Shown: one piece after another, positions 1 through 64,000 of the stretch | Layout of the letters: each line of letters opens with the position of its first letter | Position numbering within the stretch: the first letter of the stretch is position 1 | Assembly: GCF_950295315.1 (NCBI RefSeq) | Contig: NC_080164.1 | Span: 15,058,427-15,122,426, forward strand | DNA length: 64,000 nt | Source: Erinaceus europaeus | Taxonomy: Eukaryota; Chordata; Mammalia; Eulipotyphla; Erinaceidae | Direction: 5' to 3' | Notes under the pieces: model-generated | Told to the model about the DNA's origin: nothing | Databases searched by the model: none | What the model saw: only the letters and a program-made list of their open reading frames with translations | Position numbers and translations under genes: made by a program

Positions 1-394
1 AGATACCGCCAGCTAGAGAAGATTAATCTTGGATGGATTTCAGAGCCAGGCACTGTTCGAATAACTTAAGTGTGAGGTCTCGAGGAGGTTCAGGTATTGC
101 CCTGTTTTGTGTAGCTGAAGAGAGATTAAGGTTAGCAAGCTAATAAAGAATGAGCTGGACTAATTTCTTTTAAGCAGCCATGTATAAATGCCGTCATCGC
201 AAATGTTATGAGTAACAGCTTACTTTCATCACACTTCACAGTTACAGTGTTTGTGGGTGAGAGAGTCTACTGCCCTTAGAGGTCTGAGAGTTCCTTTGTT
301 TCCCGATCAAGAAGAGAACATTAGACCAGAACGTTAGACCAAAACGACTTTTGACACTTGTCTCATAAGGTGACAGTTGCTAGTGGAGGATAAA

Positions 395-960
395 CTTTTT
401 TTTTTCTTTAATAAAAATGGAAACAGTGACAAAACCACCACACAATTCCCACCACCAGAGTTCCTCATTCCATCCCCTCCATTGGAAGTTTTCCTATTCT
501 TTATCCTTCTGGGAGCACGGATCCAGGATCATTATGGGGTACAGAAGTTGGAAGGTCTGGCTTCTGTAATCGCTTCTCTACTGGACATGAGTTTTGGCAG
601 GTGGGTTCATTCATACTCTTAGTCCATTTCTTTTATTTATTTATTTATTTATTTATGTATGTATGTATTCCCTTTTGTTGCCCTTGTTTTATTGTTGTAG
701 TTATTATTGATGTCGTTGTTGGCTAGGACAGAGAGAAATGGAGAGAGGAGGGGAAGACTGGGAGAGAAAGATAGACACATGGAGACCTGCTTCACCACCT
801 GTGAAGCGATTCCCCTGCAGGTGGGGAGCTGGGGGCTCCAACAGGGATCCTTTGCGCCACGTGCGCTTAACCCGCCCGACTCCCCCAGCCCATTTCTGTC
901 TTTCCTTGTGGGGCAGAGCAGTGGGGAAGCAGGGCTCCAGGACAAATTGGTGGGGTCTAT
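395..960 (-). mobile_element. Retroposon H fragment split by a SINE-A
   Basis: 395-620 and 886-960 together follow the family (GGAAACAGTGACAAAACC, GGTCTGGCTTCTGTAATCGC, CTCCAGGACAAATTGGTGGGG) read against its A-tailed sense. A SINE-A separates the halves, so the retroposon is older than that SINE. Confidence 0.75.
630..885 (-). mobile_element. SINE-A (short)
   Basis: T-rich start, TTGCCCTTGTTTTATTGTTG, then CACCTGTGAAGCGATTCCCC and the inverted promoter ending GCCCGACTCCC. The imperfect flanks AGTCCATTTCT and AGCCCATTTCT look like a target-site duplication. Confidence 0.88.
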
Positions 961-1057
961 GAGTGTCTATCTTTCTCTCCCCCTCTCTGTCCTATCCATT
1001 TCGCTCTGTTTTATCAAATAACGACATCAATAATAACTACAATAATAATTACAATAA
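961..1057 (+). mobile_element. SINE-A 3' tail fragment
   Basis: Only the GTGTCTATCTTTCTCTCCCC to ACAATAATAATTACAATAA portion is present. It abuts the next SINE-A, so it is a 5'-truncated older copy. Confidence 0.7.
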
Positions 1058-1340
1058 GGGAGTCGGGCTGTAGCGCAGCGGGTTAAGCGCAGGTGGCGCA
1101 AAGCACAAGGACCGGCATAAGGATCCCGGTTCGAACCCCGGCTCCCCACCTGCAGGGGAGTCGCTTCACAGGCGGTGAAGCAGGTCTGCAGGTGTCTATC
1201 TTTCTCTCCTCCTCTCTGTCTTCCCCTCCTCTCTCCATTTCTCTCTGTCCTATCCAACAACGACAACAACAATAATAACTACAACAATAAAACAACAAGG
1301 GCAACAAAAGGGAATAAATAAATAAATATTTTTTAAAAAA
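1058..1340 (+). mobile_element. SINE-A (short), near consensus
   Basis: Complete tRNA-like head with A box TAGCGCAGCGG and B box GGTTCGAACCC, a pyrimidine-rich middle and an AATAAATAAATA tail. The low divergence points to a young copy. Confidence 0.9.
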
Positions 1341-1686
1341 ATTACAATAAAAACAAGGGCAACAAAAAGGAATGAATAAATAAATTAATTTAAAAAACAA
1401 TATAAAAAGTTAAAGAAAAGGAAAAGGAAAAATAATCTGTCAGGAGTAGTGGCATCGTGCAGGTTTGGCATCTGATGTGTGCGTAGTGGGGTAGGTAGCT
1501 CAAAATACAGAGGAAACGAGGACAGTGGCGCCACTAGATACTAAGTAGAGGTGGGGAATTTTGAGAAAGTACACCAAAAAGCGAAAATACAGTTAGCAGA
1601 AGATAAAAAGAAAAGAAAAAGACTACTTCAGGAAGGTCAACTTCCTATTCTTTGGTGCTCCCAAAAGAGCAAACTACATCCTCATC

Positions 1687-1868
1687 TTTATTTATTGGAT
1701 AGAGATGGCCAGAAATCGAGAGGGGAGGAAGAGAGACAGAGACACCCACAGCCCCGCTTCACCACTTGCAAAGCTTTCTCCTGACAGTTGGGGACTAGGG
1801 ACTTGGACCCAGGTCCTTGCACACTGTAACGTGTGTGCTCAACCAGGTGTACCACCACCCAGCCCCAG
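1687..1868 (-). mobile_element. SINE-B
   Basis: Reads TTTATTTATTGGATAGAGAT, CACCACTTGCAAAGCTTTC and CAACCAGGTGTACCACCACC, the inverted SINE-B. Confidence 0.85.
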
Positions 1869-2059
1869 AGCAAGCAAAATAAACGAAAAGAAAAGAATGA
1901 GTGTCATGGGACGCGTTTCCCTAGGGTAAGAAAAAGCGCCTGTTAAATTGTCAACATGCCGGCCAAGATGCCCGGTCTGCTTCATGCATGGGGACGTGCA
2001 GGTTGGGATGAGCTTGCGCTTTTAGTATCCCACTTCCTTAAAAATGAAAAGTCTGCTGG

Positions 2060-2450
2060 GGTCAACTGTGAGAAAGAAAGAATATTGGGAAACTAATTTT
2101 CACACACTGCTTAGTGAAGTATGAAACAGTCACCCCAACGAGCAATTTCACAATGTAAGGAGAGTGGAAAATATACAAACACTACAGCTCAGAAGTTCCA
2201 CTTTGGGATATTACCACTAGAAATTCCTGTGCCTGTGAAGTACTGAACAAGAAACCATGTGCATGAACCCTTACTGGGATACTCTTGGTAGTAATGACCA
2301 TTAACGGGCAATTTTAAATACAGGAGTGGGTCAGATGTGGTATTGTGTATGTGAAGGAAATACACACATACCTCAACATGAGTTGATCTCAAAAACATAA
2401 TATAAAAATCCAGTAATTCAGGGTACTGTGGCATATAGTTTAAACTTGAA
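2060..2450 (+). mobile_element. Ancient L1 ORF2/3' end remnant
   Basis: Diverged sense-strand L1 words such as CTCAGAAGTTCCACTTTGGG, GTAATGACC and GATCTCAAAAACATAAT in the order found near the L1 ORF2 end. No open frame remains. Confidence 0.6.
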
Positions 2451-2465
2451 TGTTTTTTAAATCAT

Positions 2466-2748
2466 ATTTATTTATTTATTGCCTTTTGTTGCCCTTGTTG
2501 TTTTATTGTTGTAGTTATTATTGTTGTTATTGATGTTGTTGTTGGATAGGACAGAGAGAAATGGAGAGAGGAGGGGATGACGGAGAGGGGGGGAGAGAAA
2601 GACAGACACCTGCAGATCTGCTTCACCGCCTGTGAAGCGACCCCCCCACCCCCGCAGGTGGGGAGCCGGGGCCTCGAACCAGGATCCTTACACCGTACAT
2701 TGTGCTTCACGCCATGTGCGCTTAACCCACTGCGCTACAACCCAACTC
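2466..2748 (-). mobile_element. SINE-A (short)
   Basis: Inverted copy from ATTTATTTATTTATTGCC to ACTGCGCTACAACCCAACTCC. A C-run at 2641-2654 lengthens the middle. Confidence 0.88.
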
Positions 2749-2749
2749 C

Positions 2750-3165
2750 TGCTTTTTATTTTTTATTCATTTATTTTTCATATTTGTAAAAAGGAAACAC
2801 TGACAAAACCATAGGATAAGGGGTACAACGCCACACAGTTCCCACCATTAGAACTCTGCTTTCTCATCCCCTCCCCTGATAGCTTTCCTATTCTTTAACC
2901 CTCTGGGAGTATGGACCCAAAGTCATTGTGGGATGCAGAAGGTAGAAGGTCTGGCTTCTGTAATTGCTTCCCTGCTGAACATGGGTGTTGACAGGTCGAT
3001 CCATACTCCCAGCCTGTCTCTCTCTTGCCCTAGTGGGGCGGGGTTCTGGGGAATCAGAACTCCAGGACACATTGGTGGGGTCGTCTGTCCAGGGAAGTCT
3101 GGTTGGCATCATACTAGCATCTGGAACCTGGTGGCTGAAAAGAGAGTTTAGTATTGTTTTTATGC
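2750..3165 (-). mobile_element. Retroposon H, 3' portion
   Basis: Runs from the T-rich A-tail complement through GGAAACACTGACAAAACCAT and GGTCTGGCTTCTGTAATTGC to CTGGAACCTGGTGGCTGAAA. It is the cleanest short copy for defining the family's 3' 400 bp. Confidence 0.8.
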
Positions 3166-4384
3166 AAACTTAAGTGTCTGCAAATGATAGGAAAACCTAC
3201 CAGGATAGTACTAACTTCATGATGGTGTTTGTCCATCACAGGGAAGAGGGAATGAACAGAGTGGCCAGGGGATGCATCAGTGTGGGTCTTTTAATATACA
3301 GGCAACACTTCATCTCTTTAAAAATAAATGAATAAATAAATAAATACTAAACATATCAAGAGTGTTTGCTGTAAATCCAGTCACCTGACTGTCATCATCA
3401 CCAGGGCTTCACCACTCCTGGCTGACTTTTTCAGACGGGGGTGGGGGGTGGGGGAGACGCCACACAACACCGCAGCTTCCCGCAGTGTGGTTGGAGGCCC
3501 AAACTGCAAAGCACGCACACTATCCAACTGAGCTATTTTACCTACTCTTCTCTGTATATTTTCAAATTCTGTCTCTGCCCTTTGCCCTAGCTCTGAAATG
3601 GCAAAGGAAAAGTGACTTGTCAGTTTCCTTTTTAGTGTTTGTTCGGTATGATATAGCTGCTAGACCCTCCTGTCACCTTGCTTGTCATCTGACTCTTAAT
3701 CAGACTGAATTGAAGAGATTAAATTGAAAACTAAATGAGAAGCCAGCCTGTGTGACAAGATCCAGCAGCGGTAGGGGATCATGAAGATGGCTAGGCTTCA
3801 CCCACCAGGGGAAACCTGGAGCTGGTAATTGGAAGCCACAGGCGTGCCCGGTAATCCTGCGGGTCTAGAGGAGTCTGTACCACCACCTCAGATCTCTTCC
3901 TTTGGATTCCTGCCGGTAGAGATGGTGAGGAGAGCTTAAAATGCTGAACATGAGAGGTCACAGATAATTATATACAACATACCAGAAAGATACATTTTTA
4001 GGAGAACAAAGTGACTTCCTAGTAACCGTCAGCCGTGTGTCACCCATCTTAGTTTCCATGGCTTCTCCATCGCTGTCCTCAGATCTCTCTGACTGTGTGT
4101 TTGTCTCGAGCATCTCTGTCTTCCTGCAGTCCCCGAATGACTCTGCTCAGCCTCCCCCTCAGCATCTTTCCCACATTCCCTGGCAGGGTTGGCCACAAGT
4201 CCATCAGCATGAGCAAGCTGTTCTCGAGACTAAATCATTAGTAGGGATCCATCTGGCTACAGTTGCTTCCTGATTGTGAAAAAAAAATGTTTGTGTGTGT
4301 GTGAAAAAGTAATCTATGAAGTGCACACACTCACATGTGTGCTCTCCCTCCCCCCTCCCCTCTCCCTGTCCCTCCCTCCCCATC

Positions 4385-4386
<2 letters not shown>

Positions 4387-4444
<58 letters not shown>
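4387..4444. repeat. (CA)n microsatellite, about 29 repeats
   Basis: Uninterrupted AC dinucleotides for 58 bp after a CT-rich run (4340-4385). Probably length-polymorphic. Confidence 0.95.
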
Positions 4445-4447
<3 letters not shown>

Positions 4448-5261
4448 CTCCAGTTTTACAGAACAGAGTAACATTATTTGGAAAAGATTATTCCTGTAGG
4501 ATTAAGGACACAGATGACTTTGGGGGGAGGTGTTCTTCCTGGGAAGTCACATCCTAAGAGGACCTGGGTGTGTGGCTAACTAGATAAACGATGCCTTTCT
4601 ACTTGTCACTTGACACTTAGCAATTCGGACACAAATTTATGTAGGCAAAATTCAGACGTGTATGGTGCTTCGTGGATGAAAAGGCAGCAACAGTAAAAAT
4701 CAGGAGAACTCTAATCTCCTTCAAGATGTTGTAGGACACTTTATTACAAATGCAGAGAAAATAGACATGTACACAGTACACCCAGGATAAGATGATTGGC
4801 TGACCCAACTCTAAATTCCTCTCCCTCACAATTTGCATTATGAGCCAGTGTGAGGAGCTAGAAATTCAAGTTCCATTGAGTTGTTGGTGTGTGGGTTAAA
4901 GTCAAAGAAAGGGGAAAAAAAAAAAAAACTCTTGAAAATAAAAAAAAGCACTTTGCTCAGGCTGTTCTCAAAAGATTTTATCTTTGGTTTTGATTATGAG
5001 CAAGTTGTTACTGATTTGCTGGTATGGTTTTGTTTTTTATAGTAATATTGAGGCATTTGGGTTTGATTTTTTTTTTTTCACCAAGTTTTGAAAAACCTCA
5101 ACAGTTATCTCCTCAGAATTTTTTTCCCCAGACTTTTTTCTCCTTTTCTTCCCAGAATCCAGTTACTGCTCGCTGCTGTCAATAGGTTACTGACACTTGG
5201 TACAACTTCTTCCTCTCTTGTTCCAGTCTTTTTCGTTCTTCAGATTGGTGTTGCTTTTGGG

Positions 5262-5466
5262 GGCGGGGAGAGGGCGAGGGAAATTGAAACAGAAGTTGAG
5301 AGAAAAGGGGGATCTAATGTGAGAAAGAGAGAGAGAGACCTACAGCACTGCCTCACCACTTAGAGAGCTTCCCACCCTCCCCCTGCAGGTATGGCCTGGG
5401 TGCTTGAACCTGGTTCCTTGTGCATTGGAGTGTGTGCTCAGTCAGCTGCGCCACAGCCAGGCCCCT
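5262..5466 (-). mobile_element. SINE-B
   Basis: GAGAGACCTACAGCACTGCC, CCCCTGCAGGTATGGCCTGG and CAGCCAGGCCCC mark an inverted, diverged SINE-B. Confidence 0.8.
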
Positions 5467-5716
5467 AGATTGCCCACTGGTTTGATTCCAAGGGTATTGG
5501 CTTGCTTGTCTGCTATCTCAGATCTATTATTATACCTACCAAGTGATTTATATATTTATTATTATTATTTTTTTTTTTTTTTGGTATTTAACTCTTGAAT
5601 TTTGACTTTTCTTTTTACAGTTTTCATTTGCTGCCAATACTTCTTCACTTGTGCGCTGTCAGCTGCATTGACATCCTTGTTTCAGCCTCTAGATCGTCTC
5701 ATCCCTCTTGAAACTC

Positions 5717-6000
5717 TTTTTTTTAATATTTATTTTATTTATTCCCTTTTGTTGCCCTTGTTGTTTTATTGTTGTAGTTATTATTATTGTTGTTGTTGTT
5801 GTTGGATAGGACAGAGAGAAATGGAGAGAGGGAGGGGAAGACAGAGAGGAGGAGAGAAAGATAGACACCTGCAGACCTGCTTCACCGCCTGTGAAGCGAC
5901 TCGCCTGCAGGTGGGGAGCCGGGGTTCGAACCGGGATCCTTATGCCGGTCCTTGTGCTTTGTGCCACATGCGCTTAACCCGCTGCACTACAGCCCGACTC
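5717..6000 (-). mobile_element. SINE-A (short) with target-site duplication
   Basis: Complete inverted copy, with TCCCTCTTGAA near-repeats on both sides (about 5702 and 5999). Confidence 0.9.
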
Positions 6001-6192
6001 CCTCTTGAACCTCTTTGTCTCTTGATCTTGAGTTATAGTTTCCATCTACTTTGTATGTTTAATAATTTCTTGTCTTCTGACTTGGGTGCACGATAATATG
6101 AATGATATTATGAATTGTTACCTTTTCTGAATCGTGTCAGTTCTTATTCCAGTAGGCAGCTAAGGTACTGACTAGTAAATCTATATTAAATA

Positions 6193-6387
6193 TTTATTTA
6201 TTTATTGGATAAAGACAACGGGGGGGGGAGGAAATAGAGGGAGAGAGACAAAGAGAGGGAGAGAGCTGCAACACTTCTTCATTGTTTGTGAAGCTTTCCC
6301 CCCTGCAGGTGGGGACCAGGGGCTTGAACCTGGATCCTTGCACATCGTGGCATGTCTGCTCTACCAAGCACACCACCACATGGCCCT
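6193..6387 (-). mobile_element. SINE-B
   Basis: TATTTATTTATTGGATAAAG, CCCCCTGCAGGTGGGGACC and CACCACCACATGGCCCTG show an inverted SINE-B. Confidence 0.85.
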
Positions 6388-6399
6388 GTAGGTATACAC

Positions 6400-6990
6400 A
6401 CTTTCCATGCAATGTAGCGATTGGGTTTCTGGATGTTGATCCTGGTTATATTGACACAAAAATCTGTAGACAAAAACCGTGACAGCTTTATTTGCAGTAG
6501 CTCAAAGCTGAGGACAACCCAGATGTAGTCCAGCAGCTGAATGGTGAAGAGCAAAGCCGCAGCCCCCCAGACGTGGGCAGGGTAGCCCCCCTGGAGAGCG
6601 CACCTGCTCACTCGTGCAGGCGTGGGCACTGACACAGGCTTGAGCCCAGCCACCAACACTAGAGGAAGCTTTGATGCTACATGTAGCAGCTTTGTCCTCT
6701 CTCTTTCTAGATGGGGGCGGGAGAGGGGGGCACTTAACTTGGTCCCTAGTTTCCTGGCAGTGAACAAAACAGGAACGGACAGTGGATAATATGTAACAAA
6801 CACATTGTATGGCTCTCAGGGGCATTGGGTTGAGTGAGAAAAGAAGTTCAAATCATTTTATAGTGTTTGATTCAACTTGGGTAAAATTCTCAAAGTGACA
6901 GAATTTTAGAAATAGAGAATGGATAAGTGGTTGCTGACAGTTCACGTGTGATTGTAAACAGTAAACAGGAATGTCCTTTGTGGTTGGTTG
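6400..6990 (+). mobile_element. Ancient L1 3' end with a SINE-C-like insert
   Basis: Sense L1 words TTTATTTGCAGTAGCTCAAA, GACAACCCAGATG, GGCTCTCAGGGGCATTGGG and GAATGGATAAGTGGTTGCTG. The L1 order is interrupted at about 6565-6765 by a GC-rich SINE-C-like segment. Confidence 0.65.
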
Positions 6991-7194
6991 TGAGTCTGGT
7001 GTGTTAACATGTCATAGACTTCTGCACAAAGTCATAAGTAGTGCAGGAAAAAGTCGACAGAATTCAAGAAAGGTCTCTAGATGATTGTATTCTGCTCATC
7101 AATTTCTTAGTTTTGATGACCAGTAGGAGGAGGTGGATTACCTTGGCATTGTGGAAGCTTGCTTTTCTTTTCTTTTCTTCTCTTTACTTTTATT

Positions 7195-7260
7195 TTATTT
7201 TTTTATTTTACTCTTTTTATTTTATTGAATAGGTTAGAGAAAAATTGAGAGGGAAGGAAG

Positions 7261-7298
<38 letters not shown>

Positions 7299-7427
7299 CT
7301 GACTATAGACCTTCCTAAACCGCTTGTGAAATTTCCTTTCTTGCAGGTGGTAGCCAGGGCTCAAACCTAGGTCCTTGTGCATGGAAAAAGTGTGCTGCCC
7401 TCAACCAGGTGCACCACTGCCTGGCCC
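7195..7427 (-). mobile_element. SINE-B with expanded tail
   Basis: Inverted SINE-B ending ACCACTGCCTGGCCCC. A (GACA)n run at 7277-7299 and a long TTTTATTTT tail lengthen it. Confidence 0.82.
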
Positions 7428-7971
7428 CACTATTAGGTTTTTGTCATACTAGATGCATTTCAGTTTTATTTTAGTCCATGGTCTTTATTCCCAACATGAA
7501 GCCCTTCTTACGGTTTCAGTGAGAAGAAACCTGTCGTGTTCACCAAAACATTTTCAGCTTGGTGGGACCCACCCAAGACCCAGACTCCTAGCAGGCAGCC
7601 AGAACCTCTATTCTGTCCTTGGACTTGCTGCTTTTTGTGAGACTGTTTGGAGTTTCCCTATCGCTGAGCAGTTCAGGAATCACTTGAGGACTTCAGGGCA
7701 TTTAGAAGCAGACTTGAGTATCCCTTTCCTTATTTTATTTCTCTCCTTTCCACGATTCCTCTGCCTGTAAAAGGTAGTCTTCTCTCAGTCCAGAACTACC
7801 TTCTCCAATGCCTTCAAGCCCGTGGGACTGACTTGCTCCAGTCCTAGGGAGTGTTCTGGGAAGCGTCCTCTTCAGCAGACTCCTGGCCATCTCATCCAGC
7901 ATGGTTTGTCTTTCAGTGGTAAAGCCACCTACATTTCTACCTGCTGCTGGTTCAGCATCTTACGGCCTCTT

Positions 7972-8130
7972 TATTTAAAGATTTTATTTATTCACAAATG
8001 ATGGGGGAGGGTGGAGGACAAGAGAGAGTGAGCCATAGCTTTTACTCTGGTACCTGAGATGCCAGGAATGGAACTCTGTACCTCATGCTTCCAAGTTCAG
8101 CACCCTGCCCACTGCACCAGATTCCAGAAA
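7972..8130 (-). mobile_element. SINE-C
   Basis: AAAGATTTTATTTATTCAC, GAATGGAACTCTGTACCTCA and CCCACTGCACCAGATTCC match the inverted old group. Confidence 0.65.
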
Positions 8131-8665
8131 CTGAACCCTCATTTTTATTGTTTTGTCCAGAGTGAAAAACTGCTCTCTGTGGGTAAATTAACCCACTTTG
8201 AGATAGCAGATTACTTGACTCAGAACTTGACTAGCTTCGAAGTATTGTGAATATTTGTAAAAAATTTCAACAAAATTCTGCAAGTAAAATAATGTTACAC
8301 AATGAAGAACATTACTTAAATCAAAGAAAGAATGAAATGAAAAATCAGAATTTACAAATGGAAAGAAGAATAAGCATACAGATGTAGAGGGAAACAGTTG
8401 TTACTAAGTCTTTTAGGAGATTATGGTCAGAATGTAATTACGAATTAGCTAAGTGGCTGTCTTAAATAGGGACACCTGTTTAATCACCAGAAAAGACTTC
8501 AACTTTAATATCAGAGCTGCTTCGATACACTGTCTTTTGGAAATATTTTTTTTTCATTTGGCCTTCATAGTTATATTTTCTTTGTGTAACGTTTCTGATC
8601 CTTATTGTCTCTTAGAGAATGAAATGACAATCTAACCCCCCTTTTCCCTTCTCCTTTGTTTGCAG

Positions 8666-8825
8666 CTGTCCACATAACTGACCTTAAACGAGGCGAGAGT
8701 GAAGAGACCAGATCCGTCTCTGGAGAAACATTGTTCCTTCAGTTCCTGGAAACTACCCTCTGGAGCTCTAGAGGTGCCCGTACTATCTGTTGTGCAGACT
8801 CATGATGAACAAAGAAGTCTCCCAG
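8666..8825 (+). other. NCOA1: NCOA1 probable 5' UTR exon
   Basis: A 160-nt unique segment bounded by a strong acceptor (pyrimidine-rich run ending TTTGTTTGCAG) and a donor (CCCAG followed by GTAGGAACT). It carries no long frame. Spliced to the start-codon exon at 20002 it gives a plausible 5' leader with a short upstream ORF that ends 10 nt before the NCOA1 ATG. Assignment to NCOA1 rests on strand, position, splice signals and lack of repeats; I cannot align it to a transcript here. Confidence 0.7.
8802..8825 (+). promoter_or_regulatory. Upstream ORF, first exon part
   Basis: Tandem ATGATG at 8802-8807 opens a frame that reads MMNKEVSQ to the donor. If the exon is joined to 20002 the frame continues GTG TGA and stops (peptide MMNKEVSQV). 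The second ATG has A at -3 and A at +4. These are the only ATGs in the exon. A short upstream ORF ending 10 nt before the main ATG would be expected to modulate NCOA1 translation; that role is inferred. Confidence 0.5.
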
Positions 8826-8845
8826 GTAGGAACTGTCTTTCTCTT

Positions 8846-8965
8846 CCTTCTCCTTCTCCTTCTCCTTCTCCTTCTCCTTCTCCTTCTCCTTCTCCTTCTC
8901 CTTCTCCTTCTCCTTCTCCTTCTCCTTCTCCTTCTCCTTCTCCTTCTCCTTCTCCTTCTCCTTCT
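8846..8965 (+). repeat. (CCTTCT)20 hexanucleotide tract
   Basis: Twenty nearly perfect hexamers, all pyrimidine on the + strand, beginning 20 nt after the donor of the 5' UTR exon and followed by a T run at 8974-8990. It creates artefactual Leu- and Arg-rich frames. Confidence 0.97.
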
Positions 8966-8990
8966 CTTCCTCCTTTTTTTTTTTTTTTTT

Positions 8991-9661
8991 AATAACTTTA
9001 TCTCTATAAAAGTATGGATGACACTCCCAGAGGGAGGGGAAATGTGAGGGGAAGATGACCAGAGGGATTTAACTCCCATTCCATCAGGACCCAGAGAGAC
9101 AAGAGGAAACAAGACTTTTGGAAGTAGTAACAGGTGTAGGTGTGATTTATAAATGAAGAGAAGGAGGAGTCGGGCGGTAGCGCAGCGGGTTAAGCGCAGG
9201 TGGCGCAAAACGCAAAAACTAGTGTAAGGATCCCAGTTCGAGCCCCCAGCTCCCCACCTGCAGGGGAGTCGCTTCACAGGCGGTGAAGCAGGTCTGCAGG
9301 TGTCTGTCTTTCTCTCCCCCTCTCTGTCTTCCCCTCCTCTCTCCATTTCTCTCTGTCCTAGCCAACAGTGATGACATCAATAACAGTAACTACAACAATA
9401 AAACAAGGGGTAACTAAAGGGAATAAATAATAAATAAATAAATATATAATAAAAAATAAAGGAAGAGAAGGCAGGACCATTAAAAAAAAAGGCAAATATA
9501 GCTATAGAAATAATAGTCAGTCCATCCCTGTGGCCTTGGGAGAACTACTGCAGTTGCCAGTGGAAGGAATGGGGACACAGACCTCTGGTGGTGGGAACAG
9601 TGCAGGACTATAACCATTGTCTCATAGTTTTATAAGTCAATATTAAATCACTAATAAAGAT
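8991..9661 (+). mobile_element. Retroposon H-related element split by a SINE-A
   Basis: The right part reads CTCTGGTGGTGGGAACAGTG and ends ATTAAATCACTAATAAAG. It shares the GGTGGTGGGAA block with retroposon H but has a different 3' terminus; the H copy at 32541 carries the same ATTAAATCACTAATAA ending. Confidence 0.5.
9165..9461 (+). mobile_element. SINE-A (short) with perfect target-site duplication
   Basis: Full copy with head GGAGTCGGGCGGTAGCGC. GAAGAGAAGG at 9155-9164 repeats at 9462-9471. Confidence 0.92.
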
Positions 9662-9789
9662 GTTTTTTGCAAAAAGTATGCATGACGGGATGACAGAAAT
9701 CACTTGCCTAACTTTTTTAATGGAAATTTTTGTTTGATATGAGAAGCTTCCTGTGTTCACATTTCATAATGAAAACATTTGGTTAGATT

Positions 9790-9904
9790 GCATGATGGTC
9801 ATGCAAAGGAACTCTAATGCCTGATGCTCCACAAAGATCCAGGTTCAGTCCCCCATACCACCATCAGCCAGAGCTGAACAGTGCTCTGGTAGAGGGAAGG
9901 AGGA

Positions 9905-9935
<31 letters not shown>

Positions 9936-9995
9936 GAGAGAAGAAGAAAGAAAGAAAGAGAAAGGAAGGAAAAAAGAAAGAAAGGAAGGGAGAAC
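9790..9995 (+). mobile_element. SINE-C with GA-rich tail
   Basis: CAGGTTCAGTCCCCC, CAGCCAGAGCTGAACAGTGC and TCTGG, then an expanded GAGA/AAGG purine tract at 9900-9990. Confidence 0.65.
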
Positions 9996-10262
9996 GAAAT
10001 CATAGTGGAAATGTTAGAGAAATTTCATATTACAGGTAATAAACATTTTAATGTACATTGAAATTACTAGGTTTCTCACTGATACATTACAGTTAGAATC
10101 TCAAGTCCGTACTGAGTTAGAAAGGGCAGAGGAAAAGCTATATACTGAATCATCCCTAAAGCCGGACGGTACGTTTCTAACATATATCTTGTCATTCATT
10201 TCATACATTGCATGTATGAAAACTCTATAAATGTTGTGCTCTATTGAGAAGAATATTAACGT

Positions 10263-10470
10263 GGGACCAGGTGGTGGTGCATTTGGTTAAGTGCTCATAC
10301 CACAATGTGCAAGTACCCAGGTTCAAGCCCCTGGTCCCCACCTGCAGGGGCAAAGCTTCGTGAGCGGTGAAGCAGGGCTGCAGGTCTCTCTCTCCCTCTC
10401 TGACTTCCCCTTCCCCTCTCAATTTCTCTCTGTCTCTATCCAATAATAAATAAATGAAAAGTAAAAGAAA
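10263..10470 (+). mobile_element. SINE-B
   Basis: GGGACCAGGTGGTGGTGC, B box GGTTCAAGCCC and TCTCTATCCAATAATAAATA. Confidence 0.88.
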
Positions 10471-10490
10471 AAGAAAACCAGTAATGTCAG

Positions 10491-10705
10491 GGGCCAGGAG
10501 ATTCTTCACGTAGTGTCACATGCCAGTAGCACCACATCAGAGTGCGTGCGTGCGGGAGGTGTGGGAAGTTCCGTAGGTCTGGCGGATGAATGTTGTGGCC
10601 ATCCCTCCCTCTCTCTGCCTCCCCATCCCATCTGAAACAAAGTGAATGGGGAAAACAATTGGCCCAGGAGCAGTAGAATCATACCTGAGTCCCAAACACA
10701 CACTT
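10491..10705 (+). mobile_element. SINE-C-like, diverged
   Basis: GGGGCCAGGAGATTC head and CCATCCCTCCCTCTCTC middle. Boundaries are uncertain; a C run follows at 10720-10731. Confidence 0.4.
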
Positions 10706-10769
10706 CCACATACCATTCCCCCCCCCCCCCACAGACACAGACAAGAATGTTGGGAATGAAAGTATTGTC

Positions 10770-10976
10770 TCTACTTTTGTTTTTTATTTTGGATAGAGGC
10801 AGAGAGGAGTTGAGGGGGGATGGAGAGAGGGGCGGGGGAGAGAGACAAAGACCTATAGCACTGATTTCACTGCTTATGAAGCTTTGCCCCTGCAGGTGGG
10901 GAGCAGGAACTTGAATCTGGCAGGGTCCTTGCACACTAATGCGTGCACTCAACAGGTGTGCCACCTCCTGACCTCT
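10770..10976 (-). mobile_element. SINE-B
   Basis: TTTTATTTTGGATAGAGGC, CCCCTGCAGGTGGGGAGC and CAACAGGTGTGCCACC, inverted. Confidence 0.82.
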
Positions 10977-11049
10977 GAAATGCATCATTTCTTAATCTAT
11001 AGAATACACTTTTAATGGGAAATATAAATTCAATACAAAATATACCAAG

Positions 11050-11332
11050 TCGGGAGTAAGGCAGTAGCATAGCAGGTTACGTGCAGGTGTCACCAAGCAC
11101 AAGGACCGGCATAAGGAGCCCAGTTTGAGCCCCCGGCTCCCCACCTGCAGGGGAGTCGCTTCACAGGTGGTAAAGCAGGTCTGCAGGTGTCTATCTTTCT
11201 CCCCCCCCCTTTGTCTTCCCCTCCTCTCTCCATTTCTCTCTGTCCTATCCAACAATGATGGCATCAATAACAACAACAATAACTACCACAACAATAAAAA
11301 ACAACAAAGGCAACAAAAAAGGGAAAAAATTA
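11050..11332 (+). mobile_element. SINE-A (short), diverged
   Basis: Head CGGGAGTAAGGCAGTAGC and a B box decayed to GTTTGAGCCCC, so it is unlikely to be transcribed by Pol III. Confidence 0.85.
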
Positions 11333-11469
11333 TTTCTAGGGTAGATTTAAAAGAAAAAACCAAGTCTTTGAATAATGCCTTTTTATTAGTAGGACAGTTT
11401 TAAAGACTTTACACAGAATTTTCTGTTACAAAAACAATCAAAAAACACTTTGAGAAAATCTGAGGGTCA

Positions 11470-11750
11470 GGGAGTCGGGCGGTAGCGCAGCGGGTTAAGA
11501 GTAGGTGGCACAAAGCACAAGGACCAGCTGGAGCCCTCGGCTCCCCACCTGTAGGGGAGTCGTTTCACAAGCACTGAAGCAGGTCTGCAGGTGTCTGTCT
11601 TTCTCTCCCCCTCTCTGTCTTCCCCTCCTTTCTCCACATCTCTCTGTCCTAACAACGATGACATCAATAACAATAATAACTACAGCAATGAAAAACAAGG
11701 GCAACAAAGGGAATAAATAAATAAATATTTAGAAAGAAAGAAAGAAGAGG
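11470..11750 (+). mobile_element. SINE-A (short) with internal deletion and duplication flanks
   Basis: The head is intact, but GGACCAGCTGGAGCCC lacks the B-box region. AAATCTGAGGGTCA on the left repeats as AAATCTGAGGGCCA on the right. Confidence 0.88.
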
Positions 11751-11756
11751 AAATCT

Positions 11757-11895
11757 GAGGGCCAGAGAAAGAGCTCACTGGGAGAGTGTGCTGCTTTGCC
11801 ATGTGCTCAGCCTGGGTCAGGCCTGGCCCCCACCATGTGGAAGGAAGTACTCTCCAGATCATACTTTCTTGGGGAAAAAAAGGGAAAGAAAAAGG
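11757..11895 (+). mobile_element. SINE-C, diverged
   Basis: GGGCCAGAGAAAGAGCTCAC, GAGTGTGCTGCTTTGCC and an A-rich end. Confidence 0.5.
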
Positions 11896-12204
11896 CCTGA
11901 GACTTTATATAATCAGTGGACTAAGACAGTATGATGTCTTCAGTATTTTCATTAATTCATTGCTTGAACTTCATCTCTTTGTCATTACTTTTTATTCCTA
12001 GCCATAACAGGAGATTGAACAAACGTTTATAACAGAGGTATAGAGACAAAAACTCTTCTTTAGGCCTGGGATAACTACTCTCAGAATTTCGGTTCTTGAC
12101 TCTGTTGGTTCAGACATAATTGTATTTTCTACATGTTTCAGGAAATCTTTGCTAGCCATTGGTCTGAAATATCTGGTTCTTAACAACAACAACAAAAAAA
12201 AAAT

Positions 12205-13060
12205 TAAAGAGGCATTCAAAGAACCAGAATATGGTCCATACATGATGAACTACAACCAACAGAAGCTCTTTAAGGAGGCCTGGAAGTTGTAGCTATTAAA
12301 CAGAAACCAAAATGTAGATGTCTGACTTCATCGAAATACAAACACTTGCTCATCAAGAGACACTGAGGAAAATGAAATGATAAATCACAGAATGAAAAAA
12401 AAAGATGTTTGCAAATCATATCTTACACGGGTCTAGTTATGCAAAGATAAGGACTTATGCTACAACAATACAAAAACTAATAATAATCCAATTAAAAGGA
12501 GCAAAGAACCTGAATAAACATTTCTCCAAAGTAGTTGCCCAAAAGACCACTAAATACATGAAAAGATAACTCATTGTCATTTGTGAGTAGAGGAATGTAA
12601 ACCAGACCAAATGAATACCATTTCACACCTACTGGGATGGCCGTAATTAAAATAAAGTTGAAAAATAAAACAACAGTTGCATGAATGGACCAGTGGACTA
12701 GCTCAGACACATAGGGCGCTGCTTTAGCACGTGAACAGCCCAGACTGAGCCCGCCCTCGCTGGACTGAAGGGAGTTGGGTGCTGTGGCCTCTTTCACTCT
12801 TTTCTCTGTCTATCTGGAGGAGACCACAGAAAAAAAGAAAACACTTATACAAAAATATTGTTTGCTGATGCCCACAACTGCATTATTAGTAAGTAGCCCA
12901 CAGTTGGACAAACCTGAATGACCACCAGCTGGTGAATGAATAAACCAAAACTGGCATATCCTCACAGAGAACAATCAGCTGTAAAAAGTGTAAAGAAAAA
13001 ACATGTCTCCACATTCAAAAGACAAAACTGAAGTCGTCTTGTAAAGAACCCTTGGTGTTT
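12205..13060 (+). mobile_element. Ancient L1 ORF2 3' region
   Basis: CAAATCATATCTTACACGGG, TTCACACCTACTGGGATGGC and CACAGTTGGACAAACCTGAA follow the L1 ORF2 C-terminal order on the + strand. Stops interrupt every frame. A SINE-C-like insert sits at 12688-12833. Confidence 0.8.
12688..12833 (+). mobile_element. SINE-C-like insert in L1
   Basis: GACCAGTGGACTAGCTCAG, GGGCGCTGCTTTAGCACG and CTTTTCTCTGTCTATC split the L1 between matching L1 blocks. Confidence 0.55.
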
Positions 13061-13908
13061 GAGGATCCAGCTTAAGAAATAACTTTTTCTGACAGCTATG
13101 ACTTTTCCCGTGGAATATTTTCACCTTGTGGATGATTCTCCCTTAGGCTCCTCTCATTATATCCTTGCTTCTTTGTGCTAATTGTCTGACAAGCAGTTTT
13201 ACTTATACTTTCATGGTTGTTTACTAACGGATTGCTACTGATTTTTTCAGTTCTCAGCTAAGTCTGGGAAATACGCAAAAAGTTTCTTGTGGAGAACTGA
13301 AATGCAAAGCACTGACCTATTTCTTCATCCTCACCTCTTTGGTTTAGTTTGGTCCACTTTCACAGAGATAGATGTGGTTTCTAGTTCCTAAAACTGCTCT
13401 CTAGAGATTCTAAGAGATTGAGAGTATAACTTAGCTACTGCTTTGCCTTTTTTTTTTTTTTTTTAATCAGTGGAGTACGTTTACTTAGAAACCTTAGCTC
13501 TCTTTCAAAGGTAATATGCAAATTGGTTTCCTGAAATCAGCATTTCTTTTCTTAATGAACCTTATTTCAGAACTCTTACTGACAAATAAAAGTCCATCTC
13601 ACAAATAGAATTGCTGTAATAGCTTTTACTCACCAGAGATTTTAACTCCACTCTCAGCTTAATGTGTTTTGTAAGCAGAAGGCCAGTAACATCAGAATCA
13701 CATGGTCAGCAAGCCACTGGTGACCCTTTCTGAGCTCCTTGACAGTCGGCCCTTTCTCCGGTAGGCCAGCCTGTCTGGCTGCCGTGGGACTGGTGTTCAC
13801 TGTGTCCTGAGTGCTAGAATCTCAGACCAGACCAGAACAAAACAGTAGAGTCAAGTGAAGGCAGCAAAGTGTGGAGAATATCACTTTAAATGTGTTATTT
13901 AGGGTATT

Positions 13909-14070
13909 TGTTTTTTAAATATATATTTATTAGTGGGGTAGATGGAGCCAGAGAGAGATACACAGAGATAGAAATAGATACTACAGCACTGCTGGGGATT
14001 GAACCTGGAGTCTCAGAGCCTCAGGCATGGAAGTCTTTTGCATAAACCACTATGCTATCTCTCCTGGCCA
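13909..14070 (-). mobile_element. SINE-C
   Basis: GGGGATTGAACCTGGAGTC, CAGAGCCTCAGGCATGGAAG and CACTATGCTATCTCTCCTGG, inverted. Confidence 0.72.
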
Positions 14071-14743
14071 CTGCACCGGGTCTTGTTTCTCTAGCATGAG
14101 CTGTGCAGGTTTCTTCTCCAAAAAGAATAGAACGTCCCCCTTTCAAAATTTGCAGAAATTTTCTCCAATTTCTAGATCAAGAAGAATATTTCCCCCATTG
14201 AAAACAAAGGAACAGAGATCAGGAAAATCCAATTTCTCAATTAAAGAATTCAAAAACAATAGGAAAGATTCCAGAAACTATTTAACCATAAAACCTTAAA
14301 TTTATTTGAAATGTTATTTGAGCCCCCATGTCTTATAGATGTTCTGTTAGGTGTTGAATGTATAATGGAAAGATACGGTAACTGGTTTTGAATTCACAGT
14401 CTAGAAGAAGAGACAAATTAGAGAATCGTGGCGCTTTATAGTAAGACTATATGTCTAGGGATATATGGAACGTGTAGCATACTGGTGCCCGTGATTGTAC
14501 CCATAGAAAATAGGTCGATTCCCAGATGCATGTAGCTTAGTATTTTTGGAGAAAAAGGCAGCGGGCAGCTTAGGGAACGAGCATTAAGCTTAAAATTTTT
14601 TTTAAAAAAAAGTCAGTAAATTCTGGTCCCTCTCCCTCCTGCCCACCCCCTGGGCCAAGATTCATCATTTTATCCTATTTAACTTGTTGAAAAAGGTTAG
14701 AGTTGGTGCTTCTTCATTGCTACAAATATTGGAAGATCAGGGG

Positions 14744-15545
14744 TCGGGTGGTAGCACAGTGGGTTAAGCGCATGTGGCACTAAGTGCAAGGACCAGCGTA
14801 AAGATCCTGGTTCAAGCCCCCGAGTCCCCACTAGCAGGGGGGTCGCTTCACAAACGGTGAAGCAGGTCTGCAGGTGTCTATTTTTCTCTCCCCCTCTCTT
14901 TCTCCATTTCTCTCTGTCTTATCCAACAATAACATCAGTGGCAACTGCTGGGATAGCCTGAGGGTGCTTCTTGCCAAGCAAGTGCTTTCTGGGTTGGAGA
15001 GAACTCAACTGGAGCCAACCTAGGCTGCTGCATGGGAGAGGGATCAGGAACTGGTGCGGAGCTAACCTCATAGGAGATACACTCTGGAACTCTCAGAGCT
15101 GGAAAGCAATTCCAAGTGTGTCTACTCAGAAAAGCAGCTTGTATATATACCCACCAAGTAGGGTGGAAACAGGATGTGACGTAGAGAGGGTGGAGCGAAA
15201 AAAGACTGGTGGAAATCAGGGTGTGACAAGGAGAGGGGGTGGAGCAAAAAGGGTATGAACCAGCGGGATTAAACCAATGCCCTGGAGGCAGGGTGGTGTT
15301 TAGTTAACAGTGGTTTATGTAAATAGACCGCAGCTTTAAGTGGGATCAAACCAGTGCCCTGCAGGCATGCCCGTGCTTAGTTAAGCAGGATTAGAGACAG
15401 AGGCTTTAAGCCGGGGGAGCTGGCATACTACTCAACAGGCAACAATAACAACAAGGACGACAAAAAATGGGGGAAAAAATAGCCTTCAGGAGCAGTGGAT
15501 TCATAGTGCAGGCACCAAGCCCCAGCAGTAATAACCCTGGAGGCT
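14744..15545 (+). mobile_element. SINE-A (long), split by a solo LTR
   Basis: Head and middle at 14744-14945. The 3' module (CAACAATAACAACAAGG, CAGGAGCAGTGGATTC, CCCCAGCAGTAATAACCC) resumes at 15438. The LTR between them carries a 6-bp duplication, so the SINE is older than the LTR. Confidence 0.88.
14946..15437 (-). mobile_element. Solo LTR, class II-like, variant R-U5
   Basis: Begins TG and ends CA and is flanked by GGCAAC at 14940-14945 and 15438-15443, a 6-bp duplication typical of class II (beta-like) endogenous retroviruses. 15150-15437 is homologous to the U3 of the provirus at 44185 (CCAAGTAGGGTGGAAACAGG, GGGGGAGCTGGCATACTA). A reverse-strand TATA (GTATATATAC at 15141-15150) ends U3. 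The remaining 200 bp is unrelated to the other LTRs here and lacks an obvious reverse-strand AATAAA. Confidence 0.88.
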
Positions 15546-16630
15546 GAAACAAGAAAAAAATACAGGATGATCTCACTTTTTATATTCCCATTTTATTCTA
15601 TTTCCCTCTGTGAAACTACACGTCAGTGGCTCCTTCTGTTAATTTAGTTAACCTCGTTTAAGCTTCTGAGAATGTCCACAGGTAGCAGTTTTATTCCTTA
15701 CAGTAACATATCGTTTAGCTGGCCATCTTTGTTTTGTGTTAGGGTTTCAGAATGCATGCTGGCAAAATCTCTCACCCTCACCTGCTCCAGGTCTTGGCTC
15801 AGCCCCGCCCTCTCAGCCTTATTTGAACTAGCTGCTTGTACCCGTAACAGCTCCCACTTTCTAGAGGACTCGGTCACCTCCTTTCTGGTGTATTTATTGC
15901 CTCTCTGCCTCACAATAGAATGAAACTCTTTAACAACAATGCTCTGTCTACATTTTATTTATAGCTGTATTCCCAATACCTAGAATAGAGGCTAACATAG
16001 ATACAGTAGGAATTCAGTTAAGTATTTCTGCTAAATTATGTTGGGCTATCCACATACTGAGACCAATTAAAATTTTTCTAACTACTGTTTACATTTGCTG
16101 GGACCATGGGGAGTTACCCAAGATTTTACTTTAAAAGTCTTTTCTTGGATCTGAAACTGAAATTAAAATGGAACCTACATGTGTGTTTATAGAGGTTATG
16201 TGTAGTATATGGAGTATATACTGTGATTATATACAATAACCATCTCTGTATGATAATGAATATATATATATTCTATAAACACTTGCTACACCAATTCTGT
16301 AATAAGTACATAGTAGGTGTAAGCTGATACAGACTTTGTATGTTCTGCTTCAGGAAGCTGAATATTGTCCTCTGGACACCAAGGAGTTACTGGAGGGTTG
16401 TAAGCAAGAAGCTGGCATGATCAGACCTAGGTTTTTGGTTGCCTACTCTAGCAGTTCAGAGAGACCAGCTGGGAAGCTATTTTAGTAGTCCAGCAAGAGA
16501 TGATGAGAGAGTCGTATGAGGAAGGGACAGATTTGAGAAATGCTTGTGAAATGAAAATTGACAAATCTCAGTGTGTGCTTGTATGTGGAACATGAAAAAA
16601 GAGGCTTAACTATTCCCACTGTAGTGATCT

Positions 16631-16778
16631 GGGGGGTGGCACAATGGGTAAAGCATTGGACTCTCATGCATAGGTCCTGAGTTCAATCCCCAGCAGTACA
16701 TGTACCAGATTGATGTCTGGTTCTTTCTCTGTCTCCTCCTATATTTCTCATTAATAAATTAGCAAAATCTTAAAGAAA
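16631..16778 (+). mobile_element. SINE-C
   Basis: GGGGGGTGGCACAATGGG, GTTCAATCCCCAGCAG and TTTCTCATTAATAAATTAGC, the best-preserved sense copy of this group. Confidence 0.75.
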
Positions 16779-17198
16779 ATATTTCCCCCATACCAGCTTA
16801 GAGAAAACACACGCTCATGCGCGTGTGAGTGAGGAAATAATACATTCATGTTGAAAAATTGAATTTGGCTTCCAAGTGCAGATACTTGGTGAGGAATTGG
16901 ATTATGAATCTGAGACCCAGGGGATCTGACTTACCAGAGCAGTCAGTATGAGAATGTGTCTCATATGAGGATAAAAACTGTCCTGGGACACTAGAACCAT
17001 GTGGAATCATAACCACCAGGAAGAAGAACTGTGCAGAAAGTGTGAAGAGAAGCATGCTCGTTCTAACAGTACCTCATATCACAGGATCGAAACATTATAA
17101 TCCCTGTTCATTTTCTTTTAACTTTCATCACAGTTCAAGAGTGATGTTGACGTTTTATTTTATTTATGTCCCTGATTCCTAGAAGTCAGGAATATCTG

Positions 17199-17401
17199 TT
17201 TTACTGTTTTTATTTTGGATAGAGACAGAAAGAAATTGAGAGGTAAAGCAAAGGAAGGAAGGGGAGAAAGGAAGAAAGACCTACAGCACTACTCCTTCAG
17301 TAATGAAGCTTTCCCCCTGCATGTGGGAACTGGGGGCTTGAACCTGGGTCTTTGTGCACTGTAATGTATACGCTCAGTCAGGTGCGTCACCATCCAGCCC
17401 C
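17199..17401 (-). mobile_element. SINE-B
   Basis: TTTTGGATAGAGACAG, CCCCCTGCATGTGGGAACTG and CACCATCCAGCCCC, inverted. Confidence 0.83.
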
Positions 17402-17420
17402 TGTTAGACTGTCTTCCACT

Positions 17421-17545
17421 AGCAGGGAGGTGGCTCAACAGATAAGAGTACAGGACCTTTATGTGTTAGGACCCTAGGTTCTATTCTTGGCACTGAAATT
17501 GGCCTATCTGTCTTATAAAAATGAATCTTTAAAAAAAAAGAAAAA
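17421..17545 (+). mobile_element. SINE-C, diverged
   Basis: AGCAGGGAGGTGGCTCAACA, GGTTCTATTCTTGGCAC and AATGAATCTTTAAAAAAA. Confidence 0.55.
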
Positions 17546-18343
17546 GAAAACTTATCTTGTTGTTCACTGATTTGCTGCGGTACCTAAATTATAATAGATT
17601 TCTATTTCATTTGTTAAGTAAATGAAGGGTGCATGGGGTTACGGAAGCCAGTGGATGGCAATGTTTCCAGAAGAAAACTGTTTCAAATGCTGCTCCAAGC
17701 AGTCCAGTGAGATAATAAGAATCTCAGCATACAGTGAGTACTCGTGAACAAAGAAATGAGACCATGTCTGTATGATTTACCAGTGAGGAGATACAGATGA
17801 GTTAGTTACCCACTGAGTGAACACTTCCCCACATGACACTCTCTGACTAAGGGGAGAGAATCGCAGTAGCACTAGGAACTCAGAGTACACTGTTCTCACG
17901 GCTTATTTGATCCAGTCCTTGGCATAGAGCTGTAGGTAGGGGCGTAGAGTCATTATCCCATGTTATGGATGAGGATATAGATTGTGGATTAGAACCAAGA
18001 ACAGGCAGATAGTGGTTCAGTGGTTAAGCTAGGACTTGAATGAAGCCTTTGTGTTCCTCAAGTCTGTGACTTCAGCCATCAGAGAAGTGATTGTTTAGAA
18101 ATGACATTTGGGCAAGAATGATTCTGCTTCTGTTTGTAGGACAGGTTAAAGGGGAGTGCTGGAATTGAAAGGGGGTGGGTGAAGGAGCTTGCATTTTTCT
18201 AGAATAAGGTCTTTGGGTCCAAGCCAAGATCGTATTGGAGATTGTAAAAAGAGATGATCTAAGATTCCTTGGTAAGGAAGAATTCCCACAGCATGGATGC
18301 CAAGTAGAAATTAAAGCTCAAAGAGAAAAATATGAAATAAATT

Positions 18344-18540
18344 AGGGGCCAGGCAGTGGCGTGCCTGGTTAAGCGCACACATCACAGTGTGCGAGAACCC
18401 AGGTTCAAGCCCCTGGTCCCCACCTGCAGGGAGAAAGCTTCACAAACAGTGAAGCAGTGCTGCAGGTGTCTCTCCCTCTCTATCCCCCCCCCCTCTAAAT
18501 TTCTCTCTGTCTCTACCCAATAATAATAAAGTAAAATATA
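18344..18540 (+). mobile_element. SINE-B
   Basis: GGGGCCAGGCAGTGGCGTGC, B box GGTTCAAGCCC and CTACCCAATAATAATAAAG. Confidence 0.9.
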
Positions 18541-18554
18541 TATGAATAATTTGA

Positions 18555-18812
18555 GGGTCAGGGTTAAGTGCAAGTGGCATGAAGTGCAAGGACCGGGGTA
18601 AGGATCCTGGTTCGAGCCCTGGTTCCGCACCTGCAGGGCTGTCGCTTCACAGGCGGTGAAGCAGGTCTGCAGGTGTCTGTCTTTCTCTCCCCCTCTCTGT
18701 CTTCCCCTCCTCTCTCCATTTCTCTCTGTCCTGTCCAACAACGACGACAACAATAATAACTACAACAATAAAACAACAAGGGCAACAAAAGGGAAAATAA
18801 ATATATAAAAAT
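18555..18812 (+). mobile_element. SINE-A (short), 5' truncated
   Basis: Starts GGGTCAGGGTTAAGTGC, so the A-box region is lost; the rest is near consensus to GGGAAAATAAATATATAAAA. Confidence 0.87.
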
Positions 18813-19516
18813 GGAATAATTTAAGCATTACAATCATAGAAGTTGGAACTTTTCATGAACTATACTCTTATACAGAGAAATAAGAAATGTGTCTTTTTGG
18901 TTGGATGAAATAAATTCATGATTATAAGTTTAGGCATTATTTATATAGCAGAAAGGAGATATGGCACAATCTGTGGTATTAAGGAATATGTTTTAGAGAA
19001 AAAGGAGAAGAGGGAAGCACATTTATTCATATTGATTAGTTAAGGTATGTAGAAGGTACATGCAGTGCTGCCGTCATGTAATGATTGTAGAATTTAAGGA
19101 GAACTGTGCAGTACTTGAATTATTTAATAATACTAGAATTTAAGGGAAAATAGTGTTTTTTCCCATTGAACAAGAATTCTCTCTCTGTACAAGGCTAAGT
19201 TGTGTGAGAGGGCATGGAGGAGAAGTGGTGAATATAAGACCAGCATTTGGATTCCAAGTTGCATTGAAGACTCTACAGAGAACAGTTGTTGATGGGGTAG
19301 ATAAGAAAAGATCTTTAAGAGCTGTCACTGGTTGGCACAGCATGTGAGAGAAGACCTGGCCAGCGTGCCAGGGGGATGACTTTGTGTTCTCTGGCATCTG
19401 TACCAAGATCCTAACATAGACTAAACATTTGATCTCCGTGGCCTGATGACAATAAGCACGAGGCTGGGCGCACGGTACTCAAATCGGCACATATGACACG
19501 AAATCCAAATCTAGTT

Positions 19517-19544
19517 TGCACATTAGGTGCTAACCTAATGTGCA
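19517..19544. repeat. Perfect 12-bp inverted repeat (hairpin)
   Basis: TGCACATTAGGT, loop GCTA, ACCTAATGTGCA. It lies 458 bp before the start-codon exon. The function is unknown. Confidence 0.92.
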
Positions 19545-20001
19545 GAACTTATTTTCCTGTCAATGTAAAAGTCCCAATCCTTCTGGCTTCAAGTTTCTCT
19601 AAACCCTTCGCAGAGTCAAGTCTGAAGTTTATTAATATAAAAAATAATGCTGATTCCCAGTTATACATTTAGTTTTTGCATTTATATATGAAAGTGATTC
19701 TTTTTCCTCCAGGACAGGGGTGGGGAGTGGGGAACTCAGTCTGTATAACCAACTCAACAGTCGATTCACCCTGATGGGTACCTGTGATTTCATAAAGACT
19801 GGCTGATTTTTTTTTCCCCAACAGGTACAGAGAAGAAAATGCAAAAACACAAAGTATGTTTTTTGTTTAGGTGTGAACACTTTTATGATGGCTGTGATTA
19901 TTGAGAGAGGGCAGTGGAATGGAAGAGAACGCTTCCTTCTCCCCCACCCGGTGGGCAAGTTCTTCAGAGAGATGTTTCTTATCCTTGCCCTTCCTTTCTA
20001 G

Positions 20002-20106
20002 GTGTGAAGTTTTCAACATGAGTGGCCTCGGGGACAGTTCATCCGACCCTGCAAACCCAGACTCTCACAAAAGGAAAGGATCGCCATGTGACACGCTGGC
20101 ATCAAG
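20002..20106 (+). CDS. NCOA1: NCOA1 coding exon 1 (start codon, residues 1-30)
   Basis: The acceptor is TTCCTTTCTAG before 20002. Sixteen leader bases precede ATG at 20018, which has A at -3. The frame reads MSGLGDSSSDPANPDSHKRK and continues to Ala28-Ser29, which matches the SRC-1 amino terminus. The donor GTAGGGG follows 20106 and splits codon 30 (AG|C, Ser). The basic stretch HKRK at residues 17-20 begins the N-terminal basic region just before the bHLH domain. The start is chosen because it is the first in-frame ATG after an in-frame upstream stop and it matches the family. Confidence 0.97.
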
Positions 20107-21328
20107 GTAGGGGACACTCTTCCTTGGTCTCTGGCAGAGCTGCGGTATCATCTCCATGGCCACTTTTGAGCTTTGGTGTCACCTGCTTCAAGCTGGCTGG
20201 CCTCTGAGCTCGGCATGTTCTGTGCCTGACCCCTCTGCATTTCCTGCAGTCACATCTGTGCGCGCCAGGTGCCTCGTTAGCCACTGCCTTCTTAAAGGGG
20301 AGTCTGCTCCCCCCCCCACTACCCGTCCAGTCTCCCCTCCATGATCTGTCCCACATGCACTTTTGTGGCCCCCACGCATCACCTCAGGGTTCTAGCAGGA
20401 TGCGCAATTATATGTTTCACAAATCCCTGACTTCTCCTTTGCACTCAGCTGCTGCTTAGTAAAGACTTTCTCTCCTTGCTCACTATTTTGTCCCCAATTC
20501 CTGGCAGAAGTGTGGCTTATCCACATGAGGACAGAGTAAATCTTCGTTAAATGAGCAAATCAGTCTGGCACCTCCTTGACTACTATCAGAGAACATTTTG
20601 GAATTGATGGGACTAAGAATCATAGTGTTACGGAGCCACGATTTCAAAGAGGAGCTGTTCGCATGGGTAACGTGATCGCCTTAATGGTCTAAAAGAGATC
20701 TGTTTATTGCCGAGACCGATCAGCACCAGATAGAGAAGGGACCTCCACCAGATGAGAAGAGCAGCTTTGTTCCATTTATCCTCTAGGATGCAGAGCATCG
20801 TGTCTTAGCCTCCTCACTGCTCCCTTGCTGGTTGTGGGGAGCTGGCCCGTGTTATAAGGGACGACGTTTGGCAGTCTGGTTGGTTTCTTGGTCTCTATGC
20901 TAGATGCCGGCTACATCGTTGTATCAGCTGTGATGGCCAGTGTGACATGTCAACTGTGATAACCAAAAATATCCCCAGACATTCTCAGATGTCTCTGGGG
21001 ACAGAGAAAGCAGTGAGATCCTCATTTGAGAAAGCAGTTAAGGACTCTTCTGTGAGCAGAGCCAAGGATGACAAGTGTCAGGACTCGAGGCTGAGAAAGA
21101 AAAGGGGATTGTTTCTTTACAGCTTGTGAGAGCTGCCTTGGCGAGATAATAACCTGAGCGCTCACAATCCCCGCTCCAGATGCCAGGGAAAATGTCGGGA
21201 TCACGATGTAAACCAGACCTGTGTTGTCAAAGTCAATTTCTTGTTGGTATCTGTATTATGAAATCAGCCCTTCTTAAAGGAGAACTTAAAAATAAATAAA
21301 TAAATTCTATTTTACAATGGGTCTTTTA

Positions 21329-21452
21329 AGAAATATTTTATTTATTAATGAGAAAGGTAGGAGGAGAGAGAAAGAGAACAAGACAACACTGTGGTGCCTG
21401 TGCTTCATGCCTGAGAGTCCAGTGTTGTATCCATTGTACCAGATCCCAGGCC
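21329..21452 (-). mobile_element. SINE-C
   Basis: AAATATTTTATTTATTAATG, CATGCCTGAGAGTCCAG and TACCAGATCCCAGGCC, inverted. Confidence 0.65.
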
Positions 21453-23029
21453 ACAATGGATTTTTTTTTTTTTCTAATGGGGGGGTTTGAATCTAGAAAA
21501 GAATAGAAATTAGCAAAGTGTCTTATCCACCACATACTGCGGACTGTAAATGCACTTTTACTTACTTTCTTCTGTACAGTTTGAGGATTGTACTCAATCT
21601 GGAATGTGTCTTTGTGTATGAGGAAGTGTAGGGACTTACTTTTGTTTTCCCTCTCAATTCAAAGCTAGTGGTCGTGACCCTATTCTCTCTTTGCTTTTGT
21701 GCTGTTATCTTTCTCATAGATCAAGTTCCTGCATGGCTGGGAATCTGGTTCTGGTTTTTCTTTTTTTCACATTTGCCCTTTTAATCTAGCAGGGCAAGTC
21801 ATTTTTCCTTTTGAAAACTAAAAACACTTCAGAAGTGCTTTTCCTGTTCTTGGCCTTTGCTCTTGCATACAGAATTTAGAATGAGGTTTTTAAAAAGTTT
21901 TCCCTGAATAAAGTTCCTACAGATACTTGGATTGATGCCGTTTATTTTTATAGAGTAAGTAGGAGATAGTTGCCATGTCTGTGATCTAGACTCTTCTAGA
22001 GTGTTCTTATTAATGACTGATAAGACTTTGTGTGCACTTAAGTCTTCATTACTCTTACGTGAGTTTATCTTCTCTGTAGAGTGTTGCCTGTTTGTAGTTA
22101 CATATATTCCAGGGTACTATAGAAACTTTACTGCTTTTAGGAATGATGCCATTGTGTCTGTCTGACTTTGTTTGGCAGCTACTCATGTATAGGAATCCTA
22201 GTGATTCGAGAGTATTTATTGATCTCCTTCCTATCCATCCATTATCCTAGACTTTGTTTGAATGTCTTGTATGCTTATTCTCCTAGCTTTTATATTTGCA
22301 TAGCTGTATTATTTTACAAGTATTAAAAATTAGTTTCTCTCGCCTATTTTAAAGATAATTATCTTTGCATTCATGGTTTAAAATATTTTAAAAACTTCAT
22401 CTCCAGGCTTATGAGTTTCTCTTTTAATGAAGTGGTACTTCTGACATGATAAACTGAAAAATTATAATTTTGAAACTCAGTTTGTGCTTGAGTACCTACC
22501 AGCTTGTAATGTTTTTCTTGGTCTGTTATACATACTGACTTGCCAAATAATCAGTGGACTCATTAATCACAAAGGGCACATTTTAGACCTTGGGGTATTT
22601 ATTACCCACTATCTATAGAGGAACACTGGCAGGGGACTTCCTCAGTCGTTATTTAGTAGCGAGAGATAGTGTTATCTCATCCCCATTCCTAAATTCTTGT
22701 AGAAGAATAAGAATTAGTCTTTCTTTTTTTTTTCTTTTTATTTATTTTTTTTGTGATCAAAACTGGAGTAATTTTATTAGCAGAATAAGTCAAGATAATA
22801 TTAATATTGTACTGCTATCCAAAGAATAAAATCAATACCTATGATGCCATACTAATATAAATAAGTGAAAAGCAATAAATATTTCTTACTGAAGAAGTCC
22901 AGTTGTTAAATATAAAAGAGATAAGGAAAATAGAAAATCATCGTTAGAACAGCATAGCAAATATCTGTATGCAAACTCTATTTACGAATGCTAAAACTAG
23001 AGCAAAACTCAGAAATGGTATATTGCTTG

Positions 23030-23105
23030 TGGAGCAACTCCCTTGCAGGTGGAGAGCCGGGGGCTCGAACTGGCTGGGATCCTTACGCCAGTCCTTGCAC
23101 TTTGT
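23030..23105 (-). mobile_element. SINE-A head fragment
   Basis: Only GCAACTCCCTTGCAGGTGG to TTACGCCAGTCCTTGCAC is left; both ends are missing. A (TTTG)n run at 23105-23135 follows. Confidence 0.7.
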
Positions 23106-23249
23106 TTTTTTTGTTTGTTTGTTTGTTTGTTTTTTTAAACTTCGTTTCCAGCAGATGTTGTTGGAACTCAGTCCAGTAGCTACTTCTCTCTCAGTTGTCA
23201 TCTTGGCTTCGTCCCCTCTTTTTAAAAATTTTTTTAAATGTTTTGTTTA

Positions 23250-23444
23250 TTATTGTTTTTATTTATTATTGGATAGACAGAGAGAAATGGAGAGGGAGGG
23301 GGAAGATAGAGAGATGGAGAGAGAGACACCTGCAACCCTGCTTCACCACTCATGGAGATTTCCCCGTACAGGTGGGAACCAGGGGCTTGAACCTGGGTCC
23401 TTGTGCCCTGTAATGTCAGCACTTAACCAGGAGTGCCACCGCTA
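23250..23444 (-). mobile_element. SINE-B
   Basis: TTTATTATTGGATAGACAGA, GGTGGGAACCAGGGGCTTG and CCAGGAGTGCCACCGCT, inverted. Confidence 0.82.
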
Positions 23445-23751
23445 GATTGTCTGTCTTAAAAATGATGGGGTAGCTATATCTTCTGCTTGCTTAGCAATTT
23501 CAGTTCAACTCAACAAGTACTTAAAAGCCGGCTGGCTGTCTACTTAACCAGCACCGTGAGCTTGATGCTGCGGGCATCTGAGGGAAGTATGGGAGACATG
23601 CTTTCTGTCTTCAAAGAGCTTACAGAGCTGGTCATGTCACTCACCCTTCTTAAACCCTTCTGGGCTTCCCCTTGCTCTGAAAATTAATGATCATAATCAA
23701 AGCAGTGGTAATAGGCAACACACATGGAGCTAATAGTATATGCTAGGAATT

Positions 23752-23825
23752 ATGCCAGGTGTATTGTATAAGTACCGCGCGTTAACCGATTGCGCCACTG
23801 GAGCTCTAATGCCAGGTGTATTGTA
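23752..23825. repeat. Target-site duplication pair around the tRNA half
   Basis: Two identical 17-bp copies (23752-23768, 23809-23825) separated by only 40 bp. The length fits target-primed reverse transcription. Confidence 0.93.
23769..23808 (-). pseudogene. 5' half of tRNA-Ile(UAU), tailless retropseudogene
   Basis: On the reverse strand the 40-bp insert reads TAGA then GCTCCAGTGGCGCAATCGGT and continues to CGCGCGGTACTTA. This follows nuclear tRNA-Ile(UAU) from base 1 (acceptor strand GCTCCAG, D arm with A box TGGCGCAATCGG, then the 5' anticodon stem) and stops within the anticodon loop. I recall one substitution (TTAACGC for TTAGCGC). There is no T arm, no acceptor 3' strand and no A tail. 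A perfect 17-bp duplication, ATGCCAGGTGTATTGTA, lies at 23752-23768 and 23809-23825. It is an L1-type insertion of a truncated tRNA, not a functional tRNA gene. Confidence 0.85.
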
Positions 23826-25073
23826 CACTACCACTCTTTTTTTTTTAACCCTTACAAAACCCAGGAGACAATTATTGTCATTATCGTATTTTGCAAATGA
23901 GGAAATAAAAACTTAGACAACTTAAACTGCTGTTAAGTACCTTGTCTCTGGTTACGTGGCCAGCGACTGACAGCGGAAGTTTGAGCTCCTCCTTTAAGCA
24001 ATATGCCATGCTCTTTATCTCTAGAACTCTTGTGATCTGGACTGGGCCTCATCTTAAGCCAAACTGAACTTGTAAGGTTTGGACTTGATGTTTTTACTCT
24101 CTTTAGACCTTTGACAGCAACCTTCTACTAAAATTTGACAAACCGTAAGGCTTGGGTGTCACCTGATGTTCCTCTTTAACACCGCACCTTGGCCCCTGGT
24201 ATTGCAGTGACCCATTTCCTTCTGTTGGTTTCCGGCTATTTCAGGACTATGTCTAAGTTACTCCAAGTCCCCAGGACACAGCACATTGTTATCTAGCATG
24301 AGAATTTAGCTCATAGCGGCATTAATCTTTATGAATGCAATACAAATCAAAATAAAGTGGCGTGATGAGAAGGAAATTCTAAGTGGTCCAAAATAATACA
24401 AAATTCCTTTTCCACGGGGGTGGGGTCGGGGGTGGCTAGGTGTTCATATCAGCCTTTCCTTCAGTTTGGGCTTTACTTGAATACATAGGCTCAAATTCCC
24501 TGCCCACATTTATTAATTGCTTCATTTGGAGATGATTTCCCTGGTCCCATTCTGAAATCATTTGCAGACACCTCACCATTTCATTATGGTTCGCTCCTTG
24601 CTTGCTGTCATTTCTGTTTGCCTGTGCTGTCCATTTAACCACCTTTCCTTTCACTCTATAGTGGCTCCCAGCACTTCATTATTTGATAAAATTTAGTGGC
24701 AAAACAGATCTGGGAGTCCCACCGAAGGAATCCAGTTTATTTCCTCTGTTGATACTCAGAATCATGGGTGTAAACAGCTCAGAATTTAAGCTGAATCTGT
24801 GAAGCAAGTCTACTCTCAGTAGTTCCCTCAAAAGAAAGTCTGATGCTCTCTGACATCTGTCACACTGCAGAGCTGTACTTTTCTAAAATCTTTTATCCAT
24901 CAAAACGTGCTACTCATTGTTTCCTGTTGCATTTTTAAAATTTTGGTGTGCAATTTGTCTCAATATCTGTCTGCATTTACTTGCTGTGGAAACTGGAAAA
25001 TAAAGTTTGAATAAGTAAGATGCTACAGATTCCTCAGTAATGTAAGAGTTAAAAGATGAAGGCGGAATGTAAG

Positions 25074-25551
25074 ATGTCCTCTTAGAATTGGTATCCTGGG
25101 ATGTGTATCACCCAGTAGTAGTACTTTGTTTCATGTCCTCTTAGAATTTGTATCCTGGGATGTGTATCACCCAGTTGTACTTTGTTTCATGTCCTCTTAG
25201 AATTTGTATCCTGGGATGTGTATCACCCAGTAGTACTTTGTTTCATGTCCTCTTAGAATTTGTATCCTGGGATGTGTATCACCCAGTAGTACTTTGTTTC
25301 ATGTCCTCTTAGAATTTGTATCCTGGGATGTGTATCACCCAGTAGTACTTTGTTTCATGTCCTCTTAGAATTTGTATCCTGGGATGTGTATCACCCAGTA
25401 GTACTTTGTTTCATGTCCTCTTAGAATTTGTATCCTGGGATGTGTATCACCCAGTAGTACTTTGTTTCATGTCCTCTTAGAATTTGTATCCTGGGATGTG
25501 TATCACCCAGTAGTACTTTGTTTCGTGTCCTCTTAGAATTTGTATCCTGGG
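25074..25551. repeat. 56-bp minisatellite, about 8.5 units
   Basis: Units start at 25074, 25133, 25189, 25245, 25301, 25357, 25413, 25469 and 25525 (last interrupted). Each carries GTCCTCTTAGAATTTGTATC, CTGGGATGTGTATCACCCAG and TAGTACTTTGTTTC. Units 3-8 are essentially identical. Unit 1 has an extra TAG triplet. The end of the last unit, slightly diverged, resumes after the SINE at 25831-25880. Confidence 0.97.
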
Positions 25552-25830
25552 GGGAGTTGGGCTGTAGCGCAGCGGGTTAAGCGCAGGTGGCGCAAAGCAC
25601 AAGGACTGGCATAAGGATCCCGGTTCAAACCCCGGCTCCCCACCTGCAGGAGAGTCGCTTCACAGGTGGTGAAGCAGGTCTGCAGGTGTCTATCTTTCTC
25701 TCCTCCTCTCTGTCTTCCCCTCCTCTCTCCATTTCTCTCTGTCCTATCCAACAACGACGACAACAATAATAACTACAACAATAAAACAAGGGCAACAAAA
25801 GGGAATAAATAAATAAAATAAAATAAAGAA
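25552..25830 (+). mobile_element. SINE-A (short) inserted in the minisatellite
   Basis: Full near-consensus copy. AGAATTTGTATCCTGGG at 25535-25551 repeats at 25831-25847 and is a true target-site duplication drawn from the minisatellite unit. Confidence 0.93.
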
Positions 25831-25979
25831 AGAATTTGTATCCTGGGATGTGTATCAGCCAGTAGTACTTAGTTTCATGTAGATGAGGGCTGTTGCTTAC
25901 TTGACTTGCTTCTTTTCAGTTTATGATGTTGTGTAGATTATTCTTTTTTTTAAATTTTTTAAAAATGCTTATTTTATAC

Positions 25980-26201
25980 TTTTTAGGCTTTTTATTTTTA
26001 TTTATTTGGTATTGGATAGAGAGAAATTGAGAGAGAAGGAGGAAAATAGAGAGTAAGACAGACACCTGCAGACCTGCTTCACCGCCTGTGAAGCGACTCC
26101 CATGCAGGTGGGGAGCCGGGGGCTCGAACCGGGATCCTAACGGGTCCTTGCGCTTTGCACCACATGCACTTAACCTGCTGCTGCGCTACCGCCTGACTCC
26201 C
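25980..26201 (-). mobile_element. SINE-A, 3'-shortened
   Basis: Lacks most of the ACAACAATAA-type tail; from TTGGATAGAGAGAAATTGAG to ACCGCCTGACTCCC. Flanks near 25925 and 26205 share TTGTGTAGATTATTCTT with changes. Confidence 0.83.
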
Positions 26202-26229
26202 TTTATGTTGTGTAAATTATTCTTACTCT

Positions 26230-26555
26230 AAGTTTTTTTTTTACAAAGAAACCTTTTTTTTCTTTATTGAGGGATTAATGCTTTACAATTGACAGTAAAT
26301 ACAGTAGTTGGCACATACATACCATTTCCCAGTTTTCCACATAATAGTACAACCCCCACTAGGTCCTCTGCCATCCTGTTCCAGGACCTGAACCCTCCCC
26401 CCACCCCCCACCCACCCCAAAATCGTTTACTTTGGTGCAATACCCCAACTCCAGTCCAAATTCTGCTTTGTGTTTTCTCTTCTGATCTTGTTTTTTCAAC
26501 TTCTGCCCGTGAGTGAGATCCTCCCATATTCATCCTTCTGAGAACCTGGTATTTT
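26230..26555 (-). mobile_element. L1 3' UTR, antisense
   Basis: CTTTATTGAGGGATTAATGC, CCCCCACTAGGTCCTCTGCC, GCCCGTGAGTGAGATCC and CCATATTCATCCTTCTG match the L1 copy at 50311 in the same orientation. Confidence 0.78.
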
Positions 26556-27227
26556 AATTGTTGTCTGTTAGGAGCCTTTCCACCAGCTTTCTACAAATAC
26601 TCTCTCCCCCCCCCCCCCCCATTTTAGGTTCTTTTTTTGGCTACTACTTTTGTGAATACAGTCAAGTGATTTTGATGACTGTTTTTTTTTAAGGCATAGG
26701 TCTATTTGTGGCTAATATTTCTCATGTTAATTTGATACTATAAAATTTCATCTTCCAGTAATACTAAGCAGTCTTTGTGTGAGTGTTACAGAAAGTATGT
26801 TGCCTTGTAACTTGACTGGATAAGTCAGGGTTAATAACTAGAAATCAAAAAATGAACATTATTCTCTCATTACATTTGAATGAATGCAAAGTACTAAGTG
26901 TTTGCACATTAGCCTTTGTTCTCATTATTTGCTTAAGATGAGTCGTTTGATTTTATTTGTTACAATCATGAGAATTTAAAAGCCTTTTTATTTTTTAGAA
27001 CAATATACATATTTACACATATAAAAGACATTGTTCCTCTGTATCTTTGTCCCTAATGATGTATTATTTTTATTTTTATCTTTGAATGGATACTGTATTC
27101 TTTTTAATAAAGGCAAACTAATTTCCTATTATAAAAATCAGGACTTTATCAGATTCCTAACTATAGTTAACTCTAATATTGGCTGCTTTGCTTACTTTTA
27201 ACAGAAAGCATTTGAAAATTCAGATTT

Positions 27228-27392
27228 GGGGGTCCAGGGAGATAACCCAGCCCACTGGACCAGCAGTTGTCATGCCTCAGCCCCCAGAGGCTGCAGGTTC
27301 AAGCCCTGTCTCCTCCTCATGCCGAAGCTCAGCAGTGCTCTGTCATGCCCCCCCCACACACACACACACCGTCTCTCATAGTAAAAGAGAAA
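27228..27392 (+). mobile_element. SINE-C
   Basis: GGGGGTCCAGGGAGATAACC, GGTTCAAGCCCTGTCTCC and AAGCTCAGCAGTGCTCTG, with a short (CA)n insert at 27356-27370. Confidence 0.68.
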
Positions 27393-27693
27393 TTTCGGGG
27401 TTTTCTGATTCACGGAGTTAGTGTTTCAGGCATAAAATAATTCCAGTACGCATCTGCCATTGACCTCATCTGTGATAACAATGTCTTTATGTACTTGAGC
27501 CAGAAATATTTTCTGCACTTTGGCATTTTGTAATATCTTTTTCAGATGTGGCTTTAAATTGCTTTCTAAATCTGGTTTTTCTGGATTAAAAAAAGGGGGG
27601 CCCCTCTCTAAATGTGTAAACATTAAATACTTGTTCAGAGAAGGAAATATGGTGATAGGAATGCACACTAACTGGATTTACTTTGTGTAACAG

Positions 27694-27860
27694 CACTGAA
27701 AAGAGGCGCAGGGAACAAGAAAATAAATATTTAGAAGAGCTAGCTGAGTTATTATCTGCCAACATCAGCGACATCGACAGCTTGAGTGTAAAGCCAGACA
27801 AATGCAAGATTTTGAAGAAAACAGTCGATCAGATACAACTAATGAAGAGAATGGAACAAG
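27694..27860 (+). CDS. NCOA1: NCOA1 coding exon 2 (bHLH, residues 30-86)
   Basis: The acceptor is TTTGTGTAACAG before 27694 and the donor GTAAAAACC follows 27860. The frame opens [20 protein letters not shown] and ends LMKRMEQ. It contains the basic region (KRRREQENK), helix 1 with an LXXLL motif (LAELL, residues 46-50), the loop around [12 protein letters not shown] and helix 2 ([15 protein letters not shown]). The 167-nt exon carries almost the whole bHLH domain, which in p160 coactivators contributes to protein contacts and not to classical E-box binding. Codon 86 (Glu) is split G|AG with the next exon. Confidence 0.98.
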
Positions 27861-28429
27861 GTAAAAACCAGACAAAAATTTTAAATTTACATTTGTTGTA
27901 TGTAATTTTTTTTTTCTGTTTAGAAATTACATAGTAATAAGTCAGAAAGGGAAGGAGAAATATAAATAATCTCGTATGTGGGATATGATGAAACAAAACA
28001 AAGGAGCAGGCAAAAGCAAGACTTGGCTTTGCGTGCAGAACAGAGTTGCTGGGGGTGTGGGGGGACATGTGGCACCGAGCGGAGGGACTCAGTAAATGGA
28101 GAGGCGTTTGATATTTTAGTGAGGGCTGTGGTGGGACAACTCACTTTTGAAGAGGTGCTGAAAAGTACTCCTGAGAATATACAGGAACGTAAAGCAGAAT
28201 TACATCAGTTAAAATATTGCATGGCACTTAATGATTTTATTAAGGAAATGTTTTTATTTAAACACTACTAATTCTAGAAAGTGAAGCTGAGAGCCTTCCT
28301 ATTGGAACAAATTAGCTTATGAAGTTAACTTGAAAACTGATTGGGGGGGGGACAAAGTTATGGGGCACAGTATCACAGGGGACAAATCCCAAGTCGCAGT
28401 ATATGAGGTGGATACAAATCTCCAGGAGG

Positions 28430-28703
28430 GAAAGTCGGGCGGTAGCACAGCGGGTTAAGCGCACATGGTGTAAAGCGCAAGGAGCGGCTTAAGGATCCTG
28501 GTTCGAGCCCCCGGCTCCCCACCTGCAGGGGAGTCACTTCACAGGCGGTGAAGCAGGTCTGCAGTTGCCTTTCTCTCCCCCCTCTCTGTCTTCCCCTCCT
28601 CTCTCCATTTCTCTCTGTCCTAACAACAACAACATCAATAACATCAACAATAGCTACAGTAAAAGAGAAAAACAGCAAGGGCAACAAAGGGAATATATAT
28701 AAA
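28430..28703 (+). mobile_element. SINE-A (short) with perfect target-site duplication
   Basis: ACAAATCTCCAGGAGG at 28414-28429 repeats at 28704-28719. Promoter boxes are intact (TAGCACAGCGG, GGTTCGAGCCC). Confidence 0.93.
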
Positions 28704-29459
28704 ACAAATCTCCAGGAGGACTATTTAATTTCTTTAGGGGGAAAATTGGAAAACACACATATCTTGAGATGAGTTTTGTGATGACTTAAACTCCACAGAA
28801 AGACGAAACCATGATAAATACAGATTACATTATCATCAACCATTGTTATAATCAGTAAAAAGAAAAATCACAAATGATCGTAGACAAATATATAGCCATA
28901 GTGACACATGTTAAATATTGAGGCCTCTCCGCATTGTTGTAATAAGTTGGAAGATGGTGAGATCTGTGTGGGGGAGGTTGATACAAGTTAAATTCTTGCC
29001 TTTCACGATTACATGTCACTAGACTATATCTGACATGGACGCAGCCAGGATCTGACAAGTAGGCGACGTGCCTGTTGAGTTACTCAGACTGTTTTAGTCG
29101 GGATACCGGCTCAGCTGGTGGAACAGGAGACAGTGGCTTTAACAAGACCGTCAAGGCCTGTGTCAGAGGTCCGGACTCCTTTCCTCTGGTTTGTTGTGCC
29201 GGACTGTGACCATTAGCCATGGGGCATGAGGGCTCACTCTGTCACCTCTCGGCCAACAAAAACGGAGAGGGAGAAAGCTAGAAAGCATACTTCTTTCCTT
29301 GTAAGGCATGCTCACATCCCTCAGACCACAGATTAATGACACAGCCACTCCTGCCTTAGATTGACCTTAAATTTCAAGTGTTTTGCTGTTCACACATAAA
29401 TATTTCATCTATTTGGACTTGGTGGTTTATGTTATTTTATAACTTGTTAAAAAAAAAAA

Positions 29460-29805
29460 AAACTGCCCCAGCAGGGAAGCAATTACAGAAGCCAGACCTT
29501 CCACCTTCTACACCCCATAATGACCCTGGGTCCATACTCTTCAGAGGGATAAAGAATAGGAAAGCTATTAGAAGGGGATGGCATATGGAATTCTGGTGGT
29601 GGGAATTTTGTGGAATTGTACCTCTTTTATCCTATTTTTCTTCGGTATTTCCTTCTTATAAATAACAATTTAAAAAAAAATAGGAAAGCTATCGGAGGTG
29701 ATAGGATATGGAATCCTGGTGGTAGGAATTTTCTGGAATTGTACCCCTCTTATCCTATGTTTTTTTTCAGTGTTTCACTTTTATAAATAAAAATAAAATA
29801 AACTG
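29460..29805 (+). mobile_element. Retroposon H 3' end with repeated terminus
   Basis: 29460-29677 ends TTATAAATAACAATTTAAAA. Then 29678-29805 repeats the last 125 bp (TAGGAAAGCTATCGGAGG to TTTATAAATAAAAATAAA) with about ten differences. Confidence 0.78.
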
Positions 29806-29884
29806 CCTTAATGTTATTGCCCCAGGCAATGACGAGGGAAGTACATTTTAGAATTAAATGAGAAGTTCTTGTGTCATAATAATA

Positions 29885-30205
29885 AAAAGATAAATAACCT
29901 ACTTAAAATCTAGGCAAAGACTTGAGTGCAGCCTTCTGAAGAAGGCATACAGATGGCCAGTGAACACATGAAAAACAGATTTAATATCATTAACTATCAG
30001 AAAAAATGTAAATCAAAACCACAATGATACCTCAAAACCCACCAGAATGACTGCAGTCAAAAAGCCAAGTAACGGAAGTGTCAGTGAAGATGGAAGAACT
30101 GGAGCTCTGCTGGAAGGAGTGTACAATTGTGTAGTTACTTTGGAAACAGTCCATAAAATGTTAAGTGAGGGTATATTCGGTTGTGGGACACATCATGACT
30201 TGTTT
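29885..30205 (+). mobile_element. Ancient L1 ORF2 3' region, part 1
   Basis: GAACACATGAAAAACAG, TCAAAACCACAATGATACC and CTGGAAGGAGTGTACAATTG are L1 ORF2 words in sense order. The match resumes at about 30575. Confidence 0.78.
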
Positions 30206-30329
30206 TTCCTTTTTTTAATTTTGAGATCCTTTCCCTAATTTCTGATCTGCCTTGATTCTACCCACTTGTGGCTGGGTGAGTTATTTAAGGAGTCATAGTT
30301 GTGGGAGAAGGTAGATTTTATCCTCAGTG

Positions 30330-30335
30330 TCTCTG

Positions 30336-30377
<42 letters not shown>

Positions 30378-30380
30378 AGA
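30330..30380. repeat. (TC)n(AC)n compound microsatellite
   Basis: CTCTCTCTCTCTCTC then ACACACACAC then AGAGAGAC; short and imperfect. Confidence 0.85.
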
Positions 30381-30387
30381 CAGAGAG

Positions 30388-30522
30388 AGAGATTTATTTA
30401 TTTATGAGAAAGATAAAGAACCAGACATCACTCTGAAACATGTACTACCAGGAATTGAACTCAGGACCTCATGCTTGAGAATCTAATGCTTTATCCGCCA
30501 TCCTACCTCTTGGACCACAAGA
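30388..30522 (-). mobile_element. SINE-C
   Basis: TTTATTTATTTATGAGAAAG, CAGGAATTGAACTCAGGACC and TTTATCCGCCATCCTACCTC, inverted. Confidence 0.68.
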
Positions 30523-30531
30523 CTTGTTTTT

Positions 30532-30573
30532 CATTGAAAAAGTGTCATCCTGACTTTTCCAACAACCCAATAG
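30532..30573. mobile_element. Half of a mariner-like palindromic MITE
   Basis: GACTTTTCCAACAACCCAATA matches the terminal inverted repeat of the complete palindrome at 32450. Only one arm is clear. Confidence 0.45.
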
Positions 30574-30574
30574 C

Positions 30575-30848
30575 TTATTACTCAGTAATACTCCCAGACA
30601 TATGCCCATGAGAGAGGAAAGCGAAGGCGCATACACACATCCCACATGAATCCACAAACAGCTGAAAATGAAAACAGCTCATATGCCTGTCAGCGGGCCA
30701 GTGGGTCAGGTGAGTTGTGCCCACGCAGTGCGAGCCTTCTGACCGGTGGGAAAGCATCAAATGCTAGCACAGACTGTGAGCCTGAATCTTGAGAACTTTA
30801 CGGTAAGCGAAAGAACGGAGTCACAGAGACCCACAGGGCGTGCTGCTC
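30575..30848 (+). mobile_element. Ancient L1, part 2
   Basis: CTCCCAGACATATGCCCATG, AAACAGCTCATATGCCTGTC and GAGAACTTTACGGTAAGCG continue the L1 of 29885 after intervening repeats. Confidence 0.65.
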
Positions 30849-30850
30849 CT

Positions 30851-31640
30851 TTTTTTTTTTTAATTTATTTTATTTATAAAAAGGAAACACTGATAAAACC
30901 ATAGGATAAGGGATACAACTCCACACAATTCCCACCACCTGAGCTCTGTCTCCCATCCCCTCTCCCGATAGCTTTCCTGTTCTTTATCCCTCTGGGAGTA
31001 TGGACCCAAGGTCATTGTGGCTTCTGTAATTGCTTCCCCGCTGAACATGGGCATTGACAGGTTGATCCATACTCCCAGCCTGTCTCTCTCTTTCCCTAGT
31101 GGGGCAGGGCTCCAGGACACATTGGTGGGGTTGTCTTTCCAGGGAAGTCTGGTTGGCATCATGCTAGCATCTGGAACCTGGTGGTGGTTGACTAATCATC
31201 AACCTAAAGGCAGGAGTAGTGCAGATGAAGAGTGGGGGGGGATGTCTCCATTTTGTAGCTAGTTAGTAGGCATATTTTAGTTATATTCCAAAGGATCTGT
31301 GGCTATACTAGTTTTTTGGTTTTTTTTTTCTTTCCCTGAGCCTGAAATCTGATATGCAAGTGGATCCAAGTTATTGTGTGGAGAGATGATGTCATGGCTG
31401 GAAAAACCAGAAAGCTAGATCAGGGAAGAGAGTAGCTCCCAAATATGGGAAAGGTGTATAAATATTGTTGACTGTAAACCCCATTGATTTGATGAAGAAG
31501 GGCAAGAGACTGGCATACTTTAACGATGACTCTTTAGTCACTATCAGGCCACCCCATCAGCTGGGGCCCTAGTCGGGGAGTCCTGAGATTCCCAAACAGA
31601 CATAATGGGCCTAGACCTCAAATACATAGGTCTGCAAAAA
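30851..31640 (-). mobile_element. Retroposon H with 5' inversion
   Basis: 30851-31493 runs antisense from the A-tail complement to TGACTGTAAACCCCATTGAT. At 31494 the sequence switches strand: 31494-31640 contains CTGGGGCCCTAGTCGGGGAG and GACATAATGGGCCTAGACCT, the reverse complement of the family's 5' part as seen at 51880-51957. Such a 5' inversion is the product of twin priming in L1-driven insertion. Confidence 0.75.
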
Positions 31641-31744
31641 TTGAAAACTAGGATGCTCTTGTGTGTCCATGAGGAAGCAGAAAATCCCAAACCTTTGTAT
31701 TTAACTATTACTGAACAGTTGTATTTATTGTATTTTAACATTTA

Positions 31745-32445
31745 TGCTGAAAATGCACAGATCCTATGACCTGGCAATTTCACTTCTAATATTTACCCTA
31801 TTAAAATTTAAAAAGTCACTCATATACAAAGGAAGAAATACTGGAAGTAATTATTACAGCATGTTATGTAGTAGTCAAAAGCTGTATTAGTAGGGGCCTA
31901 GGGACTGTGGGTTATTCATGGTGTAATAATACACAGTGGTTCCAATGAATGAGTCAGATCTTTATTTCTCAGGGTAGTTAAATCTCAGGCATAATACTGA
32001 GCATAAAAATAATTTGAGAGGGGGTCGGGCGGTGGCGCAGTGGGTTAAGCGCATGTGGCGCAAAGCGCAGGGACCAGCGTAAGGATCCCGGTTCGAGCCC
32101 CCGGCTCCCCACCTGCAGGGGAGTCACTTCACAGATGGTGAAGCAGGTCTGCAGGTGTCTGTCTTTCTCTCCCCCCTCTGTCTTCCCCTCCTCTCTCCAT
32201 TTCTCTCTGTCCTATCCAACAACGAATTGCATCAACAAGGGCAATAATAATAACCACAACGAAGCTACAACAAGGGCAACAAAAGGGGGGAAAAATGGCC
32301 TCCAGGAGCGGTGGATTCATGGTGCAGGCACCGAGCCCAGCAATAACCCTGGAGGAGGAAAAAAAATAATAATAATTTGAGAAACTGTATTTATGTTAAC
32401 TCAAAAACAAAACAGCAATATGCTATTGATGAAATCATATCGATG
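31745..32445 (+). mobile_element. Ancient L1 remnant split by SINE-A (long)
   Basis: CCTATGACCTGGCAATTTCA, TAGTAGTCAAAAGCTG and GTGTAATAATACACAGTGG are L1 3' words. The continuation lies at 32383-32445. Confidence 0.65.
32020..32370 (+). mobile_element. SINE-A (long) with target-site duplication
   Basis: Intact head (TGGCGCAGTGGG, GGTTCGAGCCC) and the long 3' module CTCCAGGAGCGGTGGATTC. AATAATTTGAGA at 32008-32019 repeats at 32371-32382. Confidence 0.92.
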
Positions 32446-32449
32446 TGTG

Positions 32450-32519
32450 TTGGATTGTTGGAAAAGTCATGACACATTTTTGCAGAGAAAAATCAGCCAT
32501 GACTTTTCTGACAAGCCAA
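32450..32519. mobile_element. Palindromic MITE, mariner-like
   Basis: A 70-bp element. The left arm TTGGATTGTTGGAAAAGTCA pairs with the reverse complement of the right arm (TTGGCTTGTCAGAAAAGTCA on the other strand). The centre ATTTTTGCAGAGAAAAAT is nearly symmetrical too. TA follows the right end. Size and palindromic plan resemble MADE1-type mariner derivatives; the parent is unidentified. Confidence 0.7.
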
Positions 32520-32540
32520 TAATTAAGGTATAAAACATGG

Positions 32541-32760
32541 CTGGGGGTGTGGATCGACCTACCAACACCCATGTCCAGTGGAGAAGCAATTACAGAAGCC
32601 AGACCTCCCACCTTTGGTCCGTGTTCCCAAAGCTTCCATTGGGGAAGCTTCCATTGGAAGGGATGGGATATGGCACTCTGGTGCTTGGAGTTGTATGAAT
32701 TGTACCCCTCTTATCCCACAGCCCTGTCTGACAGGATTAAATCACTAATAATAGTAATAA
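32541..32760 (+). mobile_element. Retroposon H 3' end, variant terminus
   Basis: GATCGACCTACCAACACCC, GAAGCAATTACAGAAGCCAG and TGTACCCCTCTTATCCCAC, then ATTAAATCACTAATAA in place of the usual TTTATAAATAAA. GAAGCTTCCATTGG is duplicated at about 32635-32660. Confidence 0.72.
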
Positions 32761-32787
32761 TAATAATGAGAAGCTGAAAAATAAGAA

Positions 32788-32990
32788 AACACAAAACAGA
32801 ACTTGAACTGGGTTTAGCGAATTGCACCAAAGTAAACGACCCCGGGGGAGGGGGTGTCCTGGAATCTGATGGCAGAGAAAGACCTAGAGAGGGTTGAATT
32901 GTTACATGGAAAACTGAGAAATGCTACACATGTACAAACTACTGTATTTTCCTGTTGACTATAAATCACTAATCATGGTCTAAAAAAAGT
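32788..32990 (+). mobile_element. L1 3' UTR, sense
   Basis: GAACTTGAACTGGGTTTAGC, CACCAAAGTAAACGACC, GGAAAACTGAGAAATGC and GTTGACTATAAATCACTAAT are the reverse complement of the 26230 and 50311 copies. Confidence 0.78.
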
Positions 32991-32998
32991 ATGAGATG

Positions 32999-33270
32999 GG
33001 AGTCGGGCGGTAGTACAGCAGGTTAAACACAGGTGCTGCAAAGTGCAAGGACCAGCGTAAGGATCCCGGTTCGAGCCCCCGGCTCCCCACCTGGTGGTGA
33101 AAGCAGATCTGCAGGTGTCTGTCTTTCTCTCCCCTCTCTGTCTTCCCCTCCTCTCTCCATTTCTCTCTGTCCTATCCAACAACAACAATAATAACTACAG
33201 CAATAAAAAAAAAAAAAAAAACAAGGGCAACAAAAGGGAATAAATAAATAAATTTTAAAAAAATTTTTTA
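32999..33270 (+). mobile_element. SINE-A (short), internal 20-bp loss
   Basis: CCCCACCTGGTGGTGAAAGC lacks the usual CAGGGGAGTCGCTTCACA block. AAAGTATGAGA occurs at both flanks. Confidence 0.9.
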
Positions 33271-33304
33271 AAGTATGAGACATACTTAAAAATGATCATG
33301 GCAA

Positions 33305-33410
33305 GGGCTAGAAGGACAGTATAATGATTATTCATTGACATTCATGACTGAGACTGCCCCAGCACCACCATGAGTCAGAGCTAAGCAGTGCTCTGGTGAA
33401 AAAAAAAAGT
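33305..33410 (+). mobile_element. SINE-C
   Basis: GGGCTAGAAGGACAGTATA, CAGCACCACCATGAGTCAG and GCTAAGCAGTGCTCTGGTG. Confidence 0.7.
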
Positions 33411-33584
33411 ATATATATATATGCCAATTACAGAATACTGGCTACTACTGAGTGCATATACATATGGAGAGACAGAAACTATTTAGATAGTAAGTAAATT
33501 TTTTAAATCTGAAACTGTCTTTTAAACTTGGCTTCATGACATTGAGTCTTTTTGGATATGTGACTTGTTGTTTCTTTATGACAG

Positions 33585-33682
33585 AGAAGTCAACAACTGA
33601 TGATGAAGTGCAGAAATCAGACATCTCCTCGAGCAGTCAAGGCGTGATCGAGAAGGAATCCTTGGGGCCTCTCCTTCTGGAG
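33585..33682 (+). CDS. NCOA1: NCOA1 coding exon 3 (bHLH-PAS linker, residues 86-118)
   Basis: The acceptor is TTTCTTTATGACAG before 33585 and the donor GTAGCCGTT follows 33682. It reads [20 protein letters not shown] and ends [10 protein letters not shown], in phase 0 at the 3' side. The serine/acid-rich stretch is the linker between bHLH and PAS-A. LGPLL at residues 112-116 is a second LXXLL-type sequence. From memory, the human protein has Asp where this has Glu at residue 93 (TTDDE); that single difference should be checked. Confidence 0.97.
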
Positions 33683-34028
33683 GTAGCCGTTCTCATTTGA
33701 CTGGGAAGGGGGTAATCCCAACCTGAGCATTAGTCACCCTGACGTTTTCTCCCACTTCTGCCGTGTCTTGGCATCTAACCAGTACGTTATGATGCACATT
33801 TTAAAGAACTTTGGATAATTACTTTGTTCTGGAAACAATTTTGACAGCTCTTAAGACTTCTGAAGTAAATGAATAACACACCTGAGAAAGTTTCATGGCC
33901 ACATTCTCAGTAGTGAAGCAGAGAGCTGCAAACTGCTGTATGACTTTGTTTCTGTGGTGACTGAGAGAATCTCATGGTAGAATTATGTAGTTGCTATTGC
34001 CATATATATATTATATATTATATAATGG

Positions 34029-34055
34029 AGTGTCACTTTTGAGGAAAGTGACACT
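34029..34055. repeat. Perfect 11-bp inverted repeat (hairpin)
   Basis: AGTGTCACTTT, loop TGAGG, AAAGTGACACT. It lies 347 bp after coding exon 3. The role is unknown. Confidence 0.9.
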
Positions 34056-34289
34056 TTCTTTATAAAGAAAATTCTATAAAATTTTTCTTACCACTTTATA
34101 GAAGTAGGTCTTTACCTTAAAAGTGTTCTGGTTGGACATCTTTCACATTGTGTGAGCATTTGAAGAGATCTTTCTGTCTCAACAGCCTTACTATTTTATC
34201 AGCCTCTCTTTTTATTTTGCCTCTGGGGCCGTGTGCCTGCGTTATTGGTTAGACTTCTTCTAGAGGGTGCTTGGTTTGGGCTTGGGTAG

Positions 34290-34500
34290 TTTTTGTTTGT
34301 TTGTTTGTTTGTTGTTGTTGTTTCCCTCCTTTCAGTGTCAGCTAGAAACAGAGAGGGTGAGAGAGAAACACCACAACATCAACCCATTTCGTGAGGTTTC
34401 CCCTGTGCGTGATGTTCTCACATGGTGCCGGTGCCGGGAGCTCAAGCCCAGGCCTTTGTGCACTTCACTGTATGAGCTATCTCCCAACCCTCCGGCCCTC
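34290..34500 (-). mobile_element. SINE-E-like remnant
   Basis: CAACCCATTTCGTGAGG, CACATGGTGCCGGTGCCGGG and TGTATGAGCTATCTCCC. It resembles the sequence at 48990 and is weakly related to SINE-C. Confidence 0.5.
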
Positions 34501-34708
34501 TTTTATTTTTTAATTTTTTTATTGGGTAGAGACAGAAATTGAGATGGAAGGGGGAAGTAGGAGAGAAGAGGGGGGGAAGAGAGAGAGAGGTGGGCAGCAC
34601 TGCTTCACCACTCATACAGCTTCCCCCACGTGGGGAGCAGGACCTAGAACCCAGGGCCTTGCTCACTGCAGCATATGTGCTCAACTGGGTGTGAGCACTC
34701 TCCGCCTC
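34501..34708 (-). mobile_element. SINE-B
   Basis: TTTTTTATTGGGTAGAGAC, GCACTGCTTCACCACTCATA and CAACTGGGTGTGAGCACTC, inverted. Confidence 0.78.
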
Positions 34709-35107
34709 TCACCCCCCCCCTTTTTTGTAAGTGAAGAACTTTTACATTTGAATGACTTTATGTCGAGGTGCAATTTTTGCCACTGTTTTTCTTATCTAAT
34801 GTTCACTCGCTCTATTCTCAGCACAGATGTTTTGTTTTCAAGCAGTCTCTTCACCTTAGATGCTCTCATTCATGAATATTCAAAGACACATATGTGCATA
34901 TGCACACCCATTCCGCACAGCATGTGCCTTTCTGTCTCCTGGCCTCCTAATTGTGCCTGTGTTTTTATTATTTACTCTTACACACATATATTGCTATACA
35001 ATGTGTTTGTGTGTGAACTAAATTCTCCTTTCCTTGCTTTCCCTGGAGACCCTCCTTTCCAATGAAGGCTTCTTAGCACCTCATACCATATGAGTCCTCA
35101 ATGCATT

Positions 35108-35336
35108 TTTTTTTAATATTTACTTATTTTCCCTTTTTGTTGCCCTTGCTGCTTTTCATTGTTGTTGTATTATTATTGTTGTTGTTAGAGTATTGTCATC
35201 GTTGTTGGATAGGACAGAGAGAAATGGAGAGAGGAGGGGAAGACAGAGAGGGGGAGAGAAAGACAGACACCTGCAGACCTGCTTCACCGCCTGTGAAGCG
35301 ACTCCCCTGCAGGTGGGGAGCCGGGGACTCGAACTG
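35108..35336 (-). mobile_element. SINE-A (short), 5' truncated
   Basis: Ends at GGAGCCGGGGACTCGAACTG, so the first 65 bp of the element are missing. The flanks CAATGCATTTTT and CACTGCATTTCT are similar. Confidence 0.85.
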
Positions 35337-35551
35337 CTCACTGCATTTCTTTATTACCCTGACTGTTCCTCTGGTCTTTGTTTTGTTATGCTTCGTGTTA
35401 GCTTTAATTCCTTCTGGTAATTTCACTAATTAGAGAATATTCCCAAAACTGAGTTCTTGCTTTCCTAGCCAAGAGATGACACCCAGATATGTCTACCAGT
35501 GAACTCTCCCAGACTCCTGTTAACAACTTTTCTCCTGAAAGCTCTGTGTAT

Positions 35552-35612
35552 GCGCGCGCGTGTGTGCGTGTGTGTGTGTGTGTGTGCGCGTGTGTGTGCG
35601 TGCGCACGTGCG
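35552..35612. repeat. (TG/CG)n microsatellite
   Basis: Alternating TG with GC steps for about 60 bp (GCGCGCGTGTGTGCGTG). Alternating purine-pyrimidine of this kind can adopt Z-DNA. Confidence 0.9.
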
Positions 35613-35616
35613 TGTT

Positions 35617-35726
35617 ATCAGAGCACACTGCTCTGCCTTTGGTGGTGTGGGGGATTGAACCTGTGGCCTCAGAGCCTCAGGCTTCAGACTGTTGGCATGA
35701 CCGTTACGCTATCTCCCTTGTCCTAA
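35617..35726 (-). mobile_element. SINE-C
   Basis: CAGAGCACACTGCTCTGCC, GATTGAACCTGTGGCCTCAG and GTTACGCTATCTCCC, inverted. Confidence 0.72.
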
Positions 35727-36212
35727 ACAACATATATCTTGGAAAATAATAAAATACGATGGGCATCGGCCTCTACGGTGGGTAAAGGCATCTCTGAAGG
35801 CGAGCGTGTAAGTACACAAGGCGGAAGCTGCCGTACAGCATGAACTCTGGTTTCCTTTCAGTCCAATCCTTTTCATACCCCTTTAGGTAGACTGTGCGGC
35901 ACGGGGGCTGCACTTTGGAAACAGCGTGATAGCAAGTGAAGCAAAAAAATTTTCATGGCAGAACCTAGGTGGCAAGATACAGATGTCCCCTGCGAAAGTC
36001 TTTCAACTGTGCTGACTTTTAAAATATGTTCATCTAAACTGTTAGAAGAAAGTCAGGCTTAAAACAACCCCCTCTCCTGCCCTTGGGCCCTTTCAGAGGC
36101 TCCTGTCTCCAGGGACTGACTGTCCCTCCCCAGAGGATGAGAGGAAGTGAAGCTTTCCCTGTCTCCTACTTTTCTCTGAGGGTTCTTCTGCCTCTCAGAA
36201 TTTTCTGTCTCC

Positions 36213-36422
36213 TGGGACTAGGTGGTGGCACATCTGGTTGAGTGCACATGTTACAATACACAAGGGCCCGGGTTCAAGCCCCTGGTCCCCACCTGCGGTG
36301 GGGAAAGCTTTGCAAGTGGTGAGCTACAAGTGTCTCTCTGTCTTTCCCCCTCTCTAATCCCCCCTGTCATTTCAATTCTGGTTATCTCTATCCAATAAAT
36401 AAAGATCATTTTAAAAAATTTA
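36213..36422 (+). mobile_element. SINE-B
   Basis: GGGACTAGGTGGTGGCACA, GGTTCAAGCCC and CTATCCAATAAATAAAGATC. Confidence 0.88.
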
Positions 36423-37077
36423 AGTTAAAAAAAAAAAAGAACTTTATGTCTCCTTCCAGTTCATCAACTATTTGCTGAATGTGTTTCTGCATACAGTGTC
36501 ACCAGACATGCTGAAGAAACGGGAAGCATAATAACCCCTGAGCCATAATTTACTCTCGGGTTTATTCAGCCCGTAGCTGGTATGTGGTACCTCGTACACC
36601 CACCAGGATGAGCTTTGAAGTAAGCTCCTCATTCTCCATTGCTCCTAGCTGTCTAAATCTAGGCAAAGCCTTTCATTATCTCTTAGCACCCTTTTTATTT
36701 ATTTATTCTTGCAAGCCACTTTTCATTCGTAATGAGTAGTGATTTACAAGGTCACAAGATTACAGGCTATGGTTCCACACCGAGTGTCCACACCCAAGTT
36801 CTGAGCCCCCACCCTCCGAGTCTTAACTCCTTGCTTCCACCACTGCCTAGTCAGTTTCCCGTGAGGCGCACACACTCTTCAGACCTTACTCTGTACCTGC
36901 CGTTCCCTGGGTTGCCCTGAGGCACTGGACGCCGCTGACCACCCACTAGCCTGTCCCTTAAAACTGTGTGTGACCCCTTTGATCCAGCTAGCTCCTCTGC
37001 CTCAGATTTCTCTTGTTTTGCTTGCTCTTAAGTGGATGGACCCACCAGGCTTCTGACCTTGACCCTTTTTCCTCTTT

Positions 37078-37397
37078 TTTTTTTTTTTTTTTTTTTTTGC
37101 CTCCAGGGTTATCATATCACTGGGACTCGGTGCCAGCATTACAAATCCGCTGCTCCTGGACGTTATTTTTCACATTTTGTTGCCCTTGTTGTGGTTGTTA
37201 TTGTTATTATAGCTGTTGTTGTTGGATGGGACGGAGAAATCGAGAAAGACACCTGCAGACCTGCTTCACCACTTGCGAAGCAAACCCCCCCAAACCCCCC
37301 ACAGGCGTGGAGCTGGGGGCTCGAACCAGGATCCCTACACTGGTCCCTGCGCTTTGTGCCATGTGCCCTTAACCTGCTATGCTACCGTCCAGTCCCC
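37078..37397 (-). mobile_element. SINE-A (long)
   Basis: T run, GCCTCCAGGGTTATCATATC, CCGCTGCTCCTGGACG, then the SINE-A body to TGCTACCGTCCAGTCCC. Confidence 0.87.
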
Positions 37398-37639
37398 CAG
37401 CCCCCCCTTTTCCTTTTCTTATTCTGTGCACACTTCCAAGCCTTCTCCAGGACACTGGAGAGCAGATACTGTGTATATGAGTGTCTCTTTGAAAGACCCC
37501 TCTCAGCAGAACTCTACTGTTATAAGGTGTGCCCTCCAGCCATGGTCAGTCTTTCTGACTCCCCTAAAGAGTCACAATTAAAGTCACTGCGTAGCCTGGT
37601 TAAGAATTACATGCGGGGGGTGGCGGAGGAGGCAGGGGG

Positions 37640-37926
37640 GGCGGGTTGGGCAGTAGCTCAGCGGGTTAAGTATACATGGTGTGAAGCTCAAGGACTGGTA
37701 TAAGGATCCTGGTTCGAGCCCTGGCTACCCAACCGCAGGGGAGTCGCTTCACAAGTGGAGAAGCAGGTCTGTAGGTATCTATCTCTCCCCCTCTCTGTCT
37801 TCCCCTCTGCCCATTCCTTTCTATCCTATCCAGCAAAGACGACACCACCAACAACAATAATAGTAACTGCAACAACAATAAAACAACAAGGGCAACAAAA
37901 GGGAAACTAAATAATAATAATAAAAA
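37640..37926 (+). mobile_element. SINE-A (short)
   Basis: Head GGGCGGGTTGGGCAGTAGC, B box GGTTCGAGCCC and an ACAACAAGGGCAACAAAAGG tail. Confidence 0.87.
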
Positions 37927-37938
37927 GAATTATACACA

Positions 37939-38145
37939 GGGGCTGGGCAGTGGCGCACCTGGTTGAGCGCACATAGGACTAAGCACAAGGGCCCAGGTTC
38001 AGGCCCCCAGTTCCCACCTGCAGGGGGAAGCGTCATGAGTGGTGGAACAGGGCTGCAGGTATCTCTCTCTCTTTGTCCCTCTCTGTCTCTCCCCCTTCCT
38101 CTCAATTACTGGCTGTCTCTACCCAATAAATAAAGATAATAAAAA
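37939..38145 (+). mobile_element. SINE-B
   Basis: GGGGCTGGGCAGTGGCGC, GGTTCAGGCCC and CTACCCAATAAATAAAG. AGAATTATACACAGG and AGAATTACAGG flank it. Confidence 0.88.
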
Positions 38146-38404
38146 AAAAATTTTTAAGAAGAATTACAGGACTTTCTAATGGGGGAAAAGTAACTCTCCA
38201 GAGGAAATCAGAGTATCCTTTGGAAGGAGAAAAGATGGCCACAGTAAAAATACCAGGTGTACCTCAGAACTTCAGAGTTCCACCATCAGCCCAGACCTCC
38301 CCACAGAGCTTCCTTCTCACCGCGCCCTGTCACCTTCCAGCATCTCCGCCTACGTGCTCCTTGGTTCTTACAAATGAGACTTTTTTTTTTAGAAGGAATA
38401 TTTT

Positions 38405-38692
38405 TTATATAATTTTTTTTCATTTATTTATTCCCTTTTGTTGCCCTTGTTTTATTGTTGTAGTTATTATTGTTGTTGTTATTGTTGTCATCGTTGTTGG
38501 ATAGGACAGAGAGAAATGGAGAGAGGAGGGGAAGACAGAGCAGGGGAGAGAAAGACACCTGCAGACCTGCTTCACCGCCTGTGAAGCGACTCCCCTGCAG
38601 GTGGGGAGCCAGGGGCTCGAACCAGGGTCCTTAGGCCAGTCCTTGAGCTTTAGCGCCACCTGTGCTTAATCGCTGTGCTACCGCCTGACTCC
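38405..38692 (-). mobile_element. SINE-A (short)
   Basis: Complete inverted copy ending TGCTACCGCCTGACTCCC. Flanked by CAAATGAGACTTTT and CAGATGAAACTTTT. Confidence 0.88.
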
Positions 38693-38705
38693 CTCAGATG
38701 AAACT

Positions 38706-38750
38706 TTTTTTTTTTTTTTTATTAATATTTATTCCCTTTTGTCGCCCATG
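38706..38750 (-). mobile_element. Very short SINE-A 3' end
   Basis: T run, then ATTAATATTTATTCCCTTTT and GTCGCCC, followed by CAAATGAAACTTTT. A 5'-truncated insertion of about 45 bp at a site already used by the SINE to its left. Confidence 0.65.
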
Positions 38751-39218
38751 CAAATGAAACTTTTCTAAAGCTGATTTTACAATATGTCCCTTTGTCTTCT
38801 GTTTAGAAGGCGGGGGGAGTAGGAAGAAATCAAGCTAGATTTTTCTCCCCTTGGGCCTCCTTGCTGAGGAACAGACACCTGTCTACCAAAACCCTTAAGT
38901 CTTAACGGGGGATCGGTGCGGATGCTAGCGGCTGTTTGCTTAGCCTTCATCCAGTTCTTCACTGTCACTCCCGCTGCAATTGCCCCAGCCTCAGTCCAGC
39001 CTCTCCTTTGAACTGGAGCATCACAGGACAGCTAAACTGAGTCTGCTGGCTTCCAGTCTCCACACCACACCCACTGCTGAGACGACTTTGTAAAGCAAGC
39101 ATCATGTCACTCTCTTGCTTGAAACTGTTTTCTTGCTTTCAAAAACAAGTCCAGTGTCTTTAAGATTGAAGTTTATTTATTTTTTGCTTTTTTAAAATTT
39201 TTATTAAAATTTTTTTTA

Positions 39219-39548
39219 AGTTTTTTATTTTTTGCTTCCAGGGTTATTGCTGGGGCTCCGTGCCTGCACTACGAATCCACTGCTCCTGGAGGCCATTTTT
39301 TCCCTTTTGTTGCCCTTGTTGTTTATTATTGTTGTTGCTATTGTTGTTGCTGCCACTGTTGGTGGATAGGACAGAGAGAAATCAAGAGAGATGAGGAAGA
39401 CAGAGAGGAGGGAGGACAGACACCTGCAGACCTGCTTCACCACTTGTTCCCTGCAGGTGGGGAACCGGGGGCTTGAACCAGGATCCCTGTACGGGTCCTT
39501 GTACTTGGCGCCATGTGCATTCAACCCACTGTGCTACTGCCCAGCCCC
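39219..39548 (-). mobile_element. SINE-A (long)
   Basis: TTGCTTCCAGGGTTATTGC, CCACTGCTCCTGGAGGCC and CTGTGCTACTGCCCAGCCCC. ATTTTTTGCTTTT flanks both sides. Confidence 0.88.
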
Positions 39549-39586
39549 CTATTTTTTGCTTTTCAATGAAGCTTTAAAAAAAAAAA

Positions 39587-39692
39587 ATGGCTGGAGAGGT
39601 AGTAGCAGCAGCAGCAGCACAAACCAGTGTCCCAGGTGTCGTCCCTGGCACCACCATAAGCAGAGCTGAGCAGTACTCTAGGGGACAAAAAG
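39587..39692 (+). mobile_element. SINE-C with (AGC)n
   Basis: GGCTGGAGAGGTAGTAGC, GCAGCAGCAGCAGC, CACCACCATAAGCAGAGC and TGAGCAGTACTCTAGG. Confidence 0.68.
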
Positions 39693-39812
39693 AAAGCAGG
39701 GGGAGGAGGAGGAAAGGGGAAGAAAAAAAATTACTGTTCAACCCAACACAGATATGACAGATGCCCACAAAGTGTTCTTTTTTTCCCCTTGGCTTCCCTT
39801 TTTTTTTTTTTT

Positions 39813-40093
39813 AGATATTTATTTATTCCCTTTTGTTGCCCTTGTTTTATTGTTGTAGTTATTATTGTTGTTATTGTTGTTGGCTAGGACAGAGAGAAAT
39901 GGAGAGAGGAGGGGAAGGCAGAGAGGGAGGGAGAAAGATAGACACCTGCAGACCTGCTTCACTGCCTGTGAAACAACCCCTCCTCCCCCCCCCCCGCAGT
40001 TGGAGAGCTGGGGGCTCAAACCGGGATCCTTACGCCAGTCCTTGCACTTTGCGCCACCTGCGCTTAATCTGCTGCGCTACCGCCCGACCCCCC
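39813..40093 (-). mobile_element. SINE-A (short)
   Basis: Complete inverted copy with a C run at 39987-39997. GTGTTCTTTTTT flanks both sides. Confidence 0.9.
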
Positions 40094-40959
40094 AGGTGTT
40101 CTTTTTTAACCTGTGAACTGTTTGGTCTGAGCTCTCTACCCCTCACCCATGAGAGTTAACTGCTGTGTGTCCAAGACTCAATTCAGGTGTGCTATGGCCT
40201 CATGAAACCTCGCCCATGACAGCCACTCTTCCTCCGTGTGGGGTTCACTCTGTGCTTTAATCTCTGTGAGTTCCTTTGTTGTAGTATTTTGTAATCGGGT
40301 ATACTTGTGTTTCTCCCTTCAAAGGCTACAAGGCTGTTGAAAATCACTTGTTTTATTCCCCAAACTCTGTCCGCTGACTGTCGCTTAGGTGCTACTTAGT
40401 GTGGTCTTGTGTGGTCATTTTAAGCCAGGGCTCGTGAAAAGCCTTGGCTGGTATGAGCTCTGTGTAAGACCAAGAAAGAAAGAAAGAAGACCCCCCCCCC
40501 CTCGTTTGATTATACTGATTATATTAGCAGCTAGACATTTGTCCTGAATGTATTCAGTATAAGACCCACTCTGGGGCCTTAGAAAAACAGAAAGATTCCT
40601 TCCCAGGAGCACAGTTTGATGCTAATTTTATACACAACATATGAGGCAAACTTGTAGAATAAGAACAAGTATTAGCAGATTCTATTAATGAGGCATAATT
40701 TTAGAAATCAGAGATGGGTGTGTGTATTCATAGGAGGGAGCAATGGAAGAAGTCTCTGAGATGTTACTAATTTTTTGAGAGTGAGGCTCTGCAGATAATC
40801 CTGTTATGTGCGTACTTTTCATAGTTATGTTTTTAAAGTAATATATATTGCATTTATAACTTAAAAGACACACAAAAATGTCATTTTTAGCAAAAGTCAT
40901 ATCGTAGAGCAGGCTAGCCAAACATCTCTGCCACCAGGCGAGACCCTTTGCTCACCTGT

Positions 40960-41960
40960 TGAACAAGCCAGTCTTTTCTGGGGCACTCAAAAGAAATTTG
41001 ATGCCCCAGACTTCACAGAAGAAGCCCAAATCCACATAAACAACCAGGGACCTCGTGAAAGTTCTGCATTCCCTGTTAGACTGACCAGGGACCTCGTGAA
41101 AGTTCTGCATTCCCTGTTAGACTGACCAGCTGCCTGGTTGACTATTCCAGAGGCCAGTTACTAGAATAAATTCTCAGCCTGGCAGTGAGGTCAGGTGCAG
41201 TCAGTGAGAGAACTAGAAGCTGCAGGAAGTCTGCAGGAGGAGACTCCAGGGATTCCAGGCTTATTGCAATGAAGGAAAAATCCTCTGGGTTTTGCAGGTG
41301 AATCAAATCCATTGGTCCTGCTGGTGCTAGGGGTCTACACTCCAGCTCCAGACATCTCTGGCCAGTTTTCAGGTTACGCAGAGCTTTTCACAGGAGTGGG
41401 TCTTGGTCTCTTCCATTACCTCTGCAGACAACAATTAAGTTCTAGAGAGATCCAGAGATGGACAGGGAAGGTGAAGAGACTAAGAGAGAGAGACAGGCTG
41501 TGGCCAGGCAGAGTCACCAAGGAGTTGAAGACTGAGAAGCCAAGAAGGGTGCTTTGAAAACTGGTGCGGTCACAAAAAACAAACTGGGTGGCGTGGTCCT
41601 TGGTTCATCATGGAATGGGCAGGTTTTCCCTGCCCGTCTTTCAGAGTCAGTGCTGTAGCTTATTTCTGAACAATCTTTGGTTGTACCTTAAACTGCTCTC
41701 GAGCTCTTTGGAGAACCTGCCCCAATTTTAAGTTAACTTTTATTTACACTGATTGGATTAATAGATAAGAACATTAGATAAATTTAACTCTGCTCTTAAA
41801 AATTGACAGGTGTATATCTTAAGTGCCCCTATTTCACATAAGCTATAAAATAAGTCAATAAACCTTGCTCACCTACTATGAAATCTGTAGCTAATCTGAC
41901 TAGAAAGAAAAAAAAAGGTATTCCCCTGTTTAACCTAAACCCACATAGTTTAGCTAAGGA
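40960..41960. other. Unclassified element candidate
   Basis: This stretch has no SINE, L1 or retroposon H signature but is compositionally distinct. It contains a perfect 41-bp direct duplication (41043-41083, 41084-41124) and an LTR-like end (AGCTATAAAATAAGTCAATA, AACCTTGCTCACC at 41840-41875). It may be an old LTR or a unique intron segment. Confidence 0.3.
41043..41124. repeat. 41-bp perfect tandem duplication
   Basis: Two identical copies beginning ACCAGGGACCTCGTGAAAGT, followed by a third partial start (ACCAG). Confidence 0.97.
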
Positions 41961-42049
41961 TTTATGTAGGGTGGAGTTTTTAGATTATTAATACCGTCTC
42001 TCTCCCCTTTGCATTATGAACTGAGAAATAATCACTCTTATCCATGAGG

Positions 42050-42092
<43 letters not shown>
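42050..42092. repeat. (TA)n microsatellite
   Basis: About 21 uninterrupted TA steps, just left of the retroviral insertion. Confidence 0.95.
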
Positions 42093-42095
<3 letters not shown>

Positions 42096-42161
42096 CTGAT
42101 TTTTGCTTATTATTCTCATAGGAGATATAGAGAGTAGTTCCATGTAAGAGAGAACCCAGGG

Positions 42162-42372
42162 TATTGTTTGTGACAAGGAGGGGATCAGGGTGTGACAAAG
42201 AGGGGGCAGAGCAGGCGAGAATCCTATCACTGAACCACCAATGCCCTGGAGGGAGTGCTTTATGTAAAAGTGATTTATGTAAATAGACCAAAGCTTTGAA
42301 TGGGATTAAATCTATCCCTATATAGACATATGGTTAAGCAGAAGCCAGGGGGAGCTGGCATACTATCCAACA
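42162..42372 (-). mobile_element. 3' LTR of the defective provirus, internally deleted
   Basis: Starts TATTGTTT (TGTTGTTT in the other LTR) and then jumps to GTGACAAGG within U3, so R, U5 and part of U3 (about 240 bp) are missing. It ends ACTATCCAACA. The matching CCAGGG flank shows this is a deletion inside the LTR and not a truncated insertion. Confidence 0.85.
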
Positions 42373-42392
42373 TCTCCCCCTTTCTTTTTAAC
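42373..42392 (-). promoter_or_regulatory. Retroviral polypurine tract
   Basis: The reverse strand reads GTTAAAAAGAAAGGGGGAGA directly before the 3' LTR, the plus-strand primer site for reverse transcription. Confidence 0.8.
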
Positions 42393-42499
42393 TATTTGCC
42401 ATAGTGTCAGGATTGTGGGGTGAACAGAAACCTATATCGTACAGGCATTTTCAAAAGAACTGGCATAAGACATGGAAAACAAAATAGGCGAGCAGCAAT

Positions 42500-42735
42500 A
42501 ACTAGTGTGATGCCAAGGGGAACGTTTCTTGCCTCAAAGGGCAAGGCCTAGCAGACGAAAGGGCATTTCTTGCCTCTGGGAACGCTTCATGCCTCTGGGG
42601 GCATCTCTTGCCTCAAAGGGCGTTTTCTGCCTCTGTGGGCATCTCTTGCCTCTTGGGGCGCTTCATGCCTCTGTGGGCATAACCTAATAAGGAGGGGGAG
42701 TTTTCTGCCTCTGGGGCAGAGCCTGCAGGCGAGCG
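42500..42735. repeat. Degenerate 17-25-bp tandem repeat in the provirus
   Basis: Roughly ten units built on TTGCCTC, TGGGGGCAT and GGGGCG words (CTTGCCTCAAAGGGC, CATGCCTCTGGGGGCATC, CTGCCTCTGTGGGCATC), just internal to the polypurine tract. Confidence 0.8.
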
Positions 42736-43267
42736 GACATGGTTTATAAAGTCTCAAGGCAATTGGCTGAAGTTAGTCTTTGAGAAACACAGCAGCGTAT
42801 ACCAGTAAGTCTGATGGAGATGTCAGTCCAAAGTAGCTGACCACAGAAGAAAATGCCAGAGGATGAAACACTGCTGCACGTCTGTCTCGATGGGGAATGT
42901 CGGCCACCAGAATTCTGCTTTTCTGTAGAGAGTGAGCTTTGGAGTCTGTGAATCTGTTTCTTCAGGTCGTGCCAGGTCTCATCATTGGTTTCCAGGGGTG
43001 TGTTGTAGTTATTCCATCTTGTGGGCGATGTCAGAGAACAGGGGTCCAAATGCATTTCCAGAAATTTTCATTTGAGTAGATGCTTTTTCATGTGAAGACT
43101 TGACAGCTGAAATTCACTTACTTGTCAAACAAAACTTGTAGCAGATTAGAAGTTTACTATAATTGATAACTCCATTAAAATTGGAAGTCCTTTCTAGTAT
43201 GATTTTAAGGTTTGTTTAAACATTTTAAACTCAATATAATGTGGAAAGGTAAACAGAAGAACCACGG

Positions 43268-43322
43268 TTAAAAGCCTCAGGCATGAGAATAATTAACATA
43301 ATCATTGCACTATCTGCCCCAC
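43268..43322 (-). mobile_element. SINE-C fragment inside the provirus
   Basis: AAAAGCCTCAGGCATGAGAA and CATTGCACTATCTGCCCC are inverted SINE-C words, showing cellular repeat sequence inside the internal region. Confidence 0.5.
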
Positions 43323-43766
43323 CCATAACTCATACAGTTTTCAGGATTAAACGTTTCAGATTCATGTCAAGACGTAAAGGAGAAATCAAAGGAGGGAAAA
43401 AACAATTTTTTGGATTGTTTCTGGATGTCTCTAGAAATCATGGCTGCGTCCAGATTTTTTTTTTTTAAGTCAATGTCAAACAAAAATTCAGTCATTCAAA
43501 TCATTCTCTTATGAAACGCGACTTGAACCAGATTATCAAGATCTCACCATGTAGGATTAAGAGTCCCCGGAGGGCGTCCTAGTCCAAAAAGGTCCTCGAA
43601 ATTCCATTTAGGGTGTTTCTGACTGTTCCTGCTGGATTGCTTCAGGCACCCATTTTTAAAAGTGTCTTCCCATCGAAGAAAGAATCCAATCAGGAGAGTA
43701 GAACTAACCACGTGTCTCCATACTTGGGAACTGCCAGGGTACTCGAGAATGTTCTTCAAATTAGAG

Positions 43767-44012
43767 TAGTCCTTCTCCATGGGAAACATTCGAGAAGAAG
43801 TCCAGAAAGTCCCAGGGGAAATCCCCATGCATATCCCAAGGTCTACGATCACGGTCATAAAGAACCAAACTGTGGCCCGGAGCAAAATGTAGTCCTTTTC
43901 CTCAGGAAACATGGGAGAGGGAATCCGGAAAGTCCAAGGAGAAATCTCCGTGCATCTCCCAAGCTCTATGATCCCGGTCATAAGAAACCAAAGTTCCCAG
44001 TCAGGGAACCGA
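43767..44012 (-). repeat. 123-bp direct duplication in the retroviral leader
   Basis: TAGTCC-anchored copies start at 43767 and 43890, 123 bp apart. Each carries AAAGTCC, GGAGAAATC or GGGGAAATC, and GATC(A/C)CGGTCATAA. Because 123 is a multiple of 3, the reverse frame stays open through both copies. Confidence 0.85.
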
Positions 44013-44184
44013 AGTGTGGCCCAGAGTAAAATGTTCCAGAGACAGAGAAACTGTCTCATAATGAAACAGTAGAGGCTTTGGCAAACCTCTTCATAAGTAG
44101 AAGAGAAGACCATAGTGCATAGGTAGGCAAAGTCTTCACTTATCCGGGAGTTGCGCAGGTCCAGTCCCACGTTGTAGCGCCATA

Positions 44185-44633
44185 TGTTGTTTTCGACGGG
44201 TTATGTTGTTTTCGCCGGGCTGGCTTCACGGGCGGGTAACAGATGACCAGGGACTCATGGTTGAGCTGTAGGCAGTATCTCTTTATTCATGCAGGATGCA
44301 GCACACAATCTAAGACGAGCTAAGCTAAACTCAACGTACCCTAAAACTCACAATGCTGTCTTTATATGTACTTGCCAAGTAGGGTGGAAACAGGATGTGA
44401 CATAGAGAGGGTGGTGAGAAAAGTGACTGGTGAAAATCAGAGTGTGACAAGGAGGGGGCAGAGCAGGCGAGAATCCTATCACTGAACCACCAATGCCCTG
44501 GAGGGAGTGCTTTATGTAAATGTAAAAGTGATTTATGTAAATAGACCAACGCTTTGAATGGGATTAAATCTATCCCTATATAGGCATATGGTTAAGCAGA
44601 AGAAGCCAGGGGGAGCTGGCATACTATCCAGCA
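44185..44633 (-). mobile_element. 5' LTR of the defective provirus
   Basis: 449 bp from TG to CA. The reverse strand has a TATA-like ACATATAAAG (44360-44369) and AATAAAGAG further downstream, placing U3 on the right, then R and U5. It is about 90% like the solo LTR at 57399 over most of its length. Confidence 0.88.
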
Positions 44634-44889
44634 CCAGGGCATCACTCCCGCTCATGTGGCTTGAAGAACCCAGCCGGAAGCCTCAGTCACTAAGTCTCGC
44701 ACTCTGCATTTGAGTCTCAGCCACTCCTTTTGCTGTTCAGTATTAATCACATTTTACATATGAGCATTCAGCCTTCATTGAATGTTTTATGTGACAGTAA
44801 TTTGAAGATGTAGTTCTGTGGATTTGATTTATTTTAATATTTTGTTGAGTCACCTTAGTTAAAAGGGAAAAAGACAACTCATAAAAATG

Positions 44890-45182
44890 AGGCAAATCCT
44901 CTCCAGAACCCTGCCCCACTAGAGAAAGAGAGAGACAGAATGGGAATATGGACTCGCCTGTCAACACCCATGCTCAGCGGGGAAGCAATTACAGAAGCCA
45001 GACCTCCCACCTTCTGCACCCCATAATGACCCTGGGTGTTCCTACTCTCAGAGGGAATAAAGAATGGGAAACCTTCCAATGGAGGGGGTGAGACAGGGAA
45101 CTCTGGTGGTGGGAATTGTGTGCAATTGTACCCCTCTTATTCTATGCTCTTAGCCATGTTTTTATTTTATAAATGCAAAAAA
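44890..45182 (+). mobile_element. Retroposon H 3' end
   Basis: CTGCCCCACTAGAGAAAGAG, GAAGCAATTACAGAAGCCAG and ATTGTACCCCTCTTATTC, ending TTTTATAAATGC. Confidence 0.78.
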
Positions 45183-46667
45183 TGAGGTGCGTGCACATGG
45201 GAAAATTTGTCATTTATCAGAGTTTACAAAATCATGATACTTGTTTTCAAAAGCTTGTCTACCAGTAATGCAAAAGTTATTGGAATTCCATTTCCTTTGA
45301 TCTCAAACAATAGTCCTTCTAAACTACTCAAAAGATGTATTCTCACATTTTTTTTTTTAACATGAGCATAAAGCCCCCTAAACTGCTTTGAAGATTTGTA
45401 TACAGATAAGCAGTTCCCTCTCTCTAAATGTTTACACTGAAAAAAAAATTTTTTATAAGTGATTCACACCATTTTCAGAAACAGGCTTGTAGCTGTGGTA
45501 ACATTTAAAGCCACCACTTTCCACACACTGTCTTCTGCTGCAGAAATGTCACTGAAAGGCAGCTTATTTTTTAATTCATTGTTAAAATTTCACCTTTCTC
45601 TTGAGGGGATAAGTTAAGTGTGTTTTTTCTATGTTTTAACTACTAGGCTGTATGTTATCTTTACCACTTGTTATCCAAGAAAAGGTCAGCAAATTTGAGA
45701 CTCTTGCTTTGTTAATGAGAAGCCCACCAGCGTTGTTAGATGACTCATTGAAATGTTTTGTCACAGGGAACCAGCAACTCTGTGATACAAAAGACTTCAT
45801 AGTCATTTTATGCCTTGTGAGGCTTATGAATGGTTTCATGGCATTGTGTGTAGACAATCTGTAGCAAGTAGGCGAATCTGTTAAAATAATGGGGAGGTAC
45901 CGTCTCCAGCCTCTGCATCCTGGTCTGCGAGGCTTCTGTGGTCTGTGCCCTGCAACTGTCCAGACCCATCGAGGCACCAGCATGGCGATATGGTTATTAA
46001 GCTTAATTTCTTCTACCCGTTTTGGATTGCACAATAAATCTGGGTTCTCTTTTTTGTTTTATTTTGTTTCCTGCACGTCTGAATACCATGCTCTCATGGG
46101 ACATGCATCTCCTCTTAGAGACCCCAGGCTCCATCTCAGTGACTGGGAGGGCTTATTTCCTGCTATAAACCTGCCACGTACCATAAACTACAGTAGCTCC
46201 AAACTGCTTTTTCACTCCTTAACACTCTTCCCCTCACCCACTGTGCTTTCTGTAATGCAGGTAGGGGTAGGTCCTTAAGGAGTCTTTCTCTGCCCCCAGC
46301 CTCCTTCCCAAATGAGGTGTCCTTTCTGCTCATAAAATATTCTGTGTATGTTTCTGACATTGGTGTCTTTGTCTCTCTCCCACTGTACCACAAGTTTCTT
46401 GGGACAGAAAGGAGGTCATAGTTTAGAGATACTTGAGACTGTGTGATGGGGTCAGTCTTTCTCACCACATTTGCTACCATAAAAGTCTTTTAAAGGGAGA
46501 TGGTTGGCATTAGCTGTCGCGCCCGCTTGAAACAGTGGTGTGCAGACTATTTAAAACTCCTGGCCTGGCCACAGAGACCTTGCAGCGCTAAGGCTCCTAT
46601 TTGGTCCCCTTCCATTTTTAACAACTTACATTTCAGTTCTCTTTTTTTGTTCATTTTGCCTTTGCAG

Positions 46668-46845
46668 GCTTTAGATGGATTTTTCTTTGTTGTGAACTGT
46701 GAAGGGAGAATTGTATTCGTGTCTGAAAATGTGACTAGCTACTTGGGTTACAATCAGGAGGAATTAATGAACACGAGTGTCTACAGCATCCTGCACGTGG
46801 GAGACCATGCAGAATTTGTGAAAAACCTGCTACCAAAATCACTAG
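46668..46845 (+). CDS. NCOA1: NCOA1 coding exon 4 (PAS-A, residues 119-178)
   Basis: The acceptor is CATTTTGCCTTTGCAG before 46668 and the donor GTAAAGACT follows 46845. The frame opens [20 protein letters not shown] and continues through the typical PAS segments [13 protein letters not shown] and [23 protein letters not shown]. This is the first half of PAS-A, an alpha/beta sensor-like fold used in coactivator contacts. Codon 178 (Val) is split G|TA. Confidence 0.98.
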
Positions 46846-47204
46846 GTAAAGACTATTACTGAACAGAATACAAACTAAAAAGAAAGCAAAGCTACGTAGC
46901 TTTTTAACGTAATATATGTAATATTGTATGTGCAGTGTTTAGCATCATTATAATGTTAACCCATTTATTTAAATCCTTTAAAATGAAGTGTAAGCCTCCT
47001 GAGCGTAAGTACAAAGGATGAATAGAATCCTATGTGAAACTTTTACCCCTCTTCCCCAAAAGTACACATGTACACAAAACTCATCTCTAAAAATCCGTGA
47101 CTGCGAACTGTAGGTCCTGCGTAGCAGTGGACCAGTATTTTGCAATCATTTTGTCATTGCCAGAGCGTAGCTGAAAACAAATGAGAAAGCTCATCGCATT
47201 GACT

Positions 47205-47370
47205 GGGGAGCCAGGCAGTGGTGCTCCTGGTTGAGTTCCCATGGGGACCTGGATTTGAGCCCCCGTCCCCATCTGCAGGGGGGATGCTTTACAAGGAAGT
47301 GAAGCAAGTCTGCAGGTGTCTCTCTACCTGCCCCCTCCCTAGTTCTCTCTGTGCTATCTGATAAAAGGGG
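47205..47370 (+). mobile_element. SINE-B with target-site duplication
   Basis: GGGGAGCCAGGCAGTGGTGC and CCCCCGTCCCCATCTGCAGG. AAAGCTCATCGCATTGACT on the left resembles AAAGCTCATTGATTAACT on the right. Confidence 0.83.
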
Positions 47371-47685
47371 GGGGGCAGGGAAAGCTCATTGATTAACTAA
47401 TGTACAGTTCTTGAACAAAATTTAAAAAAAAAAAAGAGAGAACTGATACTAAGATAGAAAGTATCATCTTTAGCTGTTTATAAAGACTGTTAATGAATTA
47501 GGGTATGTGTCAGGCCTTATCCCTCAGGGGGAAATTCTGTACACTTTGTTGAAAAGCTTACAGTGTTCTCATTGGAAGATGATTAGATTTGCTAAGGGAA
47601 ATAGTATCTAATAAAGCAGATGTCTTGAGAGTGTATACTTGTCACCGTATTTACATGCTCGCTGTTGTTACTTTTTCTTCCACAG

Positions 47686-47865
47686 TAAATGGAGTCCCTT
47701 GGCCTCAAGAGGCAACACGACGAAATAGCCATACCTTTAACTGTAGGATGCTAATTCACCCTCCAGATGAGCCAGGTGCTGAGAACCAAGAGGCCTGCCA
47801 GCGGTATGAAGTAATGCAGTGTTTCACTGTGTCCCAGCCAAAATCGATCCAAGAGGATGGAGAAG
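47686..47865 (+). CDS. NCOA1: NCOA1 coding exon 5 (PAS-A end and PAS linker, residues 178-238)
   Basis: The acceptor is CTTTTTCTTCCACAG before 47686 and the donor GTAAAACAA follows 47865. The frame opens [20 protein letters not shown], continues [20 protein letters not shown] and ends with [33 protein letters not shown] is a conserved p160 segment downstream of PAS-A. Residue 209 in PGAENQ is Ala; I recall Thr in human. Codon 238 (Asp) is split G|AT. The 840-bp intron to the left is the shortest seen between these exons. Confidence 0.98.
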
Positions 47866-48989
47866 GTAAAACAAAAGGTGGTTGGAAAGTGTTTGAGCGC
47901 CTTTTCTCTGGCTTCCACAACAGAGAGTTAGTAGATTGCAAACTCCCTTCAGATAGTATTTCCACTTACTGTATTCTGTGTCATAGCAGCTGTTCAGTTA
48001 TACTTCAGGAAAAAAAAAAATGCTAACATCTCAAATCACTCCTTTTAAATGCCCCCACATTCCAAGTTCTGAGCTGGCATCCCAATAAAATGTCAGACCC
48101 AAACCAATTTGCTGCTTCAAAATAAGATATGTGACTAATTGCTGCTAGTCAGGAAAGGCCCAGACACGGCGGGCTGCTGAACAGCCCAGCTTTTCAAAAG
48201 CTGCAAGTTCAGAGCACTGAGAACATTAGACAGCAGAGCCGGCACTTTGACAGGCCATACAAGGTTGAAAACACCAGTGAAACCCTACTACAAACATGGT
48301 ATCAGCACAGAGTTACTTAAATATATGACAGTGGGTGATTTGTCATAGGAGTTAACACTGCACTAAGAGCGTCCCAAATGGGAAATTGTGATCAGGACCA
48401 GAGAATGTGGTAGATGAGGAGAGAAATGCAAAAAAAAAAAAAAACAACCACCAAACAAAAAACAAACCAACCATGTCTGAAGCAGGTCTCACCAAGGAAT
48501 GAGTGTCACAATCCTGGGCGAATGTTCCACGGAATACTCAGGCCATGCTGCCGTATGTAATGAAAGCTCTTATTTAGCTGTGTGATGTCACATGTAGCAC
48601 TCTCAAAACAGTTGCAGCAAGGGCTTTAAACAGTCTAAATGTAGGTCCTAAAGACATAAAGACCCCTGTCGGAAGCAAAATAATGCTTCTGTTAGAAGGA
48701 AAGGTGGTTTTTCTCATATAATTTTTATTATCTGCAGAGTGGTTAAGAAAATACTCTTTCTAAAACAGCCATCTTTGACAGTATTAACAGATACTCACTC
48801 CTATGTGATATGTCGTATTACCCAGATTGTCTCTCATTGAGTTGGGTCTACGTCTTAATTTTTTTTGAGAAATAAACAGAATTTATTTAGAACTACACGG
48901 ACGTTTCTTTAAAATCCATATCTTAATTTCTGACAATGGTCGATGGCCATACATAAAATTTATGTTTGTCATCTGTCTATTTTTTCCCC

Positions 48990-49220
48990 CATTAGGGCTT
49001 CACACATATGTGATTCTACTGCTCCCAGCAGTTTGTTTGGTTTTTGTTCTCTTAATTTAGGGTAGAGAGAGAAAGAGAGGCAGAGAAAGGAGAGACAGCA
49101 CGGCCTCTCATGTGCTGTCATGCCATCCATGGAGCTTCCCCCGGTGCTGTGCATGGTCCTCCTTACATGGTGCCAGGGACTCATGCTGGTCTACCGAGTA
49201 GGCTCTCTCCAGACCCTGCT
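48990..49220 (-). mobile_element. SINE-E-like remnant
   Basis: GAGAGAGAAAGAGAGGCAG, CATGCCATCCATGGAGC and TACATGGTGCCAGGGACTC. Same group as 34290. Confidence 0.5.
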
Positions 49221-49263
49221 TGTCAATTTTTTCCCAAAGCATTTGTAGAAAGCGTGTCTTTGG

Positions 49264-49495
49264 TGGCTGGGCGGTAGCACAGTGGGTTAAGTACACATGG
49301 CACAAAGCGCAAGAACTGGCATGAGGATCCTGGTTTGAGCTCCGAGCTCCCCACCTACAGGGGCGTCACTTCACAAGCGGAAAAGCAGGTCTGCAGGTGT
49401 CTATCTTTTTCTCCCCCTCTCTGTCTTCCCTTCCTCTCGATTTCTTCTTCACTCTCAATTTCTGTGTCTGTCAAATATTAAAATAAAAAGATCAA
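49264..49495 (+). mobile_element. SINE-A, alternative 3' end
   Basis: A SINE-A head joined to a tail reading CTCTCAATTTCTGTGTCTG and AAATATTAAAATAAAAAG, closer to SINE-B. GAAAGCGTGTCTTT and GAAAATGTGTCTTT flank it. Confidence 0.83.
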
Positions 49496-50037
49496 AAGAA
49501 AAAAGGAAAGAAAATGTGTCTTTCAGCTCTCTCTATTTTTAATGGAAGCCATATAGGCACTTCCTACAAGAAGACGTTCATCTTTCTCATCAGTTTTTGT
49601 ATGAGGGAAAATAAAGCATTAATTTTTCAACCCCTGAGGGAAAAAGAATCATCTTGTAAGCCATGCCTACTGATGAGTACAGTAAGTTAATGATATACAA
49701 ACATTGTGTTGTTTAAACTCTAGCCACGTCTTTAAATCCAGTCAATGTGATCCAAGTACACCAGTGCATCAACCTTCTTCAGTTTCTGTCAGAACATTCC
49801 CAGAGAAGGGATAACTTCTGCTGACTAGATCTCTGTCTGGAACTGTCCACTTTGCGTTGGCAGCAATTTTCCTTCTCAGATGATGTCATTGTAGTATAGC
49901 ATATAGTCTATTGTGTGGTTAGAACAGAGGTTAGCATTGTATCCGATCGTATAACATGCAGAAACCCTTTATGGCCATAGTTTTGACCATTTTCTGCTCT
50001 CTTTCCTTCTATTTCCCCTGCTTGTTTCCTTTGGCAG

Positions 50038-50133
50038 ATTTCCAGTCCTGTTTGATCTGTATTGCACGGCGGTTGCCTCGGCCTCCAGCCATGACGGGCG
50101 TAGAATCCTTCATGACCAAGCAAGATACGACAG
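50038..50133 (+). CDS. NCOA1: NCOA1 coding exon 6 (inter-PAS segment, residues 238-270)
   Basis: The acceptor is CTTGTTTCCTTTGGCAG before 50038 and the donor is ACAG followed by GTACTA after 50133. The frame reads FQSCLICIARRLPRPPAMTG then VESFMTKQDTT. The segment LICIARRLPRP is a strongly conserved p160 motif before PAS-B. The exon is 96 nt and splits codon 270 (G|GT, Gly), so skipping it would keep the frame but delete 32 residues between the PAS repeats. Confidence 0.97.
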
Positions 50134-50680
50134 GTACTACCTGCAACTGTTAATTTAAAACTGGTGCTGACCGCTGTCGAGTATCTCTGGTACTCGACAC
50201 CAGCTCACTAGTCTTAATCAGAAAACATATTTTATGGTGGTCTCGGTAGTCTTCATTTTTTTATTCTCTCAGCGTTGCCATGGGCAGCCAGCTGGGGGAG
50301 AACATTGTGTTTTTTGTTTGTTTGTTTTTTAATTTATTTATTGGGGGATTGATGCTTAACAGTCGACAATAAATACAATAGTTTGGACATGCATAACATT
50401 TCTCAGTTTTCCACACAGCAATACAACCCCCACTAGGTCCTCTGCCATCCTGTTCCAAGAACTGAACTCCTTACCCACCCCAGAGTCTTTTGCTTTGGTT
50501 AAATACACCAAGTCCAGTTCTAGTTCTACTTAGTGGTTGCTCTTCTGATCTTGTTTTTCAACTTCTGCCTGTGAGTGAGATTATCCCATATTCATCCTTC
50601 TGCTTCTCACTTATTTTACTTAACATGATTTCTTCAAGCTCCATCCAAGATGGGCTGAAAACAGTGAAATCACCATTTTT

Positions 50681-51957
50681 TAATTTTTAAAAAATTTTTA
50701 TTTATAAAATGGACCTATTGATAAGACTATAGAATAAGAGGGGTACATTTCCACATAGTTCCTACCCCCAGAACTCTATATCCAATCCCCTCCCTTGATA
50801 GCTTCTTTTTTCTTTATCCCTCTGGGAACATGGACCCAGGGTCATTATGGGGTGCAGAAGGTGGAAGGCCTGGCTTCTGTAATTGCTTCCCCACTGAACA
50901 TGGGCATCGGTAGGTCGATCCATACTCCCTCCCAGCCTGTCTCCTCTCTCTTTCCCTAGTGGGGCAGGGATCTGGGGAGGCCAGGCTCCAGGACACATGG
51001 TGGGATTGTCTGCCCTGAGAAGTCAGGCTGTATCATGGTAGCATTGGGAATCTGGTGGCTGGAAAAGAGTTCAGATATGAAGCAGAATAAATTGTTGGCT
51101 AATCAGGAACCTAAAGGCAAGAATATTGCAGATGAAGATTTGGGGTCTCTGTTTGGAAAAAGCTAGTAGGTCTATTTTAGGTATATTCCAAGGGGCCCAT
51201 GACTTTACTAGTTTTTACCTGAGCCTTACAACGAATATGCTGGGGAGCCGGATGGTAGCGCAGTGGGTTAAGTGCATGTGGCGCAAGGACCGGTTAGGAT
51301 CCTGGTTTGAGCCCCCGGCTCCCCACCTGCAGGGGAGTAGCTTCACAGGCGGTGAAACAGGTCTGCAGGTGTCTCTCTGTCTCTCTTCCTCTCTATCTCC
51401 CCCTTCTCTATCAATTTCTCTCTGTCTTTATCCAATAACAAAAAAACAAAAGAAAAAAACAATGAATATGCTGGTGGACCTAGGTTACTGTCTGGGGAGT
51501 TGGTGTCATAGCTGGAAAAAGGACTAGAAAGCTGGATCAGGGAAGAGAGTAGCTCCCAAATATGGGGAAAGTATATAAATATTGTTAACCATAAACCTCG
51601 TTGATTTGATCTAGGGCCCATACTCAGCACAGGAGCCTATGTAACCTCTGTATGCCTATAGGTCTGAGCTCACATTCTGTGGTCACAGCTAGGAACTTTC
51701 CAGGCTGCACTAATTTCAGGATCCATCTTCCTCAGGCAGTAGGTAGAAGATGTTATCTAACCTCCCTTCGGAGAGTGGAACGTTCCTTGTCATCGTTGAT
51801 CCACATTGAGGGCCAGATCCTATAGGGGCCCACAAAGGGGTCCATTATGTTGTTCCTGAAGGAGATGACCAGTGACAGTGGTGAGAGGGATCTATTAGAG
51901 GTCTAGGCCCATCATGTCTGTGTGGGAATTCCAAGGATCTCTAACTAGGGCCCTAGG
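50681..51957 (-). mobile_element. Retroposon H, longest copy, inserted in L1
   Basis: About 1.06 kb of family sequence plus a nested SINE. AAATCACCATTTTT at 50667-50680 repeats at 51958-51971, a 14-bp target-site duplication. The A-rich 3' end is on the left and the 5' end (CCTAGGGCCCTAGTTAGAG on the reverse strand) on the right. No long frame is open. Mobilisation by L1 is inferred from the tail and duplication. Confidence 0.85.
51244..51460 (+). mobile_element. SINE-A/B hybrid-like, inserted in retroposon H
   Basis: Head GAGCCGGATGGTAGCGCAG with tail CTTTATCCAATAACAAAAA. ACGAATATGCTGG at 51231-51243 and AATGAATATGCTGG at 51461-51474 flank it. Confidence 0.87.
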
Positions 51958-52394
51958 AAATCACCATTTTTATAGCTGAGTAGTATTCCATTGTGTATAT
52001 ATATATATATATATATATACCACAACTTGCTCAGCCACTCATCTATTGTTGGACACCTGGGTTGCTTCCAGGTTTTGGCTATTACCAATTGTGCTGTTAT
52101 GAATATAGTTACACAAATCTTTTTGGTTGGGTATGTTTGGTTCCATAGGCTAGAAATGGACCTACTCTATGGCCCTGCAAGTTCTCCTGGGGATATATCC
52201 TAAGAGAATGTTGTTTTGTAGCTGTTCACGTATCTCTGGTTTAGATTATAAGTGATTTCTCATCACCATGGAATACAAATTTTAAGGAACTTTGACAACA
52301 TAGATACTAATTTAAAAATAGATACAAAGACAGTGGCTCTGGTGTCCTTCTTAAATGTACCTTTTGCCATTTGTTTATAAATTCTGTTAAATTA

Positions 52395-52628
52395 GGGGCA
52401 AAGCGCCAAGGACCGGTGTAAGGATCCCGGTTCAAGCTCCGAGCTCCCCACCTGCAGGGGAGTCGCTTCACAAGCGGTGAAGCAGGTCTGCAGGTGTCTG
52501 TCTTTCTCTCCCCATCTCTGTCTTCCCCATCTCTCTCCATTTCTCTCTGTCCTATCCAACAATGACATCAATAACAACTACAACAATAAAACAATGGCAA
52601 CAAAAGGGAATAAATAAATAAATAAATA
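52395..52628 (+). mobile_element. SINE-A (short), 5' truncated
   Basis: Starts GGGGCAAAGCGCCAAGGACC and lacks the A box; the tail is (AATA)n. CTGTTAAAT flanks both ends. Confidence 0.88.
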
Positions 52629-52782
52629 TTAAGAACTGTTAAATCATATAAGGGGAATAAATAGATGTAAAAAAAAGAAGAGTGAAGATGCAGTTAACAC
52701 TGAAAAAACACTTTATAATAATCGCTAAGAACAATAACAGTTTGCCCTGGCTGAGCATCAGATCTGAAGCAGGTCTGAAGAG

Positions 52783-52975
52783 TGGAGGCCTGGTGGCAGT
52801 GCACCTGGTTGAAAGCACATGTCGCAGTGCACAGGGCAACAGGTTCAAGCCCCCTGCAGGGGGAAGCGTTGCAAGCAGTGAAACAGTCTTTAAGGTGTCT
52901 CTCTTTCTCTGTTCTTCTCTATCTTCCCCTTCTCTCTAGATGTCTCTGTATTTATCAAACAAATAAGTAAAACAT
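52783..52975 (+). mobile_element. SINE-B
   Basis: GAGGCCTGGTGGCAGTGCAC and GGTTCAAGCCCCCTGCAGGG, with the usual CTGGTCCCCA block deleted. Confidence 0.8.
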
Positions 52976-53324
52976 TTAGAAAAATCAAAGAGGAAGCTTA
53001 ATTTCAGGTACTCTTACCCTTACCCAATTTGTAACTCTAGTACTTTCTTTTCAACTCTGCTAAAATACCTGTCTTCCTTAGAGCCCTTGCAGGGCTCCCT
53101 TTCCCCAACCAGGACACTTAATTTTGCACCGTGACCTTCCTCATCGTCCTTCCCGACACCCGTTCTTTGCAGGGCTGGCCCTGCCTTAGCTTCTGGTGCT
53201 TCCAAGTTCAGTTCCAGTGACTCACACACTGAGGAAGGTCCGCTCTGCCAGCTTCTGTTATGCCAGTCCAGTCCTTTTGCCATTATAGAATATACCACAA
53301 TCTATAGTTAAATCATTTTTTTTT

Positions 53325-53432
53325 CCTTTTACCAGAGCAATGTGCAGCTCTGATTTATGGTGGTACAGGGTACTGAACCTGAAAATTGGGTGTCTTGGGA
53401 TTTTGCATAACCATTATGCTATCTCTCCCTTC
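53325..53432 (-). mobile_element. SINE-C
   Basis: CCAGAGCAATGTGCAGCTC, GGTACTGAACCTGAAAATTG and CCATTATGCTATCTCTCCC, inverted. Confidence 0.7.
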
Positions 53433-53549
53433 CCTATTCTTGTGTTTTTAAGGCCATTTTTTCCACCTTTATGTTTATTCAGCACATACAATGAGCGCTA
53501 AGACTGCCTGCCACTGTGTGAGACTGCTCGGGGTAGGTATGGCTAAGCC

Positions 53550-53660
53550 CACCCTGGTTTAGGGTGGAGCCTTATGTTCAAGGCTCCAAAATCGCGGGTT
53601 CAGTCTCTCACACCACCATAAGTCAGAGCTGAGCAGTGCTCTGGTGTTAAAAATAAACAG
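53550..53660 (+). mobile_element. SINE-C
   Basis: GGGTTCAGTCTCTCACACC, ATAAGTCAGAGCTGAGCAG and TGCTCTGGTGTTAAAAA. Confidence 0.7.
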
Positions 53661-53730
53661 ACAAACAAAAAAGCAAAAATAAAGCATACAGCATGGGAGC
53701 ATTAATTTTCTTTTTTATTATTTTTTTGGT

Positions 53731-53935
53731 TATCTTTATTTATTTATTGGATAGAGACAGTCAGAAATCAAGTGGAAGGGAGAGACAGAGAGGGAAAGAG
53801 ACAGAAAGACCCCTACAATCCTGCGTTACCACTCGCACAGCTTTCCCCCTGCAGGTGGGGACCAGGGTCTTGAACCTGGGTCCTTGCGCATTGTAATACG
53901 GGTGCTCAACCAGGTGCGCCACCAACGGACCTGGA
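53731..53935 (-). mobile_element. SINE-B
   Basis: TTTATTTATTGGATAGAGAC, CCCCCTGCAGGTGGGGACC and CAACCAGGTGCGCCACCAAC, inverted. Confidence 0.87.
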
Positions 53936-53984
53936 ACATTAATTCTCTGGAACTAAAAATATTAAACAGTTAAAAAAATTTTTT

Positions 53985-54093
53985 TAAATATTTATTTATT
54001 CCCTTTTGTTGCCCTTGTTGTTTTATTGTTGTGGTTATTATTGTTGTTGTTGTTGATGTCATCGTTGGATAGGTAGCTGCGCTACCGCCCAGC
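53985..54093 (-). mobile_element. SINE-A with large internal deletion
   Basis: The 3' tail (TTTGTTGCCCTTGTTGTTTT to TCATCGTTGGATAGG) is joined directly to the extreme 5' end (TAGCTGCGCTACCGCCCAGC). About 170 bp of the middle is missing. Confidence 0.8.
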
Positions 54094-54397
54094 TGCCATC
54101 TTCACTCTTCTTAACATGTCAGGTCCTCCTTTTATGTCAGAGTGCCACATAGATATTTAGTGTCCTTTCGGACTTCTACCATTCTTTGTAAATCCTGCTA
54201 CAATGTTCATTATCATTTTAATCCCAGAAGTCCCATGTTCCCATGTTTCATGCTGCACTCTTTCGTTTTTAGTACTGAACTACAAACTGCTTTAACTGGC
54301 ACTGTTAATGAGACGCTCTAGCACCACAGATATACAGGAAGAGTGAGGGTAGTAATTACCAGTCGCCTTACTCCTCTCCTGGACCCCCTTGCCATCC

Positions 54398-54507
54398 CCA
54401 GAACTGCTCAGCTCTGGTTTATGATGGTGCCAGGGATTGAACCTGAGGCCTTCTCTGTCTCAGGCATGAAAGTCTTTTTACATAACCACTGTGCCATCCC
54501 CCTAGTC
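54398..54507 (-). mobile_element. SINE-C
   Basis: CTGCTCAGCTCTGGTTTATG, GGGATTGAACCTGAGGCC and CACTGTGCCATCCCCC, inverted. Confidence 0.75.
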
Positions 54508-54606
54508 TGCCTTACCTTTCTTGACTGCCTTTCTGTGTTGCTGTGTGTGTGTTCCAGGCCATTTGTTTATTGGCCCTACCAATAAGCAGCATTTAGATAA
54601 CTAATC

Positions 54607-54752
54607 AGAGTGGGAGTAGGTAGCATAGATAGCATAATGGTTATGCAAACAAACTCTCAAACCTGAAGCTCCAAAGCTCCAGGCTCAATCCTCTGCACCA
54701 CCATAAGCCAGAGCTAAGCAGTGCTTTGGTTAAAAAAAAAAAAAAAAAAAAA
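54607..54752 (+). mobile_element. SINE-C with long A run
   Basis: GCATAGATAGCATAATGG, CCACCATAAGCCAGAGC and TAAGCAGTGCTTTGG, then an A tract of more than 20 bp. Confidence 0.75.
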
Positions 54753-54797
54753 AGTAGAAAGGGAACTGTAATCAACTCTGATTGAAAACAACAGCAA

Positions 54798-55086
54798 GGG
54801 GGCTGGGCGGTGGTGCCCCAGATTAAGGGTGCCTAGTACAAAGCACAATGACTGCCCTAAGAATCCCAGTTCGAGCCCTTGGCTCCCCACCTGCAGAGGA
54901 GTCGCTTCTCAAGCAGTGAAGCAGGTCTGCAGGTGTCTGTCTTTCTCTCTCCCTCTCTGTCTTCCCCTCCTCTCAAATTTCTCAAGGAGCAGGGGGAATA
55001 TGGCCACCAGGAGCAGTGGATTCCTAGAGCAGGCACCAACCCCATCGATAACCCTGGAAGCAATAAATAAATAAATAAAATAAGAA
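54798..55086 (+). mobile_element. SINE-A (long), internal deletion
   Basis: GGGGGCTGGGCGGTGGTGCC head and long 3' module (CCAGGAGCAGTGGATTCC). The ACAACAATAA-rich segment between them is lost. Confidence 0.85.
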
Positions 55087-55711
55087 ACAAAGAACATATA
55101 CATGAAGGAAAAACAGAATCCACTGAAAAGTGAAATTGGCCTTTTGCATCAGTAAAACCAGATGAGAGCGTCGTGAGGCAATGCAATAAGTAGCCTGCCG
55201 GAAGGGGCAGTGTTTAGGTCACAGAATAAACATAGGCATCCAGGGAGCCACAAGTTTTAAGGACCATTTAGGAATTTGATATTTCAACTTTTGTTTATAC
55301 TGCATTCCTACAACTTGGACCCCAAACAGAGTTGTGTTTAAAACTGGGGATGAGGGCAGGGGTGGCCAGCCTTTCCCACCAAAACAGTGTTAACACTTTT
55401 CACTGGCAGTTTTGTTTCTGAACCAGGAGCAAACCACGGCATCTTAAATACACCCAATTTTAAAATGAATGTATAAAACATTATTAAGCTCTGTACCATA
55501 ACATAACTTTAGAGATCACAGTACCCAGTCTGTAAGAGGCGGCGGTTCCTACTTGAGGGAATAGAGACTTTGCCTAAAACCACACAGCCAGATGTTGAGA
55601 ACAGCTGTCTCTAGGACCTGCTGAAGGATTCTGCCTTTCTAGCACATTGCTTTCACAAAGCACCATTAAAAGGGAAAGTTCCAGGCAAATAAATCCTTTA
55701 AATGTGTAACT

Positions 55712-55880
55712 GGTGTGGCCTGCGAGGTGGTGCCGTGGATGAAGCATTGAACTCTCAAGCATAAGGTCTTGTTCTAGCCTCAGCATTGCACATAACCAGA
55801 TGCTCTGGTTGTTTCTCTCTCTCTCGCTCTCTCCCCTCACTCACTGATATAATAATAAATAAAATAAATCTTCTAAAAAG
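55712..55880 (+). mobile_element. SINE-C
   Basis: GCGAGGTGGTGCCGTGG, GCATTGAACTCTCAAGCATA and AATAAATAAAATAAATCTTC. Confidence 0.75.
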
Positions 55881-56494
55881 TATAACTAACATTTTACTGT
55901 ATCATAAAATTGATTTCTCGAAATTACTTTAGGTACTATGCATTTAATTTCCTCAAGTTAGTAAAACTTAGAACACTACAACGACTCATGTCTAAAAAAA
56001 ACCCGAAAAAAGAAAAAAAGAATCTTCTGAGAAATGTGAATAGAAATTTGCTTGTTCGTTCAGTCCGTTGGTTGGTTAAACTTTTGTTCTAGCAAGACAT
56101 ATTCTAAATATATCTATTATTGATTCTCTCCTAAAATAGTCATTGCACCACCCTATCATTTGTTACCGCTGCTGGCAATTTAAAGATTTTTCTCTCCACT
56201 AGTCTCACAGTTCCACATTCTCTTGTTCTTTCATGGGCCAGTGCTGAGATGAACATATAAACACGCACACCCCTCCCTCAGTTCCTGATGCTGAGAGGTC
56301 TGATTGAGTATAAAGATTGTGTAATAGTGGGTTCTCTCATATAACCAGCCTTTGATCGGTGACACATCAAACAAAGAACAATTGAAATTCTTGGAAATCC
56401 AGAGTAGTCTAGTTTCAGTCTGTAGTTTCACCAGAATTTACCTAAATTTTTTTCTGTTTCTTGTGTGTTTTCCCACCTCTGTCTGTCTGGCTGG

Positions 56495-56690
56495 CTGCCT
56501 CTCTCTCTCTCTCCTCCACCTCTGTCTGTCTCTGTCTCTCTCTCTGTCTCTGTCTTTCTGTCTCTGTGTGTGTGTCAAATTGGGTAGTTTCTATTTTATC
56601 TCTCTCTCTCCCCCTCGCACTGTTTTTCTCTCTGTGTGTGTCAAATTGGATAATTTCTATTTTATCTCTTCTCTATTTTATTTGGGGGTT
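56495..56690. repeat. TC-rich low-complexity tract with internal duplication
   Basis: CT and TCTG repeats. GTGTGTGTCAAATTGGGTAG plus TTTCTATTTTATCTCTC recur about 68 bp apart (56565 and 56633). Confidence 0.85.
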
Positions 56691-56977
56691 ACTGGTTTAC
56701 TGTACAGTTGTTGTCACATACACCACCTCCCTCCAGTGGCTCTTAAATAACTTAAGTCCCCTATTTTAAGTTTTAATTTTGTCTTCCATCTATATTTATG
56801 TCAACATGTGGGTGACAGCCATAGTCAAAACAGTCTCAGCTCCATTAGATACTAGTCCCTAAGCTAAATCTAGTAAGTGCTTTACTTATATGCAGACCAA
56901 GTCAACAAGGGACTGACTAGTTGGAATGAGGGGGTGTAAATAATACAATAGATTTGTGTTTAAAAAAAAAAAGATAA

Positions 56978-57268
56978 GGGAGTCAGGTGGTAGTGCAGCG
57001 GGTTAAGCGCACATGGCACAAAGTGGAAGGACCGGCGTAAAGGTCCCAGTTCCAAGCCCCCGGCTCCCCACCTGCAGGGGAGTCGCTTCACAAGCGGTGA
57101 AGCAGGTCTGCAGGTGTCTGTCTTTCTCTCCCCCTCTCTTTCTTCCCCTCCTCTCTCCATTTCTCTCTGTCCTATCTAACAACGACAACATCAATAACAA
57201 CAATAATAACTATAACAATAAAACAACAAGGGCAACAAAAGTGAATAAGTAAATAAAGTAAAATATTT
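56978..57268 (+). mobile_element. SINE-A (short)
   Basis: GGGAGTCAGGTGGTAGTGCA head, B box changed to GTTCCAAGCCC, and a full ACAACAAGGGCAACAAAAG tail. Confidence 0.88.
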
Positions 57269-57356
57269 TTTAAAATTTAAAAAAAATAAGGAAAATGCAC
57301 AAATGAGCCTAGAAGATCCATGAGTGGTGCGTGAACATGAAAAATACTTAACCATG

Positions 57357-57950
57357 CTGGGGAGACAGCATAGTGGTTATCTAAGTGACTCTCAGGCCTG
57401 TTGTTTTCCACGGGTTATGTTGTTTTCGCCGGGCTGGCTTCACGGGCGGGTAACAGACAACCAGGGACTCATGGTTGAGCTGTAGGCAGTATCTCTTTAT
57501 TCATGCAGGACGCAGCACAATCTAAGATGAGCTAAGTTAAACTCAAAGTACAGTACAGTACAACTCACAATGCTGTCTTTATATATACTTGCCAAGTAGG
57601 GTGGAAACAGGATGTGACATAGAGAGGGTGGAGAGAAAAGTGACTGGCGAAAATCAGAGTGTGACAAAGAGGGGGCAGATTAGGTGAGAATCCTATCACT
57701 GAACCACAAATGCCCTGGAGGGAGGGTGGAACTTGTTAACAGTGGTTATGTAAATAGAATGAAGTGGTTATGTTAATAGAATAGTGTTAAGCAGGGGGGA
57801 TTTAAACCAAATGAAACAGAAGGGGTCTCATGCATACCAACACAGGCCTGAGCCTCTGAGGTCCCAGATTCAATCCCTAGCACCACCATAAGCCAGAGCT
57901 GAGCAGGGCTCTTATTCTCACTCTCTCGCTTTTGTAATAAATACAATTAA
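57357..57950 (+). mobile_element. SINE-C split by a solo LTR
   Basis: Left part CTGGGGAGACAGCATAGTGG to GACTCTCAGGCC; right part GATTCAATCCCTAGCACC and AGCCAGAGCTGAGCAGGGC. The LTR carries a 6-bp duplication between them. Confidence 0.82.
57399..57842 (-). mobile_element. Solo LTR, class II-like
   Basis: 444 bp, TG to CA, flanked by CAGGCC at 57393-57398 and 57843-57848. The reverse strand has TATATATAAAG (57577-57587) and AATAAA (57501-57496), defining U3, R and U5. Same subfamily as the LTR at 44185 in R-U5, with U3 changes near the right end (a duplicated GGTTATGT(A/T)AATAGAAT). Confidence 0.92.
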
Positions 57951-58221
57951 AAATACAAAACAACTTAACCAAGAAGCCAAGGCAATTGGGTGGGGTGAGA
58001 GGTCAGTTGACAGTGGGTGTGATGTGCAGATAACTATAACAGAGAGATACGAAAATATACACACATGACTACAACTGTTTTATAAAGTAAAAAAAAATAG
58101 AATGAAAAATGTTCAACCCCCTTCATTGAGGCAATCAAATTTAAACCGTATCATAAAAAGGATATTCAACCGATAGAGAGGGTGTTGGGTTTGTAACCGT
58201 TACATAAATACCTGGAAAAGT

Positions 58222-58432
58222 GGGGCCAGACGGTCGTGCACCTAGTTGAGCACTCACATTACAGTGCAAAAGGACCCAGGTTCAAGCCCCTTGTGCCCAC
58301 CTGCAGGGGAAAAGCTACACAGGTGGTGAAGCAGGGCTGCAGGTGTCTCTCTGTCTCTCTCCTTCTGTACCTCCCTCATCCCTCTCAGTTTCTGTCTCTA
58401 TCCAATAATAAATATAAAATATTAAAAAATAA
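58222..58432 (+). mobile_element. SINE-B
   Basis: GGGGCCAGACGGTCGTGC, GGTTCAAGCCC and CTATCCAATAATAAATATA. It ends about 100 bp before coding exon 7. Confidence 0.9.
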
Positions 58433-58533
58433 AAATCTGGGGCTCTGAACATCTCACTGATACAGCTGTTGGTTTTGAAATTTACACGCTTAATATCAAG
58501 ACTCTCACAAATCAGAACTTTGATTTCCCACAG

Positions 58534-58674
58534 GTAAAATCATCTCTATCGATACGAGTTCCCTGAGGGCTGCTGGCAGAACTGGCTGGGAAGATTTAGT
58601 GAGGAAGTGCATCTACGCCTTTTTCCAACCTCAGGGCAGGGAGCCGTCTTACGCCAGACAACTCTTTCAAGAAG
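58534..58674 (+). CDS. NCOA1: NCOA1 coding exon 7 (start of PAS-B, residues 270-317)
   Basis: The acceptor is TTTGATTTCCCACAG before 58534 and the donor GTAAAGCTT follows 58674. It opens KIISIDTSSLRAAGRTGWED and continues LVRKCIYAFFQPQGREPSYARQLFQE. This starts PAS-B, the domain that in SRC-1 binds LXXLL-type peptides such as that of STAT6. The first codon of the exon (GT after the acceptor) also looks like a donor, but only the AG|GT AAA ATC junction restores the family reading frame. Codon 317 is split G|... into the next exon outside the window. At 141 nt it is also a frame-preserving cassette. Confidence 0.97.
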
Positions 58675-59835
58675 GTAAAGCTTTCCTCCCGCTCACGGTC
58701 GTTACCTTGCCCCTTGAGGATACTGAATCATGTCTGTTGAACTGACGGCTTGATAAGTATTTTCTCCAAATTACCGTGCAATAATGTTAGGAAAGGAAGA
58801 CATGGGTGAGCAAAGTAACTCACCCGTGGATCCTGAACTTTGGGATGCACATTCTTGAGAACAGGCCATCTGTCACGTGGCAGTCACTCACTCACTCACT
58901 CATTCCTCCATCCATTCATTCAGCGAACGTGTCATAGACACAGCACACTCTGTAAGGTGCCAGGGAAGCAGGGTCTCTGCCCTCAGGCAGCTCAAAATAT
59001 ACCAGGAGAATATATGACAAAGGTATAATTAAAGAAGAAAACAGCCCTGACTTGGAGGCTCAGGGACGGCTTCAGAGGAAGTGATGGTTTGGTCTGGCTT
59101 TTGAAGACTATTCCAGCACAACAGTCATGTCAGAGATGTCTATCATGAAGGTTTCCTTCTCGAATGCCACAGGACCTGTATCCTCCAGCAGATTCAAGTT
59201 TCAGGTAGAAATAGAAATAAATGTCATGTGGATAATAAATAAAACAATCTAATAGTTGCTATGTGATTGTCTATCTAGGAGGCTAAACCAAGGACAGCCC
59301 CACCCTTAAGGACCTTAGTTCTTATACAACAAAGATAAGGAAAATTACCTGAAAATTCAAGGCCAGAAAGTGTACCGAGACTGAGCATTAAGGGATTTTT
59401 ATGTACTCGACTAAAATATTGTCATGTAACTGCCATAGCCTAATGTTCCTTCGCTGGTATAATTTAGTCTATAGTCTCTACATAGTTTCTTTAGAAAGAA
59501 TCTCTCTGTACCCCTGAGAATTAACCAGATGACCTCACTCAGAGGTGAGACTTAAGGACGACAGCAGGGGAAATATGGGGTGAAACTTAGACTGGCTGGG
59601 GTCTCTAAAGGGAGGACACAGTGCAAAGGAGGGAAGGGTGTCAGTGCATGTGACAAACCGGTGGACAATAGTCAGGAAGACTTCAGTGGGAGCTGAGAAT
59701 GGTGTCGGACCTCGCTCTTAGGGAAATAAGAAAGCATCACGTGATAGCAACTGTCTAGGAAATCATTATCTCCCCGAATAGTCATTTGGAAAATAATTTA
59801 ATGTATACTGGTCATAATCACCTATACTTTTCAAA

Positions 59836-59980
59836 GGCTTATTTACGAGAGACGGAGACAAAGACAGACACAACCGTACCAGAGAGTCACCCCGGCTCAT
59901 GCAGCGCACAGGAATTTCAGCTCTGCACTTCATGCTTGCTCAGCCTGCACCCAGCTGCTATGCTACCCCCTGAGATACTG
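59836..59980 (-). mobile_element. SINE-C, diverged
   Basis: GGCTTATTTACGAGAGACG, CTCTGCACTTCATGCTTGC and GCTGCTATGCTACCCCC, inverted. Confidence 0.55.
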
Positions 59981-60179
59981 AAATATTTTTAAATTATTCT
60001 ATCACCCTTCTTAATATAAACATTTTTCCCATAATTCCAAGCTTCCCATGTTTACAGATAGTACTTGCTCATTATATTTTAGGCCAACTGCTTCCAAATA
60101 CGTATGAAGGAAGAAAGCTCCCTCCCTTCTTTCCCTCCCTCCCTTTGTCTCTCTCCCTTTGTCTTTTTTTTTTTTTTTT

Positions 60180-60500
60180 TATATACCTCCAGGGCTATTT
60201 CTGGGGCCATTGCTTACATTAGGAATCCACTGCTCCTGGAGGCTTTCTGCCTTTTGTTGCCCTTGTTGTTTATTGTTGTTGTTATTGCTGTTGTCATTGT
60301 TGGATAGGACAGGGAGAAATGGAGAGAGGAGGGGAAGACAGAGAGGGGGAGAGAAAGACAGACACCTGCAGACCTGCTTCACCACCTGTGCAGCGACTCC
60401 CCTGCAGGTGCGGAGCTGGAGGCTTGAACCGGGATCCTTCCGCCAGTCCCCGCGCTTTGCACCACGTGCACTTAACCCACTGCGCTACCGCCCAGCCCCT
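60180..60500 (-). mobile_element. SINE-A (long)
   Basis: T run, ACCTCCAGGGCTATTTCTGG, CCACTGCTCCTGGAGGC, and the body to GCGCTACCGCCCAGCCCC. TCCCTTTGTCTT and TCCCTTGTCTT flank it. Confidence 0.9.
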
Positions 60501-60648
60501 CCCTTGTCTTCCAAAGTAGTCATCTATATGCATCTCATTGGTCTGCTTACCTCTAGAAAGCCTTCCTTCAGACTAGGCTGAGAGTATTCTCAAAGGCAGT
60601 GTTTTCAGTGGATAGAACCAAGAGTCTGTATATTAGTCAGTTCTTCAG

Positions 60649-60812
60649 GACCTGGGAGGTGGCACAATGAGTAGGGTGCTGACCTCAGAAGCATGAGGTT
60701 CCCAGTTTGATCTCTGGCATCCCATGTGCCAGAGTGATGCTCTGGTGTCTTCTCTGTCTCTCTCTCTCTCCCCACTGTATGCTGTGTTAATACAGTTTTT
60801 GAAATCTTAATT
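60649..60812 (+). mobile_element. SINE-C
   Basis: GGACCTGGGAGGTGGCACAA, GTTTGATCTCTGGCATCCC and GCCAGAGTGATGCTCTGG. Confidence 0.75.
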
Positions 60813-61212
60813 TTGTTAAGTTCCTCAGACCATCCTGAAGTGAGTCAGGTTTGGAAACGGAAACCATCACAATAAACAACTATTGCCACTCTAGTGGATG
60901 CAAGCTTTGCTGCTCCCTTTCCCAAGACCTGACTTCTTTAATAGCGGTTTGAGGCAGAACATGGCTCCACTTACTGCCTAAAGGGTTGAAGTATTTGATA
61001 CTCTTTGATTTTTCTAAAAGTTCAGTCTTCCAAGGTTTCACTTAAAAGATTTTAATTACTAATAATTTGTAAACATTTTCACCAAGGCAAAGCATGTGTA
61101 GATGTTGTCTTACAGTCCAAATGACAAAGTCCCCCATATGTGTGATTGAGCCCCAGATTAAAGCTAGTGTTCGTAAGTCAGTAGAATTCCCCATAAAATT
61201 GACTGATTAAAA

Positions 61213-61418
61213 GGGGCCATGCGGTGGTGCACTTGGTTAAGTGCTCACATTACAGTGCACAAGGACCCAGGTTCGAACCCCTGGTCCCCATCTGCAGGGG
61301 GAAGGCTTCATGAGTGGTGAAGCAGGGCTGCAGATGTCTTTCTCCCTCTCTGTCTCCCCCTCCCCTCTCAATTTCTGTCTGTCTCTATCCAATAATAAAT
61401 TAAGAAAAAAAATTTTTT
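61213..61418 (+). mobile_element. SINE-B with target-site duplication
   Basis: GGGGCCATGCGGTGGTGC and GGTTCGAACCCC. AATTGACTGATTAAA at 61197-61211 repeats at 61419-61433. Confidence 0.93.
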
Positions 61419-61523
61419 AATTGACTGATTAAAGTGTAATAGGTAACTTAAGGAAATAGCCCTACACAATTACAGTTGGAGATTTTAATATCCTTCTTTC
61501 AGTGATGATAAAACAACTAAATA

Positions 61524-61880
61524 GGGGGCCGGGCAGTAGTGCAGCAGGTTAAGCGCACATGGCGCAAAGCACAAGGACCGGCGTAAGGATCCTGATTCGA
61601 GCCCCCGGCTCCCCACCTGCAGGGAGTCGATTCACAAGCAGTGAAGCAGGTCTGCAGGTGTCTTATCTTTCTCTCCCCCGCTCTGTCTTTCCCTCTTTTC
61701 TTGATTTCTCTTAGTCCTATCCAACAACAGCAGCAGCAATGGCAACAATAACTAACAACAAGGGCAACAACAAGGGCAACAAAACGGGAAAAATGGCCTC
61801 CAGGAGCAGTGGATTCCTAGTGCAGACATCAAGCCCCAGCAGTAACCCTGGAGGCAAAATAAATAAAATAATAATTTTTT
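61524..61880 (+). mobile_element. SINE-A (long), full
   Basis: GGGGGCCGGGCAGTAGTGC head, B box changed to GATTCGAGCCC, and the long 3' module CTCCAGGAGCAGTGGATTCC ending AATAAATAAAATAATAATT. Confidence 0.9.
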
Positions 61881-62060
61881 AAAAAATAGAGTATCAGACT
61901 GAGTAATAAAATATCAGAAGACTGAAACTCTGTCCATAACCTTGAATGACTTAATAGAGAACACTGTATTACCTTTAACCAAAGTCTTTTCCGGTGCACG
62001 TGGCTGTAGTCGTCATGATAAGACACATCCTGGGCCACATACAGGCCAATAAATTAATTT

Positions 62061-62094
<34 letters not shown>

Positions 62095-62097
62095 TCT

Positions 62098-62408
62098 TCT
62101 TCCAGGGATAGCTCTGGGGCTTGTGCCTGCACTGTGAATCCACTGCTCCTGGAGGCCATTTCTCTCATTTTTCTTGCCCTTGTTATTGTTGTTGTTATAA
62201 CGTTGTTGTTGGATAGGACAAAGAGAAATCAAGAGAGGGGAGAAAGACAGAAAGGGGGAGATAGAGATAGACACCTGCAGACCTGCTTCACCACTTGTGA
62301 AGTGACTCCCCTGCAGGTGGGGAGCGGGGGGCTCGAACTGGGATCCTTACACCGGTTCTTGCTCTTTGCACCATGTACACTTAACCCGCTGCACTACCGC
62401 CCAACCCA
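62098..62408 (-). mobile_element. SINE-A (long)
   Basis: TTCCAGGGATAGCTCTGGGG, CCACTGCTCCTGGAGGCC and CTGCACTACCGCCCAACCC; a (TC)n run precedes it. Confidence 0.88.
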
Positions 62409-62473
62409 CGATTTAAATTTTTAAATAACATTGTCTGACCACAATGGGGAGAAAATTAGAAATTAAAAAAAAA

Positions 62474-62660
62474 TAGGGCCAGGTGGTGGTGTGCCTAGTT
62501 GAACCTACATGTTAAAATGTGCAAGGACCCAGGTTCAACCCCCCGTCCCCACCTGCAGCAGGGAAGGCTTCATGAGTGGTGAAGCAGGGCTGCAGGTACC
62601 TCTGTCTCCTCTTTCTTCTCCTTTCTCGGTTTCTCTCTGTTTCTGTCAAATTAATCAGCT
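62474..62660 (+). mobile_element. SINE-B
   Basis: AGGGCCAGGTGGTGGTGTGC, GGTTCAACCCCC and TTTCTGTCAAATTAATCAGC. Confidence 0.85.
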
Positions 62661-62884
62661 TAATTAAAGGGAGAGGGATTGAATAGAGGGGCTCTGGGGC
62701 CTTCGTGCCCTGGTGGGAAAGGACCTAGACTGGGGAGAGAACATCTTGCAGACACCTATTACAGAGAGATGAGAGGCTAACCTGCGCGTCAGCAACTAGC
62801 AACTGGGTTGAAAACCATTAACCTAGGAGGGATTTTGTCTTGGGATAAAGGAACATACCTTTAAATAAAGCACTTAGAAAAGCA

Positions 62885-63085
62885 TGGGGCCAGCCAGTGG
62901 TGCACCTGGTTAAGTGTGCATATACCATGCACGGGGACCTGGGTTCATGTCCTGGTCCCCATCTGCCAGGGGAAGCTTCCCAAGGAGTGAAGCAGTGCTG
63001 CAGGTATCTTTCTGCCTTTCTGAGTCTCTCTCTATCCTTCTTCCCTCTCAGTTTCTCTCTGTCATATCAAATCAAATAAAGTGAA
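62885..63085 (+). mobile_element. SINE-B
   Basis: GGGGCCAGCCAGTGGTGC, a B box decayed to GGTTCATGTCC, and CATATCAAATCAAATAAAG. Confidence 0.85.
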
Positions 63086-63111
63086 AAAAAAAAACAAACT
63101 TTAAGGACGTA

Positions 63112-63258
63112 ACTGAGGAAATAGCTCTAGCTGGTAGCGCGCAGGGCTTGTATGCCTGAGTCTCCCCGTTCAGTCTGTGGCACCACATGGACTGGAGTGC
63201 TGCTCTGGGGTCTTTTTTCTCTCAGTGTCATTGAAATAGATAAAAAATAAAATATTTT
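63112..63258 (+). mobile_element. SINE-C
   Basis: ACTGAGGAAATAGCTCTAGC, CCGTTCAGTCTGTGGCACC and GACTGGAGTGCTGCTCTGG. Confidence 0.62.
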
Positions 63259-63379
63259 GAATTGCAGAATAGTGAAAATAAAGCATTCAAACTTTACAAA
63301 GTAAAAAAAAAATAGTAATTTACCTTTCATTTACACATGCAACAAAACAATCTAGAGGGAAAGGTAAAGAAATAGGAGT

Positions 63380-63543
63380 CTGAGTGTGATCTAACTCGCC
63401 CCCCCTCTTAGTTACTTGTTAATGTCCCCTCCCCCCTGAGTGTGATCTAACTCGCCCCCTCTTAGTTATTTGTTAATTTCCCCTCCCCCCTGAGTGTGAT
63501 CTAACTCGCTCCCCTCTTAGTTATTTGTTAATGTCCCCTCCCC
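63380..63543. repeat. 54-56-bp tandem repeat, three units
   Basis: Units start at 63380, 63436 and 63490 with CTGAGTGTGATCTAACTCGC, then CTCTTAGTTA(C/T)TTGTTAAT and a C-rich end. Confidence 0.95.
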
Positions 63544-63556
63544 TCCACTTTTTTTT

Positions 63557-63834
63557 AATAGTTTTATTTTATTTATTTATTCCCTTTTGTTGCCCTTGTT
63601 GTTTTATTGTTGTAGTTATTATTGTCATCGTTGTTGGATAGGACAGAGAGAAACGGAGAGAGGAGGGGAAGACAGAGAGGGGGAGAGAAAGATAGACACC
63701 TGCAGACCTGCTTCACCACCTGTGAAGCGACTCCCCTGCAGGTGGGGAGCCGGGGTTCGAACCGGGATCCTTATGCCGGTCCTTGTGCTTTGCGCCACCT
63801 GCGCTTAACCCGCTGCGCTACAGCCCTGACTCCC
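63557..63834 (-). mobile_element. SINE-A (short) with target-site duplication
   Basis: Complete, near-consensus inverted copy. CCCTCCACTTTTTTT at 63541-63555 repeats at 63835-63849. The target is the end of the third tandem unit. Confidence 0.93.
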
Positions 63835-64000
63835 CCCTCCACTTTTTTTTTTGTTTTACAATTCAAAGTTCCTCAATAGAAATAATTGCATTTTTATCTC
63901 AAATTTATCCCGCATTCATATCACTGATTCTAGAATTTTGGAGAGCCTGGATAATTTGCCAAATAGTTTTCATGGACTAGGTACATCTTTTTCTAAAGTT

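Follow-up and report, generated by a model that had tools for sequence, protein, structure and literature searches.

A tRNA-Ile(UAU) insert ending in the anticodon loop, between perfect 17-bp duplications in the hedgehog Erinaceus europaeus: a very probable tailless retropseudogene

Tailless retropseudogenes, a class going back to Schmitz 2004 (via Noll 2015, PMC5322556) and known for two decades, are the closest described system to the insertion presented here. The portion of Noll 2015 (PMC5322556) on which we draw reports 2,402 human tailless cases with duplications, whose ends lie in single-stranded regions, with a target complementarity of 2-18 nt and the insertion site TT/WAAAAWW. Processed and unprocessed tRNAs are both among the sources given there, the unprocessed ones as nuclear sources, and the spread of thousands of like cases tracks LINE-1 activity across vertebrates. 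According to the same portion, cut or A-tailed intermediates were sought for 5S and U2 and none were found, and internal priming was favoured for that reason. The filters printed in it are a length of at least 30 nt, a 3' truncation of at least 10 nt, a duplication of 8-35 nt and, for tRNAs, no more than 20 nt ahead of the element start. For the tRNA that concerns us, a 38-nt piece of tRNA-Ile(UAU) at human chr7:44465584-44465621 (GRCh37) is printed in an excerpt of PMC4694795. As regards the enzyme, an excerpt of the Atelerix 2025 paper puts LINE1 at 97.8% of LINE content and reports two of its families as active at present.

We analysed a stretch of 64,000 nucleotides of Erinaceus europaeus (NC_080164.1, positions 15,058,427 to 15,122,426 of the forward strand), hereafter the window, to which all coordinates refer. 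On its plus strand the 17-mer ATGCCAGGTGTATTGTA stands at 23752-23768 and again at 23809-23825, and the two copies are identical in 17/17 positions, in agreement with the perfect flanking duplication claimed in a preliminary description of this DNA. Taken in minus-strand orientation, the intervening 40 bp (23769-23808) are TAGA followed by GCTCCAGTGGCGCAATCGGTTAACGCGCGGTACTTA. The preliminary description had taken them for a minus-strand tRNA-Ile(UAU) insert running from four bases before base 1 to CTTA, which proved letter-for-letter correct, and the overlap that it had noted between the last TA of the loop and the duplication is indeed present, two bases long and matching nt 36-37. The features, with their surroundings, are as follows.

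23809-23825, minus strand: target-site duplication, 5' copy in insert orientation (TACAATACACCTGGCAT); exact 17/17 repeat.
23805-23808, minus strand: TAGA, four bases before tRNA base 1; direct reading.
23769-23804, minus strand: tRNA-Ile(UAU) nt 1-35, namely acceptor 5' strand, D arm, 5' anticodon stem and CTTA of the loop; 35/36 letters.
23782, minus strand: G22 to A within the tRNA part; sequence match.
23767-23768, minus strand: TA common to tRNA nt 36-37 and the duplication, with possible primer/template pairing; repeat and tRNA match.
23752-23768, minus strand: target-site duplication, 3' copy in insert orientation; exact 17/17 repeat.
23709-24023, minus strand: old MIR-like SINE interrupted by the insert; limits estimated from an alignment to a working MIR consensus.

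Direct reading gave no oligo(A) tail at the insert end, where CTTA abuts the duplication, and no LINE or SINE part between the duplication copies, the 40 bp being tRNA except for TAGA, which fits either a precursor leader or untemplated bases. The duplication length of 17 is inside the 8-35 nt range required of tailless retropseudogenes, and the insert passes every one of the filters printed in Noll 2015 (PMC5322556). When exact 17-mers repeated at a spacing of 20-150 bases were sought in the window, the pair flanking the insert was among the matches listed. Besides it, the matches listed held tandem arrays near 25.1-25.5 kb and 63.4 kb, a repeat at 41043 with a spacing of 41 bases, and one other single exact 17-mer pair, at 56567-56649 (spacing 66, with the TG-rich start TGTGTGTG), which looks like a local duplication.

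As reference for the tRNA we used a 38-mer composed of the 24-mer printed in PMC4694795 and the reverse complement of the 5'-exon probe printed in PMC8479045, each as given in an excerpt. The tRNA part of the insert agreed with this human tRNA-Ile(UAU) 5' exon in 37 of 38 letters, counting the TA inside the duplication, and the sole mismatch, an A in place of G22, would disrupt the 13-22 pair. The runner-up place in the window reached 21 letters on the minus strand and the best on the plus strand 23, while the best match in 50 first-order Markov windows was 23/38. By the customary numbering of tRNA positions (nt 35-37 for the insert end), the 3' end of the insert falls at nt 35, or at nt 37 with the overlap, inside the anticodon loop; its 5' end is near-complete, four bases ahead of nt 1 of tRNA-Ile(UAU). 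Beyond A37 the match gained 0 more letters, whether compared with the human TAT1-1 intron probe, with two zebrafish introns or with the mature sequence (assumed continuation). Neither ARAGORN nor Rfam at its gathering score called a tRNA at the site, as expected since only half a tRNA is present; a lax Rfam scan of the site gave two matches (E 3.2 and 4.3), neither of them a tRNA. A functional tRNA was rejected, the 5' part alone being present and both programs finding no tRNA, and from its sequence we take the insert for a molecular fossil with no sign of function seen. Exact matching in viral and genome contig collections returned no source tRNA genes, and no phage matched the locus.

The neighbourhood of the insert raises another explanation, namely that the 40 bp belong to a SINE of greater length or to the surrounding MIR. 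The site does lie inside a MIR-like repeat, and tRNA-like SINEs are frequent in the window, where one abundant SINE gave 42 blast matches, 22 of them near full length. Judged by its sequence this SINE looks tRNA-derived; its head reads GGGAGCCGGATGGTAGCGCAGTGGGTTAAG, and the 21 other near-full copies are 72-83% identical to the copy at 51243-51448. Read in its natural orientation, this one copy ends in an A-rich tail and is flanked by a repeat, and thus tail-primed retroposition has worked in this genome. Exact flanking words of at least 9 letters accompany 12 of the 22 near-full copies, a count that comes without a computed chance level and includes some words of A-rich composition or from within a tandem repeat. 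Against such an origin stand the 37/38 match to tRNA-Ile(UAU) and the lack of a second copy within the window, where repeats of the insert are limited to 11-base words and those of the duplication flanks to words of at most 14 bases (E up to 1 in both cases). A place of the insert within a longer SINE had been set in advance as the finding that would speak against a separate insertion, and within the window we saw neither a second copy nor a SINE continuation.

Furthermore, the MIR alignment improved when the insert was removed. After removal of the insert together with one duplication copy, local alignment to the working MIR consensus scored 81 and covered MIR positions 12-260; with both retained, it scored 67 against the same consensus and stopped at position 188. 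As controls, scores did not exceed 41 for 300 block-shuffled sequences, nor 46 for up to 300 places drawn at random from the window with the vicinity of the site excluded. The flank beyond the insert alone aligned to MIR 222-260 with a score of 30. On the other hand, when a deletion of 57 bases was started at 160 places the best score was 89 (at 23787), others among the best 20 of 160 reached 85 and the true cut gave 81, and a 50-base deletion from 23752 scored 86, again above the 81 of the true cut. The MIR flanks thus argue for an interruption whose exact place the alignment does not fix, and for this reason they cannot replace an empty orthologous site. Taking these observations together, we find an origin as part of a SINE or MIR hardly credible.

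At a larger scale, 46494-46862 holds an exon-like frame with a PAS-type segment, which matched bHLH-PAS proteins of the PDB in a search of solved structures. This frame is probably NCOA1, in which case the insert would probably lie in an intron. The window also contains a minisatellite at 25074-25551, 1.2 kb from the insert (56-bp unit, 8.5 copies, 98% matches), another tandem repeat at 63380-63480, with units of about 54-56 bases, a repeat with 41-base spacing at about 41043, and open frames on both strands at 43544-44200 that are internally repetitive by eye.

The claim that the insertion is recent accords with the ages obtained under the rates that we assumed, 2.2e-9 to 4e-9 per site per year. 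All five CpGs of the insert are intact (5/5) and the duplication copies are identical. With 0 or 1 substitution counted, the 95% upper age bound is about 11-30 million years; the CpGs, under an assumed tenfold rate, place it at about 8-14 million years. Under these assumptions the data suggest an age below about 8-30 million years.

We consider it very probable that the insert is a tailless retropseudogene made by target-primed reverse transcription of LINE-1 type. Read in insert orientation, the insertion site TG/TACAATA agrees with the tailless consensus TT/WAAAAWW in 7/9 positions, which 2.6% of window positions equal or better; with the plain LINE-1 consensus TT/AAAA it agrees in 3/6 positions, as do 23% of window positions. 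The target complementarity of 2 nt is at the low end of the 2-18 range and would occur by chance in about 1 in 16 cases. Target-primed reverse transcription by LINE-1 is therefore held likely and the detail of priming less settled, because the site agrees in 7/9 positions while the LINE-1 motif is matched in only 3/6 and the overlap is minimal. In the mechanism that we propose, a nick in the old MIR would free a 3' end (...GTATTGTA), the terminal TA of which would pair with the UA of nt 36-37, inside the anticodon loop of either tRNA-Ile(UAU) or its unspliced precursor. Reverse transcription would then run from nt 36-37 to the 5' end of the RNA, and a staggered second nick with repair would leave the 17-bp duplication. 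In this scheme we infer LINE-1 as the enzyme, priming by loop pairing, and RNA rather than DNA as template.

With a DNA template, a piece of a tRNA gene would have been patched into a staggered double-strand break without retroposition. Filling in a staggered break could also yield a duplication, and the end of an insert at a splice site cannot tell RNA from DNA template. A start near base 1 of the RNA and an end in an RNA loop speak against a patch, as does a 17-bp duplication without visible deletion; so does the finding, in the cited portion of Noll 2015 (PMC5322556), that comparable insertions number in the thousands and are distributed among vertebrates in step with LINE-1 activity. We regard such a patch as very improbable.

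Within target-primed reverse transcription the template may have taken several forms. We give an even chance to intact or precursor RNA primed internally and leave little room for a template of some other kind; that the RNA was uncut before reverse transcription we hold to be evenly balanced. The preliminary description had proposed a tailless insertion of the 5' part of a tRNA ending in the anticodon loop, which stood, and, as template, either a 5' tRNA half or a reverse-transcription stop at that loop. A pre-cut half is the less well supported part of this reading: Noll 2015 favours priming on intact RNA, and the four extra 5' bases fit a precursor leader or untemplated bases. A 5' half cut beforehand in the anticodon loop, its free 3' end being used in target-primed reverse transcription, is in our estimate a possibility of less than even weight. 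Stress nucleases cleave tRNA in a range that includes nt 35, and the insert taken without the overlap ends at nt 35, within that range. In the tRNA/LINE-1 chimeras (n=21) of PMC13174262 (2026), as far as its excerpt goes, the tRNA pieces are mostly half-length, nt 1-37 is frequent and pre-cut halves are proposed. Noll 2015 (PMC5322556), in the portion cited, on the contrary found no cut intermediates and favours internal priming, with a check that covered 5S and U2 and not tRNAs. Moreover, four bases ahead of nt 1 are unexpected from a mature tRNA half, which would start at base 1, unless they are untemplated; since TAGA possibly is untemplated, the claim of a tRNA half is lowered and still stands. 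Cut and uncut templates would also leave the same DNA at one locus, and reading the insert as the fossil of a tRNA half thus competes with two further models, the three being inseparable from one locus.

The third model has as template the unspliced precursor, or the free 5' leader-exon released by the tRNA splicing endonuclease. We rate these two jointly as rather unlikely, with a figure that overlaps that of the internally primed precursor. They come into consideration because A37, where the match ends, presumably closes the 5' exon; nt 37 of tRNA-Ile(UAU) is presumably also the 5' splice site of this intron-containing tRNA, and on that ground precursor and splicing intermediate remain candidates. 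The human TAT1-1 intron probe we take to start at the first intron base, abutting the exon probe. In the excerpt of PMC8479045 the 5'-exon probe of human TAT1-1 ends CTTATA and the intron probe starts TGACAG, and two zebrafish primers, likewise from an excerpt, continue CTTATA as AGACAAT and TTACAGTACGTT; against these human and zebrafish sequences the match of the insert stops at CTTATA. The mature tRNA, in its assumed continuation, mismatches at the next base too, so the stop of the match is not specific to the splice site; moreover, the final two bases sit in the duplication and may be there by chance. The human chr7 copy has the same last base in the excerpt of PMC4694795, an end that may be a RepeatMasker boundary. 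The insert starts four bases ahead of nt 1, and TAGA may be a leader, which would fit a precursor, or may be untemplated. Unprocessed tRNAs are listed as nuclear sources in the cited portion of Noll 2015 (PMC5322556).

A narrower proposal, which we think improbable, is that the insert is the fossil of a splicing intermediate, the nuclear 5' leader-exon of pre-tRNA-Ile(UAU), cut by the splicing endonuclease and used as LINE-1 template. If it were true, the recurrence, in two mammals, of insertion ends right on the exon border would be a record of a splicing intermediate over evolutionary time. There are presumably human TAT genes with introns beginning CAA, which would extend the overlap from 2 to 5 bases; a literature search for such introns gave no recognised tRNA source among the matches listed, and for this reason we give the longer overlap no weight. 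In open-licence papers, no literature on this insert or on splicing intermediates as LINE-1 templates was among the matches listed, and a search aimed at the latter gave a U6-pseudogene paper only.

The insert adds a single clean observation to the question of whether LINE-1 starts within intact tRNAs or employs halves cut beforehand. tRNA-Ile(UAU) lends itself well to such a test, since the loop end, as we take it, is also the splice site and a human copy with the same final base has been published. Counts of the end points of tRNA-Ile(UAU) inserts genome-wide could separate the template models.

Compared with the described systems, the insert is closest to the tailless retropseudogenes of the cited portion of Noll 2015 (PMC5322556), with which it shares a 3'-truncated tRNA, an end in a loop, a missing A tail, a duplication and a near-complete 5' end, and possibly a small overlap of target and RNA; we found no structural difference, the agreement with the site consensus being 7/9 and the overlap low (2 nt). 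The human chr7 copy, compared by the sequence without flanks printed in the excerpt of PMC4694795, derives from the same tRNA and has the same first and last base (GCTCC...CTTATA), whereas two other letters differ from the exon. These two changes look like CpG decay. The tRNA/LINE-1 chimeras of the excerpted PMC13174262 are alike in that nt 1-37 is a frequent piece and duplications are present in 8/8 sampled cases. They differ from the insert in the LINE-1 piece joined to the tRNA, mostly antisense, where the insert has none between its duplications. The locus is a clean, ordinary new example of a known insertion class.
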